Shown piece by piece: positions 1 through 64,000 of a stretch of 64,000 nt of DNA. Made by a program: the position numbers and the translations under genes. Position 1 is the stretch's first letter. The number at the start of each line of letters is the position of its first letter. The DNA is from Planctomycetota bacterium (GTDB taxonomy: Bacteria > Planctomycetota > Planctomycetia > Gemmatales > Gemmataceae), in NCBI GenBank assembly GCA_021413735.1, contig JAIOPV010000072.1:1-64000 (forward strand), given 5' to 3'. The notes beneath the pieces were generated by a model, which saw only the letters and a list, made by a program, of their open reading frames with translations, made no database searches and had not been told where the DNA came from.

Positions 1-20
1 CGACGCGGGTATGTGGCGGG

Positions 21-422
21 TTAATCGTTCTTCGCGCCGGCGGCGATCCACGCCTTCAGAATCGCGACCTGTGCTTCCGGCAACCCGTTCTTCGGAGGCA
101 TCAGTTTCGCGCCCTGCCCCAGCACCGACTTGACGAGTTTGCTCTTGTCGGCGTCGTTGGCCTTCACGGTCTTCATCACAGATTCATAAGAACTCACGTC
201 CACGCCGCCCTTTTTCTTGCCCGCACCGTGGCAGCCCACGCAGGACGTTTTCAGAATCGGCATGACATCAGCCTTGAAGGTGGGTACCTTCTCATCGGCA
301 GTGGTGCTTGGCTTGGATTCGTCTGGCGCGACCGGAGCCGGTCTCGCGTTCAGCCCACCAACTGAGCCGCATAATCCGACGATTCCCGCGAACACCAGAG
401 CCAATCCGAGACGCGAACGCAT
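21..422 (-). CDS. Exported planctomycete-type cytochrome c (PSCyt1-like)
   Basis: Small haem c protein of about 133 residues, probably an electron carrier on the outer face of the cytoplasmic membrane. An N-terminal hydrophobic signal segment (residues 1-23) follows a basic start. The single haem site CVGCH lies near residues 61-65 and is followed by a Lys/Gly-rich stretch. A late MPPKNGLP motif probably supplies the axial Met. The start at 422 is chosen over an upstream in-frame ATG at 446 because a GGAGGG ribosome-binding site (complement of 429-434) lies six bases before it. Planctomycetes often fuse this domain to large DUF1549/DUF1553 proteins; here it stands alone. The electron partner is unknown. 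The gene diverges from the ATP-grasp locus. Confidence 0.85.
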   Translation of the reverse strand: MRSRLGLALVFAGIVGLCGSVGGLNARPAPVAPDESKPSTTADEKVPTFKADVMPILKTSCVGCHGAGKKKGGVDVSSYESVMKTVKANDADKSKLVKSVLGQGAKLMPPKNGLPEAQVAILKAWIAAGAKND

Positions 423-446
423 TCTTGACCCTCCAAAAATTGTCAC

Positions 447-843
447 AATCCATATTCAGAACAGTGTACAGCCAGGATGACATTTGAGGGCCACAAGAAC
501 ATCGTGGCTTGCACAGGAGTCACCGGGAAGAGAAGCAGTTTCCCACGTCGCCGAGGTTTGTTCAACGCCGCAGTGAAATCATCATCGCTTTTTCAGAATT
601 CCGAATGGGGTCTCTGCGGGCTGGCACTGTTGATGTAACCCCGAACGAGCAGGCAAAGTTGCTCGAATGTTCGCGGAACTCGAACAATTTTCGCCGCAAG
701 AATGCCCAGCCGGTTTGGGCACCTGAATTGCTCTGTCAGTGATACAACCGGAACAAGTCCGAAATCGTCTCTCAACTGCGCGATCGTTTCGCACCAGTGC
801 CCGATGTTTGGGCAGACCCGGTCTGGATAGGGGCAGGAAACCT
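447..843. other. Intergenic region between divergent genes
   Basis: About 400 bases between the minus-strand cytochrome and the plus-strand ATP-grasp gene. The short open frames here show no recognisable domain, and the frame running into the ATP-grasp gene upstream of 844 has low-complexity basic composition. It must carry promoters for both neighbours, but I cannot identify a convincing one. Confidence 0.5.
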
Positions 844-2346
844 GTGGCTACCACCGTCAGCACTCCTGGATTGGCGCGAAGCCTCAACGGCAGTGCCGCA
901 ACTGTCGCAAAACTATTCGATAACTACAGCCCACACAGCACTGCCTGGGACGAACTTTTCACCCGCACCGGCGACCCGCACGAGCATTGTTCCAAGCTCG
1001 TCGAGCGGTTGGGCCGGTTGCTCGTGAATGAGTTCTCCGCAAAGCGAACGAGTGCCGACCTCGCGTTCGTCAATCAGGGGGTCACGTTCTCGGTCTACTC
1101 CGACCGCCGGGGAACCGAGAAGATCTTCCCGTTCGACCTGATTCCGCGAATGATACCGGCGAAGGAATGGGTCGACCTCGAAGCGGGCCTCGTGCAGCGT
1201 ATCAAGGCGCTGAATATGTTCCTGCACGACGTCTACAACGAACAGCGCATCCTGAAAGAGAAGGTCATCCCCGAGGATTTGGTTCTCGGCTCGAAGGGGT
1301 TCCGGCCTGAGATGATTGGCTTCACGCCCCCCGGCGGTGTGTACATCCACATCTGCGGCACCGACCTGATCCGCGATGCCGACGGACAGTTCCTCGTTCT
1401 CGAAGACAACGGCCGCACGCCCAGCGGCGTCAGCTACGTGCTCGAAAACCGGGCAGTGATGAAGAAGGTGTTCCCGCAGTTGTTCGCCGACATCCGCGTG
1501 AAGCGAGTCGAGGACTACCCGCAACGGCTGCGAGAAGCGCTCAGTTCGGTTACGTGCAAGGGAGCGAACACGCCGCCGTGCGTGGTGGTGCTGTCGCCGG
1601 GCCAGTTCAACTCGGCGTATTTCGAACACAGTTTCCTCGCGAGGCACATGGGCGTCGAACTCGTGTTCGGCCCCGACCTGTTCGTTCAGGACGACGTGGT
1701 TTATCTGAAGACAACCCGCGGAGCGCAGAAGGTCGATGTGATCTACCGTCGGCTCGACGACGATTTCCTCGACCCCGAAGCGTTCCGCCCAGATAGCTTG
1801 CTCGGCGTTCCTGGCCTGTTCCGGGCCTACCGTGCGGGGAATGTGACGCTGGCGAATGCAGTGGGAACGGGCGTGGCCGACGACAAGGCGGTCTACCCGT
1901 ACACCGAAGAGATGGTGAAGTTCTACCTCAGCGAAGAACCGATCCTCAAGAATGTGCCGACGTACATCTGCGCTCGCCCCGCCGACCTGAAGTACACGCT
2001 CGAACATCTCGAAGAGTTGGTCGTGAAGGCCGTGAACGAGTCGGGCGGCTACGGCATGTTGATGGGGCCGAGCAGCACCGCGACACAGCGAGCCGAGTTC
2101 GCGGCGAAGATTCGTGAGAACCCGCGAAACTACATCGCACAACCAGTGGTCACGCTGAGTACGTCACCGACGTGGACCGACGAAGGCACAGCACCGCGGC
2201 ACGTTGACCTGCGCCCGTACATCATCAGCGGAAAGACGACCTGGGTGTTGCCCGGTGGCCTGACCCGCACAGCACTGACGAAGGGTTCGCTTGTAGTGAA
2301 CTCCAGCCAGGGCGGCGGCAGCAAAGATACGTGGGTGGTGGACTGA
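844..2346 (+). CDS. Circularly permuted ATP-grasp family protein (DUF404/DUF407 type)
   Basis: About 500 residues, the usual length of the stand-alone circularly permuted ATP-grasp family, predicted to form amide bonds between a carboxylate and an amine at ATP cost. Family-typical stretches are visible: FSVYSDRRG and PFDLIPRMI early, SGVSYVLENRAVM, VIYRRLDDDFLDPE, GSGKD-like GGGSKDTWVVD at the C-terminus. The open frame extends up to 739, but GTG 844 is preferred: it has an AGGA site five bases upstream and the 35 residues before it look non-coding. First gene of a five-gene locus with alpha-E, transglutaminase and DUF2126 proteins. A second paralogous ATP-grasp domain lies at 7218-9806. The substrate is unknown. 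Confidence 0.85.
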   Translation: MATTVSTPGLARSLNGSAATVAKLFDNYSPHSTAWDELFTRTGDPHEHCSKLVERLGRLLVNEFSAKRTSADLAFVNQGVTFSVYSDRRGTEKIFPFDLIPRMIPAKEWVDLEAGLVQRIKALNMFLHDVYNEQRILKEKVIPEDLVLGSKGFRPEMIGFTPPGGVYIHICGTDLIRDADGQFLVLEDNGRTPSGVSYVLENRAVMKKVFPQLFADIRVKRVEDYPQRLREALSSVTCKGANTPPCVVVLSPGQFNSAYFEHSFLARHMGVELVFGPDLFVQDDVVYLKTTRGAQKVDVIYRRLDDDFLDPEAFRPDSLLGVPGLFRAYRAGNVTLANAVGTGVADDKAVYPYTEEMVKFYLSEEPILKNVPTYICARPADLKYTLEHLEELVVKAVNESGGYGMLMGPSSTATQRAEFAAKIRENPRNYIAQPVVTLSTSPTWTDEGTAPRHVDLRPYIISGKTTWVLPGGLTRTALTKGSLVVNSSQGGGSKDTWVVD

Positions 2347-2377
2347 GTGGGTTCAAAATCGGAACGCGGGTCCACAG

Positions 2378-2457
2378 TGTGAGCGTCGAGGCGTAAGCCC
2401 GACGGTGTTCTGTGCTTCCAGTGCCATCACCGTCGGGCTTACCCCTCGACGCTCACA
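2378..2457. repeat. Family A palindromic repeat
   Basis: Inverted repeat with 30-base arms at 2378-2407 and 2428-2457, differing at one position, around a 20-base loop. The arms begin TGTGAGCGTCG. It sits between the ATP-grasp and alpha-E genes. The same sequence family recurs at 9802-9887, 10778-10801 (one arm only) and 37347-37439. As RNA it would form a very stable hairpin, so it may terminate, attenuate or protect the transcript. Confidence 0.9.
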
Positions 2458-2518
2458 GATTCCTGCGTCATCCGCGTTCCATTGCTTGGTATTACTCCGC
2501 TAAAGCCTGCGAGTGAAT

Positions 2519-3550
2519 ATGATTTCCCGCGTTGCGGAACAGTGCTTCTGGATGGCGCGTTACCTCGAACGGGTCGAGAACACTGCCCGCGTTCTGGAAG
2601 TGAATCGAACCCTCCTGCTCGACTTTCACGTTCCGGTCGAACAGCAGTGGAAGCCGCTCCTCATCATCTCCGGCATCCACGACTACAAAGAAGAACCCAC
2701 CGCCGAGAACATCCAGGAATACATGACCTGGGAACGGGACGGCAACCCGTTCAGCATCGTCTCATCGCTGTTCTGGGCACGCGAAAACGCTCGCATCATT
2801 CGCGAAGTCATCTCCGGCGAGATGTGGGAACGCCTCAACTACTATCACCTGTGGATGCAAGGCAGCGCCGGCCGCGAAGCCTACGACAGCAACCGCCACG
2901 AGTTCTACGCTCAGGTGCGGCGCATCAACCAGCTCATTCACGGCATCGCCGACACCACCATGAGCCACGGCGAGGCGTGGGAGTTCTTCAAACTCGGAAC
3001 GTACCTCGAACGGGCCTCGCAGACTGCGCGCGTCATGGATGTGAAGTACCACACCATGCTGCCGAAGATGGAGGATGTCGGCACCCCGGTTGATAACGCT
3101 CACTGGGTCGCGATCCTGATGAGCTGTTCGGGGTACGAACCGTTCCACAAGAAGCCGCAACTCGCCCCGATCGACCCGGCAACAGCCGTGGCCGAGTTCC
3201 TGATTTTCGACGAGCAATTCCCGCGTTCGATCCGTCGTTGCCTGTGGGAATGCGAGAGCGCCGCGACGGCCGCAGCGGGTAATCCGGTTGGGAGGGCTGC
3301 GACCTCTGCGGAGACTGCAATCGCGGAGTTGCTCGCATGGCTCGAAGGCCGAACGATACATACGATCGTGCGAGAAGGGCTTCACGAGTCGTTGACGCAT
3401 GTGGTGGACACGGTCCACACAATTGGGGATGCGATCAACGCGACGTTCTTCGCTGCCGAGGTTTCACCGCAACGGAAAGCACCCGCCCAGGCCCAGGATG
3501 GCAAATCGCAAACGCAGACGCTCGGCGAAATGACCCAGACACAAAAGTAA
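2519..3550 (+). CDS. Alpha-E domain protein (DUF403)
   Basis: About 343 residues of the all-helical alpha-E family. The N-terminus, MISRVAEQCFWMARYLERVE, is the family signature (S-R-V-A-x-x-x-x-W-M-x-R-Y-x-E-R-x-E). Further family-like segments are GEMWERLNYYHLW and FFKLGTYLERASQTARVMD. Alpha-E proteins have no known catalytic activity. They nearly always occur beside circularly permuted ATP-grasp and transglutaminase genes and are thought to be their partner. ATG 2519 is preferred over GTG 2513 because it gives the canonical N-terminus. The C-terminal tail (about residues 315-343) is low-complexity and rich in Gln and Thr. Confidence 0.87.
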   Translation: MISRVAEQCFWMARYLERVENTARVLEVNRTLLLDFHVPVEQQWKPLLIISGIHDYKEEPTAENIQEYMTWERDGNPFSIVSSLFWARENARIIREVISGEMWERLNYYHLWMQGSAGREAYDSNRHEFYAQVRRINQLIHGIADTTMSHGEAWEFFKLGTYLERASQTARVMDVKYHTMLPKMEDVGTPVDNAHWVAILMSCSGYEPFHKKPQLAPIDPATAVAEFLIFDEQFPRSIRRCLWECESAATAAAGNPVGRAATSAETAIAELLAWLEGRTIHTIVREGLHESLTHVVDTVHTIGDAINATFFAAEVSPQRKAPAQAQDGKSQTQTLGEMTQTQK

Positions 3551-3574
3551 CCGCACAACAGCGATTTAACCGCG

Positions 3575-3628
3575 TTTAGCGGTTGCCCCGCCGGGGCAAC
3601 CGGCGGACCCGTTGGGTCCGCTGCTAAA
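3575..3628. repeat. Family C three-stem palindromic element
   Basis: Three nested inverted repeats: an outer TTTAGC/GCTAAA stem (3575-3580 with 3623-3628) encloses two hairpins, GGTTGCCCC/GGGGCAACC (3581-3601) and GCGGACCC/GGGTCCGC (3603-3621). The element could fold as a three-way junction. It lies between the alpha-E and the transglutaminase-DUF2126 genes. Related GC-rich elements lie at 34368-34434 and 61389-61474. Confidence 0.75.
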
Positions 3629-3643
3629 CACTGAGGACTCACC

Positions 3644-6600
3644 ATGGGCATCCGCGTCGCGCTGAACCACGTCACGAAATACACCTACGACCGACCCGTC
3701 ACGCTGATGCCGCATGTCGTGCGGTTGCGGCCGGCCCCGCACACACGCACACCGATCCTCAGTTACTCGCTCAAGGTCGAACCGGCCGATCAGTTCCTCA
3801 ACTGGGCTCAAGACCCGTTCAGCAACCACCTCGCACGCCTCGTCTTCACGAAGCCCGCGAACGAACTCAAGGTCACGGTCGATCTGCTCGTGGACCTCAC
3901 CACGATCAACCCGTTCGACTTCTTCATTGAGGAATACGCCGAGAAATACCCGTTCAAGTACGACGCCGGGCTCGCGAAGGAACTCGTGCCGTATCTTGAG
4001 ACGTTGCCGATCACGCCGCGAATGCAGGAGCTAATCAACAGCGCGTGGAAGTCCGACATTCCGATGAACGACTTCCTGGTGTCGCTGAACCAACTCGTCA
4101 ACAAGGCAGTCGCGTATGTGATCCGCATGGAGCCCGGTGTCCAGACGCCAGATCAGACGCTCGAATGCGGTCGTGGGTCGTGTCGCGACTCCGCATGGCT
4201 GCTCGTGCAACTCTGCCGTAACCTCGGCCTCGCGGCCCGCTTCGTGTCGGGTTACCTGATTCAACTCGTTGCAGACGAGAAGCCCGTCGAAGGTCCGCAA
4301 GGCCCGACGGCAGACTTCACCGACCTCCACGCGTGGACCGAAGTGTACCTTCCCGGTGCCGGTTGGGTGGGCCTGGATCCAACGTCCGGCTTGCTCACTG
4401 CGGAAGGCCACATTCCGCTCGCTTGCACCCCCGACCCGCAATCGGCAGCGCCGGTCAGCGGCTCGTTCACATGGTCGAAGCGAGCAGATGTCGAAGACGA
4501 CAAGGTGGAAGAAGGCTTCGACTTCAGCATGTCGGTGACGCGGCTCAACGAAGTGCCGCGAGTGACGAAGCCGTACACGCCGGAACAGTGGGCAGCGATC
4601 GACTCGCTTGGCAAACGCATCGACGTCGATTTGCGGGAGTGGGATGTCAGGCTCACGATGGGTGGCGAACCGACGTTCGTGAGCATCGACGACCGCGACG
4701 CCCCCGAGTGGAACATCGCGGCCCTCGGACCGAAGAAGCGGCGGCAGGGCGAGATTCTGCTGAAGCGACTCCGCGACAAGTTCGCCCCGCAGGGATTGCT
4801 GCACTTCGGTCAGGGCAAGTGGTATCCCGATGAGCAGCTTCCTCGCTGGGCGTTCGGCTGCTACTGGCGTAAGGACGGCGAACCGATCTGGCACGATCCA
4901 AAGTTGATTGGCGACGAAGCCACGCCTTACGGCTACGGCACGGAAGACTCGCAGCGTTTCATCAACACCCTCGCCAGCGTTCTCGGCGTTTCGACGAAGT
5001 ACGTCATGCCGGGCTTCGAGGACGTGTGGTATTACATGTGGCGCGAGAAGCGGTTGCCGGCGAACGTCGATCCGCTGAAGAGCAAGCTCGACGACGAGAT
5101 GGAACGCGACCGCATCGCCAAGGTGTTCAACTCGAAACTCGGCTCAACCGTGGGGCACATGCTGCCGTTGCGAAAAGCTTTCGGGCCGGGGTCGAAGTGG
5201 GAATCCAGTTCGTGGCACCTGCGGCAAGAGCATCTGTTCCTGATCCCCGGCGATAGCCCGATGGGCTTCCGGCTGCCGCTCGATTCAGTGCTGTGGGAAG
5301 ACCCCGCGAACCGGCAGTTCATGGAGGAACGTGACCCATTCGCCCGCCGCGATTCGTTGCCGAGTTACACCAAGCTGCAGACCCGCGGCTACACTCCACC
5401 CGACAACCCGTTCGTTGGCCTCGAACCATCCAGAGGCGAGCGTGACTTCTTCGGCTTCTCGCAGAACGGCCACGGCCCGAAGCGAACGGCCCCTGGCTTC
5501 CGCAATGCTGGCGATACGCTCGCCGCAGACTCCGGGCCGATCGTGCGGACAGCGCTGTGCGTCGAACCACGCGACGGCAAGCTCTACGTGTTCGTGCCGC
5601 CGGCGCGATACCTGGAGGACTATCTCGAACTCGTCGCGGCAATCGAAACGACTGCTGCCGAGCTGAAGATTCCGGTGCTGATCGAAGGTTACCGACCGCC
5701 GGGCGATCACCGCATCCAGAACTTCTCGATCACCCCTGACCCTGGTGTGATCGAAGCGAACATGCACCCCGCCGACTCGTGGAACGAGTTGGTGAACATC
5801 ACGACGACCCTGTATGAAGAGGCCCGACTGTCGCGGTTGACCGCCGAGAAGTTCATGATCGACGGTCGCCACACCGGCACCGGCGGCGGCAACCACATGG
5901 TTCTCGGTGGCCCGACGCCGGCTGACAGCCCGATGCTCCGCCGGCCGGACTTGCTCAAGAGCCTTGTGACATTCTGGGGCAACCACCCCTCGCTGTCGTA
6001 TCTGTTCAGCGGGTTGTTCGTCGGGCCGACGAGCCAGCACCCGCGAATGGACGAAGCCCGCCACGACGCCCTGCGAGAAATCGAACTCGCGTTCGCACAG
6101 GTCGATCAGTCACGCGGCGAGCACGTTCCGGCGTGGCTCGTAGATCGCCTGTTCCGCCACTTGCTCGTGGATGTGACCGGCAACACGCACCGTGCCGAGT
6201 TCTGCATCGACAAGATGTACAACCCCGACTCCAGCGAAGGTCGCCGCGGATTGCTGGAACTGCGGTCGTTTGAGATGCCGCCGCACTCGCAGATGAGTTC
6301 AGTTCAGCAACTTTTCCTGCGGGCGCTCGTGTCATGGTTCTGGAAGAAGCCTTACGACCAGAAGCTCGTTCGTTGGGGCACCGCACTGCACGACAAGTTC
6401 ATGCTGCCGCACTTCGTGGAGGACGACTTCCACGACGCACTTGCCGAGATTCGCAGTCGCGGCGGATACGCCATCGACCCGGCGTGGTTTGCGCCGCACG
6501 TCGCGTTCCGCTTCCCGTTCCTGGGGCAAGTCACGAATCGCGGCGTGAACATGGAACTGCGAACGGCGATTGAACCGTGGCACGTGCTCGGCGAGGAGAG

Positions 6601-7126
6601 CGGCGCCGGCGGCACGGCTCGCTATGTCGATTCGTCGGTGGAGCGAGTGCAGGTGAAGGTTCGCGGCCTGACCGACCCTCGGCACGTCATCACTTGCAAC
6701 GGTCGCAGAGTGCCCTTGCATCCGACGGGCACGAATGGTGAGTATGTGGCCGGCGTGCGATATCGGGCCTGGCAACCGCCAAGCTGCCTGCATCCAACGA
6801 TTCCGGTTCACGCGCCATTGGTGTTCGACGTACTCGATACGTGGAACGACCGCAGCATCGGTGGCTGCACTTACCACGTTTCGCACCCCGGCGGTCGCTC
6901 GCACGAGTTCCTTCCCGTGAATGCCCTCGAAGCCGAGAGCCGACGAGTTGCGAGGTTCTTCGCGTTCGGGCACACGCCGGGTTCGGTGACGATTCCGCCG
7001 ACCGAATCGAATCCGGAATTCCCGTTCACGTTGGACCTTCGCAAGCCAGAACCGGCTCGACATTTGCAACCAGTGAACACCGCTGAACCTGTGGTGAGCC
7101 ACGCACCGGTCGGCATGTTAGAATAA
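3644..7126 (+). CDS. Transglutaminase-like protein fused to DUF2126 putative amidoligase
   Basis: About 1160 residues. Residues 1-90 match the bacterial transglutaminase N-terminal domain. The core has a plausible Cys-His-Asp triad: C180 in GRGSCRDSAW, H229 in DLHAWTE, D245 in GLDPTSG. From about residue 330 to the end the protein is the DUF2126 type (RLTMGGEPTFVSIDDRD, RWAFGCYWRKDGEP, GRHTGTGGGNHMVLGG). That family has been proposed to be a glutamine-synthetase-fold amidoligase. One polypeptide may therefore both cleave or exchange and form amide bonds. Start ATG 3644 has a GAGGA site upstream. It lies between two alpha-E/ATP-grasp genes. The natural substrate is unknown. Confidence 0.85.
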   Translation: MGIRVALNHVTKYTYDRPVTLMPHVVRLRPAPHTRTPILSYSLKVEPADQFLNWAQDPFSNHLARLVFTKPANELKVTVDLLVDLTTINPFDFFIEEYAEKYPFKYDAGLAKELVPYLETLPITPRMQELINSAWKSDIPMNDFLVSLNQLVNKAVAYVIRMEPGVQTPDQTLECGRGSCRDSAWLLVQLCRNLGLAARFVSGYLIQLVADEKPVEGPQGPTADFTDLHAWTEVYLPGAGWVGLDPTSGLLTAEGHIPLACTPDPQSAAPVSGSFTWSKRADVEDDKVEEGFDFSMSVTRLNEVPRVTKPYTPEQWAAIDSLGKRIDVDLREWDVRLTMGGEPTFVSIDDRDAPEWNIAALGPKKRRQGEILLKRLRDKFAPQGLLHFGQGKWYPDEQLPRWAFGCYWRKDGEPIWHDPKLIGDEATPYGYGTEDSQRFINTLASVLGVSTKYVMPGFEDVWYYMWREKRLPANVDPLKSKLDDEMERDRIAKVFNSKLGSTVGHMLPLRKAFGPGSKWESSSWHLRQEHLFLIPGDSPMGFRLPLDSVLWEDPANRQFMEERDPFARRDSLPSYTKLQTRGYTPPDNPFVGLEPSRGERDFFGFSQNGHGPKRTAPGFRNAGDTLAADSGPIVRTALCVEPRDGKLYVFVPPARYLEDYLELVAAIETTAAELKIPVLIEGYRPPGDHRIQNFSITPDPGVIEANMHPADSWNELVNITTTLYEEARLSRLTAEKFMIDGRHTGTGGGNHMVLGGPTPADSPMLRRPDLLKSLVTFWGNHPSLSYLFSGLFVGPTSQHPRMDEARHDALREIELAFAQVDQSRGEHVPAWLVDRLFRHLLVDVTGNTHRAEFCIDKMYNPDSSEGRRGLLELRSFEMPPHSQMSSVQQLFLRALVSWFWKKPYDQKLVRWGTALHDKFMLPHFVEDDFHDALAEIRSRGGYAIDPAWFAPHVAFRFPFLGQVTNRGVNMELRTAIEPWHVLGEESGAGGTARYVDSSVERVQVKVRGLTDPRHVITCNGRRVPLHPTGTNGEYVAGVRYRAWQPPSCLHPTIPVHAPLVFDVLDTWNDRSIGGCTYHVSHPGGRSHEFLPVNALEAESRRVARFFAFGHTPGSVTIPPTESNPEFPFTLDLRKPEPARHLQPVNTAEPVVSHAPVGMLE

Positions 7127-7134
7127 TGAGATGA

Positions 7135-7180
7135 GCCGCTTGCGGCGTAGCGCTCTTATCAGCGCTACGCCGCAAGCGGC
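7135..7180. repeat. Family B palindromic repeat, perfect 20-bp stem
   Basis: Perfect inverted repeat: arms 7135-7154 and 7161-7180 with a six-base loop. The arms contain CCGCTTGCGGCGTAGCG. Other copies are at 19161-19222, 28375-28414 and 38247-38320. Here it fills the gap between the DUF2126 fusion gene and the next gene, and an open frame reads through it. Confidence 0.92.
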
Positions 7181-7217
7181 GAAAACAATGTTGGTTCCCG
7201 CCGAGATCTGGATTCGG

Positions 7218-9806
7218 ATGTCGAGCAGCCTTTCCCAATCCCAGACGAACAACACACCGGCACCTCCGCCTGGGGGTCAACCGGCGTATCATTCACCGCT
7301 TCAAGGCTACGACGAAGCGGCAGACCCCTCCGGCGTACCGCGACCGCACTGGAAACCGTTCTTCGATTCGCTCGAAGAACTCAGCCCGGTCGAACTCACC
7401 CGCCGCTGGCGTGACGCCCAGCATCTCATTCGCGATAACGGCGTTACTTACAACGTCTACGGCGATCCCCGCGGTATCTCACGCCCCTGGCAGCTCGACC
7501 CGATTCCTCTGCTGATCGCACCGAAAGAAGCGAGCTTCCTCGAAGCGGGCCTCATTCAACGAGCGAAGCTCCTCGAACTCATCCTCACGGACCTCTACGG
7601 CCCGCAGCGACTCTTGCACTCGGGCTCGATCCCGGCGGAACTCGTCTTCCCGAATCCGGGCTTCCTCCGCCCCGCACACGGCGTGAAGGTTCCCGAAGGC
7701 CGTTACTTGCACCTGTATGCCGCAAACCTCGGCCGGGGAGCCAACGGCAACTGGCGGGTTCTGGGCGACCGCACGCAAGCGCCGTCCGGTGCGGGGTACG
7801 CTCTCGAAAATCGCATTGTGATGAACCGCACGCTGCCGGAGGCGTTCCGCGATTGTCAGGGCTATCGGCTCGCTCCGTTCTTCCAGGCCTTCCGCGACAC
7901 GCTGCGTGCCATCGCTCCGCGGAATCGCGAAAACCCCCGCATCGTGCTGCTCACCCCCGGACCGTACAACGAGACGTATTTCGAACACGCATACCTCGCC
8001 CGCTACCTCGGCTACACGCTCGTCGAAGGCGGCGACCTCACCGTTCGCAACAACTGCGTCTTCCTGAAAGTGCTCGGCGGGTTGCAACAAGTCGATGTGA
8101 TCTTCCGCAGGCTCGATGATGACTTCTGCGACCCGCTGGAACTGCGGCCGGATTCGTTCCTTGGCGTGCCCGGATTGATGCACGCCGTTCGCAGTGGCAA
8201 CGTCGCGGTCGCAAACTCGCTCGGCACGGGCGTGCTGGAAACCCCGGCGTTCCTGGCGTACTTGCCGCAACTGTGCCGCGAACTGCTCGGCGAAGACCTG
8301 AAGCTCGAATCGGTGCCGACGTGGTGGTGCGGCAACCCCGACTCGCTGCGGTATGTCCTCGAACATCTCGGCAACATGGTCGTGAAGCCGGTTTTCCCCG
8401 CGTCGCGAATCGAGCCGGTGTTCCCGGCGGAACTGTCGTCTGAACAGCACTCGGCTTGGGTATCACGCCTCAAGGCTCGTCCCTGGGAGTTCGTCGCACA
8501 AAGCCGCCTCGACCTGTCCACGACGCCAGTTCTCGATGGCATCAAGCTCGTTCCCCGGAAGATGGTGCTGCGTGCATACCTTGCCGCACATCGGGACAGC
8601 TTCAAGGCAATGCCCGGCGGCCTGACCCGCGTGAGCGCCTCCGCCGACACGATGGTTGTGTCGATGCAACGCGGCGGTGGAAGCAAGGACACATGGGTCC
8701 TCGCGGATGGCCCCGTCGGCGACTTCAGTTTGTTGCCCGCGAACAGCCGGGTGCAACTGACGCGGGCCGGCGGCGACCTTCCCAGTCGCGCTGCCGACAA
8801 CCTGTTCTGGCTCGGGCGATACGCGGAACGCGCCGAAGGCACGACTCGCTTGCTGCGTGGAATCGTGGTCAGGCTCGCGGAACGGAGTGGCTTCGCGGAC
8901 GTGCCGGAACTGCCGGCGTTGTTCCGCACGATGAGGCTCACCTGCGAACCAAATTCGACAGCGACCGACGTTCCTCCGCAAACCGAAGCGAGCGTCTTCC
9001 GGGCGGTTTTCGACCCGACGCACACGGGCAGCCTCGCGACAGCAGTTCGGGCGTTGCGGCGAGTGGCGAGCATCGTCCGCGACCTGATTTCGATTGATAT
9101 GTGGCGTGTGTTGAGCGGGTTGATCGACTTCCCGACCGATCCGATGTCTTATGGCGAAGACGGCCCCACCCCTGCGGATGTGCTCGACCTGCTGAACCGT
9201 ACGGTCATCACGTTGTCGGCGTTCGGTGGCCTCGCAGTGGAAAGCATGACGCGAGCGGAAGGCTGGCGATTTCTCGACATGGGCCGAAAGCTGGAGCGAA
9301 CGCTCCACATCATCGCGATGCTCAAGGGCACGATGGTTCACCCGACCAGCGACGAAGGCCCGATCCTCGACGCAGCTCTCGAAGTCGCAGACAGCGGCAT
9401 GACCTATCGCCGTCGGTATCTGAGCAGCCTGCGTGCGGAGGCAGTGCTGGACTTGCTGGTGTTCGACGAGACGAATCCGCGTTCGCTGGCGTCGCAGTTG
9501 GCCGCACTCGAAGACGACGTGAACCACTTGCCGCGGCCGGCTCGCGGTGCGGGTCGCGCACCCGAACAACGGTTCGCACTGGCTGCGTTGAACGCGGTGC
9601 GATTGGCCGAACCGGAGCGATTGGCAGCGGTTCAAGATGGCGAACGCCCAGCGCTCGCGGAGTTGTTGGAGCACGTCGCGGGTTGGTTGCCGATACTGTC
9701 CGATGCGATCACGTTACAATACCTCAGTCACTTGCAGACGTCGCGGCACCTGGCGAGTCCGGAACCGATCCGCCGCACCGGAGCCGACAGCGGCGACCGC
9801 TTGTGA
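7218..9806 (+). CDS. Circularly permuted ATP-grasp fused to alpha-E domain
   Basis: About 862 residues from ATG 7218. Residues about 40-505 are a circularly permuted ATP-grasp domain paralogous to the 844-2346 protein (shared SGAGYALENRIVMN-like, VIFRRLDDDFCDP, GSLGTGV-like and GGGSKDTWV segments). Residues about 520-850 are an alpha-E domain beginning SRAADNLFWLGRYAERAEG. The open frame extends to 7131, but residues upstream of 7218 come from the family B palindrome; ATG 7188 is an alternative start. Fusion of the two domains supports a physical complex for the separate proteins at 844-3550. The stop codon TGA is the start of the family A element at 9802-9887. Confidence 0.85.
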   Translation: MSSSLSQSQTNNTPAPPPGGQPAYHSPLQGYDEAADPSGVPRPHWKPFFDSLEELSPVELTRRWRDAQHLIRDNGVTYNVYGDPRGISRPWQLDPIPLLIAPKEASFLEAGLIQRAKLLELILTDLYGPQRLLHSGSIPAELVFPNPGFLRPAHGVKVPEGRYLHLYAANLGRGANGNWRVLGDRTQAPSGAGYALENRIVMNRTLPEAFRDCQGYRLAPFFQAFRDTLRAIAPRNRENPRIVLLTPGPYNETYFEHAYLARYLGYTLVEGGDLTVRNNCVFLKVLGGLQQVDVIFRRLDDDFCDPLELRPDSFLGVPGLMHAVRSGNVAVANSLGTGVLETPAFLAYLPQLCRELLGEDLKLESVPTWWCGNPDSLRYVLEHLGNMVVKPVFPASRIEPVFPAELSSEQHSAWVSRLKARPWEFVAQSRLDLSTTPVLDGIKLVPRKMVLRAYLAAHRDSFKAMPGGLTRVSASADTMVVSMQRGGGSKDTWVLADGPVGDFSLLPANSRVQLTRAGGDLPSRAADNLFWLGRYAERAEGTTRLLRGIVVRLAERSGFADVPELPALFRTMRLTCEPNSTATDVPPQTEASVFRAVFDPTHTGSLATAVRALRRVASIVRDLISIDMWRVLSGLIDFPTDPMSYGEDGPTPADVLDLLNRTVITLSAFGGLAVESMTRAEGWRFLDMGRKLERTLHIIAMLKGTMVHPTSDEGPILDAALEVADSGMTYRRRYLSSLRAEAVLDLLVFDETNPRSLASQLAALEDDVNHLPRPARGAGRAPEQRFALAALNAVRLAEPERLAAVQDGERPALAELLEHVAGWLPILSDAITLQYLSHLQTSRHLASPEPIRRTGADSGDRL

Positions 9807-9887
9807 GCGTCGAGCCGTCAGGCCGACGGTTACCTCCGCGATTCAAGCAGCCCAGAACACCGTCGGGCTAACGCCTCGACGCTCACA
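9802..9887. repeat. Family A palindromic repeat spanning stop to start
   Basis: Imperfect inverted repeat, arms 9802-9831 and 9858-9887, with the TGTGAGCGTCG end sequence. The left arm contains the TGA stop of the ATP-grasp/alpha-E fusion. The last base of the right arm is the A of the ATG of the next gene. Several arm mismatches make it weaker than the copy at 2378. Confidence 0.85.
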
Positions 9888-10777
9888 TGATCCGTTACCG
9901 CGTCACTCACGACACGACCTACGACTACAGCGAACTCGTGTCCCTGTGCCAGAACGTCGCGCACCTCGTTCCGCGTGAGTGTCCCTGGCAACACGCCGAA
10001 GAATCCGTCCTCAGCATCACCCCCGACCCGGCCGTGATCGAAGACCGCGTCGACTACTACGGCAACCCCGTCACCTACTTCACGATTCAGGAACAGCACC
10101 GCGAATTGACCGTGTGCGTCACGCATCGCGTCGATGTCTTCGCAGTCACTTCGCCGATCGCAAACACGACGCCACCGTGGGAAATTATCCGCGATCGGCT
10201 TCACTTCGACCGCAGCCCCGCATGGCTCGACGCCTTCCAGTACACGTTCGATTCGCGGTATGTCGCAGCCGATCCACAGTATGCGGGGTATGCGGCGCCA
10301 ATGTTCACGCCGGGACGGCCCATCGTCGAGGCGGTCCTTGATCTCACGAAGCGAATTCACTCGGAGTTCATCTACGATCCGCGTGCCACGACCCTCACAA
10401 CGCCCGTTGCGGAGGTCTTCGAGAAACGCCGTGGCGTGTGTCAGGACTTCGCCCACCTCATGCTGGCGTGTCTGCGGTCGCAAGGGTTGGCGGCTCGCTA
10501 TGTCAGTGGGTATCTCTCGACACAGCCGCCACCTGGAAAGCCGCGGCTAGTCGGGGCAGACGCGACGCACGCTTGGGTGAGTGTGTTCTGTGGCGACGTG
10601 GGCTGGGTCGATTTCGATCCGACCAACAACCGCATTCCTGGCGACAGGCATTTGCTGATTGCGTGGGGTCGCGATTACGAAGACGTGAGCCCGCTGAAGG
10701 GCGTGATCCTCGGCGGCGGCAAGCACACCGTTCGTGTTTCCGTGGACGTGCGGCCCGAGGAAGTCGAGGCGGAATAG
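9887..10777 (+). CDS. Transglutaminase family protein
   Basis: About 296 residues with the bacterial transglutaminase N-terminal domain (residues 1-90, starting MIRYRVTHDTTYDYSE) and a papain-like core. The triad is visible: C185 in RRGVCQDFAH, H228 in DATHAWVSV, D244 in DFDPTNNR. It ends in RPEEVEAE. It is the classical stand-alone type (about 270-300 residues) found with alpha-E and ATP-grasp genes, and is the last gene of the locus. Activity may be protease, amidase or crosslinking; the family does not settle which. The ATG is formed by the end of a palindromic repeat, so no ordinary ribosome-binding site precedes it, and translation may depend on coupling or on melting of the hairpin. Confidence 0.87.
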   Translation: MIRYRVTHDTTYDYSELVSLCQNVAHLVPRECPWQHAEESVLSITPDPAVIEDRVDYYGNPVTYFTIQEQHRELTVCVTHRVDVFAVTSPIANTTPPWEIIRDRLHFDRSPAWLDAFQYTFDSRYVAADPQYAGYAAPMFTPGRPIVEAVLDLTKRIHSEFIYDPRATTLTTPVAEVFEKRRGVCQDFAHLMLACLRSQGLAARYVSGYLSTQPPPGKPRLVGADATHAWVSVFCGDVGWVDFDPTNNRIPGDRHLLIAWGRDYEDVSPLKGVILGGGKHTVRVSVDVRPEEVEAE

Positions 10778-11791
10778 TGTGAGCGTCGCGGCGTAAGCCC
10801 GTGAGCGACCATCACGGCTACTCGTCCACATCACTTTCTTGTAATCCGGGCTGAACACCGGCAGCACGTCTTGACCCGGTGCGTGCGTGATTCGCGTCGT
10901 CTTGCCGGTTTCCAGATTCATCCAGAACAGATCGTAGTTCGGTCGCGCGAGTTCGTTCGAGTGGTCGGCGGCCGTGTAGATGATGTGCTTGCCGTCCTTG
11001 TACCAGAACGGTGCCCAGTACACCCACTTGTCATCCGTCGTGATCGCTTTCTCGCCCGTGCCGTCTACGTTGATGACGTGCAACTGAAGCCGATCTTTCT
11101 CCTTGCGGTCAGCACGGAAGATCACCTTCGTACCATCCGGACTCAGGAACGGTCCGCCGTTGTAGCACTTCGTGCCCTTCGTAATCTGCTTCGCATTCGT
11201 GCCATCGGCGTTCATGATGAACAGGTTCACGTCGCCCGCGTTGCCCGCCGAGTACACGATCTGCTTGCCGTCGGCTGAGTAGCTGCCTTCGGCTGTGTAT
11301 ACCTTCGCATCCGGAGTAAGGCACTTGATGTTCCCGCCGTCGAGATCGGCCTCATAAATCTTCATGTGCGGGTCGAAGTCCCACGAGTACCGCCGACGAA
11401 CGCCCTTCTTCGCGTCTTCCACACGCTGCACGATCTCATCTTCTTGGAGCTTCTTTGTGTTGGGGTCGCCGTGACTGCTGGCGAAGATCACTCGCTTGCC
11501 GTTCGGGTGGAAGTACCCACAGGTCGTGCGACCGTTGCCAGGGCTGATTCGCGTGAACTTCTTCGTTTCGAGATCCATTACGAAGATTTGGTAGAACGGG
11601 TTACCGGTGCCCTTCTCCTCGGCCTGGAAGATGATCTTCTTGCCGTCTGGTGAAAAGTAGCCTTCGCCAGCACGGACGAAGCCATCGGTGACTTGCGTGA
11701 TGTTCTTGAGGTAGGCTTCTTCGGCCTTCTTCCAGTCGTCGCCGGGCTGTGCGCCGAGCGCGAAGACCAGCGGAATCAGCAGTGCGTTCAT
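10547..11791 (-). CDS. Exported TolB/WD40-like beta-propeller protein, 3' end probably truncated
   Basis: Starts at ATG 11791, which follows a GGGG-type ribosome-binding site and opens a signal peptide (MNALLIPLVFALGAQPG). About 330 residues form PD40-type propeller blades with repeated SPDGKKIIF, ADGKQIVYS and SPDGTKVIFRAD motifs. Homology seems to stop after SSRDGR near 10802, exactly where one arm of a family A repeat (10778-10801) begins. The frame then runs without a stop through the repeat and antisense to the transglutaminase gene, ending at 10547. The last 80 or so residues are therefore probably not native. Related planctomycete proteins are periplasmic propellers of unknown ligand. 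It could be functional with a foreign tail or be a pseudogene. Confidence 0.7.
   Translation of the reverse strand: MNALLIPLVFALGAQPGDDWKKAEEAYLKNITQVTDGFVRAGEGYFSPDGKKIIFQAEEKGTGNPFYQIFVMDLETKKFTRISPGNGRTTCGYFHPNGKRVIFASSHGDPNTKKLQEDEIVQRVEDAKKGVRRRYSWDFDPHMKIYEADLDGGNIKCLTPDAKVYTAEGSYSADGKQIVYSAGNAGDVNLFIMNADGTNAKQITKGTKCYNGGPFLSPDGTKVIFRADRKEKDRLQLHVINVDGTGEKAITTDDKWVYWAPFWYKDGKHIIYTAADHSNELARPNYDLFWMNLETGKTTRITHAPGQDVLPVFSPDYKKVMWTSSRDGRSRAYAATLTLFRLDFLGPHVHGNTNGVLAAAEDHALQRAHVFVIATPRNQQMPVARNAVVGRIEIDPAHVATEHTHPSVRRVCPD
10778..10801. repeat. Family A repeat, single arm
   Basis: Only one 24-base arm of the TGTGAGCGTCG palindrome is present, starting just before the end of the transglutaminase gene. 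The matching opposite arm is missing, and unrelated propeller-gene sequence continues directly from 10802. This is the likely site of a deletion or rearrangement. Confidence 0.75.
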
Positions 11792-11881
11792 GTGAACCCC
11801 TTGGGGGAAACTCGCGATTTGGCGCGAACCAATTCTCATGTATCGTATCAGTTCGGGAAAGCGTGTGTTGAGAGGCCAAGC

Positions 11882-12187
11882 ATGCCATCCGAAGAAGTGA
11901 AGCCGTTGCCGTGTGGTCTGTGTGGACGCGGGTTCACACGAGCAGGACTAACCAAGCACCATTGCTTGCCGAAGTCGCGTGGCGGCACGACCGAGGACAT
12001 CGAGCTGATTTGCTCGCAGTGCCACGGCATGGTTCACGCCACGTTTACGAATCGCACCCTTGAAGCGCTCTATCCGACGCTGACGGAGTTGAGACGTGCT
12101 CCGGAGTTGGAGGCGTTCATCAAGTGGGTTCGCAAGCAGCCGCCGACGAAGCGAACCCGGAACGAGCCACGCAAACGGAAGGTGTGA
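11882..12187 (+). CDS. Small HNH-type zinc-binding protein
   Basis: About 101 residues. The order CGLCGRGF, KHHCLPKSRGGTT, CSQCHGMVH is that of a compact HNH endonuclease fold: two CxxC zinc knuckles around an HH catalytic pair and a final His. The C-terminus is basic (RTRNEPRKRKV), as expected for nucleic-acid contact. The start at 11882 follows a GAGAGG site; the longer upstream frame is antisense to the propeller gene. It lies alone between two minus-strand genes with no methyltransferase or other restriction partner. Whether it cuts DNA is unknown. Confidence 0.75.
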   Translation: MPSEEVKPLPCGLCGRGFTRAGLTKHHCLPKSRGGTTEDIELICSQCHGMVHATFTNRTLEALYPTLTELRRAPELEAFIKWVRKQPPTKRTRNEPRKRKV

Positions 12188-12191
12188 CGCG

Positions 12192-13820
12192 TCACTTCAC
12201 GCCGCTCTTCTCCCGAGCCGGGAGGAATTCGTCGCCTGGGTTCCACGTCGGCAAACGATCGGCGTTGGCAGCCTCGCGAGCCACATCAAGCGCGAAGCCG
12301 GCCAACACAACGAACCCTGAGAAGTCCCAGTTGGGTTGCACCTCGTCCTGGGGGGTGTGATACGCCTTGTCGTTGAACTCCTGCATCGCCTTGCGAGCAA
12401 AGTCCGCCGGCTTGCCCTTGATCTTCATGCCGCCACCAACCGAGAACGCCGGAATGCCTGCACGGGCCATCGAGAAATGATCGGAGCGATAGAAGACGCC
12501 GAGGTGCGACCGCTGATCGGGCTCGATCTCGAGTTTGTGCTTCTCGGCTGCGGCTTTGACGATCGGCCACGCGGTCGTTCGCTCCGCTCCCGTGACGACA
12601 ATCGACTCTGGCACTCCGAGCGGCAGAATCATGTCGAAGTTGAGGTTCAGCGCTGTCTTGTCCAGCGGCACGAGCGGATTCTGTGCGTAATACTTCGACC
12701 CAAGCAACCCCTTCTCCTCTGCAGTGACGGCGAGGAACAACGCTGACCGCTTCGGCTTCGGTGACTGCGCTGACCACGCACGAGCAAGCTCGAGCAGCAG
12801 GGCGCAGCCGGTAGCGTTGTCCGCCGCGCCGTTGTAGATCGTGTCGCCGGCGACGCCCCGACCGACACCGAGATGATCCCAGTGTGCCGTGAAGATGACC
12901 GCTTCCGATTTCAGTTTGGGGTCGCTGCCTTCGACCATTCCCACGACGTTATTGCTCACGATTCTTTTAACTTCGGTGGAGATGTTTCCCTTCAAGTTGA
13001 CGCCGAGCGAGAACGCCTTGAACCCCTTCGTATCGGCGGCTTTGAGCGCCTCGTCCACCGTGCGGCCACTGAGACCGAGGAGCTTTTCGCCCGCCTTGCG
13101 TGAGAGCCAACCCGCGAAGGCGAGTGCCGGCTCGGCGGGATCACGCTTGAGTTGAGCGCCATCGAGCGGTCGCACGACGGAGTACGGATAGCCCGCGGTT
13201 TCGTTCGTATGGATGATGAAGCACGCCTTCGCTCCGCGTCGCGTGGCTTCCTCGAATTTGAACGTCCAGCGGCCGTAATAGGTGAGCGCTTTGCCGCCGA
13301 AGAACTTTGGATCCTCCGAGGGCGGTTCGTTCGTGAAGAGCACGACGACCTTGCCCTTCACGTCGATGCCCTTGTAATCGTCCCACTCGAACTCGGGGGC
13401 GGTGATGCCGTGCCCGACGAAGATGGCCTCGGCGTCGAACTGTTCGAGATTCGTCTGCGTGCGGCTCATGCCGGAGAACTCTTCGTCGCAGGGAATGTCA
13501 AGCGTCTCCTTGCCTTTGATCGCCTCAAGCGTGGATTTCGGACTCGTGACAACGCGGACGAGCGGAACAGGTTGAAGGTACGTGTCGCTCGCGCCGACAG
13601 GCTTGAGGCCGGCCTTCTTGAATTCGCCAGCGAGGTAGTCGGTGGTGAGTTCTTCGCCACGTGTGCCAGGGCCGCGACCTTCGAGCCGGTCGCTCGCGAG
13701 GTACGTGACGTCGGCCTTGATCCGTTCCGCGGAAATCGCAAGAGGCTTGTCGGCGGCTTTCACCAGTGGCAAAGCGACAAGTAGTGAAGTGCAGACGATC
13801 GACAGCAATCGGTAGATCAC
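12192..13820 (-). CDS. Exported M28-family zinc aminopeptidase
   Basis: About 542 residues. N-terminal signal peptide (residues 1-22) ends ...PLVKAADKP. A PA-type insert (about 130-280) includes VFVGHGITAPE and VVLFTNEPP. The M28 catalytic domain follows with the zinc and catalytic residues in order: AHWDHLG near residue 311, NGAADNATG near 330, VTAEEKGLLGS near 367, NFDMI, and a final His in YRSDHFSMARAG. This is a co-catalytic two-zinc aminopeptidase or carboxypeptidase-like enzyme acting on peptides outside the cytoplasm. It ends five bases from the converging HNH gene. Confidence 0.9.
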   Translation of the reverse strand: MIYRLLSIVCTSLLVALPLVKAADKPLAISAERIKADVTYLASDRLEGRGPGTRGEELTTDYLAGEFKKAGLKPVGASDTYLQPVPLVRVVTSPKSTLEAIKGKETLDIPCDEEFSGMSRTQTNLEQFDAEAIFVGHGITAPEFEWDDYKGIDVKGKVVVLFTNEPPSEDPKFFGGKALTYYGRWTFKFEEATRRGAKACFIIHTNETAGYPYSVVRPLDGAQLKRDPAEPALAFAGWLSRKAGEKLLGLSGRTVDEALKAADTKGFKAFSLGVNLKGNISTEVKRIVSNNVVGMVEGSDPKLKSEAVIFTAHWDHLGVGRGVAGDTIYNGAADNATGCALLLELARAWSAQSPKPKRSALFLAVTAEEKGLLGSKYYAQNPLVPLDKTALNLNFDMILPLGVPESIVVTGAERTTAWPIVKAAAEKHKLEIEPDQRSHLGVFYRSDHFSMARAGIPAFSVGGGMKIKGKPADFARKAMQEFNDKAYHTPQDEVQPNWDFSGFVVLAGFALDVAREAANADRLPTWNPGDEFLPAREKSGVK

Positions 13821-13927
13821 GGGAGTGTCCTCATCGCGTGCGTGCGGCAGGAGCGGAGAGGTCGTTCACGAATCCATTATGCGGAAATCGAGAACGACAG
13901 GCTCACGCTGATGGTTCGCAACAACGA

Positions 13928-14527
13928 TCACGGCGTTCCGAGGAGGCGAACCAATTCCGCGACCGAGTGAGCGCCGACCTTCTTCATCAACCGGGCACGC
14001 CGATCTTCGACCGCTCGAACGCTCAGTTGCAGTTCTTCCGCCATCGCACGGTTCGTCTTGCCGGCCGCGATCATATCCAGAACTTCACGTTCTTTCGGCG
14101 TGAGCGCCGCGAGGCGAGCGTCGATATCGGCGGCCTTGTTCCGGGTTTCGCGTTCCGTGCGATCCTTCTCCACTGCTCGCCGCAGATGAGCGAGAAGTTC
14201 GTCGAGTCGGAACGGCTTTTCAAGAAGCGTGACCGCCCCAAGTGTCATCGCCTCGACAGCGATTCGCACGTCCGCGTGACCGCTAATCATCACGATGGGG
14301 ATTGCGACGCCATCGTCGGCGAGTTTGCGCTGCAACTCGAGGCCGGTCATTCCTGGCATCTTGATGTCGAGGACGAGGCAACCCGGTTGCGTGTCGTAGG
14401 CGGTGAGAAACTCCGCAGCCGAGGCGAATCCGCGAACCGGATGCCCCAGCAGTGCGCCGGCGCTGGTCAAGGCGCGACGCACCGCCTCGTCATCATCCAC
14501 AACAAAGATCGTTGGTTCCAGGCTCAT
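13928..14527 (-). CDS. FixJ-family response regulator
   Basis: About 199 residues: receiver domain (1-120) with the acidic cluster VVDDDE, phospho-acceptor D54 in LVLDIKMPGM and K104 in LLEKPF; then a LuxR-type helix-turn-helix (about 137-195, LTPKEREVLDMIAAGKTNRA). It would bind DNA when phosphorylated. It overlaps its kinase gene by four bases (ATGA), so the two are translationally coupled. The pair is divergent from the nitrate-assimilation operon starting at 15904. Palindromes in the shared promoter region (15718-15767) are plausible targets, but this is inference from position only. Confidence 0.9.
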   Translation of the reverse strand: MSLEPTIFVVDDDEAVRRALTSAGALLGHPVRGFASAAEFLTAYDTQPGCLVLDIKMPGMTGLELQRKLADDGVAIPIVMISGHADVRIAVEAMTLGAVTLLEKPFRLDELLAHLRRAVEKDRTERETRNKAADIDARLAALTPKEREVLDMIAAGKTNRAMAEELQLSVRAVEDRRARLMKKVGAHSVAELVRLLGTP

Positions 14528-15597
14528 GGATTCTCCTTCCGAGCAACCGGCAGCGTAAACGAGAAGACCGCCCCATCGGCCACCGAGACCGCACGCATGG
14601 TGCCGCCATGCGCCTCGATGATTGATCGACTGATCGCTAAACCCATGCCCATGCCGGAGGGTTTCGTCGTGTAGAATCGCTCAAACACCCGCTCCGGATT
14701 TTTGATGCCGATGCCGGTATCTCGCACGGTCACAATCAAGACATCCCGCCCATCAACAGTATCAATCGTGATCGTTCGCGGTCCGTCGCCACGTTCGACA
14801 ATCGCTTCAATCGCATTCTGAATCAGGTTGAACAATACCTGCTCGATCTGCACGCGGTCGCCGAATGTCGGGCCAACCGGGTCGTTCGCGAGATGCAGTT
14901 CGACCACCACTCCCGAGCGATGAGCGTGCCAGTCGAGCAACCGGGCGACCGTGCGAACAGCTTCATTTAAGTCGATCGGATCGCATCCGGGGTCGGTTCG
15001 TCGTGCCATTCGCCGAATGCTGCGAACGATCTCCGCCGCACGCGAGGACTGCTCGGTGATCTCGGACAACGCTCCGGCCAACTCCTGGCGAACGGGCGTT
15101 CCGGGCTCGGCAAGTCTGGCCGCGATGTCGGCTTGCAGGCACACGGCGGCAAGTGGTTGGTTTAGCTCGTGAGCCAACCCCGCAGCGAGTTGCCCCAACA
15201 ACGAGAGCCGACCCATGTGTGCGAGATCGGCCTGATGTTCCGCAACTCGCTCCTCGGCTCGCGCACGCTCTGCCGTCGCTTGCCTTCGGAGCATTCCCAA
15301 CAGTAGCGTCATGCTGATGGCGAACAACGCCAGACAGCGGTTCACGATGACTTTCCACATCTCCGTGGAGCCGCGTTCGGGGACGAGTTCCATCTTCGCG
15401 ATGGTCAGCACACCGCACAGACCCGCCACGGCTGGCCCAAACCACCCAGGTCGCGCCGAAAGCGCCAGCAGCACCGCGAATGTGTACGGCACCGCACTCG
15501 CCACACCAAGCGGGAGGCTCAAATCCACGAGAAAAACGACCAGCACAAGCGCAAGCGACAGGCCCAACGGGTGTGCTGCGAGCAACCGCCGGATCAC
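14524..15597 (-). CDS. FixL-like membrane sensor histidine kinase
   Basis: About 357 residues. Hydrophobic segments at about 12-33, 35-65 and 86-103 anchor it in the membrane. A coiled-coil linker (105-127) leads to the HisKA helix with phospho-acceptor H143 in LAHELNQPLA, typical of FixL-type kinases. The ATPase lobe has NLIQNAIEA (N box), VRDTGIGI (G1) and GMGMGLAISR (G2). No PAS or haem domain is visible, so oxygen sensing of the true FixL kind is not supported. The signal is unknown; location suggests nitrogen or redox state. Partner regulator at 13928. Confidence 0.88.
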   Translation of the reverse strand: MIRRLLAAHPLGLSLALVLVVFLVDLSLPLGVASAVPYTFAVLLALSARPGWFGPAVAGLCGVLTIAKMELVPERGSTEMWKVIVNRCLALFAISMTLLLGMLRRQATAERARAEERVAEHQADLAHMGRLSLLGQLAAGLAHELNQPLAAVCLQADIAARLAEPGTPVRQELAGALSEITEQSSRAAEIVRSIRRMARRTDPGCDPIDLNEAVRTVARLLDWHAHRSGVVVELHLANDPVGPTFGDRVQIEQVLFNLIQNAIEAIVERGDGPRTITIDTVDGRDVLIVTVRDTGIGIKNPERVFERFYTTKPSGMGMGLAISRSIIEAHGGTMRAVSVADGAVFSFTLPVARKENP

Positions 15598-15903
15598 GTC
15601 GCACCTGCTTCAAAAGTGCGCTGAGCTTGGGCAGACTTTACGGGTCGTTGCCCTGTCCGTGGGCGTTCGCTCAAGGTGTGTGCAAGACCACGAAACGGGA
15701 ATTTTGAGGCGATATTTCGCTGAATTTCAGCGTGGTTTACCACGTATTGCTCCATGTAGTGCGTGGTGATTCACGGGTCTGGCACATCAAATGCAATCGT
15801 CGTGCCCCAGACAAAGCGAGAAACGCAACGTAGACCCCCTCCTGCGGGCGCTGGCTCTCTCCAGCCCCGCAGTTGGGCGGCGTATTGCCCGGAGGGCCGC
15901 TTC
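15598..15903. promoter_or_regulatory. Divergent promoter and leader region between fixL-like and cobA genes
   Basis: About 306 bases shared by the two-component pair and the nitrate operon. Three adjacent symmetrical sites are visible: CGCTGAA-T-TTCAGCG at 15718-15732, CGTGG-TTTA-CCACG at 15731-15744, and a further CGTGGT at 15762-15767. They are candidate operator sites. Downstream, in the cobA leader, the ribosome-binding site GGAGGG (15891-15896) lies within a small GCCC-GGA-GGGC hairpin (15887-15897) that competes with GGGC at 15875-15878. I cannot assign -10 and -35 boxes with confidence. Confidence 0.5.
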
Positions 15904-16722
15904 GTGGGTCGATTCGCGTCAACAGGAACGGTTTATCTGGTCGGAGCCGGCCCAGGCGCGACAGACCTCATCACGGTTCGCGGCTTGCGAATTCTGCAAT
16001 CGGCAACCGTTGTTCTCCACGATGCCCTCATTGCCCCTGAGTTGCTGCTCGAAGCTGCTCCGGATGCGGAAGTCGTCTCGGTTGGCAAACGCGGTTACTG
16101 CATCGGTTCGACCCGCCAGGAACACATTAACGAAGCGATGGTTCGCTATGCCCGGATGGGCAAGTCGGTCTGTCGGCTGAAGTGCGGCGACCCGTGCGTC
16201 TTCGGTCGCGGCGGCGAAGAAGCCGAGATGCTCACGCACTTTGGCGTGCCGTTCCAGATTGTGCCCGGCGTGACTTCAGCCGTCGGGGTTTGTGCCGCTG
16301 CGGGAATCCCGCTCACGCACCGCGACGCTGGCCAAGCTGTCGTACTGGTCACCGGCCATCACGACCCGGACTCACGCGATTGCACCCTCGACTGGGATGC
16401 GCTCGCTCGCATGCCTGGGGTAGTGTTCTACATGGCCGTGCGGCACATCGCAAAGATCGCGGCTCGCCTCAGTGACAGCGGGATGTCACTGGACACGCCC
16501 GCTGCTGTCATCGAGTCGGGAACACTGATTCGTCAGCGAGTTCATGTTTCAACGCTCAGCGAAATCGGCAACGTCGCGGAACGTGCGGCTGTCGTTGGTC
16601 CGGCGGTGTTCGTGGTCGGCGAGGTTGTCCGCTTCCGTGAAAAACTGCTCGCGATTGCTGAGAGCCGGCAGTCGACATCTTACGCATCAACTCGTCGTTC
16701 CGAAGAAGGAGTATCGGTATGA
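15904..16722 (+). CDS. cobA: Uroporphyrinogen-III C-methyltransferase
   Basis: About 272 residues, normal for a stand-alone SUMT. It transfers two methyl groups from S-adenosylmethionine to uroporphyrinogen III, giving precorrin-2 for siroheme. Family motifs: VYLVGAGPGATDLITVRG at the N-terminus, VLHDALI, VSVGKRG, RLKCGDPCVFGRGGEE, VPGVTSAVG, and PLTHRDAGQ. The GTG start at 15904 is chosen because GGAGGG lies seven bases upstream and it puts the glycine-rich loop near residue 10; the upstream frame to 15763 has no homology. It overlaps nirB by four bases. It supplies siroheme for the nitrite reductase made by the next genes. Confidence 0.92.
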   Translation: MGRFASTGTVYLVGAGPGATDLITVRGLRILQSATVVLHDALIAPELLLEAAPDAEVVSVGKRGYCIGSTRQEHINEAMVRYARMGKSVCRLKCGDPCVFGRGGEEAEMLTHFGVPFQIVPGVTSAVGVCAAAGIPLTHRDAGQAVVLVTGHHDPDSRDCTLDWDALARMPGVVFYMAVRHIAKIAARLSDSGMSLDTPAAVIESGTLIRQRVHVSTLSEIGNVAERAAVVGPAVFVVGEVVRFREKLLAIAESRQSTSYASTRRSEEGVSV

Positions 16723-19157
16723 TCCGCGCTCTGCACCCCGTGAAGCCGAAGCTCGTTGTGATCGGGAACGGCATGGCCGGAGCGCGTCTGCTCGAAGACG
16801 TGTTGGCCCTCGATTCCGAACTCTTCGACATCACCGTTTTCGGCGATGAGCCTTACGGCAACTACAACCGCATCCTGCTGTCGAACGTGCTGAACGGTTC
16901 ACAGGACGCAAAGGAAATTTTCCTCAACTCGCTTGAGTGGTACAAGGAAAACGACATCACGCTGCACGCCGGGCAGCGTGTGACGAAGGTGGACCGCGAA
17001 GCGAAGACCGTTCACGCGGGCGAACTCACGGTTCCCTACGACTACCTCGTGTTCGCGACGGGCAGCAAGCCGTTCGTGCCGCCGGTGCCGGGAACATCGC
17101 TGCATGGCGTGTTCGTGTTCCGCACTCTCGACGATTGCCGCAACATCGCCAACTACGCCAAGGGCTGCAAGAACGCGGTCGTGATCGGTGGCGGTCTGCT
17201 TGGTCTCGAAGCCGCCAAAGGATTGATGACACATAACGTCGGCGTCACGGTGATCGAGATGGCTCCGTGGCTGATGTCGGTGCAACTCGACGAAGCCGGC
17301 GGAAAGGTGCTCGGGCAGACCATCGAGAAGATGGGCATCACCGCGAAGACCGGCGCAAGCACGAAGGAGTTCATCGGCCACACGCAGGTCACGGGCGTTC
17401 GCTTCGCGGACGGCAGCGAGATTCCCGCCGACATGGTTGTAGTCTCCGCTGGGATTCGACCCAACACCGACCTCGCGAAAGAATCGGGGCTGAAGTGCGA
17501 TCGGGCGCTCGTGGTCGATGACCAACTTCGCACGAACGACCCCGCCGTGTTCGGCGTCGGCGAATGTGTTCAGCACAACGGCATGATTTACGGTCTCGTC
17601 GCCCCGTTGTGGGAACAGACGAAGGTGCTCGCGAAAGTGCTGACCGGGGTTGATACCGTGGCCGCGTACACAGGCTCGAAGATCGCCACGAAGCTGAAGG
17701 TGATGGGCGTCGAACTGGCGAGCATGGGCCGCATTTCGGACCTGCAATCGACTGACGAAGTAGTGCAGTTCAGCGAACCGTCACGCCGCGTTTACTGGAA
17801 GGCGATCATTCGCGATGGCAAGGTAAACGCCGCGTGTCTGCTCGGCGACCTGGGGCCAGCCGACGACCTCATGCGAATGTTCCACGCGGGCACGTCAGCC
17901 CCGGAACGTCGCCTCGAACTGTTCTTCTCAGCGAACACCGAGAAGAAAGAAACCTCGCTTGCGGACCTGCCAGACTCGCACCAGATTTGCGACTGCAACG
18001 GTGTCTGCAAGGGCACGATCGTGAAGGCGATCAACGCCGGAAAGTGTACGCTTCCGGCTGTGGGCAAGGCAACGCGAGCGGGCACTGGCTGCGGTTCCTG
18101 CAAGAAGCTCATCAAGGGGTTGATCGAGGCGGTGGCTGGCGGAGTGAAGGCCGACCCGAGCGAAGGCTGGTATGTGCCCGCGGTGCCGATGGACAAGCCA
18201 ACGCTCGTCTTCGAGGTGAAGGCACGCGGGTTGAAGAGCGTGTCGGCGGTGCTGGCTGAACTTGGCACCTCCGAAGACGAAAAGAGCAAGGCCGGGTTGG
18301 CGTCGATGCTGAAGGGGCTTTGGGGCAGCGAGTACATCGACGAACGCGATGCTCGTTTCGTGAACGATCGCGTTCACGCCAACATCCAGAAAGACGGCAC
18401 GTTCTCGGTGGTGCCGCGAGCATACGGTGGTGTCACCACGGCCGACGAACTCATCCGCATTGGCGAGGTCGCGAAGAAGTACAACGTGCCGATGGTGAAG
18501 TACACCGGCGGTCAGCGAATCGACCTGCTCGGCATCAAGAAGGAAGACCTGCCGGGTGTGTGGCGCGATCTCGGAATGCCGAGCGGTTACGCCTACACGA
18601 AGGCACTTCGCACCGTGAAGACCTGCGTCGGCAGCGAATTCTGTCGCTACGGCACGAACGACAGCACCAGCCTCGGCATCGCACTGGAGAAGCGATATCA
18701 GGGGTTTGAGTTCCCGGCGAAGGTGAAACTCGGCGTCAGCGGTTGCCCGCGGAACTGTGCTGAGAGCACCGTGAAGGATGTCGGCGTCGTCGCGACGGAA
18801 GGCGGCGAGTGGGAAGTGTCGATCGGTGGTGCGGCCGGGGCACACGTTCGCAAGTCGGATGTGCTGTGCCGCGTGAAAACGCAAGCCGAGGCGATCAAGG
18901 TCATCGGCCGCTTCCTGATCTACTACCGTGACAACGCCAAGTGGCTGGAACGCACTTACGACTTCGTGCCGCGAATCGGCCTCGAAGCCATCCGTTCTAT
19001 CATCGTCGAGGACTCGCTCGGTATCGGTGGAGACCTCGATTACGAAGTCGAGAAGACCGCTGCCGCCTATGTCGATCCGTGGCTCGAACGCGATTACCCG
19101 GTCTACGCCGGACAGTTCGACGATGCACGGCGAATCTCCCTGCCCGTTTTAACCTGA
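16719..19157 (+). CDS. nirB: Assimilatory nitrite reductase large subunit
   Basis: About 812 residues. Reduces nitrite to ammonium with NAD(P)H. Domains in order: FAD/NAD(P)-binding oxidoreductase (1-400, VVIGNGMAGARLLED and VIGGGLLGLEAAKG), BFD-like [2Fe-2S] domain with C424/C426 and C458/C461, ferrodoxin-like half domain, and the siroheme/[4Fe-4S] domain with C636-x5-C642 and C676-x3-C680 (SGCPRNCAES). All cofactor ligands look intact. ATG 16719 overlaps the cobA stop. Cytoplasmic. Between this gene and nirD is a family B hairpin (19161-19222). Confidence 0.95.
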   Translation: MIRALHPVKPKLVVIGNGMAGARLLEDVLALDSELFDITVFGDEPYGNYNRILLSNVLNGSQDAKEIFLNSLEWYKENDITLHAGQRVTKVDREAKTVHAGELTVPYDYLVFATGSKPFVPPVPGTSLHGVFVFRTLDDCRNIANYAKGCKNAVVIGGGLLGLEAAKGLMTHNVGVTVIEMAPWLMSVQLDEAGGKVLGQTIEKMGITAKTGASTKEFIGHTQVTGVRFADGSEIPADMVVVSAGIRPNTDLAKESGLKCDRALVVDDQLRTNDPAVFGVGECVQHNGMIYGLVAPLWEQTKVLAKVLTGVDTVAAYTGSKIATKLKVMGVELASMGRISDLQSTDEVVQFSEPSRRVYWKAIIRDGKVNAACLLGDLGPADDLMRMFHAGTSAPERRLELFFSANTEKKETSLADLPDSHQICDCNGVCKGTIVKAINAGKCTLPAVGKATRAGTGCGSCKKLIKGLIEAVAGGVKADPSEGWYVPAVPMDKPTLVFEVKARGLKSVSAVLAELGTSEDEKSKAGLASMLKGLWGSEYIDERDARFVNDRVHANIQKDGTFSVVPRAYGGVTTADELIRIGEVAKKYNVPMVKYTGGQRIDLLGIKKEDLPGVWRDLGMPSGYAYTKALRTVKTCVGSEFCRYGTNDSTSLGIALEKRYQGFEFPAKVKLGVSGCPRNCAESTVKDVGVVATEGGEWEVSIGGAAGAHVRKSDVLCRVKTQAEAIKVIGRFLIYYRDNAKWLERTYDFVPRIGLEAIRSIIVEDSLGIGGDLDYEVEKTAAAYVDPWLERDYPVYAGQFDDARRISLPVLT

Positions 19158-19160
19158 CCC

Positions 19161-19222
19161 GCAGAGCCGCTTGCGGCTTCGCAAGCCTCATTCACCTACT
19201 GCGAAGCCGCAAGCGGCTCCGC
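19161..19222. repeat. Family B palindromic repeat inside the nitrate operon
   Basis: Inverted repeat with 22-base arms 19161-19182 and 19201-19222, differing at one position, around an 18-base loop. It is related to the copy at 7135 but the inner part reads GGCTTCGC instead of GGCGTAGC. It lies between nirB and nirD, where a hairpin could protect or end part of the transcript. Confidence 0.88.
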
Positions 19223-19241
19223 GTTGAGGAGACTCCGCGCC

Positions 19242-19577
19242 ATGAGCCAAACAATCGCACCGCCGCCGCGATTCACGACGATCTGTGAAATGCACGAGTT
19301 GCCAATCGGTCTTGGCCGGTCGTTCCGAATCGGCGAGCAGTCCGTGGCCGTGTTCCGAACGCGAACTGGCAAGGTGTTCGCAGTCGCCAACGAGTGTCCG
19401 CACAAGGGCGGTCCGCTTGCCGACGGAATGCTCGCGGGCGAACAGGTCGTGTGCCCACTGCACACGTTCCGCTTCGATTCGACTTCGGGCGAATGCGATC
19501 AGCCGGGTGTGTGTGCCGTGGCGACGTTCCCCGTCGAGGTCGTCGACGGATTCGTTCGCATCGGAATCACCGCATAG
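19242..19577 (+). CDS. nirD: Nitrite reductase small subunit, Rieske-type
   Basis: About 111 residues. Rieske [2Fe-2S] fold with all four ligands: C52 and H54 in ECPHKGG, C71 and H74 in VCPLHTF. Many NirD proteins have lost these ligands; this one keeps them, so it can bind a cluster. It is the partner of NirB in cytoplasmic nitrite reduction. ATG 19242 follows GAGGAG. It is followed after 22 bases by the nitrate reductase gene. Confidence 0.9.
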   Translation: MSQTIAPPPRFTTICEMHELPIGLGRSFRIGEQSVAVFRTRTGKVFAVANECPHKGGPLADGMLAGEQVVCPLHTFRFDSTSGECDQPGVCAVATFPVEVVDGFVRIGITA

Positions 19578-19599
19578 CCACGAGCCGTCCGAGGTTTCT

Positions 19600-21747
19600 G
19601 TGTCATTTGCACTCCCACAACTCGATGCTCCGCCAACGACCACGAGTACGCGGACGCACTGCCCGTACTGTGCGTTTCAGTGCGGCACGGTGCTGACCGG
19701 TGACAACGCATTGTCACTGAAGATCGAGGGCGACGCTGAGTTTCCCGTGAACGCCGGTCGGTTGTGCGTGAAAGGCTGGTCCGCGGCGGAACTGCTCGGG
19801 CATCCGGATCGCTTGTTGAAGCCGCTCGTTCGCGGTGCGTTCGGCGAGTTGCTTCCCGCGAGTTGGCCTGTGGCACTCGATCGAATCGCAGATGCGTTTC
19901 GACGGATTCAGGCGGAACACGGCCTCGACGCGGTTGGGCTGTTCGGCTCCGGAGCGCTCACCAACGAGAAGGCGTATCTCCTGGGCAAGTTCGCCCGCGT
20001 CACGCTTCGCACGCCGCACATGGATTACAACGGCCGCTATTGCATGTCGAGCGCTGCGGGAGCGGGGAACAAGGCGTTCGGCATCGACCGCGGCCTACCG
20101 TTCCCAGTCAGTGACATCGCGTTGTCACGCACGCTGTTCGTCGTCGGCTCGAATCCGTTCGACACGCTTCCGCCAATCGCTCAGTGGTTCGAGAAGCAGC
20201 GAACGAACGGCGGTCGGCTCATCGTTGCCGATCCGCGACGCACGCCCACGGCTCGCAGTGCCGACCTGCATTTGCAGCTTACCCCTGGCTCCGATCTTGC
20301 TTTGGCGAATGGTCTGCTGTTCATCGCGATCGAGGAAAAACTGGTTGACGCCGAGTTCATCTCCTCCCGAACGAACGGCTTCGATGCGGTTCGCCGCACG
20401 GTGTTGCAGTACTACCCGGCTCGCGTCGAGCAGATGACTGGCGTATCTGAATCGGCACTTCGGCAGACGGTTCGCTGGCTCGCAGAGTCTGGGCCGTCGA
20501 TGATCCTGACCGGTCGCGGTCCCGAGCAGCAGAGCAAGGGCGTCGATTCGGTTCTCGGGTTCATCAACCTCACGCTCGCACTTGGGCTGCCTGGCAAACC
20601 CGGTGCTGGTTTCGGCACACTCACTGGCCAGGGCAACGGGCAAGGCGGACGCGAACACGGCCAGAAGGCCGACCAACTCCCGGGCTATCGGCTCATCGAA
20701 GTGGACGCTCACCGCGAACACGTCGCTCGTGTGTGGGGCGTCGATCCCGCGAGCTTGCCTCGTAAGGGTCGCAGTGCTTACGAACTGCTCGACTCATGCG
20801 GGCAACCCAACGGCATTCGCGGATTGCTCGTCATGGGCTCGAATGTCGCGGTGGCGTCGCCGCACAGTGGAAGCGTCATCGAACGCTTGAAATCCCTGGA
20901 CTTTCTGGCGGTGTGCGATTCGTTTGCAAACGAGACAGCTGAACTCGCCGATGTGGTGTTGCCAGTGAAGCAGTGGGCCGAGGAAGACGGCACCATGACG
21001 AACCTCGAAGGCCGCGTGATTCGGCGACGCAAGGCGATGGCGTCGCCGCCAGGAGTGAAGTCCGATCTCGACATCATCCGCGAACTTGCGAACCGTCTTG
21101 GACACGCGGAGAAGTTCACGTTTGCTTCGACCGAGGCGGTGTTCGACGAACTCAGGCTCGCGACGGCTGGCGGCACCGCTGACTACGCCGGCATCAGCTA
21201 CGACCGCATCGATCGCGAAGACGGCGTGTTCTGGCCGTGCCCATCCGAGGATCACCCTGGCACCCCGAGACTGTTCGGGGAGCGATTCCACCACGCTGAT
21301 GGCAAAGCGAAGTTTCACGTGATCGAACACCGGCCCGCAGGCGAAGAACCAGACGCCGAGTTCCCGCTGTACTTCACCACGGGCCGCTACCAGGAGCATT
21401 ACAACTCGGGGGCACAGACTCGCCGTGTGGCCAAGCTCAGCGGTGCAAAGCCCATCCCGCGATTGCAACTCCACCCCGAACTTGCCACGTTGCTCGGCAT
21501 CGAGAATGACTGGTTCGTCACGGTCGAGAGCCGTCGTGGCCGGGTCGAGTTCAAGGTGGAAGTGAGCATCGGCATTCGCCCAGATACGTTGTTCGCGCCA
21601 TTCCATTGGGGCGGCCGACATGCCGCCAACCTGCTCACGAATCCGGCACTCGATCCCACGAGCCGGATGCCCGAGTTCAAGCTCGCAGCTGTGCGAGTGG
21701 TGGCGGTGCGGGAACCCGACTTCTCCGCACCGGAGGTCAGCGCGTGA
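19600..21747 (+). CDS. nasA: Assimilatory nitrate reductase, molybdopterin catalytic subunit
   Basis: About 715 residues; reduces nitrate to nitrite in the cytoplasm. The N-terminal [4Fe-4S] ligands are C21, C24, C28 and C56 (HCPYCAFQCG and RLCVKGW). Mo-ligand Cys is C148 in NGRYCMSSAAG, the Nas/Nap pattern. Molybdopterin-guanine-dinucleotide contacts include FVVGSNPFDT, DPRRTPTA and TGQGNGQGGREHG. The C-terminal domain is the molydopterin dinucleotide-binding fold (FTTGRYQEHYNSG). There is no signal peptide, consistent with an assimilatory enzyme. GTG 19600 is preferred: GAGG lies upstream, and the longer frame from 19285 overlaps nirD. nasA/nasC naming varies between organisms. Confidence 0.92.
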   Translation: MSFALPQLDAPPTTTSTRTHCPYCAFQCGTVLTGDNALSLKIEGDAEFPVNAGRLCVKGWSAAELLGHPDRLLKPLVRGAFGELLPASWPVALDRIADAFRRIQAEHGLDAVGLFGSGALTNEKAYLLGKFARVTLRTPHMDYNGRYCMSSAAGAGNKAFGIDRGLPFPVSDIALSRTLFVVGSNPFDTLPPIAQWFEKQRTNGGRLIVADPRRTPTARSADLHLQLTPGSDLALANGLLFIAIEEKLVDAEFISSRTNGFDAVRRTVLQYYPARVEQMTGVSESALRQTVRWLAESGPSMILTGRGPEQQSKGVDSVLGFINLTLALGLPGKPGAGFGTLTGQGNGQGGREHGQKADQLPGYRLIEVDAHREHVARVWGVDPASLPRKGRSAYELLDSCGQPNGIRGLLVMGSNVAVASPHSGSVIERLKSLDFLAVCDSFANETAELADVVLPVKQWAEEDGTMTNLEGRVIRRRKAMASPPGVKSDLDIIRELANRLGHAEKFTFASTEAVFDELRLATAGGTADYAGISYDRIDREDGVFWPCPSEDHPGTPRLFGERFHHADGKAKFHVIEHRPAGEEPDAEFPLYFTTGRYQEHYNSGAQTRRVAKLSGAKPIPRLQLHPELATLLGIENDWFVTVESRRGRVEFKVEVSIGIRPDTLFAPFHWGGRHAANLLTNPALDPTSRMPEFKLAAVRVVAVREPDFSAPEVSA

Positions 21748-23171
21748 TGCGTAAGAAGCTCGCGATCATCGGCAACGGAATGGCCACCGGGCGACTCCTC
21801 GACGAGTTGATTCGCCGTGATGCGTTGTCGCAGTTTGAGATCACGGTGTTCGGTGAGGAAGCGCACGGGTGCTACAACCGCATCCTCCTGAACCGGGTGC
21901 TGCTCGGCGGTGCGGTCGATGACATCACGCTGAAAACCGCTGCGTGGTACGCCGAGAACGGCATCAAGCTCCGCACGGGCGCTGTTGTGAATCGGTTGTC
22001 GCACGCCGCACATCGACTGTGGACCGCCGACGGGCAAGAGCATTACTTCGACACCGCAGTGTTCGCCACGGGCAGCATTCCCCGGCTTCCGCCAATCGAA
22101 GGCGTGAAGACTCCAGACGGCAAGTGGAAGGATGGCGTTGCGGTTTACCGCACGGCTGCCGATTGCGAACGCATGCGATCTTTCGCGAAGTCCGGGCGGC
22201 CCGCTGTCGTCGTGGGTGGTGGATTGCTTGGTCTGGAAGCCGCGAAGGGCCTCGCCGATCTCGGCATGTCGGTCACGCTGTTGCACCTGTTCGACACGCT
22301 CATGAATCGGCAGGTGGACAAGATCGGAGCGGTCATGCTTCGACGTGCCATCGAGCGGCTCGGGATCACGGTTCGCACGGGAGCGAACACGAAGGCTGTG
22401 CTGGGTGCGAAGCGTGCCGAGGCTGTGCTGCTCGGTGGTGACGAACGAGTCTCTGCCGATCTCGTGGTGTTCGCGAGTGGCGTGAAGCCCCGCATCGACC
22501 TCGCACAGCAATCCGATGTGCCAACGAACGCGGGCATTCTGGTTGATGATCGCCTTCAAACGGTGCTGCCTGGGTTGTACGCGGTCGGCGAATGTGCCGA
22601 ACACAACCGACAGACTTACGGAACTGTCCAACCCGTTTACGAGCAGTGTACCGTCCTCGCCGACGTGCTGACCGGAGCAAATCCAAACGCCCGATATCGC
22701 GGCTCGAAAGTGTACACGCGGCTGAAGGTTGTCGGCATCGAAGTCGCCAGCATGGGCGATATCGACGCGAAGGATGCCGACGACGAAGTCGTGCAGGTGA
22801 TCGAAGAGAAACGCGGCGTGTACCGCAAGCTCATCATCCGCAACGACCGCCTCGCGGGTGCTGTGCTCGTGGGTGATGCTTCTGCCGCTGCTGGTCTCGC
22901 TCGGCGCTTCGAGCGTGGCGACTCACTGCCCGCGAATCGTCTCGACCTGTTCGCCTCAACGGATCGTGCAGCCGAACCTGTTGGCGGTGCGGTGTGCAAT
23001 TGCCATCAGGTGAACGAGCCAACGATTCTCTCCGCGGTTCGCAGTGGCTGTCGAACTCTCCAGGATTTGGCTGCTCGCACGGGTGCGGGCACGGGTTGCG
23101 GCGGATGTCGAGGTCAACTCGCATCGCTGCTGTTGAAAGCCGGCAAACAACCGGCGACTGTCTCGAATTAG
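21747..23171 (+). CDS. FAD-dependent oxidoreductase with BFD-like [2Fe-2S] domain (nitrate reductase electron-transfer subunit, NasB-like)
   Basis: About 474 residues; resembles the first half of NirB without the siroheme domain. FAD site KLAIIGNGMATGRLLD at the N-terminus, NAD(P) site VVVGGGLLGLEAAKG, GECAEHN near the FAD flavin, then a C-terminal BFD-like domain with C417/C419 and C451/C454. It probably passes electrons from NAD(P)H to the nitrate reductase encoded just upstream. The start ATG overlaps the nasA stop by one base (TGATG), with GGAGG upstream; GTG 21744 is the alternative. Confidence 0.88.
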   Translation: MRKKLAIIGNGMATGRLLDELIRRDALSQFEITVFGEEAHGCYNRILLNRVLLGGAVDDITLKTAAWYAENGIKLRTGAVVNRLSHAAHRLWTADGQEHYFDTAVFATGSIPRLPPIEGVKTPDGKWKDGVAVYRTAADCERMRSFAKSGRPAVVVGGGLLGLEAAKGLADLGMSVTLLHLFDTLMNRQVDKIGAVMLRRAIERLGITVRTGANTKAVLGAKRAEAVLLGGDERVSADLVVFASGVKPRIDLAQQSDVPTNAGILVDDRLQTVLPGLYAVGECAEHNRQTYGTVQPVYEQCTVLADVLTGANPNARYRGSKVYTRLKVVGIEVASMGDIDAKDADDEVVQVIEEKRGVYRKLIIRNDRLAGAVLVGDASAAAGLARRFERGDSLPANRLDLFASTDRAAEPVGGAVCNCHQVNEPTILSAVRSGCRTLQDLAARTGAGTGCGGCRGQLASLLLKAGKQPATVSN

Positions 23172-23193
23172 GCGAAATGACACTGAGGTAACC

Positions 23194-24483
23194 ATGAACC
23201 CTTCGATCGAAGACGAACCCAGTGGTCCCCGGCAGCGTGTGCTGTGGCTGTCCACGTTCGCGTTCACGTTGCTGTTCGCCGTGTGGCTGATGCTCGGCGT
23301 GCTTGGTCTGAAGATCCGCACCGAGTTGCAACTCACCGCGTCTCAGTTCGACTGGTTGCTCGCAACCGCCATTCTTGCCGGTTCCCTTCCCAGACTGAAC
23401 TTCGGCATCTGGGCCGACAAGTACGGCGGTCGGCGAGTCATGACGTTCACGCTGCTGCTCACCGCACTGCCGACATTCTGGGTCAGTCAGGTCACCGGCT
23501 ACGAAGAACTGCTCATGTGTGCCGCGTTGTTCGGACTCGCGGGCAACGCCTTCACGGTTGGCATCGCGTGGAACTCGGCATGGTTCCCGAATCGCTCGAA
23601 GGGCACCGCACTCGGCGTCTTTGGAGCAGGCAACGTCGGCGCTTCGGTCACGAAGTTCCTCGCGCCGGCTCTGTTGGCCACGATCCCGGCGGCTGGTTTC
23701 TTCGGTGGCGCAATCCCCGGCGGCTGGCGATTCGTGCCGATCGTGTACTCGGTGTTGCTCGTTCTGATGGCCGCTGCGGTGTGGTTCGGAACGCCTGCTG
23801 TTGATCGCTGTCCTGGCCGTGGTCGCTCGATGCGTGAAGTGTTTGCTCCACTGAAGCACGTTCGCGCCTGGCGGCTCAGTCTCTATTACGTCGTCGTGTT
23901 CGGTGCGTATGTCGCGCTCGCGTCGTACCTGCCGAAGTATTACGTCGATGTGTACGGCTTGCCGATCGCCACTGCGGGTTATCTCACGGCGTTGTTCATC
24001 TTCCCGGCGAGCCTCCTGCGACCGCTCGGCGGCTGGCTCTCCGACATCTATGGCCCACGCCGTGTGACGTACACCGTGTTCATCGTGATGTCTGCGGCGT
24101 TGTCGCTGCTCTCGATCCCAGCGTCGACACTCGACCTCGGTGTGTGGGGCTTCACCGCGTTGATGTTCGTGGTCGGCTGTGGAATGGGCGTCGGCAAAGC
24201 GTCCGTGTTCAAGTACATCCCGGATTACTTCCCGCGTGATGTCGGAGCGGTCGGCGGGTTGGTCGGAATGCTCGGCGCTCTTGGTGGGTTCGTGCTGCCG
24301 CCTGTGTTCGGGCTGCTCGGACGGTTGAGCGGGTCGCCGCAAGTCGCGTTCGTGGCGATGCTCGTGCTGACGCTGGTGAGCCTTGGCTGGCTGCACGGTG
24401 TTGTGCTGCGAATCAAGGCGACGCAGCGAGCGACGCAGGTTCCGGAAAGCTCGACGGAGAAGGTGCCGGTCACGGCGTCGTGA
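23194..24483 (+). CDS. narK: Nitrate/nitrite transporter, MFS family
   Basis: About 429 residues with 12 predicted membrane segments, the length of single-domain NarK/NasA transporters. The N-terminal half has the MFS loop motif ADKYGGRRVM. The nitrate-porter signature is present as FGLAGNAFTVGIAWNSAWFP and as VGCGMGVGKASVFKYIPDYF in the second half. It imports nitrate for the reductases encoded upstream. ATG 23194 follows an AGGTAA site. Confidence 0.92.
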   Translation: MNPSIEDEPSGPRQRVLWLSTFAFTLLFAVWLMLGVLGLKIRTELQLTASQFDWLLATAILAGSLPRLNFGIWADKYGGRRVMTFTLLLTALPTFWVSQVTGYEELLMCAALFGLAGNAFTVGIAWNSAWFPNRSKGTALGVFGAGNVGASVTKFLAPALLATIPAAGFFGGAIPGGWRFVPIVYSVLLVLMAAAVWFGTPAVDRCPGRGRSMREVFAPLKHVRAWRLSLYYVVVFGAYVALASYLPKYYVDVYGLPIATAGYLTALFIFPASLLRPLGGWLSDIYGPRRVTYTVFIVMSAALSLLSIPASTLDLGVWGFTALMFVVGCGMGVGKASVFKYIPDYFPRDVGAVGGLVGMLGALGGFVLPPVFGLLGRLSGSPQVAFVAMLVLTLVSLGWLHGVVLRIKATQRATQVPESSTEKVPVTAS

Positions 24484-24494
24484 TGTGAGTTGCG

Positions 24495-24503
24495 TGGTAC
24501 ACT
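24495..24503 (+). promoter_or_regulatory. Possible extended -10 promoter for hemD
   Basis: TG-G-TACACT at 24495-24503 resembles an extended -10 element, 38 bases before the hemD ATG. No good -35 is visible. It would let hemD be expressed apart from the nitrate genes. Confidence 0.3.
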
Positions 24504-24540
24504 ATGGGGGTTGGTTCGTTCTCAGCCCCCAGGTGGTTCC

Positions 24541-25365
24541 ATGCCTTTGCCGCTCGAAGGGCGAGTGATTGCACTCGCCGAAACCAGACAACTCGAAGAC
24601 CTCGCGGCCATGCTCGCCAAGGAAGGCGCGACCCCGGTTCGTGTGCCGTTGGTCGCCATCCTCGACACCGAAGACTCCGCTCCGGTCGTTGCGTGGCTGC
24701 GTGATCTGCTCGCCGGTCGGTTTGCAACTCTCGTGTTCATGACCGGCGAAGGCATACGCAGATTGCTCACGGCGGCAGAAGCAGCAGGCATTCGCGATGA
24801 AGTTGTCGCTGCGTTCGGCAAGGTGAAGACCATCACTCGCGGGCCGAAGCCTGGGCAAGCGCTCAAGGCGATCGGGCTTACGCCAACGGTTGTCGCGGAC
24901 GCTCCCACAACTGCGGGACTCATCTCCACGCTTTCACGGCAAACGCTCACGGGGCAAACCGTCGGCGTGCAATTCCACGGTCACGATAATCCTCCGCTGA
25001 TTGAAGCCATCGAACGCGGCGGCGCGACTGGGGTTCCCGTTCGTCCATATCGTTACGCACCCGCAGCGGACGCCGATGGTGTTGCCGATCTCATCGCGAA
25101 GATGGCAGCGGGCACGGTCGATGCGTTGGTCATCACCAGCTCGCCGCAAGTGGATCGACTCTTCGAGGTGGCCACCGAACGCAATCTCGCCGATGCCCTT
25201 CGCACCGGTCTGGAGAAGACGGCAATCGCGGCGGTGGGGCCGATCGCGGCCGATGCGTTGCGAGAACGCGGTGCCCGCGTGGACATCTGCCCGGAGCAGG
25301 GTTGGGTGATGAAGAAGCTCGTGCAGGTGATCGCTCGCGAACTCGACGCCAAGAAGCCCCGGTGA
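24541..25365 (+). CDS. hemD: Uroporphyrinogen-III synthase
   Basis: About 274 residues of the HemD fold (two alternating Rossmann-like domains). HemD closes hydroxymethylbilane to uroporphyrinogen III, the CobA substrate. Weakly conserved family segments: VIALAETRQLEDLAAML, FMTGEGIRRLL, TVGVQFHGHDNPPL, DALVITSSPQVDRLFEVA and AAVGPIAADALRERG. Sequence conservation in this family is low, so the call rests partly on context with cobA. ATG 24541 follows AGGTGG. It is the last gene of the nitrate-assimilation operon, or may be independently started (24495). Confidence 0.85.
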   Translation: MPLPLEGRVIALAETRQLEDLAAMLAKEGATPVRVPLVAILDTEDSAPVVAWLRDLLAGRFATLVFMTGEGIRRLLTAAEAAGIRDEVVAAFGKVKTITRGPKPGQALKAIGLTPTVVADAPTTAGLISTLSRQTLTGQTVGVQFHGHDNPPLIEAIERGGATGVPVRPYRYAPAADADGVADLIAKMAAGTVDALVITSSPQVDRLFEVATERNLADALRTGLEKTAIAAVGPIAADALRERGARVDICPEQGWVMKKLVQVIARELDAKKPR

Positions 25366-25369
25366 TCGC

Positions 25370-26158
25370 ATGTCAGAAGAAGCCGCGTTCCTCAAAGCGT
25401 TGAAGGCGAACCCCGCCGACGATACCGTACGCCTCGTTTACGCCGACTGGCTCGACGAGCACAACGAACCCGCGAAGGCTGAATACCTGCGGTTGGTGGC
25501 AGTGCTGACGCACACCTGCGAGGAGTCCACGCGGGAACGCCCCGAGGTCGGCCGCCTGCTCTCGCTCACCGAGTTGCTGCCGCAGGAGTGGCGACAGGAA
25601 TCGGCCTCGCGTTTCATGCTGGTCTTCTACTCGCACGGAGACATGACGCAAAAGATCCCGGTGGTCAAGCTCATCAGGGAGATCACGGGAGTGGGTCTTG
25701 CCGAGGCGAAGAAACTGGTCGAGGAACCGCCGAGTAAGTTGCTTACGTGTGTCCCGTTCGAGTATGCGCTCCCTTGTCGCGAACGGTTCGAGCAGATTCC
25801 GGGTGCGGTCGTCCGAATTCACCCGACGGATGTGAAGCAGTTACCGTTCTCTGTGGCCTTCGCGATCGTCGCGTCACGCATGGTTTGGGGCAATCGACCC
25901 GACCGGGAATACGCAGCCCTGGAGAGCATCACCATGTTCGCAAGGTTTCTTCACCATGCGATGGGGATTCCGGAAGAAGCTGCGCGAAAGTTGGCTGCGC
26001 AGGATCATGTGACCATTGCCGAGAATCTGGAGTTGGCAACGGCCCGCGCTCGCGTTGAGGAACTCAGACGCTTCAAACCGCTTCACGATGAGATGTACGG
26101 CTGGTCGATTTTTATTGCCACGCGGGCCATGGGTATTGAACCCGTGGCCAACAAGTAA
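25370..26158 (+). CDS. TIGR02996-domain protein with L7/L12-like segment
   Basis: About 262 residues. The first 45 are the Gemmata repeat-companion domain (MSEEAAFLKALKANPADDTV, then RLVYADWLDE and EYLRLV). Residues about 88-125 (IPVVKLIREITGVGLAEAKK) look like the C-terminal domain of ribosomal protein L7/L12. The rest has no match I recognise. It starts five bases after hemD and is followed by a paralogue at 26174. The N-terminal domain is widespread in this family of bacteria but its role is unknown. Cytoplasmic; no signal or membrane segment. Confidence 0.8.
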   Translation: MSEEAAFLKALKANPADDTVRLVYADWLDEHNEPAKAEYLRLVAVLTHTCEESTRERPEVGRLLSLTELLPQEWRQESASRFMLVFYSHGDMTQKIPVVKLIREITGVGLAEAKKLVEEPPSKLLTCVPFEYALPCRERFEQIPGAVVRIHPTDVKQLPFSVAFAIVASRMVWGNRPDREYAALESITMFARFLHHAMGIPEEAARKLAAQDHVTIAENLELATARARVEELRRFKPLHDEMYGWSIFIATRAMGIEPVANK

Positions 26159-26173
26159 TTCGTTCGGTACCCC

Positions 26174-26962
26174 ATGTCAGAAGAAGCGGCGTTCCTCGAA
26201 GCGTTGAAGGCGAACCCCGCCGACGATACCGCACGTCTCGTTTACGCCGACTGGCTCGACGAACACGGCGAACCCGCGAAGGCCGAATACCTGCGGTTGG
26301 TCGCGACGCTTGCCCAAGCTGAGCAGGATTACGCACGTGAACAACCGGAAGTGGCAAGGCTGCTCGCGTTGGCCGAACAATTATCGCCAGAGTGGCGCGG
26401 TGACGCGGGAAGCCGGTTCAAGCTCATCCTTTATGCTTGCCTCAATGTGGCGAAGAAAGTCGCACTAATTAAAGCGATCCGATCCGTGCGCTGGATGCCA
26501 CTTGTAGAAGTGAGAGATATCGTTGAACTCGCGCCCAAGTCAGTATTCGAGTGCGTCCCATTCGAGCAGGCGTTTCTCGGTCGCGATCCCATCCGTGAGG
26601 CGGATGGGGCTGTTTACGTTCACCCGTGCGAGCGCGACGATATTCCCGTTGGCATCCGATACAACCTGTTAGGGAAACGCTGGGTCCGATTTCCGTACAA
26701 GCCACCGGCAACGGAGGATGGGGAATTACTCACGGCCTCTATCCAAACAGCTTTGGAGATATCCGCAGAGCAGGCGGCCAAACTTGTCGGCGGCGAAGAG
26801 GTTCTCCTCGCGGAGCGATTGGAGTTGGCCGTCGGCCAAACTCGGAAAACAGACTTTTATGAGGCGCTCGGCCGGTGCTTCACTCGTCCCTCTGGCTCAT
26901 ACCCGGAACAGGGAATTACCCTTCATCTGACGGCAATTCGGGTGTTACCCGAGGCAGAATAG
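26174..26962 (+). CDS. TIGR02996-domain protein, tandem paralogue
   Basis: About 262 residues, the same length as its neighbour. The first 43 codons are almost identical in DNA (about eight differences in 129 bases), while the rest is much diverged. Residues about 94-125 (VALIKAIRSVRWMPLVEVRD) are a degenerate version of the L7/L12-like segment. Function unknown. The contrast between the conserved head and diverged tail suggests recent exchange of the domain rather than simple old duplication. Confidence 0.78.
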   Translation: MSEEAAFLEALKANPADDTARLVYADWLDEHGEPAKAEYLRLVATLAQAEQDYAREQPEVARLLALAEQLSPEWRGDAGSRFKLILYACLNVAKKVALIKAIRSVRWMPLVEVRDIVELAPKSVFECVPFEQAFLGRDPIREADGAVYVHPCERDDIPVGIRYNLLGKRWVRFPYKPPATEDGELLTASIQTALEISAEQAAKLVGGEEVLLAERLELAVGQTRKTDFYEALGRCFTRPSGSYPEQGITLHLTAIRVLPEAE

Positions 26963-26972
26963 AGACTCACTC

Positions 26973-27902
26973 ATGTTCATCTTTGAGAAAGCGCCGTTCC
27001 CGTCGTGTCATGCGTCCACGGTCGTCGAGCACGACGCGGGTAAACTCATGGCGGCGTGGTTCGGCGGCAAAGCCGAAGGCGCCAAGGACGTCCAAATTTG
27101 GAGCAGTTCCTTCGACGGCAAAACGTGGTCCGAGCCCGTCGTGCTCGGCACCGAACCCGGTCAGCCGTGCTGGAACCCCGTGTTCTTCAAGACCGCGAAA
27201 GGTACGCTCCATCTCTGGTACAAGGCTGGCCCCAAACCCGACAACTGGACCGGCTTCGTTCGCACGTCCACCGATAGTGGCAAAACGTGGTCGAAGCCCG
27301 AAATGATGCCCGCTGGTTTCTGGGGTCCGGTGCGGGCGAAGCCGATTCAACTCGCGAACGGCACCATCCTTGCAGGTACATCCGTGGAGAGCTACCGGAA
27401 CTGGACTCCATTCGTGGACCGTTCCACCGATGACGGCAAAACCTGGAAGCGGTCCAATGCCTTCAATGTGCCCGAGAAGCCCAACCAGATTCAGCCGACG
27501 CTCTTCGAAGGCAAGGACGGTGTCATCGTCGCGCTGATGCGGTCTGGCAACCCGATGCGGGTGTGTCGCTCCGAATCGAAGGACGGCGGCGAAACGTTCT
27601 CCGCTGCCGAAGAGACAGAACTCGGCAACCCGAACGCTGGCATTGATGCCGTGCGGACCAAGGATGGCGACGTTTTCCTGATCTACAACCCAAGCCCGCT
27701 GCTGCGAACGCCGATCAGTCTCGCTCGCTCCACCGACGACGGCAAGACCTGGAAGAAGGTCGTCGATCTCGAAACGGAACCCGGCGAGTTCTCGTATCCC
27801 GCGATGATTCTGGCGAGCAGCGGCAACCTGGAGATTACCTACACATGGAAGCGCTCGCACATCAAGCACGCGACAATCGACCCGAAGAAATTCCGGTCAT
27901 AG
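26973..27902 (+). CDS. Sialidase-like BNR/Asp-box protein
   Basis: About 309 residues forming a six-bladed propeller of the exo-sialidase superfamily. Repeated Asp-box motifs are visible: STDSGKTWSKPE, STDDGKTWKR and STDDGKTWKK. PFPSCHASTVVEHDAGKLMAAWFGG is the typical start of the family (first blade), and WGPVRAKPIQLANGTILAG also fits. No signal peptide is visible, so it may be cytoplasmic or use another route. Members act on sialic acid or rhamnose-type glycans; specificity cannot be inferred. The end overlaps the next gene. Confidence 0.82.
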   Translation: MFIFEKAPFPSCHASTVVEHDAGKLMAAWFGGKAEGAKDVQIWSSSFDGKTWSEPVVLGTEPGQPCWNPVFFKTAKGTLHLWYKAGPKPDNWTGFVRTSTDSGKTWSKPEMMPAGFWGPVRAKPIQLANGTILAGTSVESYRNWTPFVDRSTDDGKTWKRSNAFNVPEKPNQIQPTLFEGKDGVIVALMRSGNPMRVCRSESKDGGETFSAAEETELGNPNAGIDAVRTKDGDVFLIYNPSPLLRTPISLARSTDDGKTWKKVVDLETEPGEFSYPAMILASSGNLEITYTWKRSHIKHATIDPKKFRS

Positions 27903-28369
27903 ACCCGATCGTAAAGCCTGCGGACACGCCCGAAATGGCCGTCGTTCGCATGCTGGCGAAATGGCTCGACGAAGCGTTCACCATTCCCGGCACGAACCGC
28001 AAGATCGGCCTCGACCCGATTCTCGGACTGATCCCCGGCATCGGCGACCTCGGCTCGGCCGCGATCGGTGGCTACATTCTGCTCGTAGCATCGAAGATGG
28101 GTGTGCCGGCTGTGGTGCTGTGGCGCATGCTGCTGAATCTCTCCATCGACACCGTGGTTGGCATGGTTCCGTTCGTCGGCGATGCGTTCGACGTGGCGTT
28201 CAAAGCGAACTCGATGAACGCGAAATTGCTGACGCAAGCGCTGGCCGAGCCGAAGCAGACGCGGCGAGCGAGTTGGGGTGTGTTGCTGACGGTCGGGTTG
28301 GGGTTCCTCGCGATCACGGCTGCGGGCGTTGCGGGTGCCGTGTATCTGGTGCGATTGATGACCGGTTGA
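27845..28369 (+). CDS. DUF4112 family membrane protein
   Basis: About 174 residues. The DUF4112 core is clear: LAKWLDEAFTIPGTNRKIGL, DPILGLIPGIGDLGSA, and VVGMVPFVGDAFDVAFKAN. Two or three membrane segments follow, including a C-terminal one (about 148-170). Function unknown in the family. ATG 27845 overlaps the sialidase gene by 58 bases with a GGAG about 11 bases upstream. ATG 27941 is an alternative that would still keep the whole domain. Confidence 0.8.
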   Translation: MEALAHQARDNRPEEIPVIDPIVKPADTPEMAVVRMLAKWLDEAFTIPGTNRKIGLDPILGLIPGIGDLGSAAIGGYILLVASKMGVPAVVLWRMLLNLSIDTVVGMVPFVGDAFDVAFKANSMNAKLLTQALAEPKQTRRASWGVLLTVGLGFLAITAAGVAGAVYLVRLMTG

Positions 28370-28374
28370 AGATA

Positions 28375-28414
28375 CCGCTTGCGGCGTAGCGAGAGTGCGC
28401 TACGCCGCAAGCGG
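28375..28414. repeat. Family B palindromic repeat, perfect 17-bp stem
   Basis: Arms 28375-28391 and 28398-28414 are perfect complements around AGAGTG. The core equals that of 7135-7180. It lies just after the DUF4112 gene, where it may end transcription. Confidence 0.92.
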
Positions 28415-28531
28415 CAAGATTCATACACTATTCGTTGGTTTTGGAGCGGTGTTACCCACCTGTAACCGCCCCCTGTCTTCCGAACTGGTCGCACGCGTTG
28501 CGTGACCTGTCGGCAGCGATCTCCCACCACC

Positions 28532-30568
28532 ATGAGCGATCCGTCGCCCCAACCGGCGGCCCCGGCGAAACCTCACCATCATCAGTCGTTCTGGCTGTGG
28601 GTGATGTGCCTGACCGGGGTCGATTACTTTTCTACCCTCGGCTACCAGCCGTCCATCGCCTACGAAAACGCCGGCCTTCTCGCGCCGCTCGCGACCCTCG
28701 TACTCGTCATGGTGACGCTCTTCGGAGCGCTGCCGATCTATTGGTACGTCTGCGATCGTTCGCACACCGGGCAAGGTTCCATCGGAATGCTTGCCCGTCT
28801 CGTTTCCGGCTGGCCCGGAAAGATCCTCATCCTCACACTGCTCGGCTTCGCGGCCACCGACTTCGTCATCACCAAGACGCTTTCAGCGGCCGACGCTGGC
28901 GTTCACATGATTACGAATCCGAACTGGCCGGCAGACGTGACCGACGACGCCGTCAAGACCCGCCAGACAATCTACATCACGTCGTTCCTGCTGGTGCTGC
29001 TCGGTGCGTCGTTCATGCGGGGGTTCCGTGAAGTGATCGGCCTGGCAGTGGTGATCGTGGCCATCTACATGACGCTCAGCGCGATTGTCATCGGAGCCGG
29101 GATCGTTCATCTTGTCGAACACCCGGAACAGTTCCAGACGTTCCTCACTCGCGTCGAGGCCGGCGACTGGTACATCAGGGAATCCGAGCGGCCGATTTCA
29201 GGAACGGGGTTCTTCACGATTCTCGCAATCAGCCTCATCATCTTCCCGAAGCTGGCGCTCGGCCTGTCGGGGTTCGAGACCGGTGTCGCGGTGATGCCAT
29301 TGGTGAAGGGCAAGGCCGACGATGATCCCAAGGAACCACGTGGCCGCATCGCGAATACTCGCAAGTTGCTCGTGACGGCCGCAGTGGTCATGTCCGTGTA
29401 TCTGATCGGCTCGTCGGTGGTTGTCGCGTGCATCGTTCCACCCGAACATTTGACCAGGGTGGACGCAGCCGGCGTTGAGAAGCCCGGTGTCGCCGATACG
29501 GATTTGAAGGCGAAGGATCGAGCCTTGGCGTATCTCGCGCACGGCGAGAACCCCGGCCCCGACGGACAGCCGGCTCCGTTGCTGCCGTTCTTCGGAGCGA
29601 CCTTCGGCACCATCTACGACATCAGCACCATCATCATCCTCTGGTTCGCCGGAGCAAGCGCGATGGCGGGGTTGCTGAATCTCGTTCCGCAGTATCTGCC
29701 GCAATACGGCATGGCTCCGGAATGGACACGAGCAACGCGGCCGCTCGTGCTGTTGTTCACGGTCATCAACCTCGTGGTCACGGTGATATTCAAGGCGAGC
29801 GTCGAGGCACAGGGAGCCGCATATGCCACTGGTGTGCTTGTGCTGATGACCAGTGCCGGCGTCGCCTCCGTCATCGACATTTGGCACCGTCGCGAGGGAC
29901 ACTGGACGAAGCGAATCGCCTGGCCGTTCTTGTTCATCACGATTGTGTTCATCTACACAACCATCGCGAACGTCTACGAGAAGCCGGACGGCATCAAGAT
30001 CGCTGCGTTCTTCATCTTCGCGATCCTCGGCACGTCGTTCTGGTCGCGGTGGGCACGAAGTCGTGAGCTGCGCTTCAAGGGCTTCAAGTTGCCGGACACG
30101 GGAACGCAACTGATGTGGGACACGATCCGCGATCTGGACCTGACGATTCTCGTGCCGCACCGGCCGGGGCGTCGAAGTCTGGCGAGCAAGGAAGCGCAGG
30201 TTCGCCGCGAACACCGAATTCCGCGTGACCTGATGATCGTGTTTGTCGAGGTGGAAGTGGTTGACGCGAGCGACTTCGAGAACGAGCCGATCATGCGGAT
30301 TCAGGAGGAAGAGGGCCGCTACGTGATGAAGATTACCGGGGCGGCGTCGATTTCTCACACGCTCGCGGCGGTGGCTCTGGAGATGGCGAAGGTCGGTCGC
30401 CCGCCCGAAATCCACTTCGGATGGACGGACGAATCGCCCGTCAGCGGCACGCTCGGCTTCTTGCTGTTTGGCGAAGGGAATGTGCCGTGGATGGTCCGCG
30501 AGTTGATCCGTCGTGCCGAGCCAGAGGAGAGCAAACGCCCGCTCATCATCATCGCGGGCGCTGCATGA
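28532..30568 (+). CDS. APC-superfamily amino acid permease
   Basis: About 678 residues with about 12 membrane segments in residues 20-540, then a 130-residue cytoplasmic domain. The opening FWLWVMCLTGVDYFSTLGYQ resembles APC transporters, as do TLLGFAATDFVITKTLSAAD and ILWFAGASAMAGLLNLVPQY. An extracytoplasmic-looking insert lies near 310-350. The C-terminal part resembles no domain I recognise. Substrate unknown. ATG 28532 is chosen over the first Met of the frame (28502) because the protein body starts there and no site precedes the earlier one. Confidence 0.82.
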   Translation: MSDPSPQPAAPAKPHHHQSFWLWVMCLTGVDYFSTLGYQPSIAYENAGLLAPLATLVLVMVTLFGALPIYWYVCDRSHTGQGSIGMLARLVSGWPGKILILTLLGFAATDFVITKTLSAADAGVHMITNPNWPADVTDDAVKTRQTIYITSFLLVLLGASFMRGFREVIGLAVVIVAIYMTLSAIVIGAGIVHLVEHPEQFQTFLTRVEAGDWYIRESERPISGTGFFTILAISLIIFPKLALGLSGFETGVAVMPLVKGKADDDPKEPRGRIANTRKLLVTAAVVMSVYLIGSSVVVACIVPPEHLTRVDAAGVEKPGVADTDLKAKDRALAYLAHGENPGPDGQPAPLLPFFGATFGTIYDISTIIILWFAGASAMAGLLNLVPQYLPQYGMAPEWTRATRPLVLLFTVINLVVTVIFKASVEAQGAAYATGVLVLMTSAGVASVIDIWHRREGHWTKRIAWPFLFITIVFIYTTIANVYEKPDGIKIAAFFIFAILGTSFWSRWARSRELRFKGFKLPDTGTQLMWDTIRDLDLTILVPHRPGRRSLASKEAQVRREHRIPRDLMIVFVEVEVVDASDFENEPIMRIQEEEGRYVMKITGAASISHTLAAVALEMAKVGRPPEIHFGWTDESPVSGTLGFLLFGEGNVPWMVRELIRRAEPEESKRPLIIIAGAA

Positions 30569-30574
30569 TTCGCG

Positions 30575-32596
30575 TCACACGCGGCGGAACTGCTTGTCGA
30601 GTTCGTGTCGGCTGAACAGCAGCGATGTCGGCCGCCCGTGCGGGCAGTGGTGCGAATCTTCGGCGAGTTGCCGTAGGTGCAGCAGGTGGGCGATCTCCTC
30701 TGGCGTGAGACGGTCGCCAGCCTTCACCGCGGCCTTGCAAGCCATCGTCGCCATCAGCAAGTGCAGCATCGCGTCGCGGGTCGGCGGCCGTTCCTTCGTC
30801 AGCAGGTGATCGACGACGCCCTGGAAAATCTCGTGCGGCGGCTTGCGGCTCAACAGCGTCGGATAGCTCGAAAGCAGCACCGTGTTCCCGCCGAAGTCGG
30901 ACACTTCCAACCCCAACTCCTTGAGCGCATCCGCAGCTTCGAGAACGAGTGCGGCTTGTTCCGCGGGCAGGTCGATCGGTTCCGGGATGAGCAGGCGTTG
31001 CACTTCGAGTTGCCCGGCTCGGATGCGTCGGCGAAGTTGCTCGAACAGGATGCGTTCGTGCAGCGCGTGCTGGTCGATGACGAGCATTCCCTCGGCGGTT
31101 TCGAGGACGAGATACGTGTCTTGAATCTGCATCGCGGTGCCCGGCGCGAGCGACGGCAATGCGGGCGGCGCGGGTTCTGGCGAAGAAGACCCCTCCCCAA
31201 CCTCTCCCCCAAGGGGAGAGGGGCTTAAAACGTTGGCTGTTGGAGGAGGCGCGGCTTGTGTTCGAATCTCATTACTTTGTCCGGCTCCCCCTTCCTTCTT
31301 AGGGAGGGGGGTTGGGGGGTTAGGTTCTTCAGACACAACCGGAGGACTCACGTCCCCCGCTCGCCTAAATTCCTGATTCGATATCGCTGTGCCGCGATCC
31401 ATCTCCCACGGCGCAACCGTGCGGTTCGCCAACTCCTGACGCGGCGAGTGCGTCATCCCGATCACGGGCTGTTGCGGCCCCAGATCGGCCTCGCGAGTCG
31501 GTTGCGTGAACAGCCCCGGCGCCAGCGGATCACGACTGCGAATCACTGGCTCCGGCTCTTCAAAGCCGATTGGCTCCCCCTGCGGTGCGGTCAGGTGCGG
31601 AACCAGATTCTCCTTCAGAAGACGCGTCTTCACCGCGGCCCGCACCATCGTGTAGATGTGCGAGTTTTCCTGAAACCGCACCTCCGATTTCGTCGGATGC
31701 ACGTTCACATCGACCTTGTCCGGCGGGATCGTCAGGAACACAAACCCGATGGAGTATCGCCCCGACATGAGCAGGCCGCGAAACGCTTCCTGCATTGCGT
31801 GGGCGACGCTGCGGTCACGGAACCAGCGACCGTTCACGAACAGATATTGCAGCTTCGCGTTGCCACGGTCGCATTTCGGATCAGCGATGAAACCCGTGAC
31901 TCGCGTGGCTCCCGGCCCGGAGTCGATCTCGTAAAGCGAGTCGCGGATTTCGCCGCCGAAGAACAACGCAATGCGATCGAGCAAGCCCGCCGAACCGGGG
32001 ATGTCGTAGACGAGTTTGCCGTTGTGCCGAAGCGTGATGTGCAGCGCCGGATTCGCCAGCGCCAACCGCGTGACCGCCTCGCAGACGTGTCCGAGTTCCG
32101 TCGCGATGCTCTTGAGGAACTTCTTGCGAACCGGCACGTTGAAGAACAGATGTCGCACTTCGAGCCGCGTGCCCGGACTGCCATTCCACGGCCGCACCGG
32201 CGAGAGGTCGCCGCCGTCGCACTTGATCTCGGCTCCAACGGCTTGGTCGTGCGTCCGCGATTGCAGCGTGACCTTTCCCACGCCCGCGACCGATGCGAGA
32301 GCTTCACCGCGAAAGCCCATTGTGCCGATGGCGAACAGATCGTCGGCGTTCTTCAGCTTACTCGTGGCGTGCTGTGCGAATGCGAGCCCCAGATCTTCGG
32401 GCGTGATGCCGCAACCGTCATCGACGACGCGGATGAGTTCGGTGCCGCCCGCGTCGAGGTCGATGTCGATGCGGGTGGCTCCGGCGTCCACGGAGTTTTC
32501 GAGCAGTTCCTTCACGACCGACGCGGGACGCTCGATGACCTCGCCCGCGGCAATCTTCGTGACGACATCAGGAGGCAGTTGTTGAATACGTGGCAT
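30575..32596 (-). CDS. mutL: DNA mismatch repair protein MutL
   Basis: About 673 residues. The GHKL ATPase motifs are intact: ELLENSVDAGAT, VVDDGCGI, QHATSKL, GFRGEALASV. The C-terminal dimerisation domain carries DQHALHERILFE, which fits the DQHA(x)2E(x)4E endonuclease motif, plus CPHGRP near the end, so this is a nicking-type MutL. The linker (about residues 340-490) is long and low-complexity; residues 411-470 are encoded by copies of intergenic repeats (31186-31365). No mutS lies in the window. ATG at 32596. Confidence 0.95.
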   Translation of the reverse strand: MPRIQQLPPDVVTKIAAGEVIERPASVVKELLENSVDAGATRIDIDLDAGGTELIRVVDDGCGITPEDLGLAFAQHATSKLKNADDLFAIGTMGFRGEALASVAGVGKVTLQSRTHDQAVGAEIKCDGGDLSPVRPWNGSPGTRLEVRHLFFNVPVRKKFLKSIATELGHVCEAVTRLALANPALHITLRHNGKLVYDIPGSAGLLDRIALFFGGEIRDSLYEIDSGPGATRVTGFIADPKCDRGNAKLQYLFVNGRWFRDRSVAHAMQEAFRGLLMSGRYSIGFVFLTIPPDKVDVNVHPTKSEVRFQENSHIYTMVRAAVKTRLLKENLVPHLTAPQGEPIGFEEPEPVIRSRDPLAPGLFTQPTREADLGPQQPVIGMTHSPRQELANRTVAPWEMDRGTAISNQEFRRAGDVSPPVVSEEPNPPTPLPKKEGGAGQSNEIRTQAAPPPTANVLSPSPLGGEVGEGSSSPEPAPPALPSLAPGTAMQIQDTYLVLETAEGMLVIDQHALHERILFEQLRRRIRAGQLEVQRLLIPEPIDLPAEQAALVLEAADALKELGLEVSDFGGNTVLLSSYPTLLSRKPPHEIFQGVVDHLLTKERPPTRDAMLHLLMATMACKAAVKAGDRLTPEEIAHLLHLRQLAEDSHHCPHGRPTSLLFSRHELDKQFRRV
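31186..31365. repeat. Intergenic-type repeats inside the mutL linker
   Basis: Three repeat pieces sit within the mutL reading frame. 31190-31232 is a CCCTCCCC/GGGGAGAGGGG palindrome of the type at 41668-41821 and encodes SPSPLGGEVGEG. 31282-31322 is a second C-rich/G-rich palindrome encoding PPTPLPKKEGGAG. 31341-31365 is one arm of the family F element seen complete at 63833-63906 and encodes RRAGDVSPP. All keep the frame open. Confidence 0.85.
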
Positions 32597-32658
32597 GAAG
32601 GATAGTATCGCGACTCCGCCGCCCGCACGGAATCCCAGTTGAGAAGACTGAAAACAGA

Positions 32659-32919
32659 GCCACGGATGAACACAGATGAAACACAGATAAGACCAAGGCT
32701 GGAAGAAAATCGCCGCACGATTGAAACCCGATCAAGACACGATCAAAACGAAAGGCAGAGCGGCATTATGTTGAAACCCTGAGTTGTTTGCGTTTTGGGC
32801 TTCTGTCTTTCCAACACTGAATTCTCTTGGTTTTGTCTGAATCGTGTCTTTATCGTTCTTGATCGTGCGGCTAATTGTGTCTCGGTTTTATCCGTGTTTC
32901 ATCTGTGTTCATCCGTGGC
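32659..32919. repeat. MITE-like nested inverted repeat between the sigma-54 regulator and mutL
   Basis: Outer arms 32659-32690 and 32888-32919 are 32 bases long with one mismatch (GCCACGGATGAACACAGATG). Within them, GCCGCACGAT (32712-32721) pairs with 32862-32871 and AAGACACGAT (32734-32743) pairs with 32841-32850. The whole 260 bases could fold as a long hairpin. It is richer in A and T than its surroundings. The right arm includes the first base of the regulator stop codon. No open frame of note lies inside. Confidence 0.85.
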
Positions 32920-34319
32920 TACTCTTTCTGCTCTTTCTTGTCGGCTTCCTTTTTCCACTCCTGAATCTTACGGTACAGGGTGCGTTCCGCGATACCGAGC
33001 AGCTTCGCCGCCTCCTCGCGGTTGCCGTTCGTCATCTCCAACGCCTTCTCGGTGTAATACCGCTCCACTTCCTCCAGTGGTCGCCCGATGAAGTGATCCA
33101 CTCCCACAGCCGTTGTGCTGCCACCGGGTAAGCCGTGCGGTCGAACCCCCGCGTCTTCCGGCAAATCGTCGAACGTCAACTCACCATCGAGGTCCAGCAC
33201 CAACATGCTGTCGAGCAGGTTCTTCAACTCGCGGACGTTACCTGGCCAGTCGTAGTTCTCGAACGCCTTCCAAACTGCCGCCGCGACCTTCGGCACAGGC
33301 TTCCCATGCTTCTTCGCAAGCTCTTTCAAGAAGTGCGAGCCCAACGGCGGCACGTCTTCCCGTCGCTCGCGTAACGACGGCAACCGGATCGTTCCCACCT
33401 TCAGGCGGTAGTACAGGTCTTGGCGGAAACGGCCTGCTTCCACTTCCTTCTGAATGTCCTTGTTCGTGGCGGCAATCACTCGCACGTCGACCGTTACCGG
33501 CGTGTTCGCGCCGATCCGCACGATCTCGCCATTCTCCAGCACGCGAAGCAGTTTCGCTTGCAGTGACAACGGCATGTCACCGATTTCATCGAGGAACAGC
33601 GTGCCGCCGTGAGCGTACTCGAACCGACCTTTCCGCTGGCCCTTTGCCCCGGTGTACGAGCCGTCTTCGTGGCCAAACATTTCGTCGTCGAGCAGGTTCT
33701 CGTTCAGTGCGGCGCAGTTCATCGCCACGAACGGCTTGTTCCGTCGCGGGCTGTTCGTGTGAAGTGCCTTCGCGACGAGTTCCTTACCGGTGCCGTTTTC
33801 GCCGAGAACCAGCACAGATGCCGTCGTCGGAGCGTATGCCCGCAGAAGTTGCAGCACCCGTTGCATCTTCGGGCCGTTGCCGACAACCCCCTCGAAGCCG
33901 AACTTCTCATCGAGTTGTCGCCGAAGATCGCGAAGGGTCTGCACTCGCTCGGCAGACTTATCGACCACCGCCCGCAATTCCGCAATGTCGATGGGCTTTT
34001 GGAGGTAGTGCGATGCGCCGAGTTTCATCGCCTCGACGGCGGTTTTCACATCCGCGAACCCCGTGATGACGAACACTTCCGCATCGGGCAGAAGTTGCCG
34101 ACAGCGTCTCACGACTTCGAGGCCGCCAATATCCGCCATGCGCAAATCGGTCAGCACGACATCGAATTCGCCCTGCTCCAGTCTCGCGATGCCAGCCTTC
34201 CCGGTGGTGCAGACAGTGCAATCATGGCCGCGACGCTCAAGGCTCTCGCCGATGGTTTCGGCGAGGGCCTTGTCGTCGTCGATGATGAGAACGCGGATCG
34301 GTTCCGGCAACACGGACAT
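32919..34319 (-). CDS. NtrC-family sigma-54-dependent response regulator
   Basis: About 466 residues in three domains: receiver (1-125) with phospho-acceptor D58 in LTDLRMAD and K108 in YLQKPI; AAA+ domain (about 142-380) with Walker A GENGTGKE near 173-180 and Walker B FLDEIGD; Fis-type helix-turn-helix ([20 protein letters not shown]). The sigma-54 contact loop reads GSYTGA (220-225) instead of GAFTGA. It activates sigma-54 promoters when phosphorylated. No kinase gene is adjacent. ATG 34319 follows GAGAGG. The stop overlaps an inverted repeat arm. Confidence 0.93.
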
Positions 34320-34367
34320 GATGAACCTCTCAGGGGGACGTTATCTAATGTACCGGATGCATGTGAA

Positions 34368-34434
34368 GCGGTCGCCCCGACGGGGCGACGCGCACGGATG
34401 TTGCCCCATTGGGGCGACCACGTGGGGCGACCGC
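34368..34434. repeat. Family C palindromic element
   Basis: Outer arms GCGGTCGCCCC (34368-34378) and GGGGCGACCGC (34424-34434) enclose further GTCGCCCC/GGGGCGAC and GTTGCCCC/GGGGCGAC repeats. It lies between the divergent sigma-54 regulator and rpsO genes, upstream of both. Related to the element at 3575-3628. Confidence 0.8.
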
Positions 34435-34585
34435 AGCGCGGCTTCACGGGTTTTTCTCCACTTGTCGTCTGGTCGGAGGCTGCTAGATTGCGTAAATCAC
34501 TAAGCTGTGCGTGAAACTGACGTCGTTTCGTAACTGATGGTAGGAGTGCGACGCGGCGATTTAGCGGATTAGCGGAGATGGGAAG

Positions 34586-34852
34586 ATGATCACGAAGGAG
34601 CGGAAGACCGAGTTGATTACGCAGTTCCGTCGGGGTGCCACCGATAGTGGTTCGCCCGAGGTGCAGATCGCACTGCTCACAGCTCGTATCAACGAGCTGA
34701 CCGAGCACATGCGGACTCACAAGAAGGACTTTTCCAGTCGTCGTGGGCTGCTGAAACTCGTCAGCTCGCGGTCGGATCTGTTGAAGTACCTCCGGGAAAC
34801 CGACCGGGAACGTTACCTGGCGGTTATTGGCAAACTCGGGTTGCGGAAATAA
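34586..34852 (+). CDS. rpsO: 30S ribosomal protein S15
   Basis: Exactly 88 residues, the normal S15 length. The sequence is typical: [39 protein letters not shown] and [13 protein letters not shown] at the end. It binds 16S rRNA in the small-subunit platform. It is followed by pnp, the classical rpsO-pnp order. S15 often represses its own mRNA; I did not identify the structure needed here. Confidence 0.97.
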
Positions 34853-34965
34853 CTCTGTAAGTCGGGTCGTGCGTCTGTGGTCGGCTCCATCATCTTCCAA
34901 CGCCGCGGTATTCGAGAGTGGTTCTCGGGTGCCGCTCTGCTATTTGGCCAGCGTGTTGGCGAGCG

Positions 34966-34981
34966 GTGGGCCATTGCCCAC
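34966..34981 (+). terminator. Small hairpin in the rpsO-pnp intergenic region
   Basis: GTGGGC-CATT-GCCCAC forms a six-base stem about 115 bases after rpsO and 85 bases before pnp, followed by GGTTCTTTC. It could be a weak terminator, an attenuator, or an RNase III site such as is known between rpsO and pnp in other bacteria. Confidence 0.35.
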
Positions 34982-35064
34982 GGTTCTTTCACTTCTGAAC
35001 AGTGGGCTAACGCCCGCTGCGCCAACTCAACATCCTGCCGACACAACAAGAGAGGGTCACATCC

Positions 35065-37338
35065 GTGGCGGTCAATCCAGCCCGCGTCGAATGTCCGTTC
35101 GGTAACGGTACACTAATTCTCGAAACCGGCAAACTCGCGAAACAGGCCCACGGGTCTGTCCTCGTTCGCTATGGCGACACTGTCGTTCTCGTCGCTGCCG
35201 TGTCTGGTGGAGTCATCCCAGGCCGCGACTTCTTCCCACTCCAGGTCGAGTACCGCGAGCGAACCTACGCAGCCGGCAAGTTCCCCGGCGGCTTCATCAA
35301 GCGCGAGACACGCCCGAGCACGAAAGAAACGCTCACGTCCCGCATGATCGACCGCCCGGCACGTCCGCTCTTCCCCGTCGATTTCTTCAACGAAGTGCAG
35401 ATTCACGCAACCGTCATCTCCTCCGATCGGGAGAACGATCCCGACATGCTGGCGATGATCGGGGCCAGCGCCGCCCTGCACATCTCGGACATCCCATTCC
35501 TGAAGCCGTTCGGCGCGGTTCGCATGGGTCGCGTCAACGGGCAACTGATTACGCTGCCGACCGCGACGCAGATGGAAGAAAGCGATCTCGATTTGATCGT
35601 CGCCAGCACCCGCGACGCGGTTTGCATGATCGAAGGATTCGCTCGCGAAATGCCGGAGCAGGAAGCCGGCGACGCGATCATCGAAGCGCACAAACAGTGT
35701 GCCATCGCCATCGACGCCATCGAACGGCTTCGCACGGAAGCTGGCTTGGGGCCGAAGGTTCTGCCTCCCGCGAAGCCTGCGGACCCGCTCGCGGCGGAAC
35801 TGTACTCGAAGTACGGAGCCGAGTTCAAATCGCTGTATCTGACGGTCGGAAAGCACGCCCGCAACACGGCTCTCGACACGTTCAAGGACAAGATCAAGGC
35901 TCAGTACGTTCCCGAAGGATCGACCGACTCGAAGTACACGGCGCCGCAGGTCAGCGCTGCGATCAGCGCATTGCGTGAGCGAGTTTTCCGTGAGATCACT
36001 CTGAGCGGCAGCCGAATCGACGGTCGCGGCCCGAAGGATCTGCGGAACATCTCGTGCGAAGTGGGCGTGCTGCCGCGAACGCACGGAACATCTGTGTTCC
36101 AGCGTGGCGAAACGCAAGCCTTGGTTGTCACCACGCTCGGCACGATTGCCGACGAGCAGAAGGTGGACGGCCTCGGCGACGAGTTCTCGAAGAAGTTCAT
36201 GCTCGACTACAACTTCCCGCCATACTCGGTGGGCGAGTGCAAGCCGATTCGGGCTCCGGGCCGGCGTGAGATCGGGCACGGTATGTTAGCTGAACGTTCG
36301 CTGAAGGCTGTGATTCCGCCGGCGACGCGATTCCCGTACACGATTCGCCTCGTGTCCGAGATTCTGGAGTCGAATGGTTCGTCGAGCATGGCGTCGGTTT
36401 GCGGCGGAACGCTGTCGCTGATGGATGCGGGTGTGCCGATCAAGCGACCGGTCGCGGGCATCTCGGTCGGGCTGGTTTCCGAGGGCGACAAGTACACGCT
36501 CATCACAGACATTCAGGGCGACGAAGACCATTACGGCGACATGGACTTCAAGGTGGCCGGCACCCAGAAGGGCGTGACGGGCATCCAGCTCGACATCAAA
36601 CTCGATGGCGTCTCCGAGGCGATCATCCGCGGGGCGTTGGAACAGGCACGCGAAGGCCGGTTGCAGATCCTCAAGACGATGCTCGCCACGCTGCCGGCTC
36701 CTCGCAAGGAGATCAGCGGGTTCGCACCGCGCATGGTGACGACGAAGATCAGCCCCGAGAAGATCGGGTTGCTCATCGGGCCGGGCGGCAAGAATATCCG
36801 CGCTCTGCAAGAAGAGACTGGCGCGAAGATCGAGGTCGAGGACGACGGCACCGTGTCGATCGCCGGGTTGCACGCCGAGGGCGTCGAAGAAGCGAAGCGT
36901 CGGGTCGAGGCACTGTGTGCCGAGATCAAGGTTGGTGCGGTGTACGAAGGCAAGATCATGACGCTCAAGGAATTCGGGGCGTTCGTCGAGATCGCGCCGG
37001 GACGAGACGGTCTCTGTCACATCTCGGAACTCGATAACGGCTTCGTGGGTCACCCGTCCGATGTGGTGCAGGTTGGCCAGCAAGTGACGGTGAAGGTGAT
37101 CGCGATTGACGATCAGGGCCGTGTGAAGTTGTCACGCAAGGCGATGTTGCCGCCGGTCGAAGGTGGCGCGGAAGGTGGTGGCGAACAACCACCGCGTCCG
37201 CCGCGTGAGGATCGTGGCGACCGTGGCGGTGGTGATCGTGGCGACCGAGGCGGTGACCGCGGTGGCGACCGTGGCGGCGGCGGTCGTGGTGGTCATCGTG
37301 GCGGCGGCGGTGGCGGTCGTGGCCCACGCCGAGATTGA
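35065..37338 (+). CDS. pnp: Polyribonucleotide nucleotidyltransferase (PNPase)
   Basis: About 757 residues: two RNase PH-like domains (first about 10-145, second about 310-550) around a helical linker, then KH (about 562-620, GLLIGPGGKNIRALQEETGA) and S1 (about 623-693, GKIMTLKEFGAFVEIAPGRD). The phosphorolytic site DIQGDEDHYGDMDFK is present. The last 50 residues are an RGG/DRGG-rich tail, an unusual RNA-binding extension. It degrades RNA 3' to 5' using phosphate. GTG 35065 follows AGAGGGTC. The family A repeat at 37347 follows the gene. Confidence 0.97.
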   Translation: MAVNPARVECPFGNGTLILETGKLAKQAHGSVLVRYGDTVVLVAAVSGGVIPGRDFFPLQVEYRERTYAAGKFPGGFIKRETRPSTKETLTSRMIDRPARPLFPVDFFNEVQIHATVISSDRENDPDMLAMIGASAALHISDIPFLKPFGAVRMGRVNGQLITLPTATQMEESDLDLIVASTRDAVCMIEGFAREMPEQEAGDAIIEAHKQCAIAIDAIERLRTEAGLGPKVLPPAKPADPLAAELYSKYGAEFKSLYLTVGKHARNTALDTFKDKIKAQYVPEGSTDSKYTAPQVSAAISALRERVFREITLSGSRIDGRGPKDLRNISCEVGVLPRTHGTSVFQRGETQALVVTTLGTIADEQKVDGLGDEFSKKFMLDYNFPPYSVGECKPIRAPGRREIGHGMLAERSLKAVIPPATRFPYTIRLVSEILESNGSSSMASVCGGTLSLMDAGVPIKRPVAGISVGLVSEGDKYTLITDIQGDEDHYGDMDFKVAGTQKGVTGIQLDIKLDGVSEAIIRGALEQAREGRLQILKTMLATLPAPRKEISGFAPRMVTTKISPEKIGLLIGPGGKNIRALQEETGAKIEVEDDGTVSIAGLHAEGVEEAKRRVEALCAEIKVGAVYEGKIMTLKEFGAFVEIAPGRDGLCHISELDNGFVGHPSDVVQVGQQVTVKVIAIDDQGRVKLSRKAMLPPVEGGAEGGGEQPPRPPREDRGDRGGGDRGDRGGDRGGDRGGGGRGGHRGGGGGGRGPRRD

Positions 37339-37346
37339 GTTGGTTC

Positions 37347-37439
37347 TGTGAGCGTCGCGGCGTCAGCCCGACGGTGCCACGCAAACTACAGCAATTGTGT
37401 TTGCGATCGTACCGTCGGGCTGACGCCGCGACGCTCACA
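37347..37439. terminator. Family A palindrome after pnp
   Basis: Arms 37347-37377 and 37409-37439 are 31 bases with only two differences, starting TGTGAGCGTCG. A second stem, GCAAAC/GTTTGC, lies in the loop. Directly follows pnp and precedes the yebC promoter, so it probably ends the rpsO-pnp transcript. Confidence 0.75.
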
Positions 37440-37449
37440 ACATTTCATC

Positions 37450-37458
37450 TGCTATACT
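37450..37458 (+). promoter_or_regulatory. Possible extended -10 promoter for the YebC gene
   Basis: TG-C-TATACT at 37450-37458 is a good extended -10 match 34 bases before the start codon. No clear -35 is visible, as is common for extended -10 promoters. Confidence 0.45.
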
Positions 37459-37492
37459 GTTCACATCGAGATCTCCGACTGAGGTTGAGGAA

Positions 37493-38236
37493 ATGGCAGG
37501 TCACAGTCACTACAAGAACATGGCCCGTCACAAGGCCATTGTTGACGCCAAACGCGGCAAAGTGTTCAGCAAGTTGAGCCGTTACATCATCATCGCGGCG
37601 CGAGCTGGCGGCGGCGACCCCGACACGAACCTCAAGCTCCGTTACGCTATCGACAAAGCTCGTTCGGTTTCGATGCCGAAAGATAACATCGAGCGAGCCA
37701 TCAAACGCGGCACCGGCGATCTCGAAGGTGCCAACTTCGACGAGATCATGTACGAAGGCTACGGCCCCGGAAGCTGTGCCGTGTTGGTCGAAGTGATGAC
37801 CGACAACCGCAACCGCACCAACGGCGAAATCCGACAGATCTTCACGAAGGCCGGCACCGAACCGGGCAAGCCCGGCTGCGTCGCATACATGTTCGACCGG
37901 AAGGGCTTCTTCGCCATCGACGCCACGAAGTACCCCGACGAAGACGCGCTCCTGACGCTGGCTCTCGATGCCGGTGCCGAGGATCAGACGCGCGAAGGCG
38001 ACATGTTCGAGATCACATGCGAGCCGTCGAACTTCTCCGCCGTGATGGAGGCGTTGAAGAAAGCGAACATCGAACCAGCCGAAGCGGAGGTGAAGTATCT
38101 CGCCAAGGCCCAGAAGGAGATCGACGTTGAAGCCGGGAAGAAACTGATTCGGTTCATCGATGCACTCGACGATCACGACGACGTGCAGAACGTCTACACC
38201 GACGCGATCCTGACCGCCGAGATGGGCGAGGAATAA
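37493..38236 (+). CDS. yebC: YebC/PmpR family protein
   Basis: About 247 residues, normal length. The family start MAGHSHYKNMARHKAIVDAK is present. RSVSMPKDNIERAIKRGTGD and YEGYGPGSCAVLVEVMTDNR follow. Members were described as transcriptional regulators; recent work links the family to translation through proline stretches. Which applies here is not visible. ATG 37493 is preceded by GAGG. Between pnp and the FHA gene, in the same direction but with its own promoter and flanked by palindromes. Confidence 0.95.
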   Translation: MAGHSHYKNMARHKAIVDAKRGKVFSKLSRYIIIAARAGGGDPDTNLKLRYAIDKARSVSMPKDNIERAIKRGTGDLEGANFDEIMYEGYGPGSCAVLVEVMTDNRNRTNGEIRQIFTKAGTEPGKPGCVAYMFDRKGFFAIDATKYPDEDALLTLALDAGAEDQTREGDMFEITCEPSNFSAVMEALKKANIEPAEAEVKYLAKAQKEIDVEAGKKLIRFIDALDDHDDVQNVYTDAILTAEMGEE

Positions 38237-38246
38237 GTGGAAGTGA

Positions 38247-38320
38247 AGGGGTTGTTGTCTTCGCCGCTTGCGGCGTAGCGCACATTTGCCACGTCGCAAG
38301 CGGCGAAGACAACAACCCCT
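38247..38320. repeat. Extended family B palindrome after yebC
   Basis: 33-base arms 38247-38279 and 38288-38320 with two mismatches. The family B core (CCGCTTGCGGCGTAGC) forms the inner part and AGGGGTTGTTGTCTTCG is an outer extension not found in the other copies. Likely a strong hairpin ending the yebC transcript. Confidence 0.9.
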
Positions 38321-38350
38321 CAGAAAGTTATTCCATTCACAGCCGCCATC

Positions 38351-39790
38351 ATGTCCGATTCCCCGTGGGTTGCACTGCGTCAGGCTCAGGAGGCGGTGAA
38401 CAATCATCGCCCCGAGGATGCGCACCGACTCATCGAACCCCTCATCGCGGAAGGCTACCGCAAAGCCGTGCGACTCGCTCGCGCCGTCGTGACGGCTTAC
38501 GTCGCACGAGCCATGAAATCGCTCGACCAGCACAACGCCGACGCGGCCTGGCGTGATCTTCTCGATGCCGAATCGCTGAACACCGGAGAGGCTGCGGTTG
38601 CCAGTTTGCGTCAATCTCTCTCTCGCCTCGGACTCGTGAAAGCACAAGCGGCGCTCGAAGCCGGCGACCCACTTCGCACGGTTGCCGTGGTTGGTCGGTT
38701 GCGTGATCGCGGCGTTCGACACCCCGACCTCGCTCAGTACGAAGCTGTCGCACAAGATTGGGGATTGGCAGCCGAACTCGCGGATCGCGGCGAATTCCTG
38801 CGTGCAGCGGCACTGCTCGACAAACTGGAACCGAAGTTGCCGTGCCCACCGACGGGGTTCGCTGCGTTTCGAGCAGATGTCGAGGATCGACACGCACGGT
38901 TCCGGGCTGCCGTCGGAAAGCTCTACGACGCGGCCGAGGCGAAACAATGGCGGGACGCACTCGACGCCGCTGAAGAGGTGCTGACCGTCGCGCCGGATCA
39001 TCGCGAAGCGAAGGCGATTCGCGGCAAGGCGTGGCTGGCAGCGTTTCCCAACGATAACGCAAGCCCCGACGACAGCGGACGTGTCGAGATCGAACACGTT
39101 CGCCGCGACTCTCCCACTCTGCCGTATAAAATCAGCAACCTGCACCCTTCACTCTCACAGTCTCAATCACCGCCTTCCCCTGCTCCGGCAGCGTTGCCGA
39201 AGCGGTTCCTGCTCTGGGTGGATGGCGTCGGCGGCTACCTCGTTTGCCTCTCGAATCGTGTCACTTTCGGACAGGCAACCGGAGACGGACCAGTCGATGT
39301 GCCTCTGTTCGCGGATGTGTCGCGATTGCACGCCGAACTGACTCGCGATGGCGAAGGGTACGTCTTCGAGAGCGCCAAAGGCGTGCTCGTGAACGGCAAA
39401 GGTTCGACTCGTTCGGTTCTCGCGGCGGGCGATCGCGTCACACTTGGATCGACGTGTCAGTTCCTCTTCCACCGACCCGTGAGCGTCAGCGGCACCGCGA
39501 GGCTGGAACTCACCAGCGGGCATCGCTTGCCGGTCGCGGTCGATGGCGTTCTCTTGATGGCGAACGAAGTGATGCTCGGGCCGGGGCCGAACGTTCACAT
39601 CGTTCTGCCCGATTTGCAGGCTCCCGTCATCATCTACCGCTCGAAAGACGGCCTCGGCGTTCGCGTGCCGGGTAGCCCGTTCCGCATTGACGACCGACCG
39701 TGCAATGACCGCGCAGTTTTGCCTTTGCCTGCGGTTGTCACCGCCGACGCATTCACTTTTGCAGTCGAACCCGTCACAGGAAGACTCTGA
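38351..39790 (+). CDS. FHA-domain protein with helical N-terminal region
   Basis: About 479 residues. Residues 1-250 are helical and repeat-like (TPR-like, for example WRDALDAAEEVLTVAPDHRE). The FHA domain spans about 285-375, with RVTFGQ, VSRLHAEL and VLVNGKG holding the phosphothreonine-binding Arg, Ser-Arg-x-His and Asn. A second beta-rich segment to the end (about 380-479) resembles a degenerate FHA copy. FHA domains read threonine-phosphorylated partners of Ser/Thr kinases, abundant in planctomycetes. No kinase is next to it. Confidence 0.8.
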   Translation: MSDSPWVALRQAQEAVNNHRPEDAHRLIEPLIAEGYRKAVRLARAVVTAYVARAMKSLDQHNADAAWRDLLDAESLNTGEAAVASLRQSLSRLGLVKAQAALEAGDPLRTVAVVGRLRDRGVRHPDLAQYEAVAQDWGLAAELADRGEFLRAAALLDKLEPKLPCPPTGFAAFRADVEDRHARFRAAVGKLYDAAEAKQWRDALDAAEEVLTVAPDHREAKAIRGKAWLAAFPNDNASPDDSGRVEIEHVRRDSPTLPYKISNLHPSLSQSQSPPSPAPAALPKRFLLWVDGVGGYLVCLSNRVTFGQATGDGPVDVPLFADVSRLHAELTRDGEGYVFESAKGVLVNGKGSTRSVLAAGDRVTLGSTCQFLFHRPVSVSGTARLELTSGHRLPVAVDGVLLMANEVMLGPGPNVHIVLPDLQAPVIIYRSKDGLGVRVPGSPFRIDDRPCNDRAVLPLPAVVTADAFTFAVEPVTGRL

Positions 39791-39794
39791 CAGA

Positions 39795-39878
39795 AACTCG
39801 GAACGCCGAGTGCGGAATGAAGCCACGAGAACCCAAGGTTGGCTCTCGATCTTCATTCCGCACTCGGCGTTCCGAGTT
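39795..39878. terminator. Perfect 28-bp palindrome between converging genes
   Basis: Arms 39795-39822 and 39851-39878 are perfectly complementary (each starts or ends with AACTCGGAACGCCGAGTG). It lies between the ends of the FHA gene (39790) and the methyltransferase gene (39890), so it would act on transcripts from both sides. Confidence 0.75.
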
Positions 39879-39889
39879 CTGCGTTCGGC

Positions 39890-41563
39890 TCATTCCTTCA
39901 GCAAGCAGGAAGTGGCGTAGCGTTCCAGGGCGTTCTCGACCGCTGGACCCAGCGCCGCTCGGAGAGCAGTCGGATCGGTCACACGTTGCCCATCCTTGTT
40001 CACCTGAAGTTCTCCCACAACGGACAACTGCACGAGCTTGTCGAGGATCATGTCGCGATCGCGGGTGCCGTCGAGCATCGGGATCACCCGCTTGTCGAGA
40101 TCGTTCGTCCGGAAAAACTCGTGTCGGCGGGTCGCGACTCCGGTTTGCCCCAATTCGATGCGGGCCCGAGCGACACCCAGAACGATCGGACGCTCCTTCG
40201 CGGACACCTGCGGAATCGGCGTCGAGTGGAACTCGATCAGATTCGACGAGAGATAGGTATTCAGCAAGGCGACGGCGAGTTGTTGACCGTCGTCCGATTT
40301 CATGTCGAGCAATTCCAGAATCGCTTTATCGAGATCCGCAAACGACATGGTTCCGGGCCACTTCTGCCCGAGAATCCGCATCGCCGCTTTGAGGATCGGG
40401 TTAGTCGTCGTGAGCGTCATCCCGGTGGTCGTCGTGTACTGCGCCGCGACCGTGTTCGACTTCACATCGACACCTTCGTCATTGGGACGCCTCGGCAAAG
40501 TGATGTGAAGTTTCCGAATCGCTTCCGGACGAATCGCCCAGTTCGGATTCATCGCGGGACGGACAAGCAGCGTCTCGCGGAACGTCCGGTTCCGAACGAA
40601 GTCGAGATACTGCTCGATCTGGATCTGGTCCGTTGCAATCGCGGCGATGGCTTTGCGCACATCCGGGGAGAAGTTCATCGTCACCATCGTTGGCAAGCGT
40701 GCCTCGCCGAGATAGCGAACGTTGTGCTTGTGAGCCATCTCGATGAACTGATGGAAGTAAACCGGATCGTTCACTTCCTCCAGGTGGTCGTGATAGAGGT
40801 AATTGTCGGACTGATGGCGCAGCCCTTCGAGTTCCTGTCGGAGCAGGGTGCCGTAAGGGCCGGTATCGTCCTTCGCGGATTGCGCCAGGAAATCGAGCAG
40901 AGCGCGTGCCTGTTCGACTTTCTGAATTGCCGTGTCGAACCGTCCCGAGTGGAACCGCATCATATCGCGAATCATGCCGCGCATGTGCCAGCCTGGGTAC
41001 GTGTTGTACGACACGTACGCCACGCCGGTCGGGTTCAAATTCGCGGAGCAAATCGCCAGAATCTTCTGCCGAACCGGGTCCGGAACCCACGAGAACACGC
41101 CGTGGCAGATGATGTAGTCGAAGGTGCCATAGCTCTCGTCAATGTCCAGAATGCTCGCGTGGCGGAGCTTGATATTTTTCAAGCCCGCGTTCTGAATCAC
41201 CTGTTCGCCTTCCGCAACTTGTCGCGCCGAAAGATCGACCCCGACGAACTCGCTCTCTGGGTACAGTTCGGCGAGAGGGGTGATGTTGCCGCCCGCGGCG
41301 CACCCGAGTTCGAGAACCCGGCACTTCTCGACCGGAGCTGGCGTCAGCCCGAACAGAGTGGCGACGGTGGCCAGTCGCGAGGGGTGCGTTTGTGAGAATG
41401 GATTGCTGTCGTAGGGGAGTTCGTCGTAGGTGTTGGTCACCGACCTCGCGGCGGAAACGATTGAGGCCGGCATGGGTGCGGCGAGTCGTGGGCCTTGGGG
41501 CACTGCGGGTTGCGGTGCGGGTTGCGGTGCTGCTTGTGGCGCTGGTGGTGTTGCGTCCGGCAT
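39890..41563 (-). CDS. SAM-dependent methyltransferase with methyltransferase regulatory domain
   Basis: About 557 residues from ATG 41563, which has AGGA eight bases upstream. A Pro/Ala/Gln-rich N-terminus (1-35) precedes a class I methyltransferase domain with SAM loop VLELGCAAGGNITPLAE near residue 82 and acidic VGVDLS. ICHGVFSWVPDPVRQ is the post-loop region. A second region (about 215-300) matches the methyltransferase-regulatory domain and the C-terminal 200 residues resemble the PKMT C-terminal winged-helix domain. Relatives include protein lysine methyltransferases of the outer-membrane protein type. Substrate unknown. Confidence 0.85.
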   Translation of the reverse strand: MPDATPPAPQAAPQPAPQPAVPQGPRLAAPMPASIVSAARSVTNTYDELPYDSNPFSQTHPSRLATVATLFGLTPAPVEKCRVLELGCAAGGNITPLAELYPESEFVGVDLSARQVAEGEQVIQNAGLKNIKLRHASILDIDESYGTFDYIICHGVFSWVPDPVRQKILAICSANLNPTGVAYVSYNTYPGWHMRGMIRDMMRFHSGRFDTAIQKVEQARALLDFLAQSAKDDTGPYGTLLRQELEGLRHQSDNYLYHDHLEEVNDPVYFHQFIEMAHKHNVRYLGEARLPTMVTMNFSPDVRKAIAAIATDQIQIEQYLDFVRNRTFRETLLVRPAMNPNWAIRPEAIRKLHITLPRRPNDEGVDVKSNTVAAQYTTTTGMTLTTTNPILKAAMRILGQKWPGTMSFADLDKAILELLDMKSDDGQQLAVALLNTYLSSNLIEFHSTPIPQVSAKERPIVLGVARARIELGQTGVATRRHEFFRTNDLDKRVIPMLDGTRDRDMILDKLVQLSVVGELQVNKDGQRVTDPTALRAALGPAVENALERYATSCLLKE

Positions 41564-41641
41564 TGGCAGGATTCCTGGGTTCTTGGTGGTCGATGAAAAT
41601 GTATTGATGCGAACCGCAGCCGGAATGGCCACGGTTTTTCG

Positions 41642-41669
41642 ATCATACCGAATCGTGTTGAATTGTCTT
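41642..41669 (-). promoter_or_regulatory. Possible sigma-70 promoter for the methyltransferase gene
   Basis: On the minus strand AAGACA (complement of 41664-41669), 16 bases, TATGAT (complement of 41642-41647). Spacing and sequence are close to consensus. It lies about 79 bases upstream of the start codon. Confidence 0.45.
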
Positions 41670-41821
41670 TTGGTTTTGCCCTCTCCCCTTAGCGGGAGAG
41701 GGTGGCCGCGCTTCGCGGCCGGGTGAGGGGTTGAGCCTCAACACCTCACCCAGCCTTCCCCCCTCACCCGCTCGCAAAGCCTCGCTGCCCTCTCCCGCAA
41801 GGGGAGAGCGCAAAACCAAAA
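41668..41821. repeat. Family D compound palindrome
   Basis: A 154-base element ending in TTTTGGTTTTGC and its complement. The outer arms also contain CTCTCCCCTT...GGGAGAGGG hairpins on each side, and a GGCCGCG-CTT-CGCGGCC hairpin sits within. This repeat type encodes SPLGGE-like peptides when it lands in a gene, as in mutL. It lies between the TPR gene end and the methyltransferase start. Confidence 0.85.
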
Positions 41822-41851
41822 CGCACCGATGCCATCCCTCACGCTTTGGTT

Positions 41852-43108
41852 TCACATGTTCGTGCCGCCCGTGACCCGGGCGGGTTTCCGCAGGTGATAC
41901 TGATCGAGACGGGTTTGGTAATCCGCTTCCTTTTCGAGATCGCCGTCGAGCAATTCCATCGCCTTTTCTTGCCATTTCACGGCATCATCGAATTCCCCAC
42001 ACTCGGCATACGCAGCGGCGAGAGTGTCGAGGAAACCCGCTTCGCTCCACTCGGTCAGTTCGCAAGCCCGTGTCGCACACTCACGCGCTCGCTGACCGTT
42101 TCGCACGTCCGGATCTGGGCACGTGCTCCACACCCACGCGAGTTGGTTGAATGTCCCCGCGTGTCGCGGATCGCGTTTGAGAGCTTCCATGTGATCCCGC
42201 ACTGCGCCGCCGTAGTTCTGGCGTGCGTAGTGCAACCCGGCCCGATAGTTGTATGGCATCACCGACGACGGAGCGAGTTTGATCGCTTCGTTGAAGTCGG
42301 CAAGCGCACCTTCGAAGTTCCCGAGCGATTTTCGGGCCGTGCCGCGAAGTTCGTACGCCTTCACGAGACCGGGCATCAGCGTGAGTACACGGTCGCAGTC
42401 CGCAATCACTGCGGGGAAGTCCTTCCGCACGAAGTGGCAGTGTGCCCGACCGAGCAGCGCGAACGGATGATCTGGCTTGATCGCGAGCGCTGCGGTGTAG
42501 GCCTCGGCTGCGCCCACGTGGTCGCCATCTTGCTGGCGGATGGTGCCGCGTGTGAAGTGAGCCTCGGCGTTTCCCGGATCGGCCACGATGACAGCCGACA
42601 CGTCGGCTTCCGCTTTCGTGAAGTCTTCGCAATCGAGATGCAGTTGTGCCCGCCAGAGCAGATAACGCGGAAGATTCTCGGGGTCGTTGGCGATGGCTGT
42701 GGCGTAGTCGCGGAGAGCGCTTTCGGTGTCGCCACGCTCGGCGTGCGCGCGACCGCGAAGGCCATACATGGGGGCGCGGCCTGGGTCGATCTTCAGGACG
42801 CGGTCGCAGTCGGCGATGGCGAGGTCGAACGATTTCTGTGCGTAGAGTTCGGCAGCGCGATCCGCGTAGGATTGAGGATCGTCGGGCTTCAGTCGAATGG
42901 CGTGATCGAGGTCGTTGAGCGCGCGGACACGGTCGGCGAGTTCGAGGTACGCATAGGCGCGAAAGCGGTATGCGAGTGCGACGTCGGGCCGGAGGTTGAT
43001 GGCTCGCGAAAAGCACTCGATGGCTTCGCGCCACTCGCCAGCGTTGAACGCCTTGTGGCCGCGAGTGAACAGGTCTTGTGCGTCTTCGGTTTTCCGGTCG
43101 CGGGGCAT
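41852..43108 (-). CDS. TPR repeat protein
   Basis: About 418 residues made almost wholly of tetratricopeptide repeats, at least nine. Examples: GHKAFNAGEWREAIECFSRA, ALNDLDHAIRLKPDDPQS, ADCDRVLKIDPG, ALADFNEAIKLAPSSVMPYN. There is no signal peptide or catalytic domain, so it is probably a cytoplasmic scaffold. The final segment (YAECGEFDDAVKWQEKAME) is a longer last repeat. It has no strong ribosome-binding site. Partner unknown. Confidence 0.87.
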   Translation of the reverse strand: MPRDRKTEDAQDLFTRGHKAFNAGEWREAIECFSRAINLRPDVALAYRFRAYAYLELADRVRALNDLDHAIRLKPDDPQSYADRAAELYAQKSFDLAIADCDRVLKIDPGRAPMYGLRGRAHAERGDTESALRDYATAIANDPENLPRYLLWRAQLHLDCEDFTKAEADVSAVIVADPGNAEAHFTRGTIRQQDGDHVGAAEAYTAALAIKPDHPFALLGRAHCHFVRKDFPAVIADCDRVLTLMPGLVKAYELRGTARKSLGNFEGALADFNEAIKLAPSSVMPYNYRAGLHYARQNYGGAVRDHMEALKRDPRHAGTFNQLAWVWSTCPDPDVRNGQRARECATRACELTEWSEAGFLDTLAAAYAECGEFDDAVKWQEKAMELLDGDLEKEADYQTRLDQYHLRKPARVTGGTNM

Positions 43109-43484
43109 AGCAATTCGGGTGTCGGGTTCTGGGCAACGACTCCATCACCGGTCAACTGGTTATCTTACTGGATACTCGACAAACTCGACACCCGTTCTCG
43201 CCGGTTATCGCGGAGGAAGGGTGTGCCGTTTGATTCCGGAGTGTGTTCGTAAGTGCTGTGTCGCATGAATTGGAGAGCAGAATCGCAAGGTATATGGTTG
43301 TCGTGTGATGCGGCGAACAGCGTCATTCTGATAGAGTTTCTTCCGGACGAGAGTGGATGGTTCCGGGTCTGAAATGGTTGTTTCCGGACGTGGGGTAGGG
43401 AAGTCGCCCGGAATCAAATACCCACACACATCGCGTTTGACTCTCGTGAAGTGTTGACTCTGGAATCCGGTGACACACCCGTCC
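43109..43484. other. Intergenic region, no gene seen
   Basis: About 376 bases. Short frames only, none with recognisable motif. TTCCGG-type words repeat around 43340-43390 (TTCCGGAC twice, TTCCGGGTC once) without a clear palindrome. It should hold the TPR-gene promoter. Confidence 0.5.
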
Positions 43485-43880
43485 CTAAAGGCCATACGCT
43501 TCGCGCTCGAAGCGGTTGTCGAAGTAGAAGTGCCCGCCGCGTCGCCACGCCAGGAAACTCGACAGGAAATACGCCGGGATCATGAACGGCCCCCACCGTT
43601 CGTACTGCCGAACGTGAACGTGCTCGTGATCGCGCGAGAGATCGAGGCAATCGCGATCCTGCCCCAGAATGGAGTGCCCCAAGCAAAGCGCCGCTGCCTT
43701 CACGAACAGGCAATGCACCAGGAAGTATCGCGTGACCCCGCCGTAAACTTCGATGACGCCACGTTCAAAGCGGACGCCCCCGCCCGAGAGCAACGCGGGC
43801 AGCACGAACAGCAACCCGAGCGACGTGTTCGGCAACACCCACAGATACGCAATTGGTCGCAGGAGTTGGGAAGCGGTCAC
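43485..43880 (-). CDS. Small membrane protein with HExxH motif (paralogue 1)
   Basis: About 131 residues. Two or three hydrophobic segments (about 10-35 and 95-112) surround a central RDHEHVHVRQYERWGP motif near residues 82-97. HEHVH fits the HExxH zinc-metallopeptidase signature, with a Gln three residues later and a downstream Glu in FEREAYG that could be the third ligand. It overlaps the paralogous gene upstream by four bases (ATGA). I do not recognise a named family. Catalysis is inference from the motif alone. Confidence 0.7.
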   Translation of the reverse strand: MTASQLLRPIAYLWVLPNTSLGLLFVLPALLSGGGVRFERGVIEVYGGVTRYFLVHCLFVKAAALCLGHSILGQDRDCLDLSRDHEHVHVRQYERWGPFMIPAYFLSSFLAWRRGGHFYFDNRFEREAYGL

Positions 43881-44311
43881 GCTTTCACCTCGGGTTCATC
43901 GGGCGGCTCACCGAAGCACGGATAGAGCCCGTATGCCACCTTCTCGAAGCGATTCTCCAGATACGGATTCCGTCCGGCTCGCCAGCACAGGAAGCTCGAA
44001 AGGCCATACATCGGCAGGAACAGCGGCCCCCACAACATGTACTGCCCAACGTGAACGTGTTCGTGGTTGCGGGTGAAGTTCAACATCTTTCGATCCCGAG
44101 CCACGATGACGTGCCCGAGGGTCATAGCTCCGCACCCGCCGGCGATGTTACGCAGAAACCACGCGGCGAATCCGCCGTACAGTTCCATCGCGCCCCACTG
44201 AAACCGTGCTTTGCCGCCCGACAGCAGGACGAGCGGCATCATCGCGATTCCGAGCACGCTGTTCGGCGAAGCCCAGAGATAGCCCAGCGGATAGCCGACA
44301 TATCGGATCAC
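43877..44311 (-). CDS. Small membrane protein with HExxH motif (paralogue 2)
   Basis: About 144 residues, alignable along its length with the next gene. The core is RNHEHVHVGQYMLWGP, followed by LPMYGLSSFLCWRAGRNPY and NRFEKVAYGLYPC. Hydrophobic segments at about 14-32 and near 105-120. It adds an acidic tail (FGEPPDEPEVKA). It overlaps the beta-helix gene upstream by four bases and the paralogue downstream by four, making a coupled three-gene unit. Function unknown. Confidence 0.7.
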   Translation of the reverse strand: MIRYVGYPLGYLWASPNSVLGIAMMPLVLLSGGKARFQWGAMELYGGFAAWFLRNIAGGCGAMTLGHVIVARDRKMLNFTRNHEHVHVGQYMLWGPLFLPMYGLSSFLCWRAGRNPYLENRFEKVAYGLYPCFGEPPDEPEVKA

Positions 44312-45777
44312 GGCTTGACCTTCGCGTCGTAGTTTCGTTCGACCAGCCCGACGCCCTTCAGGATATCGTGCGGTTGGCCGAGGTAGTTATCGACGATCAT
44401 GTTGTCGCGACCGTCTCGCGTTCGCAACGAGATGGATTTCGCATCGGGTCGATCGTCGCGAATCAGACAGTCGCTCACACGGGATTTCGTCACATCGGTC
44501 AGCAACATACCGACATCGTTGCAGTCCAAAATCGTTAGCCCCGTGACATTAAATCGCGAGCAGCGTTCGAGCGTGAGACCCGCCGGCGCCGCTCGCGTGC
44601 CGCTGACCGTGAAGCCCGAGAGCGTGCAGTCCTGGCAATCGCGGAACATCAGTGCGTTCGTGGTTTCCGGTTTCTCTTCGGCGGCGTAACGCGGGTTGCG
44701 GTCGAAGTTGTTCGCACCAACGGTGACCGCCGTCGAGTTCTCGGCGAGCAGGTTCCACTCGTAGGCCGTCCAACAGGTATTCCCGGTGATGACGACCCCG
44801 CGAGCGTGCTGCAAGTGAATGTTCACCATCACGTCGCTGATGATGTTCCCGCTGATGGTGACGTGCCCGTCACGCATCTCGGTAGTGTCTTTGATGGCTC
44901 GGGCGCTCGGTCCCTTGATGCGAATGTTCGCGCCGCCCGGAGCCTTGTGGTTGTGCTGAATCGTGTTGCCCGTGATGGCCACTTCTGCGTTCGAGCCGCC
45001 GGTGCTTTCGACGAGAATGTTCGCGGTCGGCGGTCGCTTCTCGCCCTGATTGCTCTCAATGTCGCAACCCGTGATCTGAAGGTTCCGCACTTCGCCAGCC
45101 TTCACGACGATGCCGCCGTCGTCGCAGTAACTCACATGGCAGCCGATCACGTTGATCTGATGCAGGTTGATGGCGTCCATGAAGATGCCGACGCCGCGAT
45201 TCTCGTAGATGTGCGAGTCGGCAATGATGACGTTGCGGTTGCGAGTCGTGAGGTGAACCCCGTGGCGACACTTGCGAATCAACATCCGGGTTATCGTGAG
45301 CTGCATCGTGCCGGTGGCTTCGACGCCGTCAGCGTTTTCGTGGTCGCCGACGATTTCGACGCTCTCGATGCTGGGCATGCGTTCCTTGGCCCACACAGCC
45401 TCCTTGACATTCTTGGGGTCTGCGTTGCTGGTGTGCGTGCCGATGAACTTGAACGCGGGCCCTTCGCCCGCCATCACGACGCGGACAGCTCCTTCACCAC
45501 GGATCGCGGTGAACCCGGTCTTGGCGAGGTCGATCACGATGGTCTTGGTGATGCGGTACGTGCCGGGCGGGAACGACACAACTCCTGCACCGACATCAAC
45601 CGCGTCTTGAATCGCGATCGAGTCGTCGTTGGTGCCGTTGCCTTTCGCACCGCGTTCGCGAACGTTCCCGGTGGGGGCTTTCACGATGTCGGGTGGTGCG
45701 GTGCGAGCCGTGAGGCTCAGCGTTCCAGCGACAGCGAGGCAAAGCAGCACGAGTGGCAGCACAAGACGACGAGACAT
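44308..45777 (-). CDS. Exported parallel beta-helix protein
   Basis: About 489 residues from ATG 45777, which has GGAG seven bases upstream. Signal peptide (MSRRLVLPLVLLCLAVAGTL) is followed by the pectate-lyase-superfamily opening (VRERGAKGNGTNDDSIAIQD) and right-handed beta-helix coils (ITGCDIESNQ, ITGNTIQHNHK, ISGNIISDV, ITGNTCW). Such proteins bind or cut polysaccharides; catalytic residues cannot be assigned. The longer frame to 45855 overlaps the HNH gene. Operon with two HExxH proteins downstream. Confidence 0.85.
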   Translation of the reverse strand: MSRRLVLPLVLLCLAVAGTLSLTARTAPPDIVKAPTGNVRERGAKGNGTNDDSIAIQDAVDVGAGVVSFPPGTYRITKTIVIDLAKTGFTAIRGEGAVRVVMAGEGPAFKFIGTHTSNADPKNVKEAVWAKERMPSIESVEIVGDHENADGVEATGTMQLTITRMLIRKCRHGVHLTTRNRNVIIADSHIYENRGVGIFMDAINLHQINVIGCHVSYCDDGGIVVKAGEVRNLQITGCDIESNQGEKRPPTANILVESTGGSNAEVAITGNTIQHNHKAPGGANIRIKGPSARAIKDTTEMRDGHVTISGNIISDVMVNIHLQHARGVVITGNTCWTAYEWNLLAENSTAVTVGANNFDRNPRYAAEEKPETTNALMFRDCQDCTLSGFTVSGTRAAPAGLTLERCSRFNVTGLTILDCNDVGMLLTDVTKSRVSDCLIRDDRPDAKSISLRTRDGRDNMIVDNYLGQPHDILKGVGLVERNYDAKVKP

Positions 45778-45851
45778 TGCAGCGCTCCAGGCGAAAGAAG
45801 TTGCCAGAGCGTACCAGACAGAACGCCGAGAGGGAACGGTTGAACCAATGG

Positions 45852-46280
45852 TCAACCACCGGCTTCTGGGAAAAGCCGTAGTTCAGCGAGAAGAATGCGG
45901 ATTTCCACCATACTGACATCGTTAATTTGCAGACCATCAATGGTTGCCCGACCGACCGGCGTTCGACCGATCAATTCGCCAGGGCGTTCCGCCGACCACT
46001 CAAAATGTTCAGCCCAGAAATCCTGCCGCGGATTGAAAAACGCTGTGGTCGCTCCGGTGTCCGGATCAATTCCTTCTTCGCCGGTCCACTTGTGTGCGTT
46101 GCAGTGCGGGCAAGCGAGAGCCAGATTGCCAAGGTCCGTTGTCCCGCCACGACTGCGAGGGATGATGTGGTCAATTGGAAATGTGGCCACCTGCCCACGA
46201 GTAGGCAGGTGGCAGTACTCGCAGCGGTGAGCAGCTCGCTGAGCAACCTCGGCCCGCCTGATTTCGGAGAAAGCACTCAC
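45852..46280 (-). CDS. HNH endonuclease
   Basis: About 142 residues. The classic core is complete: CEYCHLP, DHIIPRSRGGTTDLGNLALA, CPHCNAHKW. His-Asn-His and two CxxC zinc sites are present. The C-terminal half (FNPRQDFWAEHFEWSAERPG) is conserved among small planctomycete and cyanobacterial HNH proteins. It overlaps the upstream small gene by four bases, so the two form a coupled pair. The target is unknown; free-standing HNH genes of this type are common in large bacterial genomes. Confidence 0.87.
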   Translation of the reverse strand: MSAFSEIRRAEVAQRAAHRCEYCHLPTRGQVATFPIDHIIPRSRGGTTDLGNLALACPHCNAHKWTGEEGIDPDTGATTAFFNPRQDFWAEHFEWSAERPGELIGRTPVGRATIDGLQINDVSMVEIRILLAELRLFPEAGG

Positions 46281-46552
46281 GCTTGCGTTGTGAGTTCAGG
46301 ATACACGGCCGCGAGTCGGCTTAACGCAACTTGTGCCGCCAACTTCTCAGCGGAACGTGCTTGCGTGAAGGCAACCCAAGCCAGCAATTCGGCACGTTCA
46401 TCGGCAGTGAGAGTTTCTTTCCGCTCACCGAGTTCCAGCACACGGCGATCAAGTTCCGACGGCAGTTCGTATTCGGCGACGCGACGCAGTGCCGCAACAG
46501 ACGATGACAACGCCGCTTGCCAGGCCGGTTCCGGTGGAGCAGTCGCAGACAT
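46277..46552 (-). CDS. Small helical protein coupled to HNH gene
   Basis: About 91 residues, predicted all-helical, with no signal peptide and a Leu/Ala/Glu-rich body (LDRRVLELGERKETLTADER). ATGA overlap with the HNH gene downstream. It resembles a helical accessory or antidote-like partner, but no domain is recognised. Confidence 0.65.
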   Translation of the reverse strand: MSATAPPEPAWQAALSSSVAALRRVAEYELPSELDRRVLELGERKETLTADERAELLAWVAFTQARSAEKLAAQVALSRLAAVYPELTTQA

Positions 46553-46562
46553 TGGTTCCTCC

Positions 46563-47384
46563 TCAGTTCAAATCCCAGAGTTCGTCGTTGGTGCCGAGGT
46601 CGAAGAGATCTTCTTGATCGCGCAACGCGAGGATCGCGGCAGAGTCGCCCGGCGGTGGGGCGTTGCGAGTCTTGTCAGTCCGCGATTCGACATGCCCATC
46701 CACGAACACCACGTTCGCGATTCCTCCAAAGAAGCGGTAATGTACCGTCGGATACTGGCGACTTGGCGGCTCGGAACCGCCAACCTCCACCAACCCTGGC
46801 CCGCCGGTCAACGGCGAGTTCGTGCTGGTGCCCGCCGCCGTGACGAAACAGATCGTCTGACTCGTACTGTTGACCTGTTCGATGCGAACCTTGTCCCAGG
46901 CTTCGCCGCCGGGAATGGATCGCACCGGCGACAGGTAACGGTAGTTGTAGCCGTAGCCGCCGGTGCCCGCGTCGTAGGTCACATACACCTTGCCCGGTGC
47001 CTTCGCAGGCGTCCGCAACGCTGACTGATTGTTCTCCAAGTACGGCATCAGATGCCCCTGCTTGAAGTCGATCAGCTTGTCGGAACTGTCGCACAGCCCG
47101 AACCACCAGCGATACGCACCGTTCTCCCAGGTGCGAACCGGCGGCAGCACGTTGTTGTTCGTCGAGGCGTAATTCTGAACGGCGATTCCGAGTTGCTTCA
47201 GGTTGTTCTGGTCGATTGCCCGGCTCGCGACTGCTCGCACTTTCTGAACGGCCGGCAGCAACAGCCCAACCAGGACAGCGATGATCGCCAGCACGACGAG
47301 GAGTTCGATGAGCGTGAAGCCCCACCGGGTCGAACCGCCTTCGGTTCGACTGGCGAGGCGGACGCGGTGATGGAGAGAAGACAC
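46563..47384 (-). CDS. DUF1559 prepilin-like protein
   Basis: About 273 residues. The type IV prepilin signature [20 protein letters not shown] (residues 23-42) is followed by [14 protein letters not shown] and the family region. The C-terminal part includes [10 protein letters not shown], matching the DUF1559 H-x-x-x-x-DG pattern. It is cleaved after Gly by prepilin peptidase and displayed as a pseudopilin. DUF1559 proteins are highly expanded in planctomycetes; function unknown. GTG start with GAGGGACGGAAC upstream. Upstream of the HNH pair by 11 bases. Confidence 0.9.
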
Positions 47385-47494
47385 GTTCCGTCCCTCGTGG
47401 CAGGCACTCCATCATGGCTTGGGGGTGGCGGGCTGGCAATCTCTCAACGGCAGAAATGGGGTCTTGGTCAGTGCCGCAAGCGGCGCAGACTGGT

Positions 47495-48808
47495 TCACGA
47501 ACTGCGGGCGTCAGCAGAGCGTTCACCGGTAATGAGGCGCGCCGCACGGTTACGGGTCACGTAATTCCAGAACCACTGGAACAGCACCAACACGCGGTTC
47601 TCGAAGCGTGCGAGGTACATCACGTGGATGAAGAGCCAACCTAACCACGCGATGTAGCCGCTGAAACGGAAGCCCATGCTCTCGCCAACTGCCTGCGCTC
47701 GCCCGATCGTCGCCATCGCGCCCTTGTCCCAATACTTGAAGTGCCCCGTCGGGCTTTCTCCTTTCACTCGCCGCACAATCGCCGCTGCCACGTACTGACC
47801 CTGTTGCATCGCCACCGGAGCCAACCCCGGCAACGGCTTCCCATCCGGTCCTTTGAACGATGCCAAATCACCCACCACATACACATTGGGATGGCTACCG
47901 ACGGTGCAGTCGGCATTCACGGGAACGCGGCCCGCACGGTCGGTTTCGACTCCAGCCGCAGTCGCAAGAATCTTCCCCAGCGGGCTACCTTTCACGCCCG
48001 CACCCCACACGACATTCGCCGTGTCAATTCGGTACGCTTCTCCCTTGCCGCCGTCTGGCTTCACCATCACATGATCGGCCGTGATCTCGATCACGTGGCA
48101 ATCAAGTTTCACCTCAATGCCCATGTTGTTAAGGCTCTTCAACGCCTTCGCACTCAGCGATTCGTGAAACGCACCCAGAACTCTGCCCTGCCCTTCAACG
48201 ATGATGACCTTGCACGCCGCCGGGTCGATGGCGCGGAAGTCGTATCGCATTGTGTGCAGAGCCAGCTCGCGAATCGCGCCAGCCATTTCAACGCCCGTCG
48301 GTCCACCACCAACCACCACGAACGTGAGAAGCCTCGCTCGCTCGGCTGCGTCGTTCGACCGCTCGGCTTTCTCGAATGCCGAGAGAACACGTCGGCGAAT
48401 CTCGGTCGCGTCCTCGATGGTCTTCAACCCCGGGGCGAACTGCTCCCATTGGTCGTGGCCGAAGTAATGGTGCGTTGAGCCTGTCGCCACGATCAGCGAA
48501 TCGAACGGAATGTCGGTCCCATCCTTGAGCTTGACTTGCTTCGCGGCGAGGTCGAAGCCGTTCACTTCACCGAGGAGAACGCGGGTATTCCGCTGCTTCC
48601 GCAGAATGCCACGCAGTGGGGATGCGATGTTCGCCGGAGACAATCCACCGGTCGCGACTTGATACAGCAACGGTTGAAACAGGTGGAAGTTTCGGCGGTC
48701 GATCATCGTGACATCGACGGGTTGCTTGTTCAACCCCTGAGCCGCGAGCAAGCCGCCGAACCCGCCGCCGATGATGACAACCTTGTGCTTCGCCACGCCG
48801 TCTGACAT
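47495..48808 (-). CDS. ndh: Type II NADH dehydrogenase (NDH-2)
   Basis: About 437 residues. Oxidises NADH and reduces quinone at the membrane without pumping protons. FAD motif VVIIGGGFGGLLAAQGL at the N-terminus, QPLLYQVATGGLSP (quinone-site region), VATGSTHHYFG, NAD motif VVVGGGPTGVEMAGA. The C-terminal WLGWLFIHVMYLARFENR and LVLFQWFWNYVTRNRAAR are the membrane-binding helices. Monocistronic minus strand gene, 111 bases after the next gene downstream. Confidence 0.93.
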   Translation of the reverse strand: MSDGVAKHKVVIIGGGFGGLLAAQGLNKQPVDVTMIDRRNFHLFQPLLYQVATGGLSPANIASPLRGILRKQRNTRVLLGEVNGFDLAAKQVKLKDGTDIPFDSLIVATGSTHHYFGHDQWEQFAPGLKTIEDATEIRRRVLSAFEKAERSNDAAERARLLTFVVVGGGPTGVEMAGAIRELALHTMRYDFRAIDPAACKVIIVEGQGRVLGAFHESLSAKALKSLNNMGIEVKLDCHVIEITADHVMVKPDGGKGEAYRIDTANVVWGAGVKGSPLGKILATAAGVETDRAGRVPVNADCTVGSHPNVYVVGDLASFKGPDGKPLPGLAPVAMQQGQYVAAAIVRRVKGESPTGHFKYWDKGAMATIGRAQAVGESMGFRFSGYIAWLGWLFIHVMYLARFENRVLVLFQWFWNYVTRNRAARLITGERSADARSS

Positions 48809-48859
48809 CGCTGGTGTCCTCGAATGATTGGAGAGGGTGGCGATAATGATATGGACCCA

Positions 48860-50500
48860 TCAGCGGCTCTGTAACGAGCGAATGCGAGCAATCGCTTCGG
48901 GGTCATGTGTGATGTCGAAGACCTGCACGCACCCACCCACCACAATCGGCTTTCGGCTTCGCAACCAGCGATACGTTTCAGGATCGTCGAGGAACAAGCC
49001 GAGCATGTGGTTCGTGCTGACCGCGACAACATGACGCGGAGCGTTCGCGGGAATCGTCTCGCTGCCTGCCGCGTCGAGTTGGCCGTAGCCGGGGAGCCGT
49101 TGAAAGCGGATGCCGTGCGATTCGGGGCGGTCGGTGCCGAAGTAGCTCAGATAGACCACCTCGACACCGTTGGTGTCCATCCATTGCTTGAGCGCCGGCA
49201 GTCCCTGTCCCCAGTCGAGATTCGAGTCGGCGAGATACTTCTCGTTTTCTGAGCCAGCGAGTTCGTTGAAGTACGAGATTTCGTGCGGGTTCGCTCGCTG
49301 TGCCGCAACCACACACCATCCGAGGCACGCCGCGAGGACCACGCCGCGAGCAATCCGCCAACGGCCCGGCATCGCAAGTCCGGCCGCGAGCAGATACAGG
49401 AACGGCACGCACGGCAACACGGCTCGCACGCCAACGTTCACGCGGGAATACGACGCGAGCAGCAAGAACACCAACGGCGGCACGACGAGGAACACCGTGC
49501 GACGTGGGCAAGCAAGCGGCGAGCGGATGCAGGCTATTCCCGCTGCGATGAGCAATCCTAGCGGCAGCTTCAACACCAGCGCCACGAGGAAATAGTGGAA
49601 CCAGCCAGTGCGCGAGATGTCGCCATTGAGGTAGGCCATGCCGTCGCCGTGACTGTCTCGCGTGAGCTGGAATTTCAAGCCCTTCGCCCACTCCGGGAAC
49701 TCGATGAACGCATACATCGTGGCCAGCGTCACAACGCCAATCACGCCCACTCGCAGAGCCAGTTCGAGCGCCGGACGGTAGCCGCGTTCCGCCTTGCCGG
49801 GCAGTGCAAGCGTTTCTCCACGCCACACGAAGATCGCTCCCGCAACTGCCAAACCCACGACAAGTCCGAGAGCCGAGAACTTCGCCCCGAGCATCAGGCC
49901 GAAGCTGATTCCAAGCGCGATGAGCAATCCCCGCGATGGAGCAGCGGCATATTCCCAGAACAGATAACACGTCAGTAGCCCGAAGAGAGCGACGCCCATG
50001 TCGGTGCTGAGTACGCACGAGAGGGCGAGAAGCGTTGGGTCGGCTGCTGCGAACGCACATCCCGCGACGCCCGCAAGCGGCGAACCCCAGACGCGATACG
50101 CGACCCACCCGACGAGCAACACCAGCCCGCATCCGAGGAACAGGTTCACATGGCGAGCCGGGCCAAGCAGCGAACTCGCTGGCAACCCGGAATGGTAAAG
50201 AAGGGCGTCGGCAATTTGCCAGTGATTGTTCTCGGCTGCGATAGCGACATCACGCGGGTATGGTGGCCCGTTGCTCAACACCAGCGGCAGCGACCACAGC
50301 AGTTTCAGCAATGGCGGGTCTTCGGCGTTCAGAGCGAAGGAGCCGGTTGCCCAGTACGAATATCCGGCGGCCAGGTGAACGCCTTCGTCGAAGGTTGGCC
50401 CATTCGCGGCGATGAACGCAATGCCACGCCACCAGAACCAACCGACCAGCACCGCACTCGCGAGAACCGCAAAGGTGACAGAAGCACGGCGAGATGTCAT
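48860..50500 (-). CDS. GT-C fold membrane glycosyltransferase
   Basis: About 546 residues with about 10 membrane segments. The N-terminal loop has TFDEGVHLAAGYSYWATG, holding the Asp-Glu pair typical of GT39/GT83 (PMT/ArnT) catalytic loops. NAEDPPLLKLLWSLPLVL resembles the second acidic loop (DPPL). A C-terminal soluble domain (about 400-546) includes NLDWGQGLPALKQWMD. It would transfer a sugar from a lipid phosphate donor to an external acceptor. It overlaps the TIGR03032-type gene upstream by four bases. Confidence 0.83.
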   Translation of the reverse strand: MTSRRASVTFAVLASAVLVGWFWWRGIAFIAANGPTFDEGVHLAAGYSYWATGSFALNAEDPPLLKLLWSLPLVLSNGPPYPRDVAIAAENNHWQIADALLYHSGLPASSLLGPARHVNLFLGCGLVLLVGWVAYRVWGSPLAGVAGCAFAAADPTLLALSCVLSTDMGVALFGLLTCYLFWEYAAAPSRGLLIALGISFGLMLGAKFSALGLVVGLAVAGAIFVWRGETLALPGKAERGYRPALELALRVGVIGVVTLATMYAFIEFPEWAKGLKFQLTRDSHGDGMAYLNGDISRTGWFHYFLVALVLKLPLGLLIAAGIACIRSPLACPRRTVFLVVPPLVFLLLASYSRVNVGVRAVLPCVPFLYLLAAGLAMPGRWRIARGVVLAACLGWCVVAAQRANPHEISYFNELAGSENEKYLADSNLDWGQGLPALKQWMDTNGVEVVYLSYFGTDRPESHGIRFQRLPGYGQLDAAGSETIPANAPRHVVAVSTNHMLGLFLDDPETYRWLRSRKPIVVGGCVQVFDITHDPEAIARIRSLQSR

Positions 50501-51573
50501 GGGCGAGCACCTGAGCCGAGATGTCCCCAGTCGCCGACCGCGAGGATTCGGTGAATCTCATCAGTGTGGAAACCCAGTGCCATTGGTCGGGTCACGTTGG
50601 GAAGCACCGCGACGTCGTACAGTTCCAGGATCGTCTTCTCGAAGCGAATCCAGTGGTTAATGTCGCCGGTCTTGAGGTCGATGACGAACAACCCACAGCG
50701 AGGTTCGGCGTTGCGGCGTTTCAGTTCGTCCTCAAGCGCCAGACCGGCAAAGGTGCGTTCGTGGCGAGGCATTGACGTGCCGACAATCGCCCAGTCGCCG
50801 CTGAACGCCAGACCACGGAGATAGCCAGGGCAGAAGGTCAACGATTCAAAACGCCCCGTCGCGCGATCAATCCAACCGAGGCGACCAGTCCCCGAATCCA
50901 GCACCCACAACTTCCCCTGATGCACCCGCGGGGAATGCGGCATCGACAATCCCGTTGCCACCACGCTGTTATCGGTCACATCCATCACAATGCCGCCGTC
51001 GCGTCGGTGGTCACGCCAGCCATCGACGATATCGCTTCGGCTGGACATCGTCACATATCGCGCCTTCCCATCTTGCAACGCGAGTCCGTTCAAATGGCAG
51101 CGGTCTTCGGGAGCCAGTTTGCTCTGGAACGGTGGCTGCCACAGCGGCTTGAAACTGTACCGATCATCGAGGGTGGCAAGGCAACCGAACTTCGTGTTGA
51201 CGAACACCACGCGGCTGTCGGCTTCCACAACCACATCATGAACATCGAGGTCGCCGGTGGTGGAGCCGACCTTGGGAACGTACAGGCGGTCGTAGCCCTG
51301 GTACGTCTCGCCGGGCCGCAGCATGTTCTCGAAATGCCACAACTGATACAGGGAGGACATCCACAGACTTTGGCCGTTGGCGTACAAGCCCATGCAGCGG
51401 TTGAAGGATCGCTCGAAGGTGGAGGTTTGCCCGGTGGCATTGCGGCCGAAGAGGAAGAGCTTGCCCGCCTGATAGGTGGTACACGCGAGGCTGACCCGTT
51501 GCTCGGTCAACCAGCCGACCAGGTTGCGGGAGCTGGTGACTTCCAACCAGGGTTCGTTTGGTGCGTCAGGCAT
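50497..51573 (-). CDS. TIGR03032-family beta-propeller-like protein
   Basis: About 358 residues from ATG 51573. WLEVTSSRNLVGWLTEQRVS and TYQAGKLFLFGRNATG open the family. RHDLYVPKVGSTTGDLDVHD-like and LWVLDSGTGRLGWIDR segments are the propeller body. Family members of unknown function often sit near TPR and sulfotransferase genes. The open frame to 51864 has a basic, low-complexity lead that is probably not translated. No signal peptide. Coupled by overlap to the glycosyltransferase. Confidence 0.75.
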   Translation of the reverse strand: MPDAPNEPWLEVTSSRNLVGWLTEQRVSLACTTYQAGKLFLFGRNATGQTSTFERSFNRCMGLYANGQSLWMSSLYQLWHFENMLRPGETYQGYDRLYVPKVGSTTGDLDVHDVVVEADSRVVFVNTKFGCLATLDDRYSFKPLWQPPFQSKLAPEDRCHLNGLALQDGKARYVTMSSRSDIVDGWRDHRRDGGIVMDVTDNSVVATGLSMPHSPRVHQGKLWVLDSGTGRLGWIDRATGRFESLTFCPGYLRGLAFSGDWAIVGTSMPRHERTFAGLALEDELKRRNAEPRCGLFVIDLKTGDINHWIRFEKTILELYDVAVLPNVTRPMALGFHTDEIHRILAVGDWGHLGSGARP

Positions 51574-51886
51574 CGAGCGAATCGGCGTGGGAGTTGATGG
51601 TGCGGGGATGATACTCGACGAAACACACGAAGCAAGTCGGATGGATCCATTTCCGCTTCCGTCGGCGGAGTGCGTTGAAGTGACCGGGTATAACGGATTG
51701 ATCGAGCGGCGTATGCGAATTTCCTGCCAAGCCCTCAGATTTCTCGCGGTTGCCGCAAGAATTTTCTTGCACCGACCGATGCACTTCGCACAGTGAGTGA
51801 TAACACACCGAAGCGTTGTGCCACGAAATCTGCGTTTGCCACGATTTCGCCAGCCGCGAGCCACACACCAGCCCCAGGAGATGCCA
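51574..51886. other. Divergent intergenic region
   Basis: About 313 bases between the minus-strand TIGR03032 gene and the plus-strand FG-GAP gene. It must contain both promoters. No clear -35/-10 pair, palindrome or RNA gene is visible. Confidence 0.45.
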
Positions 51887-54865
51887 ATGCTTCATAATTG
51901 GTGGCACCAAGCCGTCCGTCACCTGTTCCGAAATACAAACACATCCAAACGCAGACGCATTGTCCCTTCGTGGAAGCACCAACCGAGTATCGAATACCTG
52001 GAAACACGCGATGTTCCCGCCTTCGCGGCAGCGAATAACTTCCCGATTAGTGGGGCCCCTTATGCGGTTGCCACCGGCGACGTGAATGGTGATGGCAAAC
52101 TCGATCTTGTGGTTGGGGCTGGCGGCTTCGCGAGTGTGTTACTCGGCAACGGCAACGGCACACTCCAGCCGGAGCAATTTCTCCCCGTCGTTGGGATCCC
52201 CAACTTTCAGTCGATCGCGTTAAACGACATCAATGGTGATGGTAAACTCGACTTCATTGGCGTTGATTTCGGCGGCGCGAACGTGAGCGTGTTGTTGGGT
52301 AACGGTAACGGAACGTTTCTAGCTGCACCAAATGTTACCCCCGGTGGGAAGGTCTTTGCAGTCGCGGTGGGCGATTTGAATGGCGATGGTAAACTCGACC
52401 TGGCCGTGACAAACAAACCTGCCGAGGGCACCCCCAAGGTAATCGTGCTCTTGGGAAATGGAGATGGCTCCTTCCAACTCCCGCGGCCATTCGATGTTGG
52501 AAATCAACCATATTCAGTCGCTGTGGGCGATGTAAATGGGGATAGTAAGCTCGATCTCGTTGTCGCTAACTACGGCAGCAACAACGTGAGCGTGTTGTTG
52601 GGCAATGGTGATGGCACGTTCCCAACCATACTAAACCTCCCCGCCGGCAATAGTCCTCATTCTGTTGCTTTGGGTGATGTGAATGGCGACGGTAAACCCG
52701 ATCTTGCTGTCGCCAATTCCACCACCAACAATGTGAGCATCCTGCTGGGCAACGGGAATGGGACATTCCAGGGCCCACAACCCTTTGCCGTCGGAGCGAA
52801 GCCTATTGCGGTTGTGGTGAAGGACTTCAACTTTGATGGTAAACTCGACCTCGCAGTGACCAATAACCTTGGCAATACCGTGAGCGTCCTATCGGGGAAA
52901 GGCGACGGGACATTCCTGGCCCCACAAACCCTCATCTCAGGAGCGAATCCTTTTGGGATCGCAGTGGGCGATTTCAACAACGACACGGCTCCCGACCTCG
53001 TCACCGCCAACACAGTCGGCAGTGTGAGCGTGTTCCTCAATCTGGATCGCCCGGCGGTCGTCGGAGGCACACAAGGCAAAGTCGCAAGTGTGACCTCAAC
53101 CACAGCGACCGGGAAGTACAAAGCGGGTGCCAAGATCGACGTGACTGTGAACTTCGACCAGACTGTGTCGCTCGCGAACGGCAACCTCATCGTGAACCTC
53201 AACGACGGCGCAACGGTCACCATCTCGCCGTTCAGCAACGCCAAAAGTGCGACCGGAACCTACACCGTCGCTGCGGGGCAAAACACTCAATCGCTCGATT
53301 CGCTCAGTTTGAGTCTGAGTGGCGGCACGCTTCGCGACCCTGGTGGGAACAACGTTCTCCTGGCAATTCCCCCAAGCCATTCACTCGCGAACTCGGTCAA
53401 CCTGACGATCGATACCACACCTCCGACCGTGAGCATTGGAACGCCGTCGGCACTCGCCGCCACGACGGGACCAATCACGTACACAATCGTTTACACGGAT
53501 ACCAACTTCAATACGAACACGCTCACGGCGGCCGACATCACGCTGAACAAGACCGGGACCGCCAACGGCACCGTCACAGTGAGCGGCGGTTCGGGATTGG
53601 CGAAAACCGTGACCATTAGCAACATCACCGGCAGCGGCACGCTGGGCATCTCGCTCGCAGCAGGCACCGCCAGCGACACCGCGGGCAACCTCGCTCCTGC
53701 TGCCGGCCCGAGCGCGACGTTCAACGTCGTGAACATCACGCCACCAGCGACAACGGCGGCGTTTGCTGTGGGCGGCTCGAACGGAACGGTCCGCCTCCTG
53801 AGCAATACTGGTTCGCTCATCACAACTGTGACGCCGATCGCGGGATACACGGGTCTCGTCTCCGTTGCGCTCGGCAACTTCAACAGCGACACGGTTCCCG
53901 ATCTCGCGGTGGCTTCAGCGAGCCCATCAGGGGAGTCGGGCCTGACAACAACTCAGGCGGGGAAGGTCTTCGTGTACGACGGAGCCGCACTCGCCAAGGG
54001 AACGTTGACCCTGATTCGCACCTTCACACCGTTTGCGAGCAGTTCCAGTTCGACAAATGCTTACACCAACGGGTTGAACATCGCGGCAGGCGACGTGGAC
54101 GGCGACACTCACGACGATCTGATCGCGGGCACTCGTGGCGGCAATGGCACAACTTCAGGCCAGATTGAGACTGGTCGGTTGGTGGTGATTGATGGCACGT
54201 CCGCCGCTGGCGTGAACACCATCATCGGCGGCATCCGGACGCCGTTCGGTGCGGGCTATCAGAAGGGCGTGATTGTCGCGGCTGGCAACGTCGATGGACT
54301 CGGCGGCGACGAGGTCGCTGTGACTCGCGGCGGTCCTGTGGCGAGCACCGACCCCGCTGTTCAGACAATCAAGGTGAAGGTGTTTCAACTCCAAGGAACC
54401 GCACTGACCGAACTGCCCCTCGCGGCAGATGGCTCGACGGCGTTTGCACCGTTCGCGGAGTTGACCGGAGCCGCGAAGGGCATCAACCGCGATGCTCGTG
54501 TGGCATTCGTGGATAACGACGGAGATGGCAAGGCTGAGTTGGTGTTCTCCGCGCTCGATCCGTTGACCAGCCCGACAAACCAACAGGTTCGCTTGGGCGT
54601 GTACTCGATCAACGTCGCAGCGACGTCAGACGCCGCGACAATTCAAAGCACGGGTCCGGATGCTGGAACGTATCTGACTGGTGCCGCGGTAAAGGATCAC
54701 GCCATCACGCACGTCGCCGGAACGGGCACTCAGCAGAACCTGGCGCTAATCACCGAGAGCGCATCGTCGGGGGTTGCGTATCTGGCACCGCTAACCGGAA
54801 CTGGGCAAGCTGGAGGCTTCTCGCTGAACGTCCTCCACGGCGGTGTCACCATCGACGGAATCTGA
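51887..54865 (+). CDS. Surface FG-GAP/VCBS repeat protein with Ig-like domain
   Basis: About 992 residues. The N-terminus has the planctomycete LExR-x-PA surface motif (YLETRDVPAFAA) after a basic Trp-rich lead. Seven FG-GAP/VCBS repeats follow (to about residue 388), each with D-x-N-x-D-x calcium sites such as GDVNGDGKLDLVVA. A beta-rich segment (390-500) and an Ig-like domain (510-620, TIDTTPPTVSIGTPSALAAT) come next, then four more FG-GAP-like blades to the end. Start: GGAG at 51877-51880 is six bases from ATG 51887 (51881 is the alternative). Probably exported and calcium-dependent. Confidence 0.85.
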   Translation: MLHNWWHQAVRHLFRNTNTSKRRRIVPSWKHQPSIEYLETRDVPAFAAANNFPISGAPYAVATGDVNGDGKLDLVVGAGGFASVLLGNGNGTLQPEQFLPVVGIPNFQSIALNDINGDGKLDFIGVDFGGANVSVLLGNGNGTFLAAPNVTPGGKVFAVAVGDLNGDGKLDLAVTNKPAEGTPKVIVLLGNGDGSFQLPRPFDVGNQPYSVAVGDVNGDSKLDLVVANYGSNNVSVLLGNGDGTFPTILNLPAGNSPHSVALGDVNGDGKPDLAVANSTTNNVSILLGNGNGTFQGPQPFAVGAKPIAVVVKDFNFDGKLDLAVTNNLGNTVSVLSGKGDGTFLAPQTLISGANPFGIAVGDFNNDTAPDLVTANTVGSVSVFLNLDRPAVVGGTQGKVASVTSTTATGKYKAGAKIDVTVNFDQTVSLANGNLIVNLNDGATVTISPFSNAKSATGTYTVAAGQNTQSLDSLSLSLSGGTLRDPGGNNVLLAIPPSHSLANSVNLTIDTTPPTVSIGTPSALAATTGPITYTIVYTDTNFNTNTLTAADITLNKTGTANGTVTVSGGSGLAKTVTISNITGSGTLGISLAAGTASDTAGNLAPAAGPSATFNVVNITPPATTAAFAVGGSNGTVRLLSNTGSLITTVTPIAGYTGLVSVALGNFNSDTVPDLAVASASPSGESGLTTTQAGKVFVYDGAALAKGTLTLIRTFTPFASSSSSTNAYTNGLNIAAGDVDGDTHDDLIAGTRGGNGTTSGQIETGRLVVIDGTSAAGVNTIIGGIRTPFGAGYQKGVIVAAGNVDGLGGDEVAVTRGGPVASTDPAVQTIKVKVFQLQGTALTELPLAADGSTAFAPFAELTGAAKGINRDARVAFVDNDGDGKAELVFSALDPLTSPTNQQVRLGVYSINVAATSDAATIQSTGPDAGTYLTGAAVKDHAITHVAGTGTQQNLALITESASSGVAYLAPLTGTGQAGGFSLNVLHGGVTIDGI

Positions 54866-54890
54866 TGTTCTGTCATCGCGGTCAACCGTC

Positions 54891-54924
54891 ACTGGCGAGC
54901 CTGGAACGATCCAGGCTCGCCAGT
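54891..54924. terminator. Strong bidirectional hairpin between converging genes
   Basis: Perfect 15-bp stem: ACTGGCGAGCCTGGA (54891-54905), loop ACGA, TCCAGGCTCGCCAGT (54910-54924). It lies after the FG-GAP gene and just before the end of the converging DUF4214 gene. Shape fits a bidirectional terminator, though no U-tract follows. Confidence 0.7.
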
Positions 54925-56703
54925 TCAGTTCACAGACCAAGCTGGAAACTGAAGCCCTGGGGTGTTCCCGGAGTGTTGTTGACAATCAGCCTGCCGACTT
55001 TGTCCAGTCCGTCCCAACTCCGTGAAATACATATTCCCGTCGGACCCCAGATTAATGCGGTGGAAGATGGTTTTGGTGCTGGGCACCTGATACCGCGTCA
55101 CCTCCACGTTCGACAAATCACCCGCCGGGGCGTGCAGAATGGAACTGCTCAGTTTGACAATGAAATCCGGCCCCGCCGGGATGGGGTTGTTCTGATCCAC
55201 GTAGCTTTGCGTGTAGAGGTTCCCCGCCTCGTCGAAGGCGATCCCAGCGAGGATGGAGTTGCTCTGCGTTTTGGGCACCGGGTACTCCGTAATCACGCCG
55301 TTCACGCTGATCTTCGCGACCTTGTGACTCGCTTCTTCAGAGAACCACAGGAACTGCCGACCGAGCGGATCCGGGATAATCACGATCGGGCGACTGTTGA
55401 ACGAGGGAATCGCGAACTCCGTCACGACGCCGCTCGGGGTAACGCGGAAAATCTTGTTCCCAACGAGTTCCGTGCCCCACATGTTGCCGTCCGGACCTGC
55501 CGACATGTAAATGGGCACTGAGCCGACCGTCGGAAGTTGGTAGGTATTGATCGACCCATCGGGATTGATCTTGCCGACCGTTCCGGTTGCCTTGCCGGTA
55601 AACCAGATCGTCTTGCCATCCGCATCGAGAGCGATGTCGTGCGGCGACGGATTGATTGGGTCTGGCGCACCCTGTACGTTCAGGTGGACGTCGATCATCC
55701 GCAGAACGCCACCGGTGTTCGGGTCGATCTCGGCGATCTTCCCCAGGAACTCAAGCGAGACGAAGAACCGGCCCTGCGAATCGAACAACATGCCGTGCGG
55801 CCCGCTGCCGAGCGGTAACGGGAACTCGGTCCGGATGTTGGTTTTCGAGTTAAAGCGAACGAGGGAGTCGTGGAGTTGGCCCGTGATCCAGTACCGGATC
55901 GGCTTCGCGGGATCGTTGATGATCTCGTGCGTGGACGGGTTGCCGTGATCGTAAGTGATCGGATACTCGGTCACGAGTGGACTGGAGAGAGAAATCCCCG
56001 CGAGAGTCGAGAGGTTTGTCACGTTCTCGGTCGATGCGAGAAAGCTCACTTCCACATCACGAATCGTGACTCCCGGTTGACTCCAGTACGCGAGGTTGCT
56101 CTGCACGCCAGCGGGGTCGGCAGGTCGTCCGAGGATCGCCGCATACAGGCCCGTTATCCGCTCGCGGTGAAACTCGTTCGTCGAGAGCAACACATTCACG
56201 AGGGCCGCTCGGGAAGCGCCGGCGTTCAACGCGGCCACTGAGGCGTTCAAACCCGTCGGGTCCGGCGCTCGATGAAGGAGAACGTTGTAGAGTGCCGTGA
56301 CATAATCCGGACTGGTGATGTGCTTCGCCGTGAACTCGGCCGACGTGAGGAAGCTCGTCATCACGGTGGCTTCTGGCGTCCCGTGGAGCATGGCTTGCAC
56401 CCAGCCATTCGCTTCCGCGGCGGCGGGAGTGCGACCGAGGTACGTCTGGTAGTAGCTGCTGACTTCCGTGCCGTGAAATTCAGCGGTATCCCAGAAGTTG
56501 TTCACAATCCGTTGGACCGGAACGCCGGACTCCAACTGATGGGAGTAGGTCGCAAGCCCGACTGCGTCCGGTTCGCGGTGAAGCATCTGACGATAAAGCC
56601 CGGTCACGATGTTATCCGCGACTTGCGGAGTGAACGCGGCCGGCATACAGCGACTCTCCAACCTCTCGACGGAGAGAGTTGGTGCGAATTTGGTCTTGGA
56701 CAT
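54925..56703 (-). CDS. Surface DUF4214 / streptogramin-lyase-like propeller protein with 3' frameshift
   Basis: About 592 residues. Starts with the surface motif VERLESRCMPAAF. Residues about 25-240 contain two or three DUF4214 repeats (VTGLYRQMLHREPDAVGL, SSYYQTYLGRTPAAAEANGW, VTALYNVLLHRAPDPTGLNA). Residues about 255-575 are a Vgb-like propeller (DGKTIWFTGKATGTVGKINPDGS). At 55013-55015 the frame appears shifted by one extra G: the neighbouring frame continues DGLDKVGRLIVNNTPGTPQG and stops at 54930-54932, which is a far better protein end than the ORF tail. Either a recent mutation or a sequencing error. Role probably surface binding; DUF4214 is a family of phycobilisome-like helices of unknown function. 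Confidence 0.8.
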   Translation of the reverse strand: MSKTKFAPTLSVERLESRCMPAAFTPQVADNIVTGLYRQMLHREPDAVGLATYSHQLESGVPVQRIVNNFWDTAEFHGTEVSSYYQTYLGRTPAAAEANGWVQAMLHGTPEATVMTSFLTSAEFTAKHITSPDYVTALYNVLLHRAPDPTGLNASVAALNAGASRAALVNVLLSTNEFHRERITGLYAAILGRPADPAGVQSNLAYWSQPGVTIRDVEVSFLASTENVTNLSTLAGISLSSPLVTEYPITYDHGNPSTHEIINDPAKPIRYWITGQLHDSLVRFNSKTNIRTEFPLPLGSGPHGMLFDSQGRFFVSLEFLGKIAEIDPNTGGVLRMIDVHLNVQGAPDPINPSPHDIALDADGKTIWFTGKATGTVGKINPDGSINTYQLPTVGSVPIYMSAGPDGNMWGTELVGNKIFRVTPSGVVTEFAIPSFNSRPIVIIPDPLGRQFLWFSEEASHKVAKISVNGVITEYPVPKTQSNSILAGIAFDEAGNLYTQSYVDQNNPIPAGPDFIVKLSSSILHAPAGDLSNVEVTRYQVPSTKTIFHRINLGSDGNMYFTELGRTGQSRQADCQQHSGNTPGLQFPAWSVN

Positions 56704-56871
56704 GGAGCTGTTCCAAACTTCAGGAAACTGGACAACAGAAGCATTAATTTACCGCATCATCCAGTTTGACTTCTGAACCGGTCAAGCGATTTACTTGCCT
56801 GCGGCGGAATTTTTCGAACGTCCGAGTGCCGGTTCTGCGGACGGACGGGATTCTGAGATGTGGAGACGCCC

Positions 56872-58134
56872 GTGAAGCCATTCTCTCGCACCTCAAGTGT
56901 CGCCCGGACCGCGTGGGTCACGGTCGCCTTGCTCTGGCCGGTCGCGCTGCTGAACTACCTCGATCGACAGATGCTCGCCGCAATGAAGTTCTCCGTAATG
57001 GAGGATATCCCAGACATCGCGTTGGATGCGAACTGGGGCTACATGCTCGGCCAGTTCAAATGGGTGTACGCCATCCTCAGCCCAGTCGGTGGATACATCG
57101 CGGATCGCTTCAGTCGTCGCTACACCATCTGCACGAGTCTGTTCGTCTGGTCGGCCGTGACATGGGCTACCGGGCACGTCACGACCTACGAAGGGTTGCT
57201 CTGGACTCGCACGTTAATGGGGATCAGCGAGGCGTTCTACATTCCCGCGGCGCTCGCGCTGATCGCAGACTATCACCTCGGTAATACCCGTTCCCGTGCA
57301 GTTGGCGTTCATCAGGTCGCCATCTACTGCGGGGTGATTGCAGGCGGCTTCGGCGGCTACATCGCGGATGCTCCCGATCTGGGCTGGCGAGTCGCGTTCG
57401 ATGTCACGGGCCTCGTCGGCATCCTTTACGCCGTGCCGCTGCTCCTGCTGTTGAGGGATGCACCGCGACCACCGGCAACGGCCGAAACCGTCGCCGCGAA
57501 ACCCTCGCCAGGATCCGCCGCGTGGGAACTGCTCGTGAATGGTTCGTTTGTCCTGTTGGTTCTGTACTTCACACTGCCGGCGCTGGCTGGGTGGGTGGTG
57601 CGGGACTGGATGCCAGCGATTCTCAAGGGACAGTTCGGTATCGGTCAGGGGAAAGCTGGCGTGTCGGCGACGCTGTTCGTGAACGTCGCGGCTCTGGGCG
57701 GTGCGTTGCTCGGCGGCTGGTGTGCTGACCGGGCCATGCGCCGGACCATGCGAGGGCGGCTCTACGTCAGTGCAGTTGGAATGGCGCTAATCATTCCGGC
57801 ACTCTTCGGTGTCGGGAATGCGGTTTCTCTTGGCGTTGCGGTGGGGTTTCTGGTGCTGTTCGGTATCGGGTGGGGGTTCTTCGATTGCAACAACATGCCG
57901 ATCCTGTCTCAGATTGTTCGGCCTGAACTGCGTGCCACGGCCTACGGCGTCATGAACTTGGTAAGCATCGGTTGCGGTGGCTTCGCAGATTGGGGCTTCG
58001 GTCTGATGCGCGATCGGCAAGTGCCGTTGAACGTGATCTTCGGGACGTTCGCCTGCACGGCTCTGGTCTCTGTCGCCCTTGTGCTGCTGATCCGCCCGAA
58101 GCCGCACCTCTCGGTTCAGGATTCACTGCGATGA
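56872..58134 (+). CDS. MFS transporter
   Basis: About 420 residues with 12 membrane segments. First loop motif YIADRFSRRYTIC follows WVYAILSPVGG; a second comes near GALLGGWCADRAMRRTMRG. The sequence resembles sugar-acid/anion:H+ symporters of the MFS (D-galactonate/hexuronate type), LNYLDRQMLAAM at the start. Substrate not determined. GTG 56872 is chosen because GGAG lies six bases upstream; GTG 56860 is an alternative. There is a two-sided hairpin about 45 bases after the stop. Confidence 0.87.
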   Translation: MKPFSRTSSVARTAWVTVALLWPVALLNYLDRQMLAAMKFSVMEDIPDIALDANWGYMLGQFKWVYAILSPVGGYIADRFSRRYTICTSLFVWSAVTWATGHVTTYEGLLWTRTLMGISEAFYIPAALALIADYHLGNTRSRAVGVHQVAIYCGVIAGGFGGYIADAPDLGWRVAFDVTGLVGILYAVPLLLLLRDAPRPPATAETVAAKPSPGSAAWELLVNGSFVLLVLYFTLPALAGWVVRDWMPAILKGQFGIGQGKAGVSATLFVNVAALGGALLGGWCADRAMRRTMRGRLYVSAVGMALIIPALFGVGNAVSLGVAVGFLVLFGIGWGFFDCNNMPILSQIVRPELRATAYGVMNLVSIGCGGFADWGFGLMRDRQVPLNVIFGTFACTALVSVALVLLIRPKPHLSVQDSLR

Positions 58135-58178
58135 AGGCAAACTTTGTCTGAGCCCGAGCGCCAAGCGAGGTGCGGGCT

Positions 58179-58205
58179 TGGTCCCTCGCATGGTGCGAGG
58201 GACCA
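58179..58205 (+). terminator. Hairpin after MFS transporter gene
   Basis: TGGTCCCTCGCA-TGG-TGCGAGGGACCA gives a perfect 12-bp stem with a three-base loop, 45 bases after the MFS stop codon. It is followed by GACTTATTGATTG. It also faces the converging PIG-L gene, so may serve both. Confidence 0.65.
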
Positions 58206-58343
58206 GACTTATTGATTGTGTTGAGCGAAAGCGGACTGCAACCAAGATGTGATGCACGAGCGCAAATGTGACACGTTTAGCGGCATTCCCATCGGGGCTG
58301 CCGTCGCCGCAACGCGGCGACCGCCAAACGAGTTCCAACACCA

Positions 58344-59096
58344 TTACACCTTCCCCAACAGTTCTGCGAGAATGTTGCTCTGCGGGTAGCTGTGTCCCAA
58401 ATGCTGGCGGAATCCCTCCGCGAACGCCACCCCCGACGCCTTCCCCTGCGTCGCGCCCCACTCCTTCATCGACTCCACCAAATTATCGACGCCGTGGTGC
58501 TTGCGAAGCCATGCTCGCTGGCTCTCGTGACAGTCCAGCATCCGGGACTTGTCGGCGATTACGCTGCTGATGTCGATCCGGAACGCAGGCACAATCGGTT
58601 GCCCGAACGCATCCTTCCCTTCCAACGGGTCGCAGTAGAACAAGTGCGGAATGTGTTCGAGCGGTGGGTGAATGTGTCGGCCATGCAGGAAGTTCTGAAT
58701 CGGTGCGGCGAACGTGGCAGCGCGAACGAGCTTGCTGGTCTGCTCGTGGTCAAGGTGGTAGTCGTCGGGGCTGTGCGTGAACACGACATCCGCACGGACT
58801 GCGTTCAGCAACCTGACGACCTTCTCCAGCGCTGACTCGTTGTAGATCACTCGCAGGTCGCGTTCCTCGACGCAATGATACGTCGCCTTAATCGCGTTAG
58901 CCGCCGCCTTCCCTTCACCGCGACGAATGCGTGCGATGTCGTCGGGGGAATGTTCGGCCGATCCGCAATCGCCGGGGGTCATGCTGGCGACGTGAATCGA
59001 CCAGCCGTGCTCTTTCTGAAGCCGGATCAGGGTGCCGGCGCAGAGGAACTCCGCGTCGTCTGGGTGGGCCAGAATGGCAATGGCAATCTTGGGCAT
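58344..59096 (-). CDS. PIG-L family N-acetyl-sugar deacetylase-like protein
   Basis: About 250 residues. The zinc-binding AHPDDAEF motif is at residues 10-17, and SPDDYHLDHEQTSKLV holds the second His region. Family members deacetylate N-acetylglucosamine groups on small molecules or glycolipids (LmbE, MshB and BshB types). The substrate here is unknown. VVRLLNAVRADVVFTHSPDD is typical. It lies downstream of a hairpin and the 728-residue gene. Confidence 0.87.
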   Translation of the reverse strand: MPKIAIAILAHPDDAEFLCAGTLIRLQKEHGWSIHVASMTPGDCGSAEHSPDDIARIRRGEGKAAANAIKATYHCVEERDLRVIYNESALEKVVRLLNAVRADVVFTHSPDDYHLDHEQTSKLVRAATFAAPIQNFLHGRHIHPPLEHIPHLFYCDPLEGKDAFGQPIVPAFRIDISSVIADKSRMLDCHESQRAWLRKHHGVDNLVESMKEWGATQGKASGVAFAEGFRQHLGHSYPQSNILAELLGKV

Positions 59097-59120
59097 GGGA
59101 GATTCCCAAATGAGCAGAAA

Positions 59121-59138
59121 CCCGGCGTAAACGCCGGG
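59121..59138. repeat. Short palindrome between PIG-L and conserved hypothetical gene
   Basis: CCCGGCG-TAAA-CGCCGGG, a seven-base stem in the 77-base gap between two minus-strand genes. Possibly a weak terminator; this motif type recurs between planctomycete genes. Confidence 0.6.
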
Positions 59139-59173
59139 CTAAGTATGTTAGCAATTACGATGGCCAACTGCTG

Positions 59174-61360
59174 TCAGTGGGTACCCGGTCCTTCAGGTTG
59201 CGGTGTCGGAGGCGCGACAAGCGGTTTCCGCTGAACGCCCTGTTGAACGCGAACAGATTCCTTCACGCTCTCGCGCACCCAGGGTGTCCCACGGCGTTCG
59301 TCCGTCACCCCGTCGCCCTCGCCGATCGGCTTGGCAAACGGCGAGACCACCCTCTCAGCGATGTACCACTTGAACTCTTCCTGCACGTCACGGATATCGG
59401 TGGCGAACCGGCCAGCACCCGCGAACGGGAAGCGAAGCGTCGCGAACGCCATCGACACGTTCCGACCCATCTCAGCCGCTTTCGTCCGAACGGTCGTGTC
59501 GTCCTGCACGAGCATCCGAAGATACGCCAGCTCATAAGCAAACGTCTCTTCCTCGGTCTTGTCTGTCCCGCCGGGTCGGTGAAACTCCTTGTCACCCGCC
59601 AGCGCTTGCTTCCAGAGTTCAAGACCTTCGCGGTAGAGTGCAATCGCGCCGCGCGGCCCAAGTTTGTTGCCAAGTCGGCGTGCTTGCTCAGCCTGCCACA
59701 GCGCCTTGCGGGCAAGCACTGTGATAGGCCGACCAGCTTGATCCATCCGCGACTCGCCGAGCGAATTCGCCAGGAAGTACGGGAAGTTCGTGACCTGGCG
59801 ATTCTGTGCGTAGTAGAACACCGCACTCTTTGCCTGCTCCCACCGAGTCATGACCTCCGGCGAGGCGCTGTCCGCTGGCTTTCGAGCGGCCTCCGCTTGA
59901 TAAGAGTCGAGGCGTGTTGGTTCGATCACCAACCCGTAGCGCTCACCGTGAACGGTCCACATCGTGGCAGCTTCTCGCCACTGCTCCAACGACCACGGGC
60001 GTTGCCGACCAACCACAACATCCAGTGGCCGCGTCGGGCGAGCGGGATCGTCCGGGAACCACCAGTTCGCGGGCGTGTCGGTTGGGTCGTCGATTCGCCA
60101 GCCTTCGTCGTCAAACCAACCTTCTTTCTGCTCCATCTCGGCCTGATAGCTCTGTGCTCGCGGTGCTCCCTGACAGAAGATGATGAGCATCGGCTGACGA
60201 GGGACACGGAACCGCACTGCGTCGTATTCGCCGGGTTGTGGGGCACCGGCTGGCATCGGCTTGTGGTTCGCATCGAGCGGCGGCCACGTATCTGGCAACG
60301 GCACCAGACTGTAGGCGTACCACGCACGAGCGGTCTTGAAGGCGCTGAAGTCGTCCCCGGTTTCGGATGTGGGACTCTTCTCGTTCTCGCTGAACTTCGG
60401 CGGCAGAACCGGGAACTGCTTGTCAGCGGTGTTCAGCTCTTTCTTGAACTTGTACCGGCTTTGCACTTCCTTGTTTTCTCGCAGAAACTGGATGATATCC
60501 TTCGGTTGGGGACACTTCAGCGATTCTTGAATCCGTTTGGATGTCGCGTCGTCGCCGCCTGTGCCTCGTTCCCCACGGAGCCGGCGAACGAGATGCGGAT
60601 ACTTCTCGCAGAACTCGCGGAACTTCTTCTGGTTGATGACCCGTTCGCCGCGCGAATCGAGTTCTTCCAGTTCGTCTGGATTGCGTTCGTCTGGCGAGAT
60701 GCACGACAACTGGAACAGACATCGCAGCACTTCGACGTTGTCGGACACACCGAATTTGTTCTGGTAGTAGAAGGCGATCTGATATCGCATATCTGGGGAG
60801 CCGAGCCGCCGTTCGACGCCGTTGGCATCGCGTTCGATGCGCCCTTGTCGGCGTTCGCCTTCGGCCAGCAGTTCGATGCCGCTGGCGATGTAGTAGTACA
60901 TGTCGCCGCTGCCCTGCATCTCGACCGACACGTTGTACGTGATGTTCCAACTCTGGAAGATCCAAGGCGTGATGAAGTGCGGTTGCAACTGCGTGACCTG
61001 CCGAATCAGGCCATCCATTTCGTGGAAGTCGTTGCGTTTTTGCGCTTCGATGGCCGAACTCCACAAGTACGCGACGACCAACCCACGACTGCCAACGAGC
61101 GCGAGTCGGAACGCCGAGCCTTCGAGTTCCTGTTCGCCCTCTTCCAGTTCTCGCAGATCGAGAGCGAGCGCCTGATTCAAGATCGTTCGCGACTGCACTC
61201 TTTGTGCGGTCCTGTGGAGCGGCGACGCAGAAATCGCTCGGGCAGAACTGAGCGGAATCGGGATGGTTCCGCGCCAGAACATGCTGAGGGTGAATAGCCC
61301 CAGAATGGCCACGAAGTACATCCCCTTCCGACGGAAGGAAGCTCGTTGAAGTGGATTCAT
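59174..61360 (-). CDS. Conserved hypothetical planctomycete membrane-anchored protein
   Basis: About 728 residues. One N-terminal membrane segment (GMYFVAILGLFTLSMFWRG, 14-32), then a mainly helical soluble region with TPR-like passages (IRQVTQLQPHFITPWIFQSW, GLELWKQALAGDKEFHR). A proline-rich tail ends VAPPTPQPEGPGTH. There is no recognised domain. It follows the ABC-2-like permease gene (61474) in the same direction with a family C element between, and may serve the same membrane system. Confidence 0.7.
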   Translation of the reverse strand: MNPLQRASFRRKGMYFVAILGLFTLSMFWRGTIPIPLSSARAISASPLHRTAQRVQSRTILNQALALDLRELEEGEQELEGSAFRLALVGSRGLVVAYLWSSAIEAQKRNDFHEMDGLIRQVTQLQPHFITPWIFQSWNITYNVSVEMQGSGDMYYYIASGIELLAEGERRQGRIERDANGVERRLGSPDMRYQIAFYYQNKFGVSDNVEVLRCLFQLSCISPDERNPDELEELDSRGERVINQKKFREFCEKYPHLVRRLRGERGTGGDDATSKRIQESLKCPQPKDIIQFLRENKEVQSRYKFKKELNTADKQFPVLPPKFSENEKSPTSETGDDFSAFKTARAWYAYSLVPLPDTWPPLDANHKPMPAGAPQPGEYDAVRFRVPRQPMLIIFCQGAPRAQSYQAEMEQKEGWFDDEGWRIDDPTDTPANWWFPDDPARPTRPLDVVVGRQRPWSLEQWREAATMWTVHGERYGLVIEPTRLDSYQAEAARKPADSASPEVMTRWEQAKSAVFYYAQNRQVTNFPYFLANSLGESRMDQAGRPITVLARKALWQAEQARRLGNKLGPRGAIALYREGLELWKQALAGDKEFHRPGGTDKTEEETFAYELAYLRMLVQDDTTVRTKAAEMGRNVSMAFATLRFPFAGAGRFATDIRDVQEEFKWYIAERVVSPFAKPIGEGDGVTDERRGTPWVRESVKESVRVQQGVQRKPLVAPPTPQPEGPGTH

Positions 61361-61388
61361 GGGTACTCGACCAGTTTCGATTGGTGAA

Positions 61389-61474
61389 GCGGTCGCCCCT
61401 TTCGTGACTGAGAACTCGGCCTGCCGCGTTCTCAGTCATTTGGAGGCAGCACGTCGCCCCAGCGGGACGACCGC
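61389..61474. repeat. Family C element with inner hairpin
   Basis: GCGGTCG (61389-61395) pairs with CGACCGC near 61468-61474; inside, TGACTGAGAAC (61405-61415) pairs with GTTCTCAGTCA (61428-61438) and a GTCGCCCC/GGGACGAC hairpin lies near 61453-61471. It fills the gap between two minus-strand genes. Confidence 0.65.
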
Positions 61475-63795
61475 TACGCAGCCACCTCTCGTAGTTTTAT
61501 CATGTAGTACGCGAAGATACCCCACGGAAGCAGATAGCCGGCCGCCATCAAGAGATTCACCACGAGGTATTGCGAGTCGATGTTGAACCCTTCCGCGAGG
61601 AAGTTTCGCCAGTTGAACGCGTTCAAGTCTGGGATTCCCTTCGAGACCCGTCGAAAGCCCCACGACACCACCTTGTCGGCAGAGATTAACGCCTTGCCGC
61701 CGGCCGTTTCGCTCGATGGAGCCGTCGGCTGTTCGGCTTTCATGAGTCGCGACATACTCTCGAACGGCCCGCCGCCGATGGTCCGGTTCGCCGCGAGTTC
61801 TCCGATGAAATCTGTGAAGAAACCCGCACAGAAAATCACCGAGACGACGAGCAGGCTCAGGACGCTGCTCAGGTAAGTGCTGAACGCAACCGCGAGGCCA
61901 ATCAGGATGGCCAACCAGCACCACAGCCCCACCATTCGCTTGACGTAGTTGATCTCGAACGGCTGTTGGTATTCGAGGAGGTACAGGTCGGGTTCGGCCA
62001 TGCCGAGCAGTTGCCCGGCGGTTTCGCACTTCACATACACGGCCATCCGCGGAGCAGGCACGTCTTGCTCGGTATCGGGGTCACGCACTTTTCCAGGTTC
62101 GCCTTTCAGAGCGTTCCGGAACAAGCCAGCGGGAATCTCCAGGCCCGTCACCTGGTAGTCGAACACTTCCTTACTGCCGAACTCGAAGCAACCGAACTCC
62201 TCGGCGAGCTTGTTCACTTCAACCCACGCCGGGGTGCCGGGTCGCGCGCCCTCGATATTCACTCGCTTCGCGATTTCCTTCTTCTTCTCCTGATATGCCT
62301 TCTCACGATCCTGATCGACCCAAGGCCAGGGGCCGGCACCGGTCGGTTGCTTCTGTTTGGCGTTGTGAGTGACGAACCGGAAGCTGACGAAGACGCCCTT
62401 GTTTTGTTCGCCCTTCGTGAGCTTGAAGATGTCGAACGTGAACTCGACCGGAACGCGATCGTCCTGTGCGTTCGCCATCCCGGAGGGGATCTTGTAGAAG
62501 TTCCAGATGGCTCGCTGCATCGCGTTTTCGCCACCGGGAATGTACTTCCAGTAGTCGAACTCGCGGCCGACGTTTGTGCCCTTGAACTCCGTCTTGTCGG
62601 CGCGATACTTGGCCTCGACGCTCCGGAAATCGAGCTTCCCGCGCACGGGCACCCGAGCCTTGTACGTCTCTTCCTTCGCCTTGTCGGATAGCGACGTATT
62701 CGCGATGAGAACCAAACTCACGCCCGTGAGACCAATCAGCACGAGACTCATGAGCGACAAGTAACCGACGAACCGACCGAGCACGATCTCGAACTTCTCG
62801 ACCGGCTTCGACACGATCGTGTAGATGTTCAGGTTCTTGATGTCGTTCGGGATGCCATAGAACGACGCGAGCAGAATCGCCGGGATCAGAGTCAACAGCG
62901 TCAGACCCAAATCCATGCGGCTCACCGTGGACCGCAATTCGTCGGATGGCTTGATGACTCGGAACCACTGCGCCGGCACCAGCACCGGCAGGAAGACCAG
63001 CAAGAACACCCAGAGCAGTTGACTCCGAATCGCTTCCTTGAAGCTGAGCTTTGCAATCGCCCAGACCGGTCCTTCAGCCTCGAACAACATGAGGGTCAGC
63101 ATTGCGAGGATGAAGACCGTGAACGCGACGATGCACACCCCGCTATAGATGCCGAACAGTCGATTGCTGCCGAAGGCGTAGATCACCACTCCGAGCACAG
63201 CGTAGGTCGCCAGGAAGATTCCCAGCCCGGTAAGTCGGCGAGGGGTGAGCAAGTCGGTCGTGTAAGAGCGAACCGACTGACCGAATCGCCGAATCCCGGC
63301 GGTGCCGATCGTGAGATTTCGTCGTCGAATCTTGGCCATATCTCGCGCGAACGGCTCACCGATTCCGAGCAGCGCGAATGTCCCGGCGATCATCAACAGC
63401 AGCGGGATGAGTTGCGTCTGGAACTCGGGTGGTGGGGAAATGATGGGCATTCCCGGCGAGGGCGGCGGCAACGGTGGCGGAGCGAGCGGGAACCCCAGGA
63501 GTGCGACCTTGTTCGCGTAGAACTGGAGGGCATACAACCCGCCGACGCCCGCGTAGCACAGCAGAGCGAGAGCCGCGCACACCACCATGAAGAACGAGAC
63601 GGGCACCCGAATCTTTTCGGACTGCGACTTATCAGTTGGCGTGGTCATGGCGTACATCAAGTACACCATGAGGCCGATCATGGCGAAGCCCCCGGCGTCT
63701 TGGAGCCAGGACTGCGCAAGACCACCGATATGGGCGTACCCGAGGGGATCGCCGCGATCAAGGTGTAGGATGCCGAACAGCGCCGACGACATCAC
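61474..63795 (-). CDS. ABC-2-like transporter permease, planctomycete type
   Basis: About 773 residues. Several membrane segments form a cluster near the N-terminus (40-75, 80-110, 140-160), middle (195-255, 275-300, 305-360) and C-terminus (630-690, 745-765). SFKEAIRSQLLWVFLLVFLP and FVGYLSLMSLVLIGLTGVSL resemble ABC-2 permeases. A large soluble domain (about 380-620) lies between membrane regions. A matching ATPase gene is not in the window but could lie beyond 64000. Substrate unknown. Confidence 0.75.
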   Translation of the reverse strand: MMSSALFGILHLDRGDPLGYAHIGGLAQSWLQDAGGFAMIGLMVYLMYAMTTPTDKSQSEKIRVPVSFFMVVCAALALLCYAGVGGLYALQFYANKVALLGFPLAPPPLPPPSPGMPIISPPPEFQTQLIPLLLMIAGTFALLGIGEPFARDMAKIRRRNLTIGTAGIRRFGQSVRSYTTDLLTPRRLTGLGIFLATYAVLGVVIYAFGSNRLFGIYSGVCIVAFTVFILAMLTLMLFEAEGPVWAIAKLSFKEAIRSQLLWVFLLVFLPVLVPAQWFRVIKPSDELRSTVSRMDLGLTLLTLIPAILLASFYGIPNDIKNLNIYTIVSKPVEKFEIVLGRFVGYLSLMSLVLIGLTGVSLVLIANTSLSDKAKEETYKARVPVRGKLDFRSVEAKYRADKTEFKGTNVGREFDYWKYIPGGENAMQRAIWNFYKIPSGMANAQDDRVPVEFTFDIFKLTKGEQNKGVFVSFRFVTHNAKQKQPTGAGPWPWVDQDREKAYQEKKKEIAKRVNIEGARPGTPAWVEVNKLAEEFGCFEFGSKEVFDYQVTGLEIPAGLFRNALKGEPGKVRDPDTEQDVPAPRMAVYVKCETAGQLLGMAEPDLYLLEYQQPFEINYVKRMVGLWCWLAILIGLAVAFSTYLSSVLSLLVVSVIFCAGFFTDFIGELAANRTIGGGPFESMSRLMKAEQPTAPSSETAGGKALISADKVVSWGFRRVSKGIPDLNAFNWRNFLAEGFNIDSQYLVVNLLMAAGYLLPWGIFAYYMIKLREVAA

Positions 63796-63832
63796 GGGTG
63801 CAACCTCTATCTGTTGAATCGCACGAAAATTC

Positions 63833-63906
63833 TTGGCGAGTGGGGGACGTCAGTCCCCTGATCCTTCTCAATCGCAATCTGGGGACTGACGTCCCCCGCT
63901 CGCCAA
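63833..63906. repeat. Family F palindrome
   Basis: Arms 63833-63858 and 63881-63906, 26 bases with one mismatch, based on GGGGACTGACGTCCCCCGCT. It sits between two minus-strand genes. One arm of the same element is embedded in mutL at 31341-31365. Confidence 0.9.
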
Positions 63907-63914
63907 AACCGGGA

Positions 63915-64000
63915 TCACTGCTGTTGCTGCTGCTGTCCTGCGGGGGCGGCTTCCGTCGGTGGCAGATACCGCCGACCGGGGCGAGCCTTCGACTCTTCCA
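63915..64000 (-). CDS. 3' end of a gene, runs off the window
   Basis: The last 28 codons of a minus-strand gene ending EESKARPGRRYLPPTEAAPA followed by G and six Gln, then TGA (complement of 63915-63917). Codon use and the Pro/Ala/Gln tail look like a real planctomycete protein end. The rest lies beyond 64000, so its identity cannot be told. It precedes the ABC-2-like permease gene in the same direction. Confidence 0.6.
   Translation of the reverse strand, partial: EESKARPGRRYLPPTEAAPAGQQQQQQ

Follow-up and report, generated by a model that had tools for sequence, protein, structure and literature searches.

An in-frame insert in the MutL linker of a planctomycete is very probably a copy of a mobile composite palindromic element

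The Rickettsia palindromic elements (RPE) are described in PMC2229807 as repeats of 105-146 bp that lie between genes and also in frame inside conserved protein genes, and guanylate kinase is reported there to stay active with an RPE insert. The same source describes bacterial MITEs with ORFs, in Neisseria and enterobacteria, as small non-autonomous repeats with inverted ends that are fused in frame to ORFs. Intragenic REPs, which carry GTAG/CGTC tags and form BIME-like dimers, are presented in the survey PMC3733652 as hairpin dimers that encode 20-30 residues in genes, many of them repair genes, and the recB genes of two Xanthomonas species are said to carry different REPs at about the same site. 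REPs are mostly intergenic in that survey and occur in planctomycetes too, and mutL is absent from its main text. A search by title and abstract opening, covering few subscription papers, found no earlier report of in-frame palindromes in genes of Gemmata or other planctomycetes. Here we analyze an insert in a planctomycete mutL gene, and consider it highly probable that it is one copy of a non-autonomous mobile composite palindromic element of ~95-150 nt, which would insert roughly at random and be kept where it is in frame and tolerated. Most likely it is translated as filler in a floppy linker.

The window, by which we mean the whole 64-kb stretch of DNA that was analyzed, belongs to a draft genome of 293 contigs and 9.8 Mb, presumably that of a Gemmata-like planctomycete (G000; relatives are labeled G001-G018, and C and L numbers denote contigs and loci). 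The features of the mutL locus are listed below, the extent of the composite element being based on matches to genome copies and a search for its ends, with end coordinates set by eye.

30575..32596, minus strand: mutL, intact ORF of 673 aa with Pfam domains HATPase_c_3, DNA_mis_repair and MutL_C; dN 0.069 and dS 0.785 relative to G008
31185..31330, minus strand: composite palindromic element P1-spacer-P2, 146 nt, with ends GAAGAACC...GGTCTTC, encoding about EEPNPPTPLPKKEGGAGQSNEIRTQAAPPPTANVLSPSPLGGEVGEGSS
31283..31330, minus strand: P1 half, tail and hairpin, PPTPLPKKEGGAG; 86-98% identity to other matched copies, core pattern at 62 places
31230..31282, minus strand: spacer between the hairpins, QSNEIRTQAAPPPTANV; unusually long, with 45 nt between the matched halves
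31185..31229, minus strand: P2 half, hairpin (31201-31221) and tail, SPSPLGGEVGEG; identified by repeat matches
31342..31365, minus strand: remaining arm of a family F palindrome, RRAGDVSPP; its partner arm is retained in G008 but missing here

An earlier note on this DNA had placed three repeat-derived stretches in frame in mutL, and this is borne out by the intact ORF and by the position of the three peptides, which fall within residues 411-469 of MutL (DNA 31186-31366). The insert itself covers residues 421-471, between the Pfam DNA_mis_repair (211-326) and MutL_C (489-630) domains. In the AlphaFold2 model of MutL (mean pLDDT of 70.7, pTM of 0.50), residues 332-449 and 451-482 have pLDDT values below 50 and the two conserved regions are mostly above 70; the insert is predicted to sit in a disordered linker. 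This agrees with the note's placement of the repeats in the linker, which runs between the conserved domains and where nearly all of residues 332-482 are below 50. Within the window, the P1 and P2 hairpins each match only themselves when up to 3 mismatches are allowed (chance matches were 0 in 100 shuffles each), and BLAST added two further hits, one of 20 nt to part of the P2 hairpin (41789-41808) and one of 22 nt to the family F stretch (63883-63904). The window also holds long inverted repeats at 37347-37439, 38247-38320, 39795-39878 and 63833-63906, with arms of 26-29 bp and no coding signal by the codon model introduced below.

Searching G000 with the linker hairpins gave at least 75 matches, 40 of the 182 candidate stretches being scored. 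Genome-wide, the P1 core occurs 62 times (28 forward and 34 reverse, compared to 1 for a reversed-pattern control), and with patterns of our own P2 is found downstream of P1 and in the same orientation at 55 of these 62 places; it lies upstream at 6, and P1 stands alone at 1. In 916 kb of G000, 33 P1-then-P2 pairs were counted, with a gap of 0-15 nt in 31 of them, 45 nt in mutL and 51 nt in a copy on contig C20. Given this same-orientation pairing, mostly with a short gap, SPSPLGGEVGEG and PPTPLPKKEGGAG are the two ends of one element, and the three different repeat types proposed for the linker were not borne out. The C20 copy, the other one with a long spacer (C20:13174-13308, L002/L111), has an open frame running into a 197-aa ORF, which we take to resemble a DUF559-type nuclease, next to a gene whose product presumably resembles a sugar-binding protein.

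The canonical element is ~95 nt long, has the ends GAAGAACC...GGTCTTC and folds with -58.2 kcal/mol. Lengths range from 85 to 146 nt, mostly 93-108, among the 46 of 55 P1P2 copies with both ends located, and the mutL copy is 146 nt long. Short, imperfect terminal inverted repeats, GAAGA(A)CC / GGT(T)CTTC, are present in the 45 copies compared, which is a weak test as the copies were found by these ends. The folding of the mutL copy is no better than that of its shuffles (z of -0.58), and the C285 copy has a z of -2.2. Read by eye, the canonical element has no stop in four of its six frames.

The coding status of the copies rests on a codon model trained on 401 ORFs. According to this model, 32 of the 62 copies in G000 are internal and in frame, 8 and 5 sit at the N- and C-terminal ends of ORFs, respectively, 12 are open without coding signal and 5 have no open frame. 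The repeat had been regarded as intergenic, which was not borne out: 45 of the 62 copies have an open frame that is flanked by coding signal, and in 32 of these the signal is present on both sides. When real copies were inserted at random into contigs C61 and C22, 219 of 1500 (14.6%) were internal and in frame, compared to the 32 of 62 observed (P = 8.5e-12), and only 2 of the 47 other long inverted repeats of the same contigs (396 kb) are internal (P = 5e-8). Leaving out the 13 copies at ORF ends, the internal in-frame copies make up 32 of the 49 internal and non-coding ones, against 57% expected from random insertion followed by purging (P = 0.25). In G009, sampled at 20 loci hand-picked from a listing, with approximate element extents and some flanks masked (N), 5 of 24 exact-core copies are internal, which is not above the null (P = 0.27) and is below G000 (P = 0.014). 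Intrinsic targeting to genes is thus unsupported, since the internal/non-coding split fits random insertion and purging and G009 shows no excess. We propose that copies insert at roughly random places and in either orientation, that gene-breaking copies would be purged by selection, and that in-frame copies at tolerant sites may persist as neutral passengers, translated, as predicted, into ~30-50 residues of Pro/Gly-rich filler.

The internal hosts have a Pfam match in 29 of 32 cases and none in 3. By our own reading, 18 of the 29 have the insert within a domain (which spans it, is split by it, or breaks off there as an incomplete match), 8 have it between domains and 3 have it outside the regions matched. 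Pfam identifies among these hosts GIDA (MnmG), a PP-loop protein, a polyprenyl synthetase, an adenylosuccinate synthetase, a flavin amine oxidase, a P-type ATPase, two helicase-like proteins and a type III polyketide synthase-like protein; we take the PP-loop protein to be TilS, the polyprenyl synthetase IspA, the adenylosuccinate synthetase PurA and the protein of flavin amine oxidase type HemY. In the AlphaFold2 model of the IspA-like protein (mean pLDDT of 81), residues 183-204 are below 50 and lie between two helices, and the insert (residues 180-208) is predicted to occupy a disordered loop. Six diverged PSD1 (DUF1553) paralogues, whose best local alignments show 34-53% identity, share one insertion site for the element, which may reflect either recurrent insertion or gene conversion.

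G000 C112:1525, C178:1502, C186:11452, C234:716, C46:9188 and C26:22327: element copies in PSD1/DUF1553 genes, site after an HPELLDWLA-like motif

A palindrome of another family lies in frame at C171:47346-47476 of G000 (L138), where it encodes the peptide PSPLAGEGGQRFADRVRGE...SPPSPARGEG in what we assume to be a QueA-like protein.

The host genes mutL, ispA and mnmG are under purifying selection, with dN/dS values of ~0.09, ~0.16 and ~0.05, respectively, relative to G008. In the P1 half of the 31 internal copies, substitutions from the P1 consensus are spread over the three codon positions as 27, 21 and 24, with 465 sites each (P = 0.69). The mean P1 divergence is 5.2% for internal copies (n = 31), 5.8% for copies at ORF ends (n = 13) and 8.1% for non-coding copies (n = 14). 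This set excludes the copy with P1 alone and three copies that aligned oddly, none of the three with coding signal. Recruitment of the peptides into MutL and other proteins, where they would change or regulate function, has been a matter of published speculation for REPs within repair genes (PMC3733652), and several of the hosts found here act on nucleic acids (MutL, MnmG, TilS and the two helicase-like proteins). We nevertheless regard such an exaptation as improbable: the hosts are diverse, the 31 internal copies use three reading frames and those at ORF ends a fourth, the P1 half shows no codon-position bias, and the same loops contain unrelated peptides in other species, as detailed below.

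The nearest relative by the mutL core is G008, with 96.1% core identity, and the mutL insert is missing from G008, G013 and G014, the three nearest relatives by mutL. None of the G008 orthologues of mutL, mnmG, ispA and tilS carries the element. With up to 1 mismatch, the P1 core was not found in the genomes of G008, G013, G014, G005, G011 and G017; it was counted once in G002 and 25-154 times in the other 11 genus members (76 in G007 and 94 in G009), with 0-2 matches per genome for a reversed control. An exact P1-core scan of 297 genomes of the class gave a match in 16, of which 14 are from the same family. These absences refer to the 18-nt P1 core, or to a BLAST search with the canonical element that covered 10 transposase loci and ~166 kb from G008 and G013, tests that strongly diverged subtypes could escape. 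From the dS of ~0.7-0.8 between G000 and G008, the spread of the element would be younger than their split.

The claim of the earlier note that mobile palindromic DNA was turned into coding sequence in mutL is supported, as far as predicted coding goes, by the place of the insert within the linker and by its absence from the three nearest relatives. In the linker comparison that the note had called for, the insert is lacking in G008, G013 and G014, and it is lineage-specific; P1/P2-type peptides are also present in the linkers of G001 and G004, and the P1 core is found in the mutL stretch of G001. Since the sister genomes of the window (G008, G013 and G014) hold no P1 core, the inserts of G001 and G004, which form a separate clade of the same genus in the mutL tree (support of 98), are most simply read as independent gains. 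Had the peptides of the window's MutL turned up in distant MutL proteins, this would have pointed to an ancestral sequence; the 27 linkers listed gave no such case. In general, MutL linkers vary and are rich in Pro, as would suit an ancestral Pro/Gly-rich linker with a chance resemblance to repeats; this origin is extremely unlikely given the DNA-level identity to dozens of copies elsewhere and the element-free orthologous DNA of G008, G013 and G014.

The family F arm at 31342-31365 has 38 arm matches genome-wide, with 0 for the reversed control. At the same place in mutL, G008 holds both family F arms and G013 three arm-like copies. The order in G000 is one family F arm, then the P1P2 element, then a right flank resembling the one that follows the second arm in G008. 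What survives as RRAGDVSPP is thus one arm of a palindrome that is older than the P1P2 element and unrelated to it. From the comparison of the arms in G000, G008 and G013, we infer that the element seems to have landed in this older family F palindrome and to have replaced its spacer and second arm. A family F palindrome (LASGGRESPGVVGTESGDLRPPLAK) is also found in frame within a 714-aa ORF at C22:214787-214860 of G000.

In other species, the loops that hold the element in G000 contain unrelated palindromes. The IspA loop of G008 has a family F palindrome and the MnmG loop of G013 an CAGTGGGCAGTGG palindrome. By eye, the TilS loop has a 44-nt palindrome in G008, a palindrome resembling family F in G016 and a tandem series of palindromes in G007. 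G012 TilS carries the P1P2 element itself. Compared to 200 base shuffles each, 28 of 57 loops across relatives contain an inverted repeat that reaches the 1% level or better (25 of 53 without G000), distributed as 8 of 15 for mutL, 5 of 15 for mnmG, 9 of 18 for ispA and 6 of 9 for tilS; the other 29 have no significant inverted repeat. These loops were picked because G000 has an insert there; the motif missed mutL in 2 genomes and tilS in 4, one tilS loop was too short, and the test set lacked mnmG of G005, G006 and G018 as well as tilS of G005 and G009. G008 is positive in three of its four loops (not mnmG). The mutL linker of G000 is not significant in this test (19 of 200 shuffles), probably because its palindrome is imperfect. 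In the G009 tilS region (L262/L300), several palindromes carry stops that, unless they are sequencing errors, interrupt the frame, and the frame of the sister G007 is open.

The presence of different palindromes in one loop is suggestive of something beyond mere tolerance, and the data do not separate the two. As a tentative and rather doubtful extension, the loops might act as self-renewing landing pads, in which a resident palindrome attracts its replacement by an unrelated one via breakage and repair directed by the palindrome; housekeeping proteins would then have loops that turn over hairpin for hairpin. The mutL locus is compatible with such a scheme, as the element adjoins the surviving old arm and its right flank is like that past the old second arm.

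GC-rich hairpins are found here within genes that are usually held essential, and the stops within such inserts in the G009 tilS frame could be accommodated if the hairpin were skipped at the RNA or ribosome level, in an intron- or bypass-like manner, giving a protein without the insert. An open frame would then be needless, yet coding signal on both sides and on the same strand is seen in only 3 of the 17 copies without coding signal, and we consider skipping very improbable. The three are C59:13188, the L175 copy and, less strongly, C76:7712, which has a stop 9 nt before the element; each may either break a gene or lie between two.

Translation as linker filler remains the preferred reading for the mutL copy. 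Element copies are absent from the flanks of the 10 loci examined among the 11 Y1_Tnp matches of G000, and G007 has 0 Y1_Tnp matches despite its 76 cores; mobilization by a RAYT was rejected on these two grounds. The element shares with REPs the form of a hairpin dimer that encodes a peptide within genes, including a repair gene. It differs in having neither RAYT association nor the GTAG/CGTC tag, which, by eye, is found on neither strand of the canonical element or the P1 consensus; judged by sequence, it is not a GTAG/CGTC REP. With MITEs it has in common its small size, non-autonomous nature, inverted ends and in-frame position, but no target-site duplication was detected and solitary ends led to no parent IS. 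The best signal of a target-site duplication, 7 of 45 copies against 3.4 expected and with many offsets considered, is not convincing, and no conserved target bases were found around the copies. The element ends gave 51 matches, of which the 4 outside the 62 cores are 2 diverged copies and 2 truncated halves and offer no candidate for an autonomous parent.

The best reading is that the element works like the RPE, to which we liken it by size and location: both would be palindromes of similar size, present in many copies and in frame inside conserved protein genes (here 32 of 62 copies, with Pfam matches in 29 of 32 hosts). The differences are that the present element belongs to another phylum, that about half of its copies in one genome are internal and in frame, and that the protein loops in question are filled by unrelated palindromes in other species. 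Annotators should be aware that low-complexity peptides that keep recurring can stem from repeat DNA. The finding extends protein-coding palindromes to a planctomycete family and provides insertion experiments made by nature, dozens of them, in enzymes whose fold is known and whose insert-free relatives allow comparison. It also makes testable how such elements are moved without an evident transposase, and how far mobile hairpins, as opposed to point mutation and slippage, shape the loops and linkers of conserved bacterial proteins.
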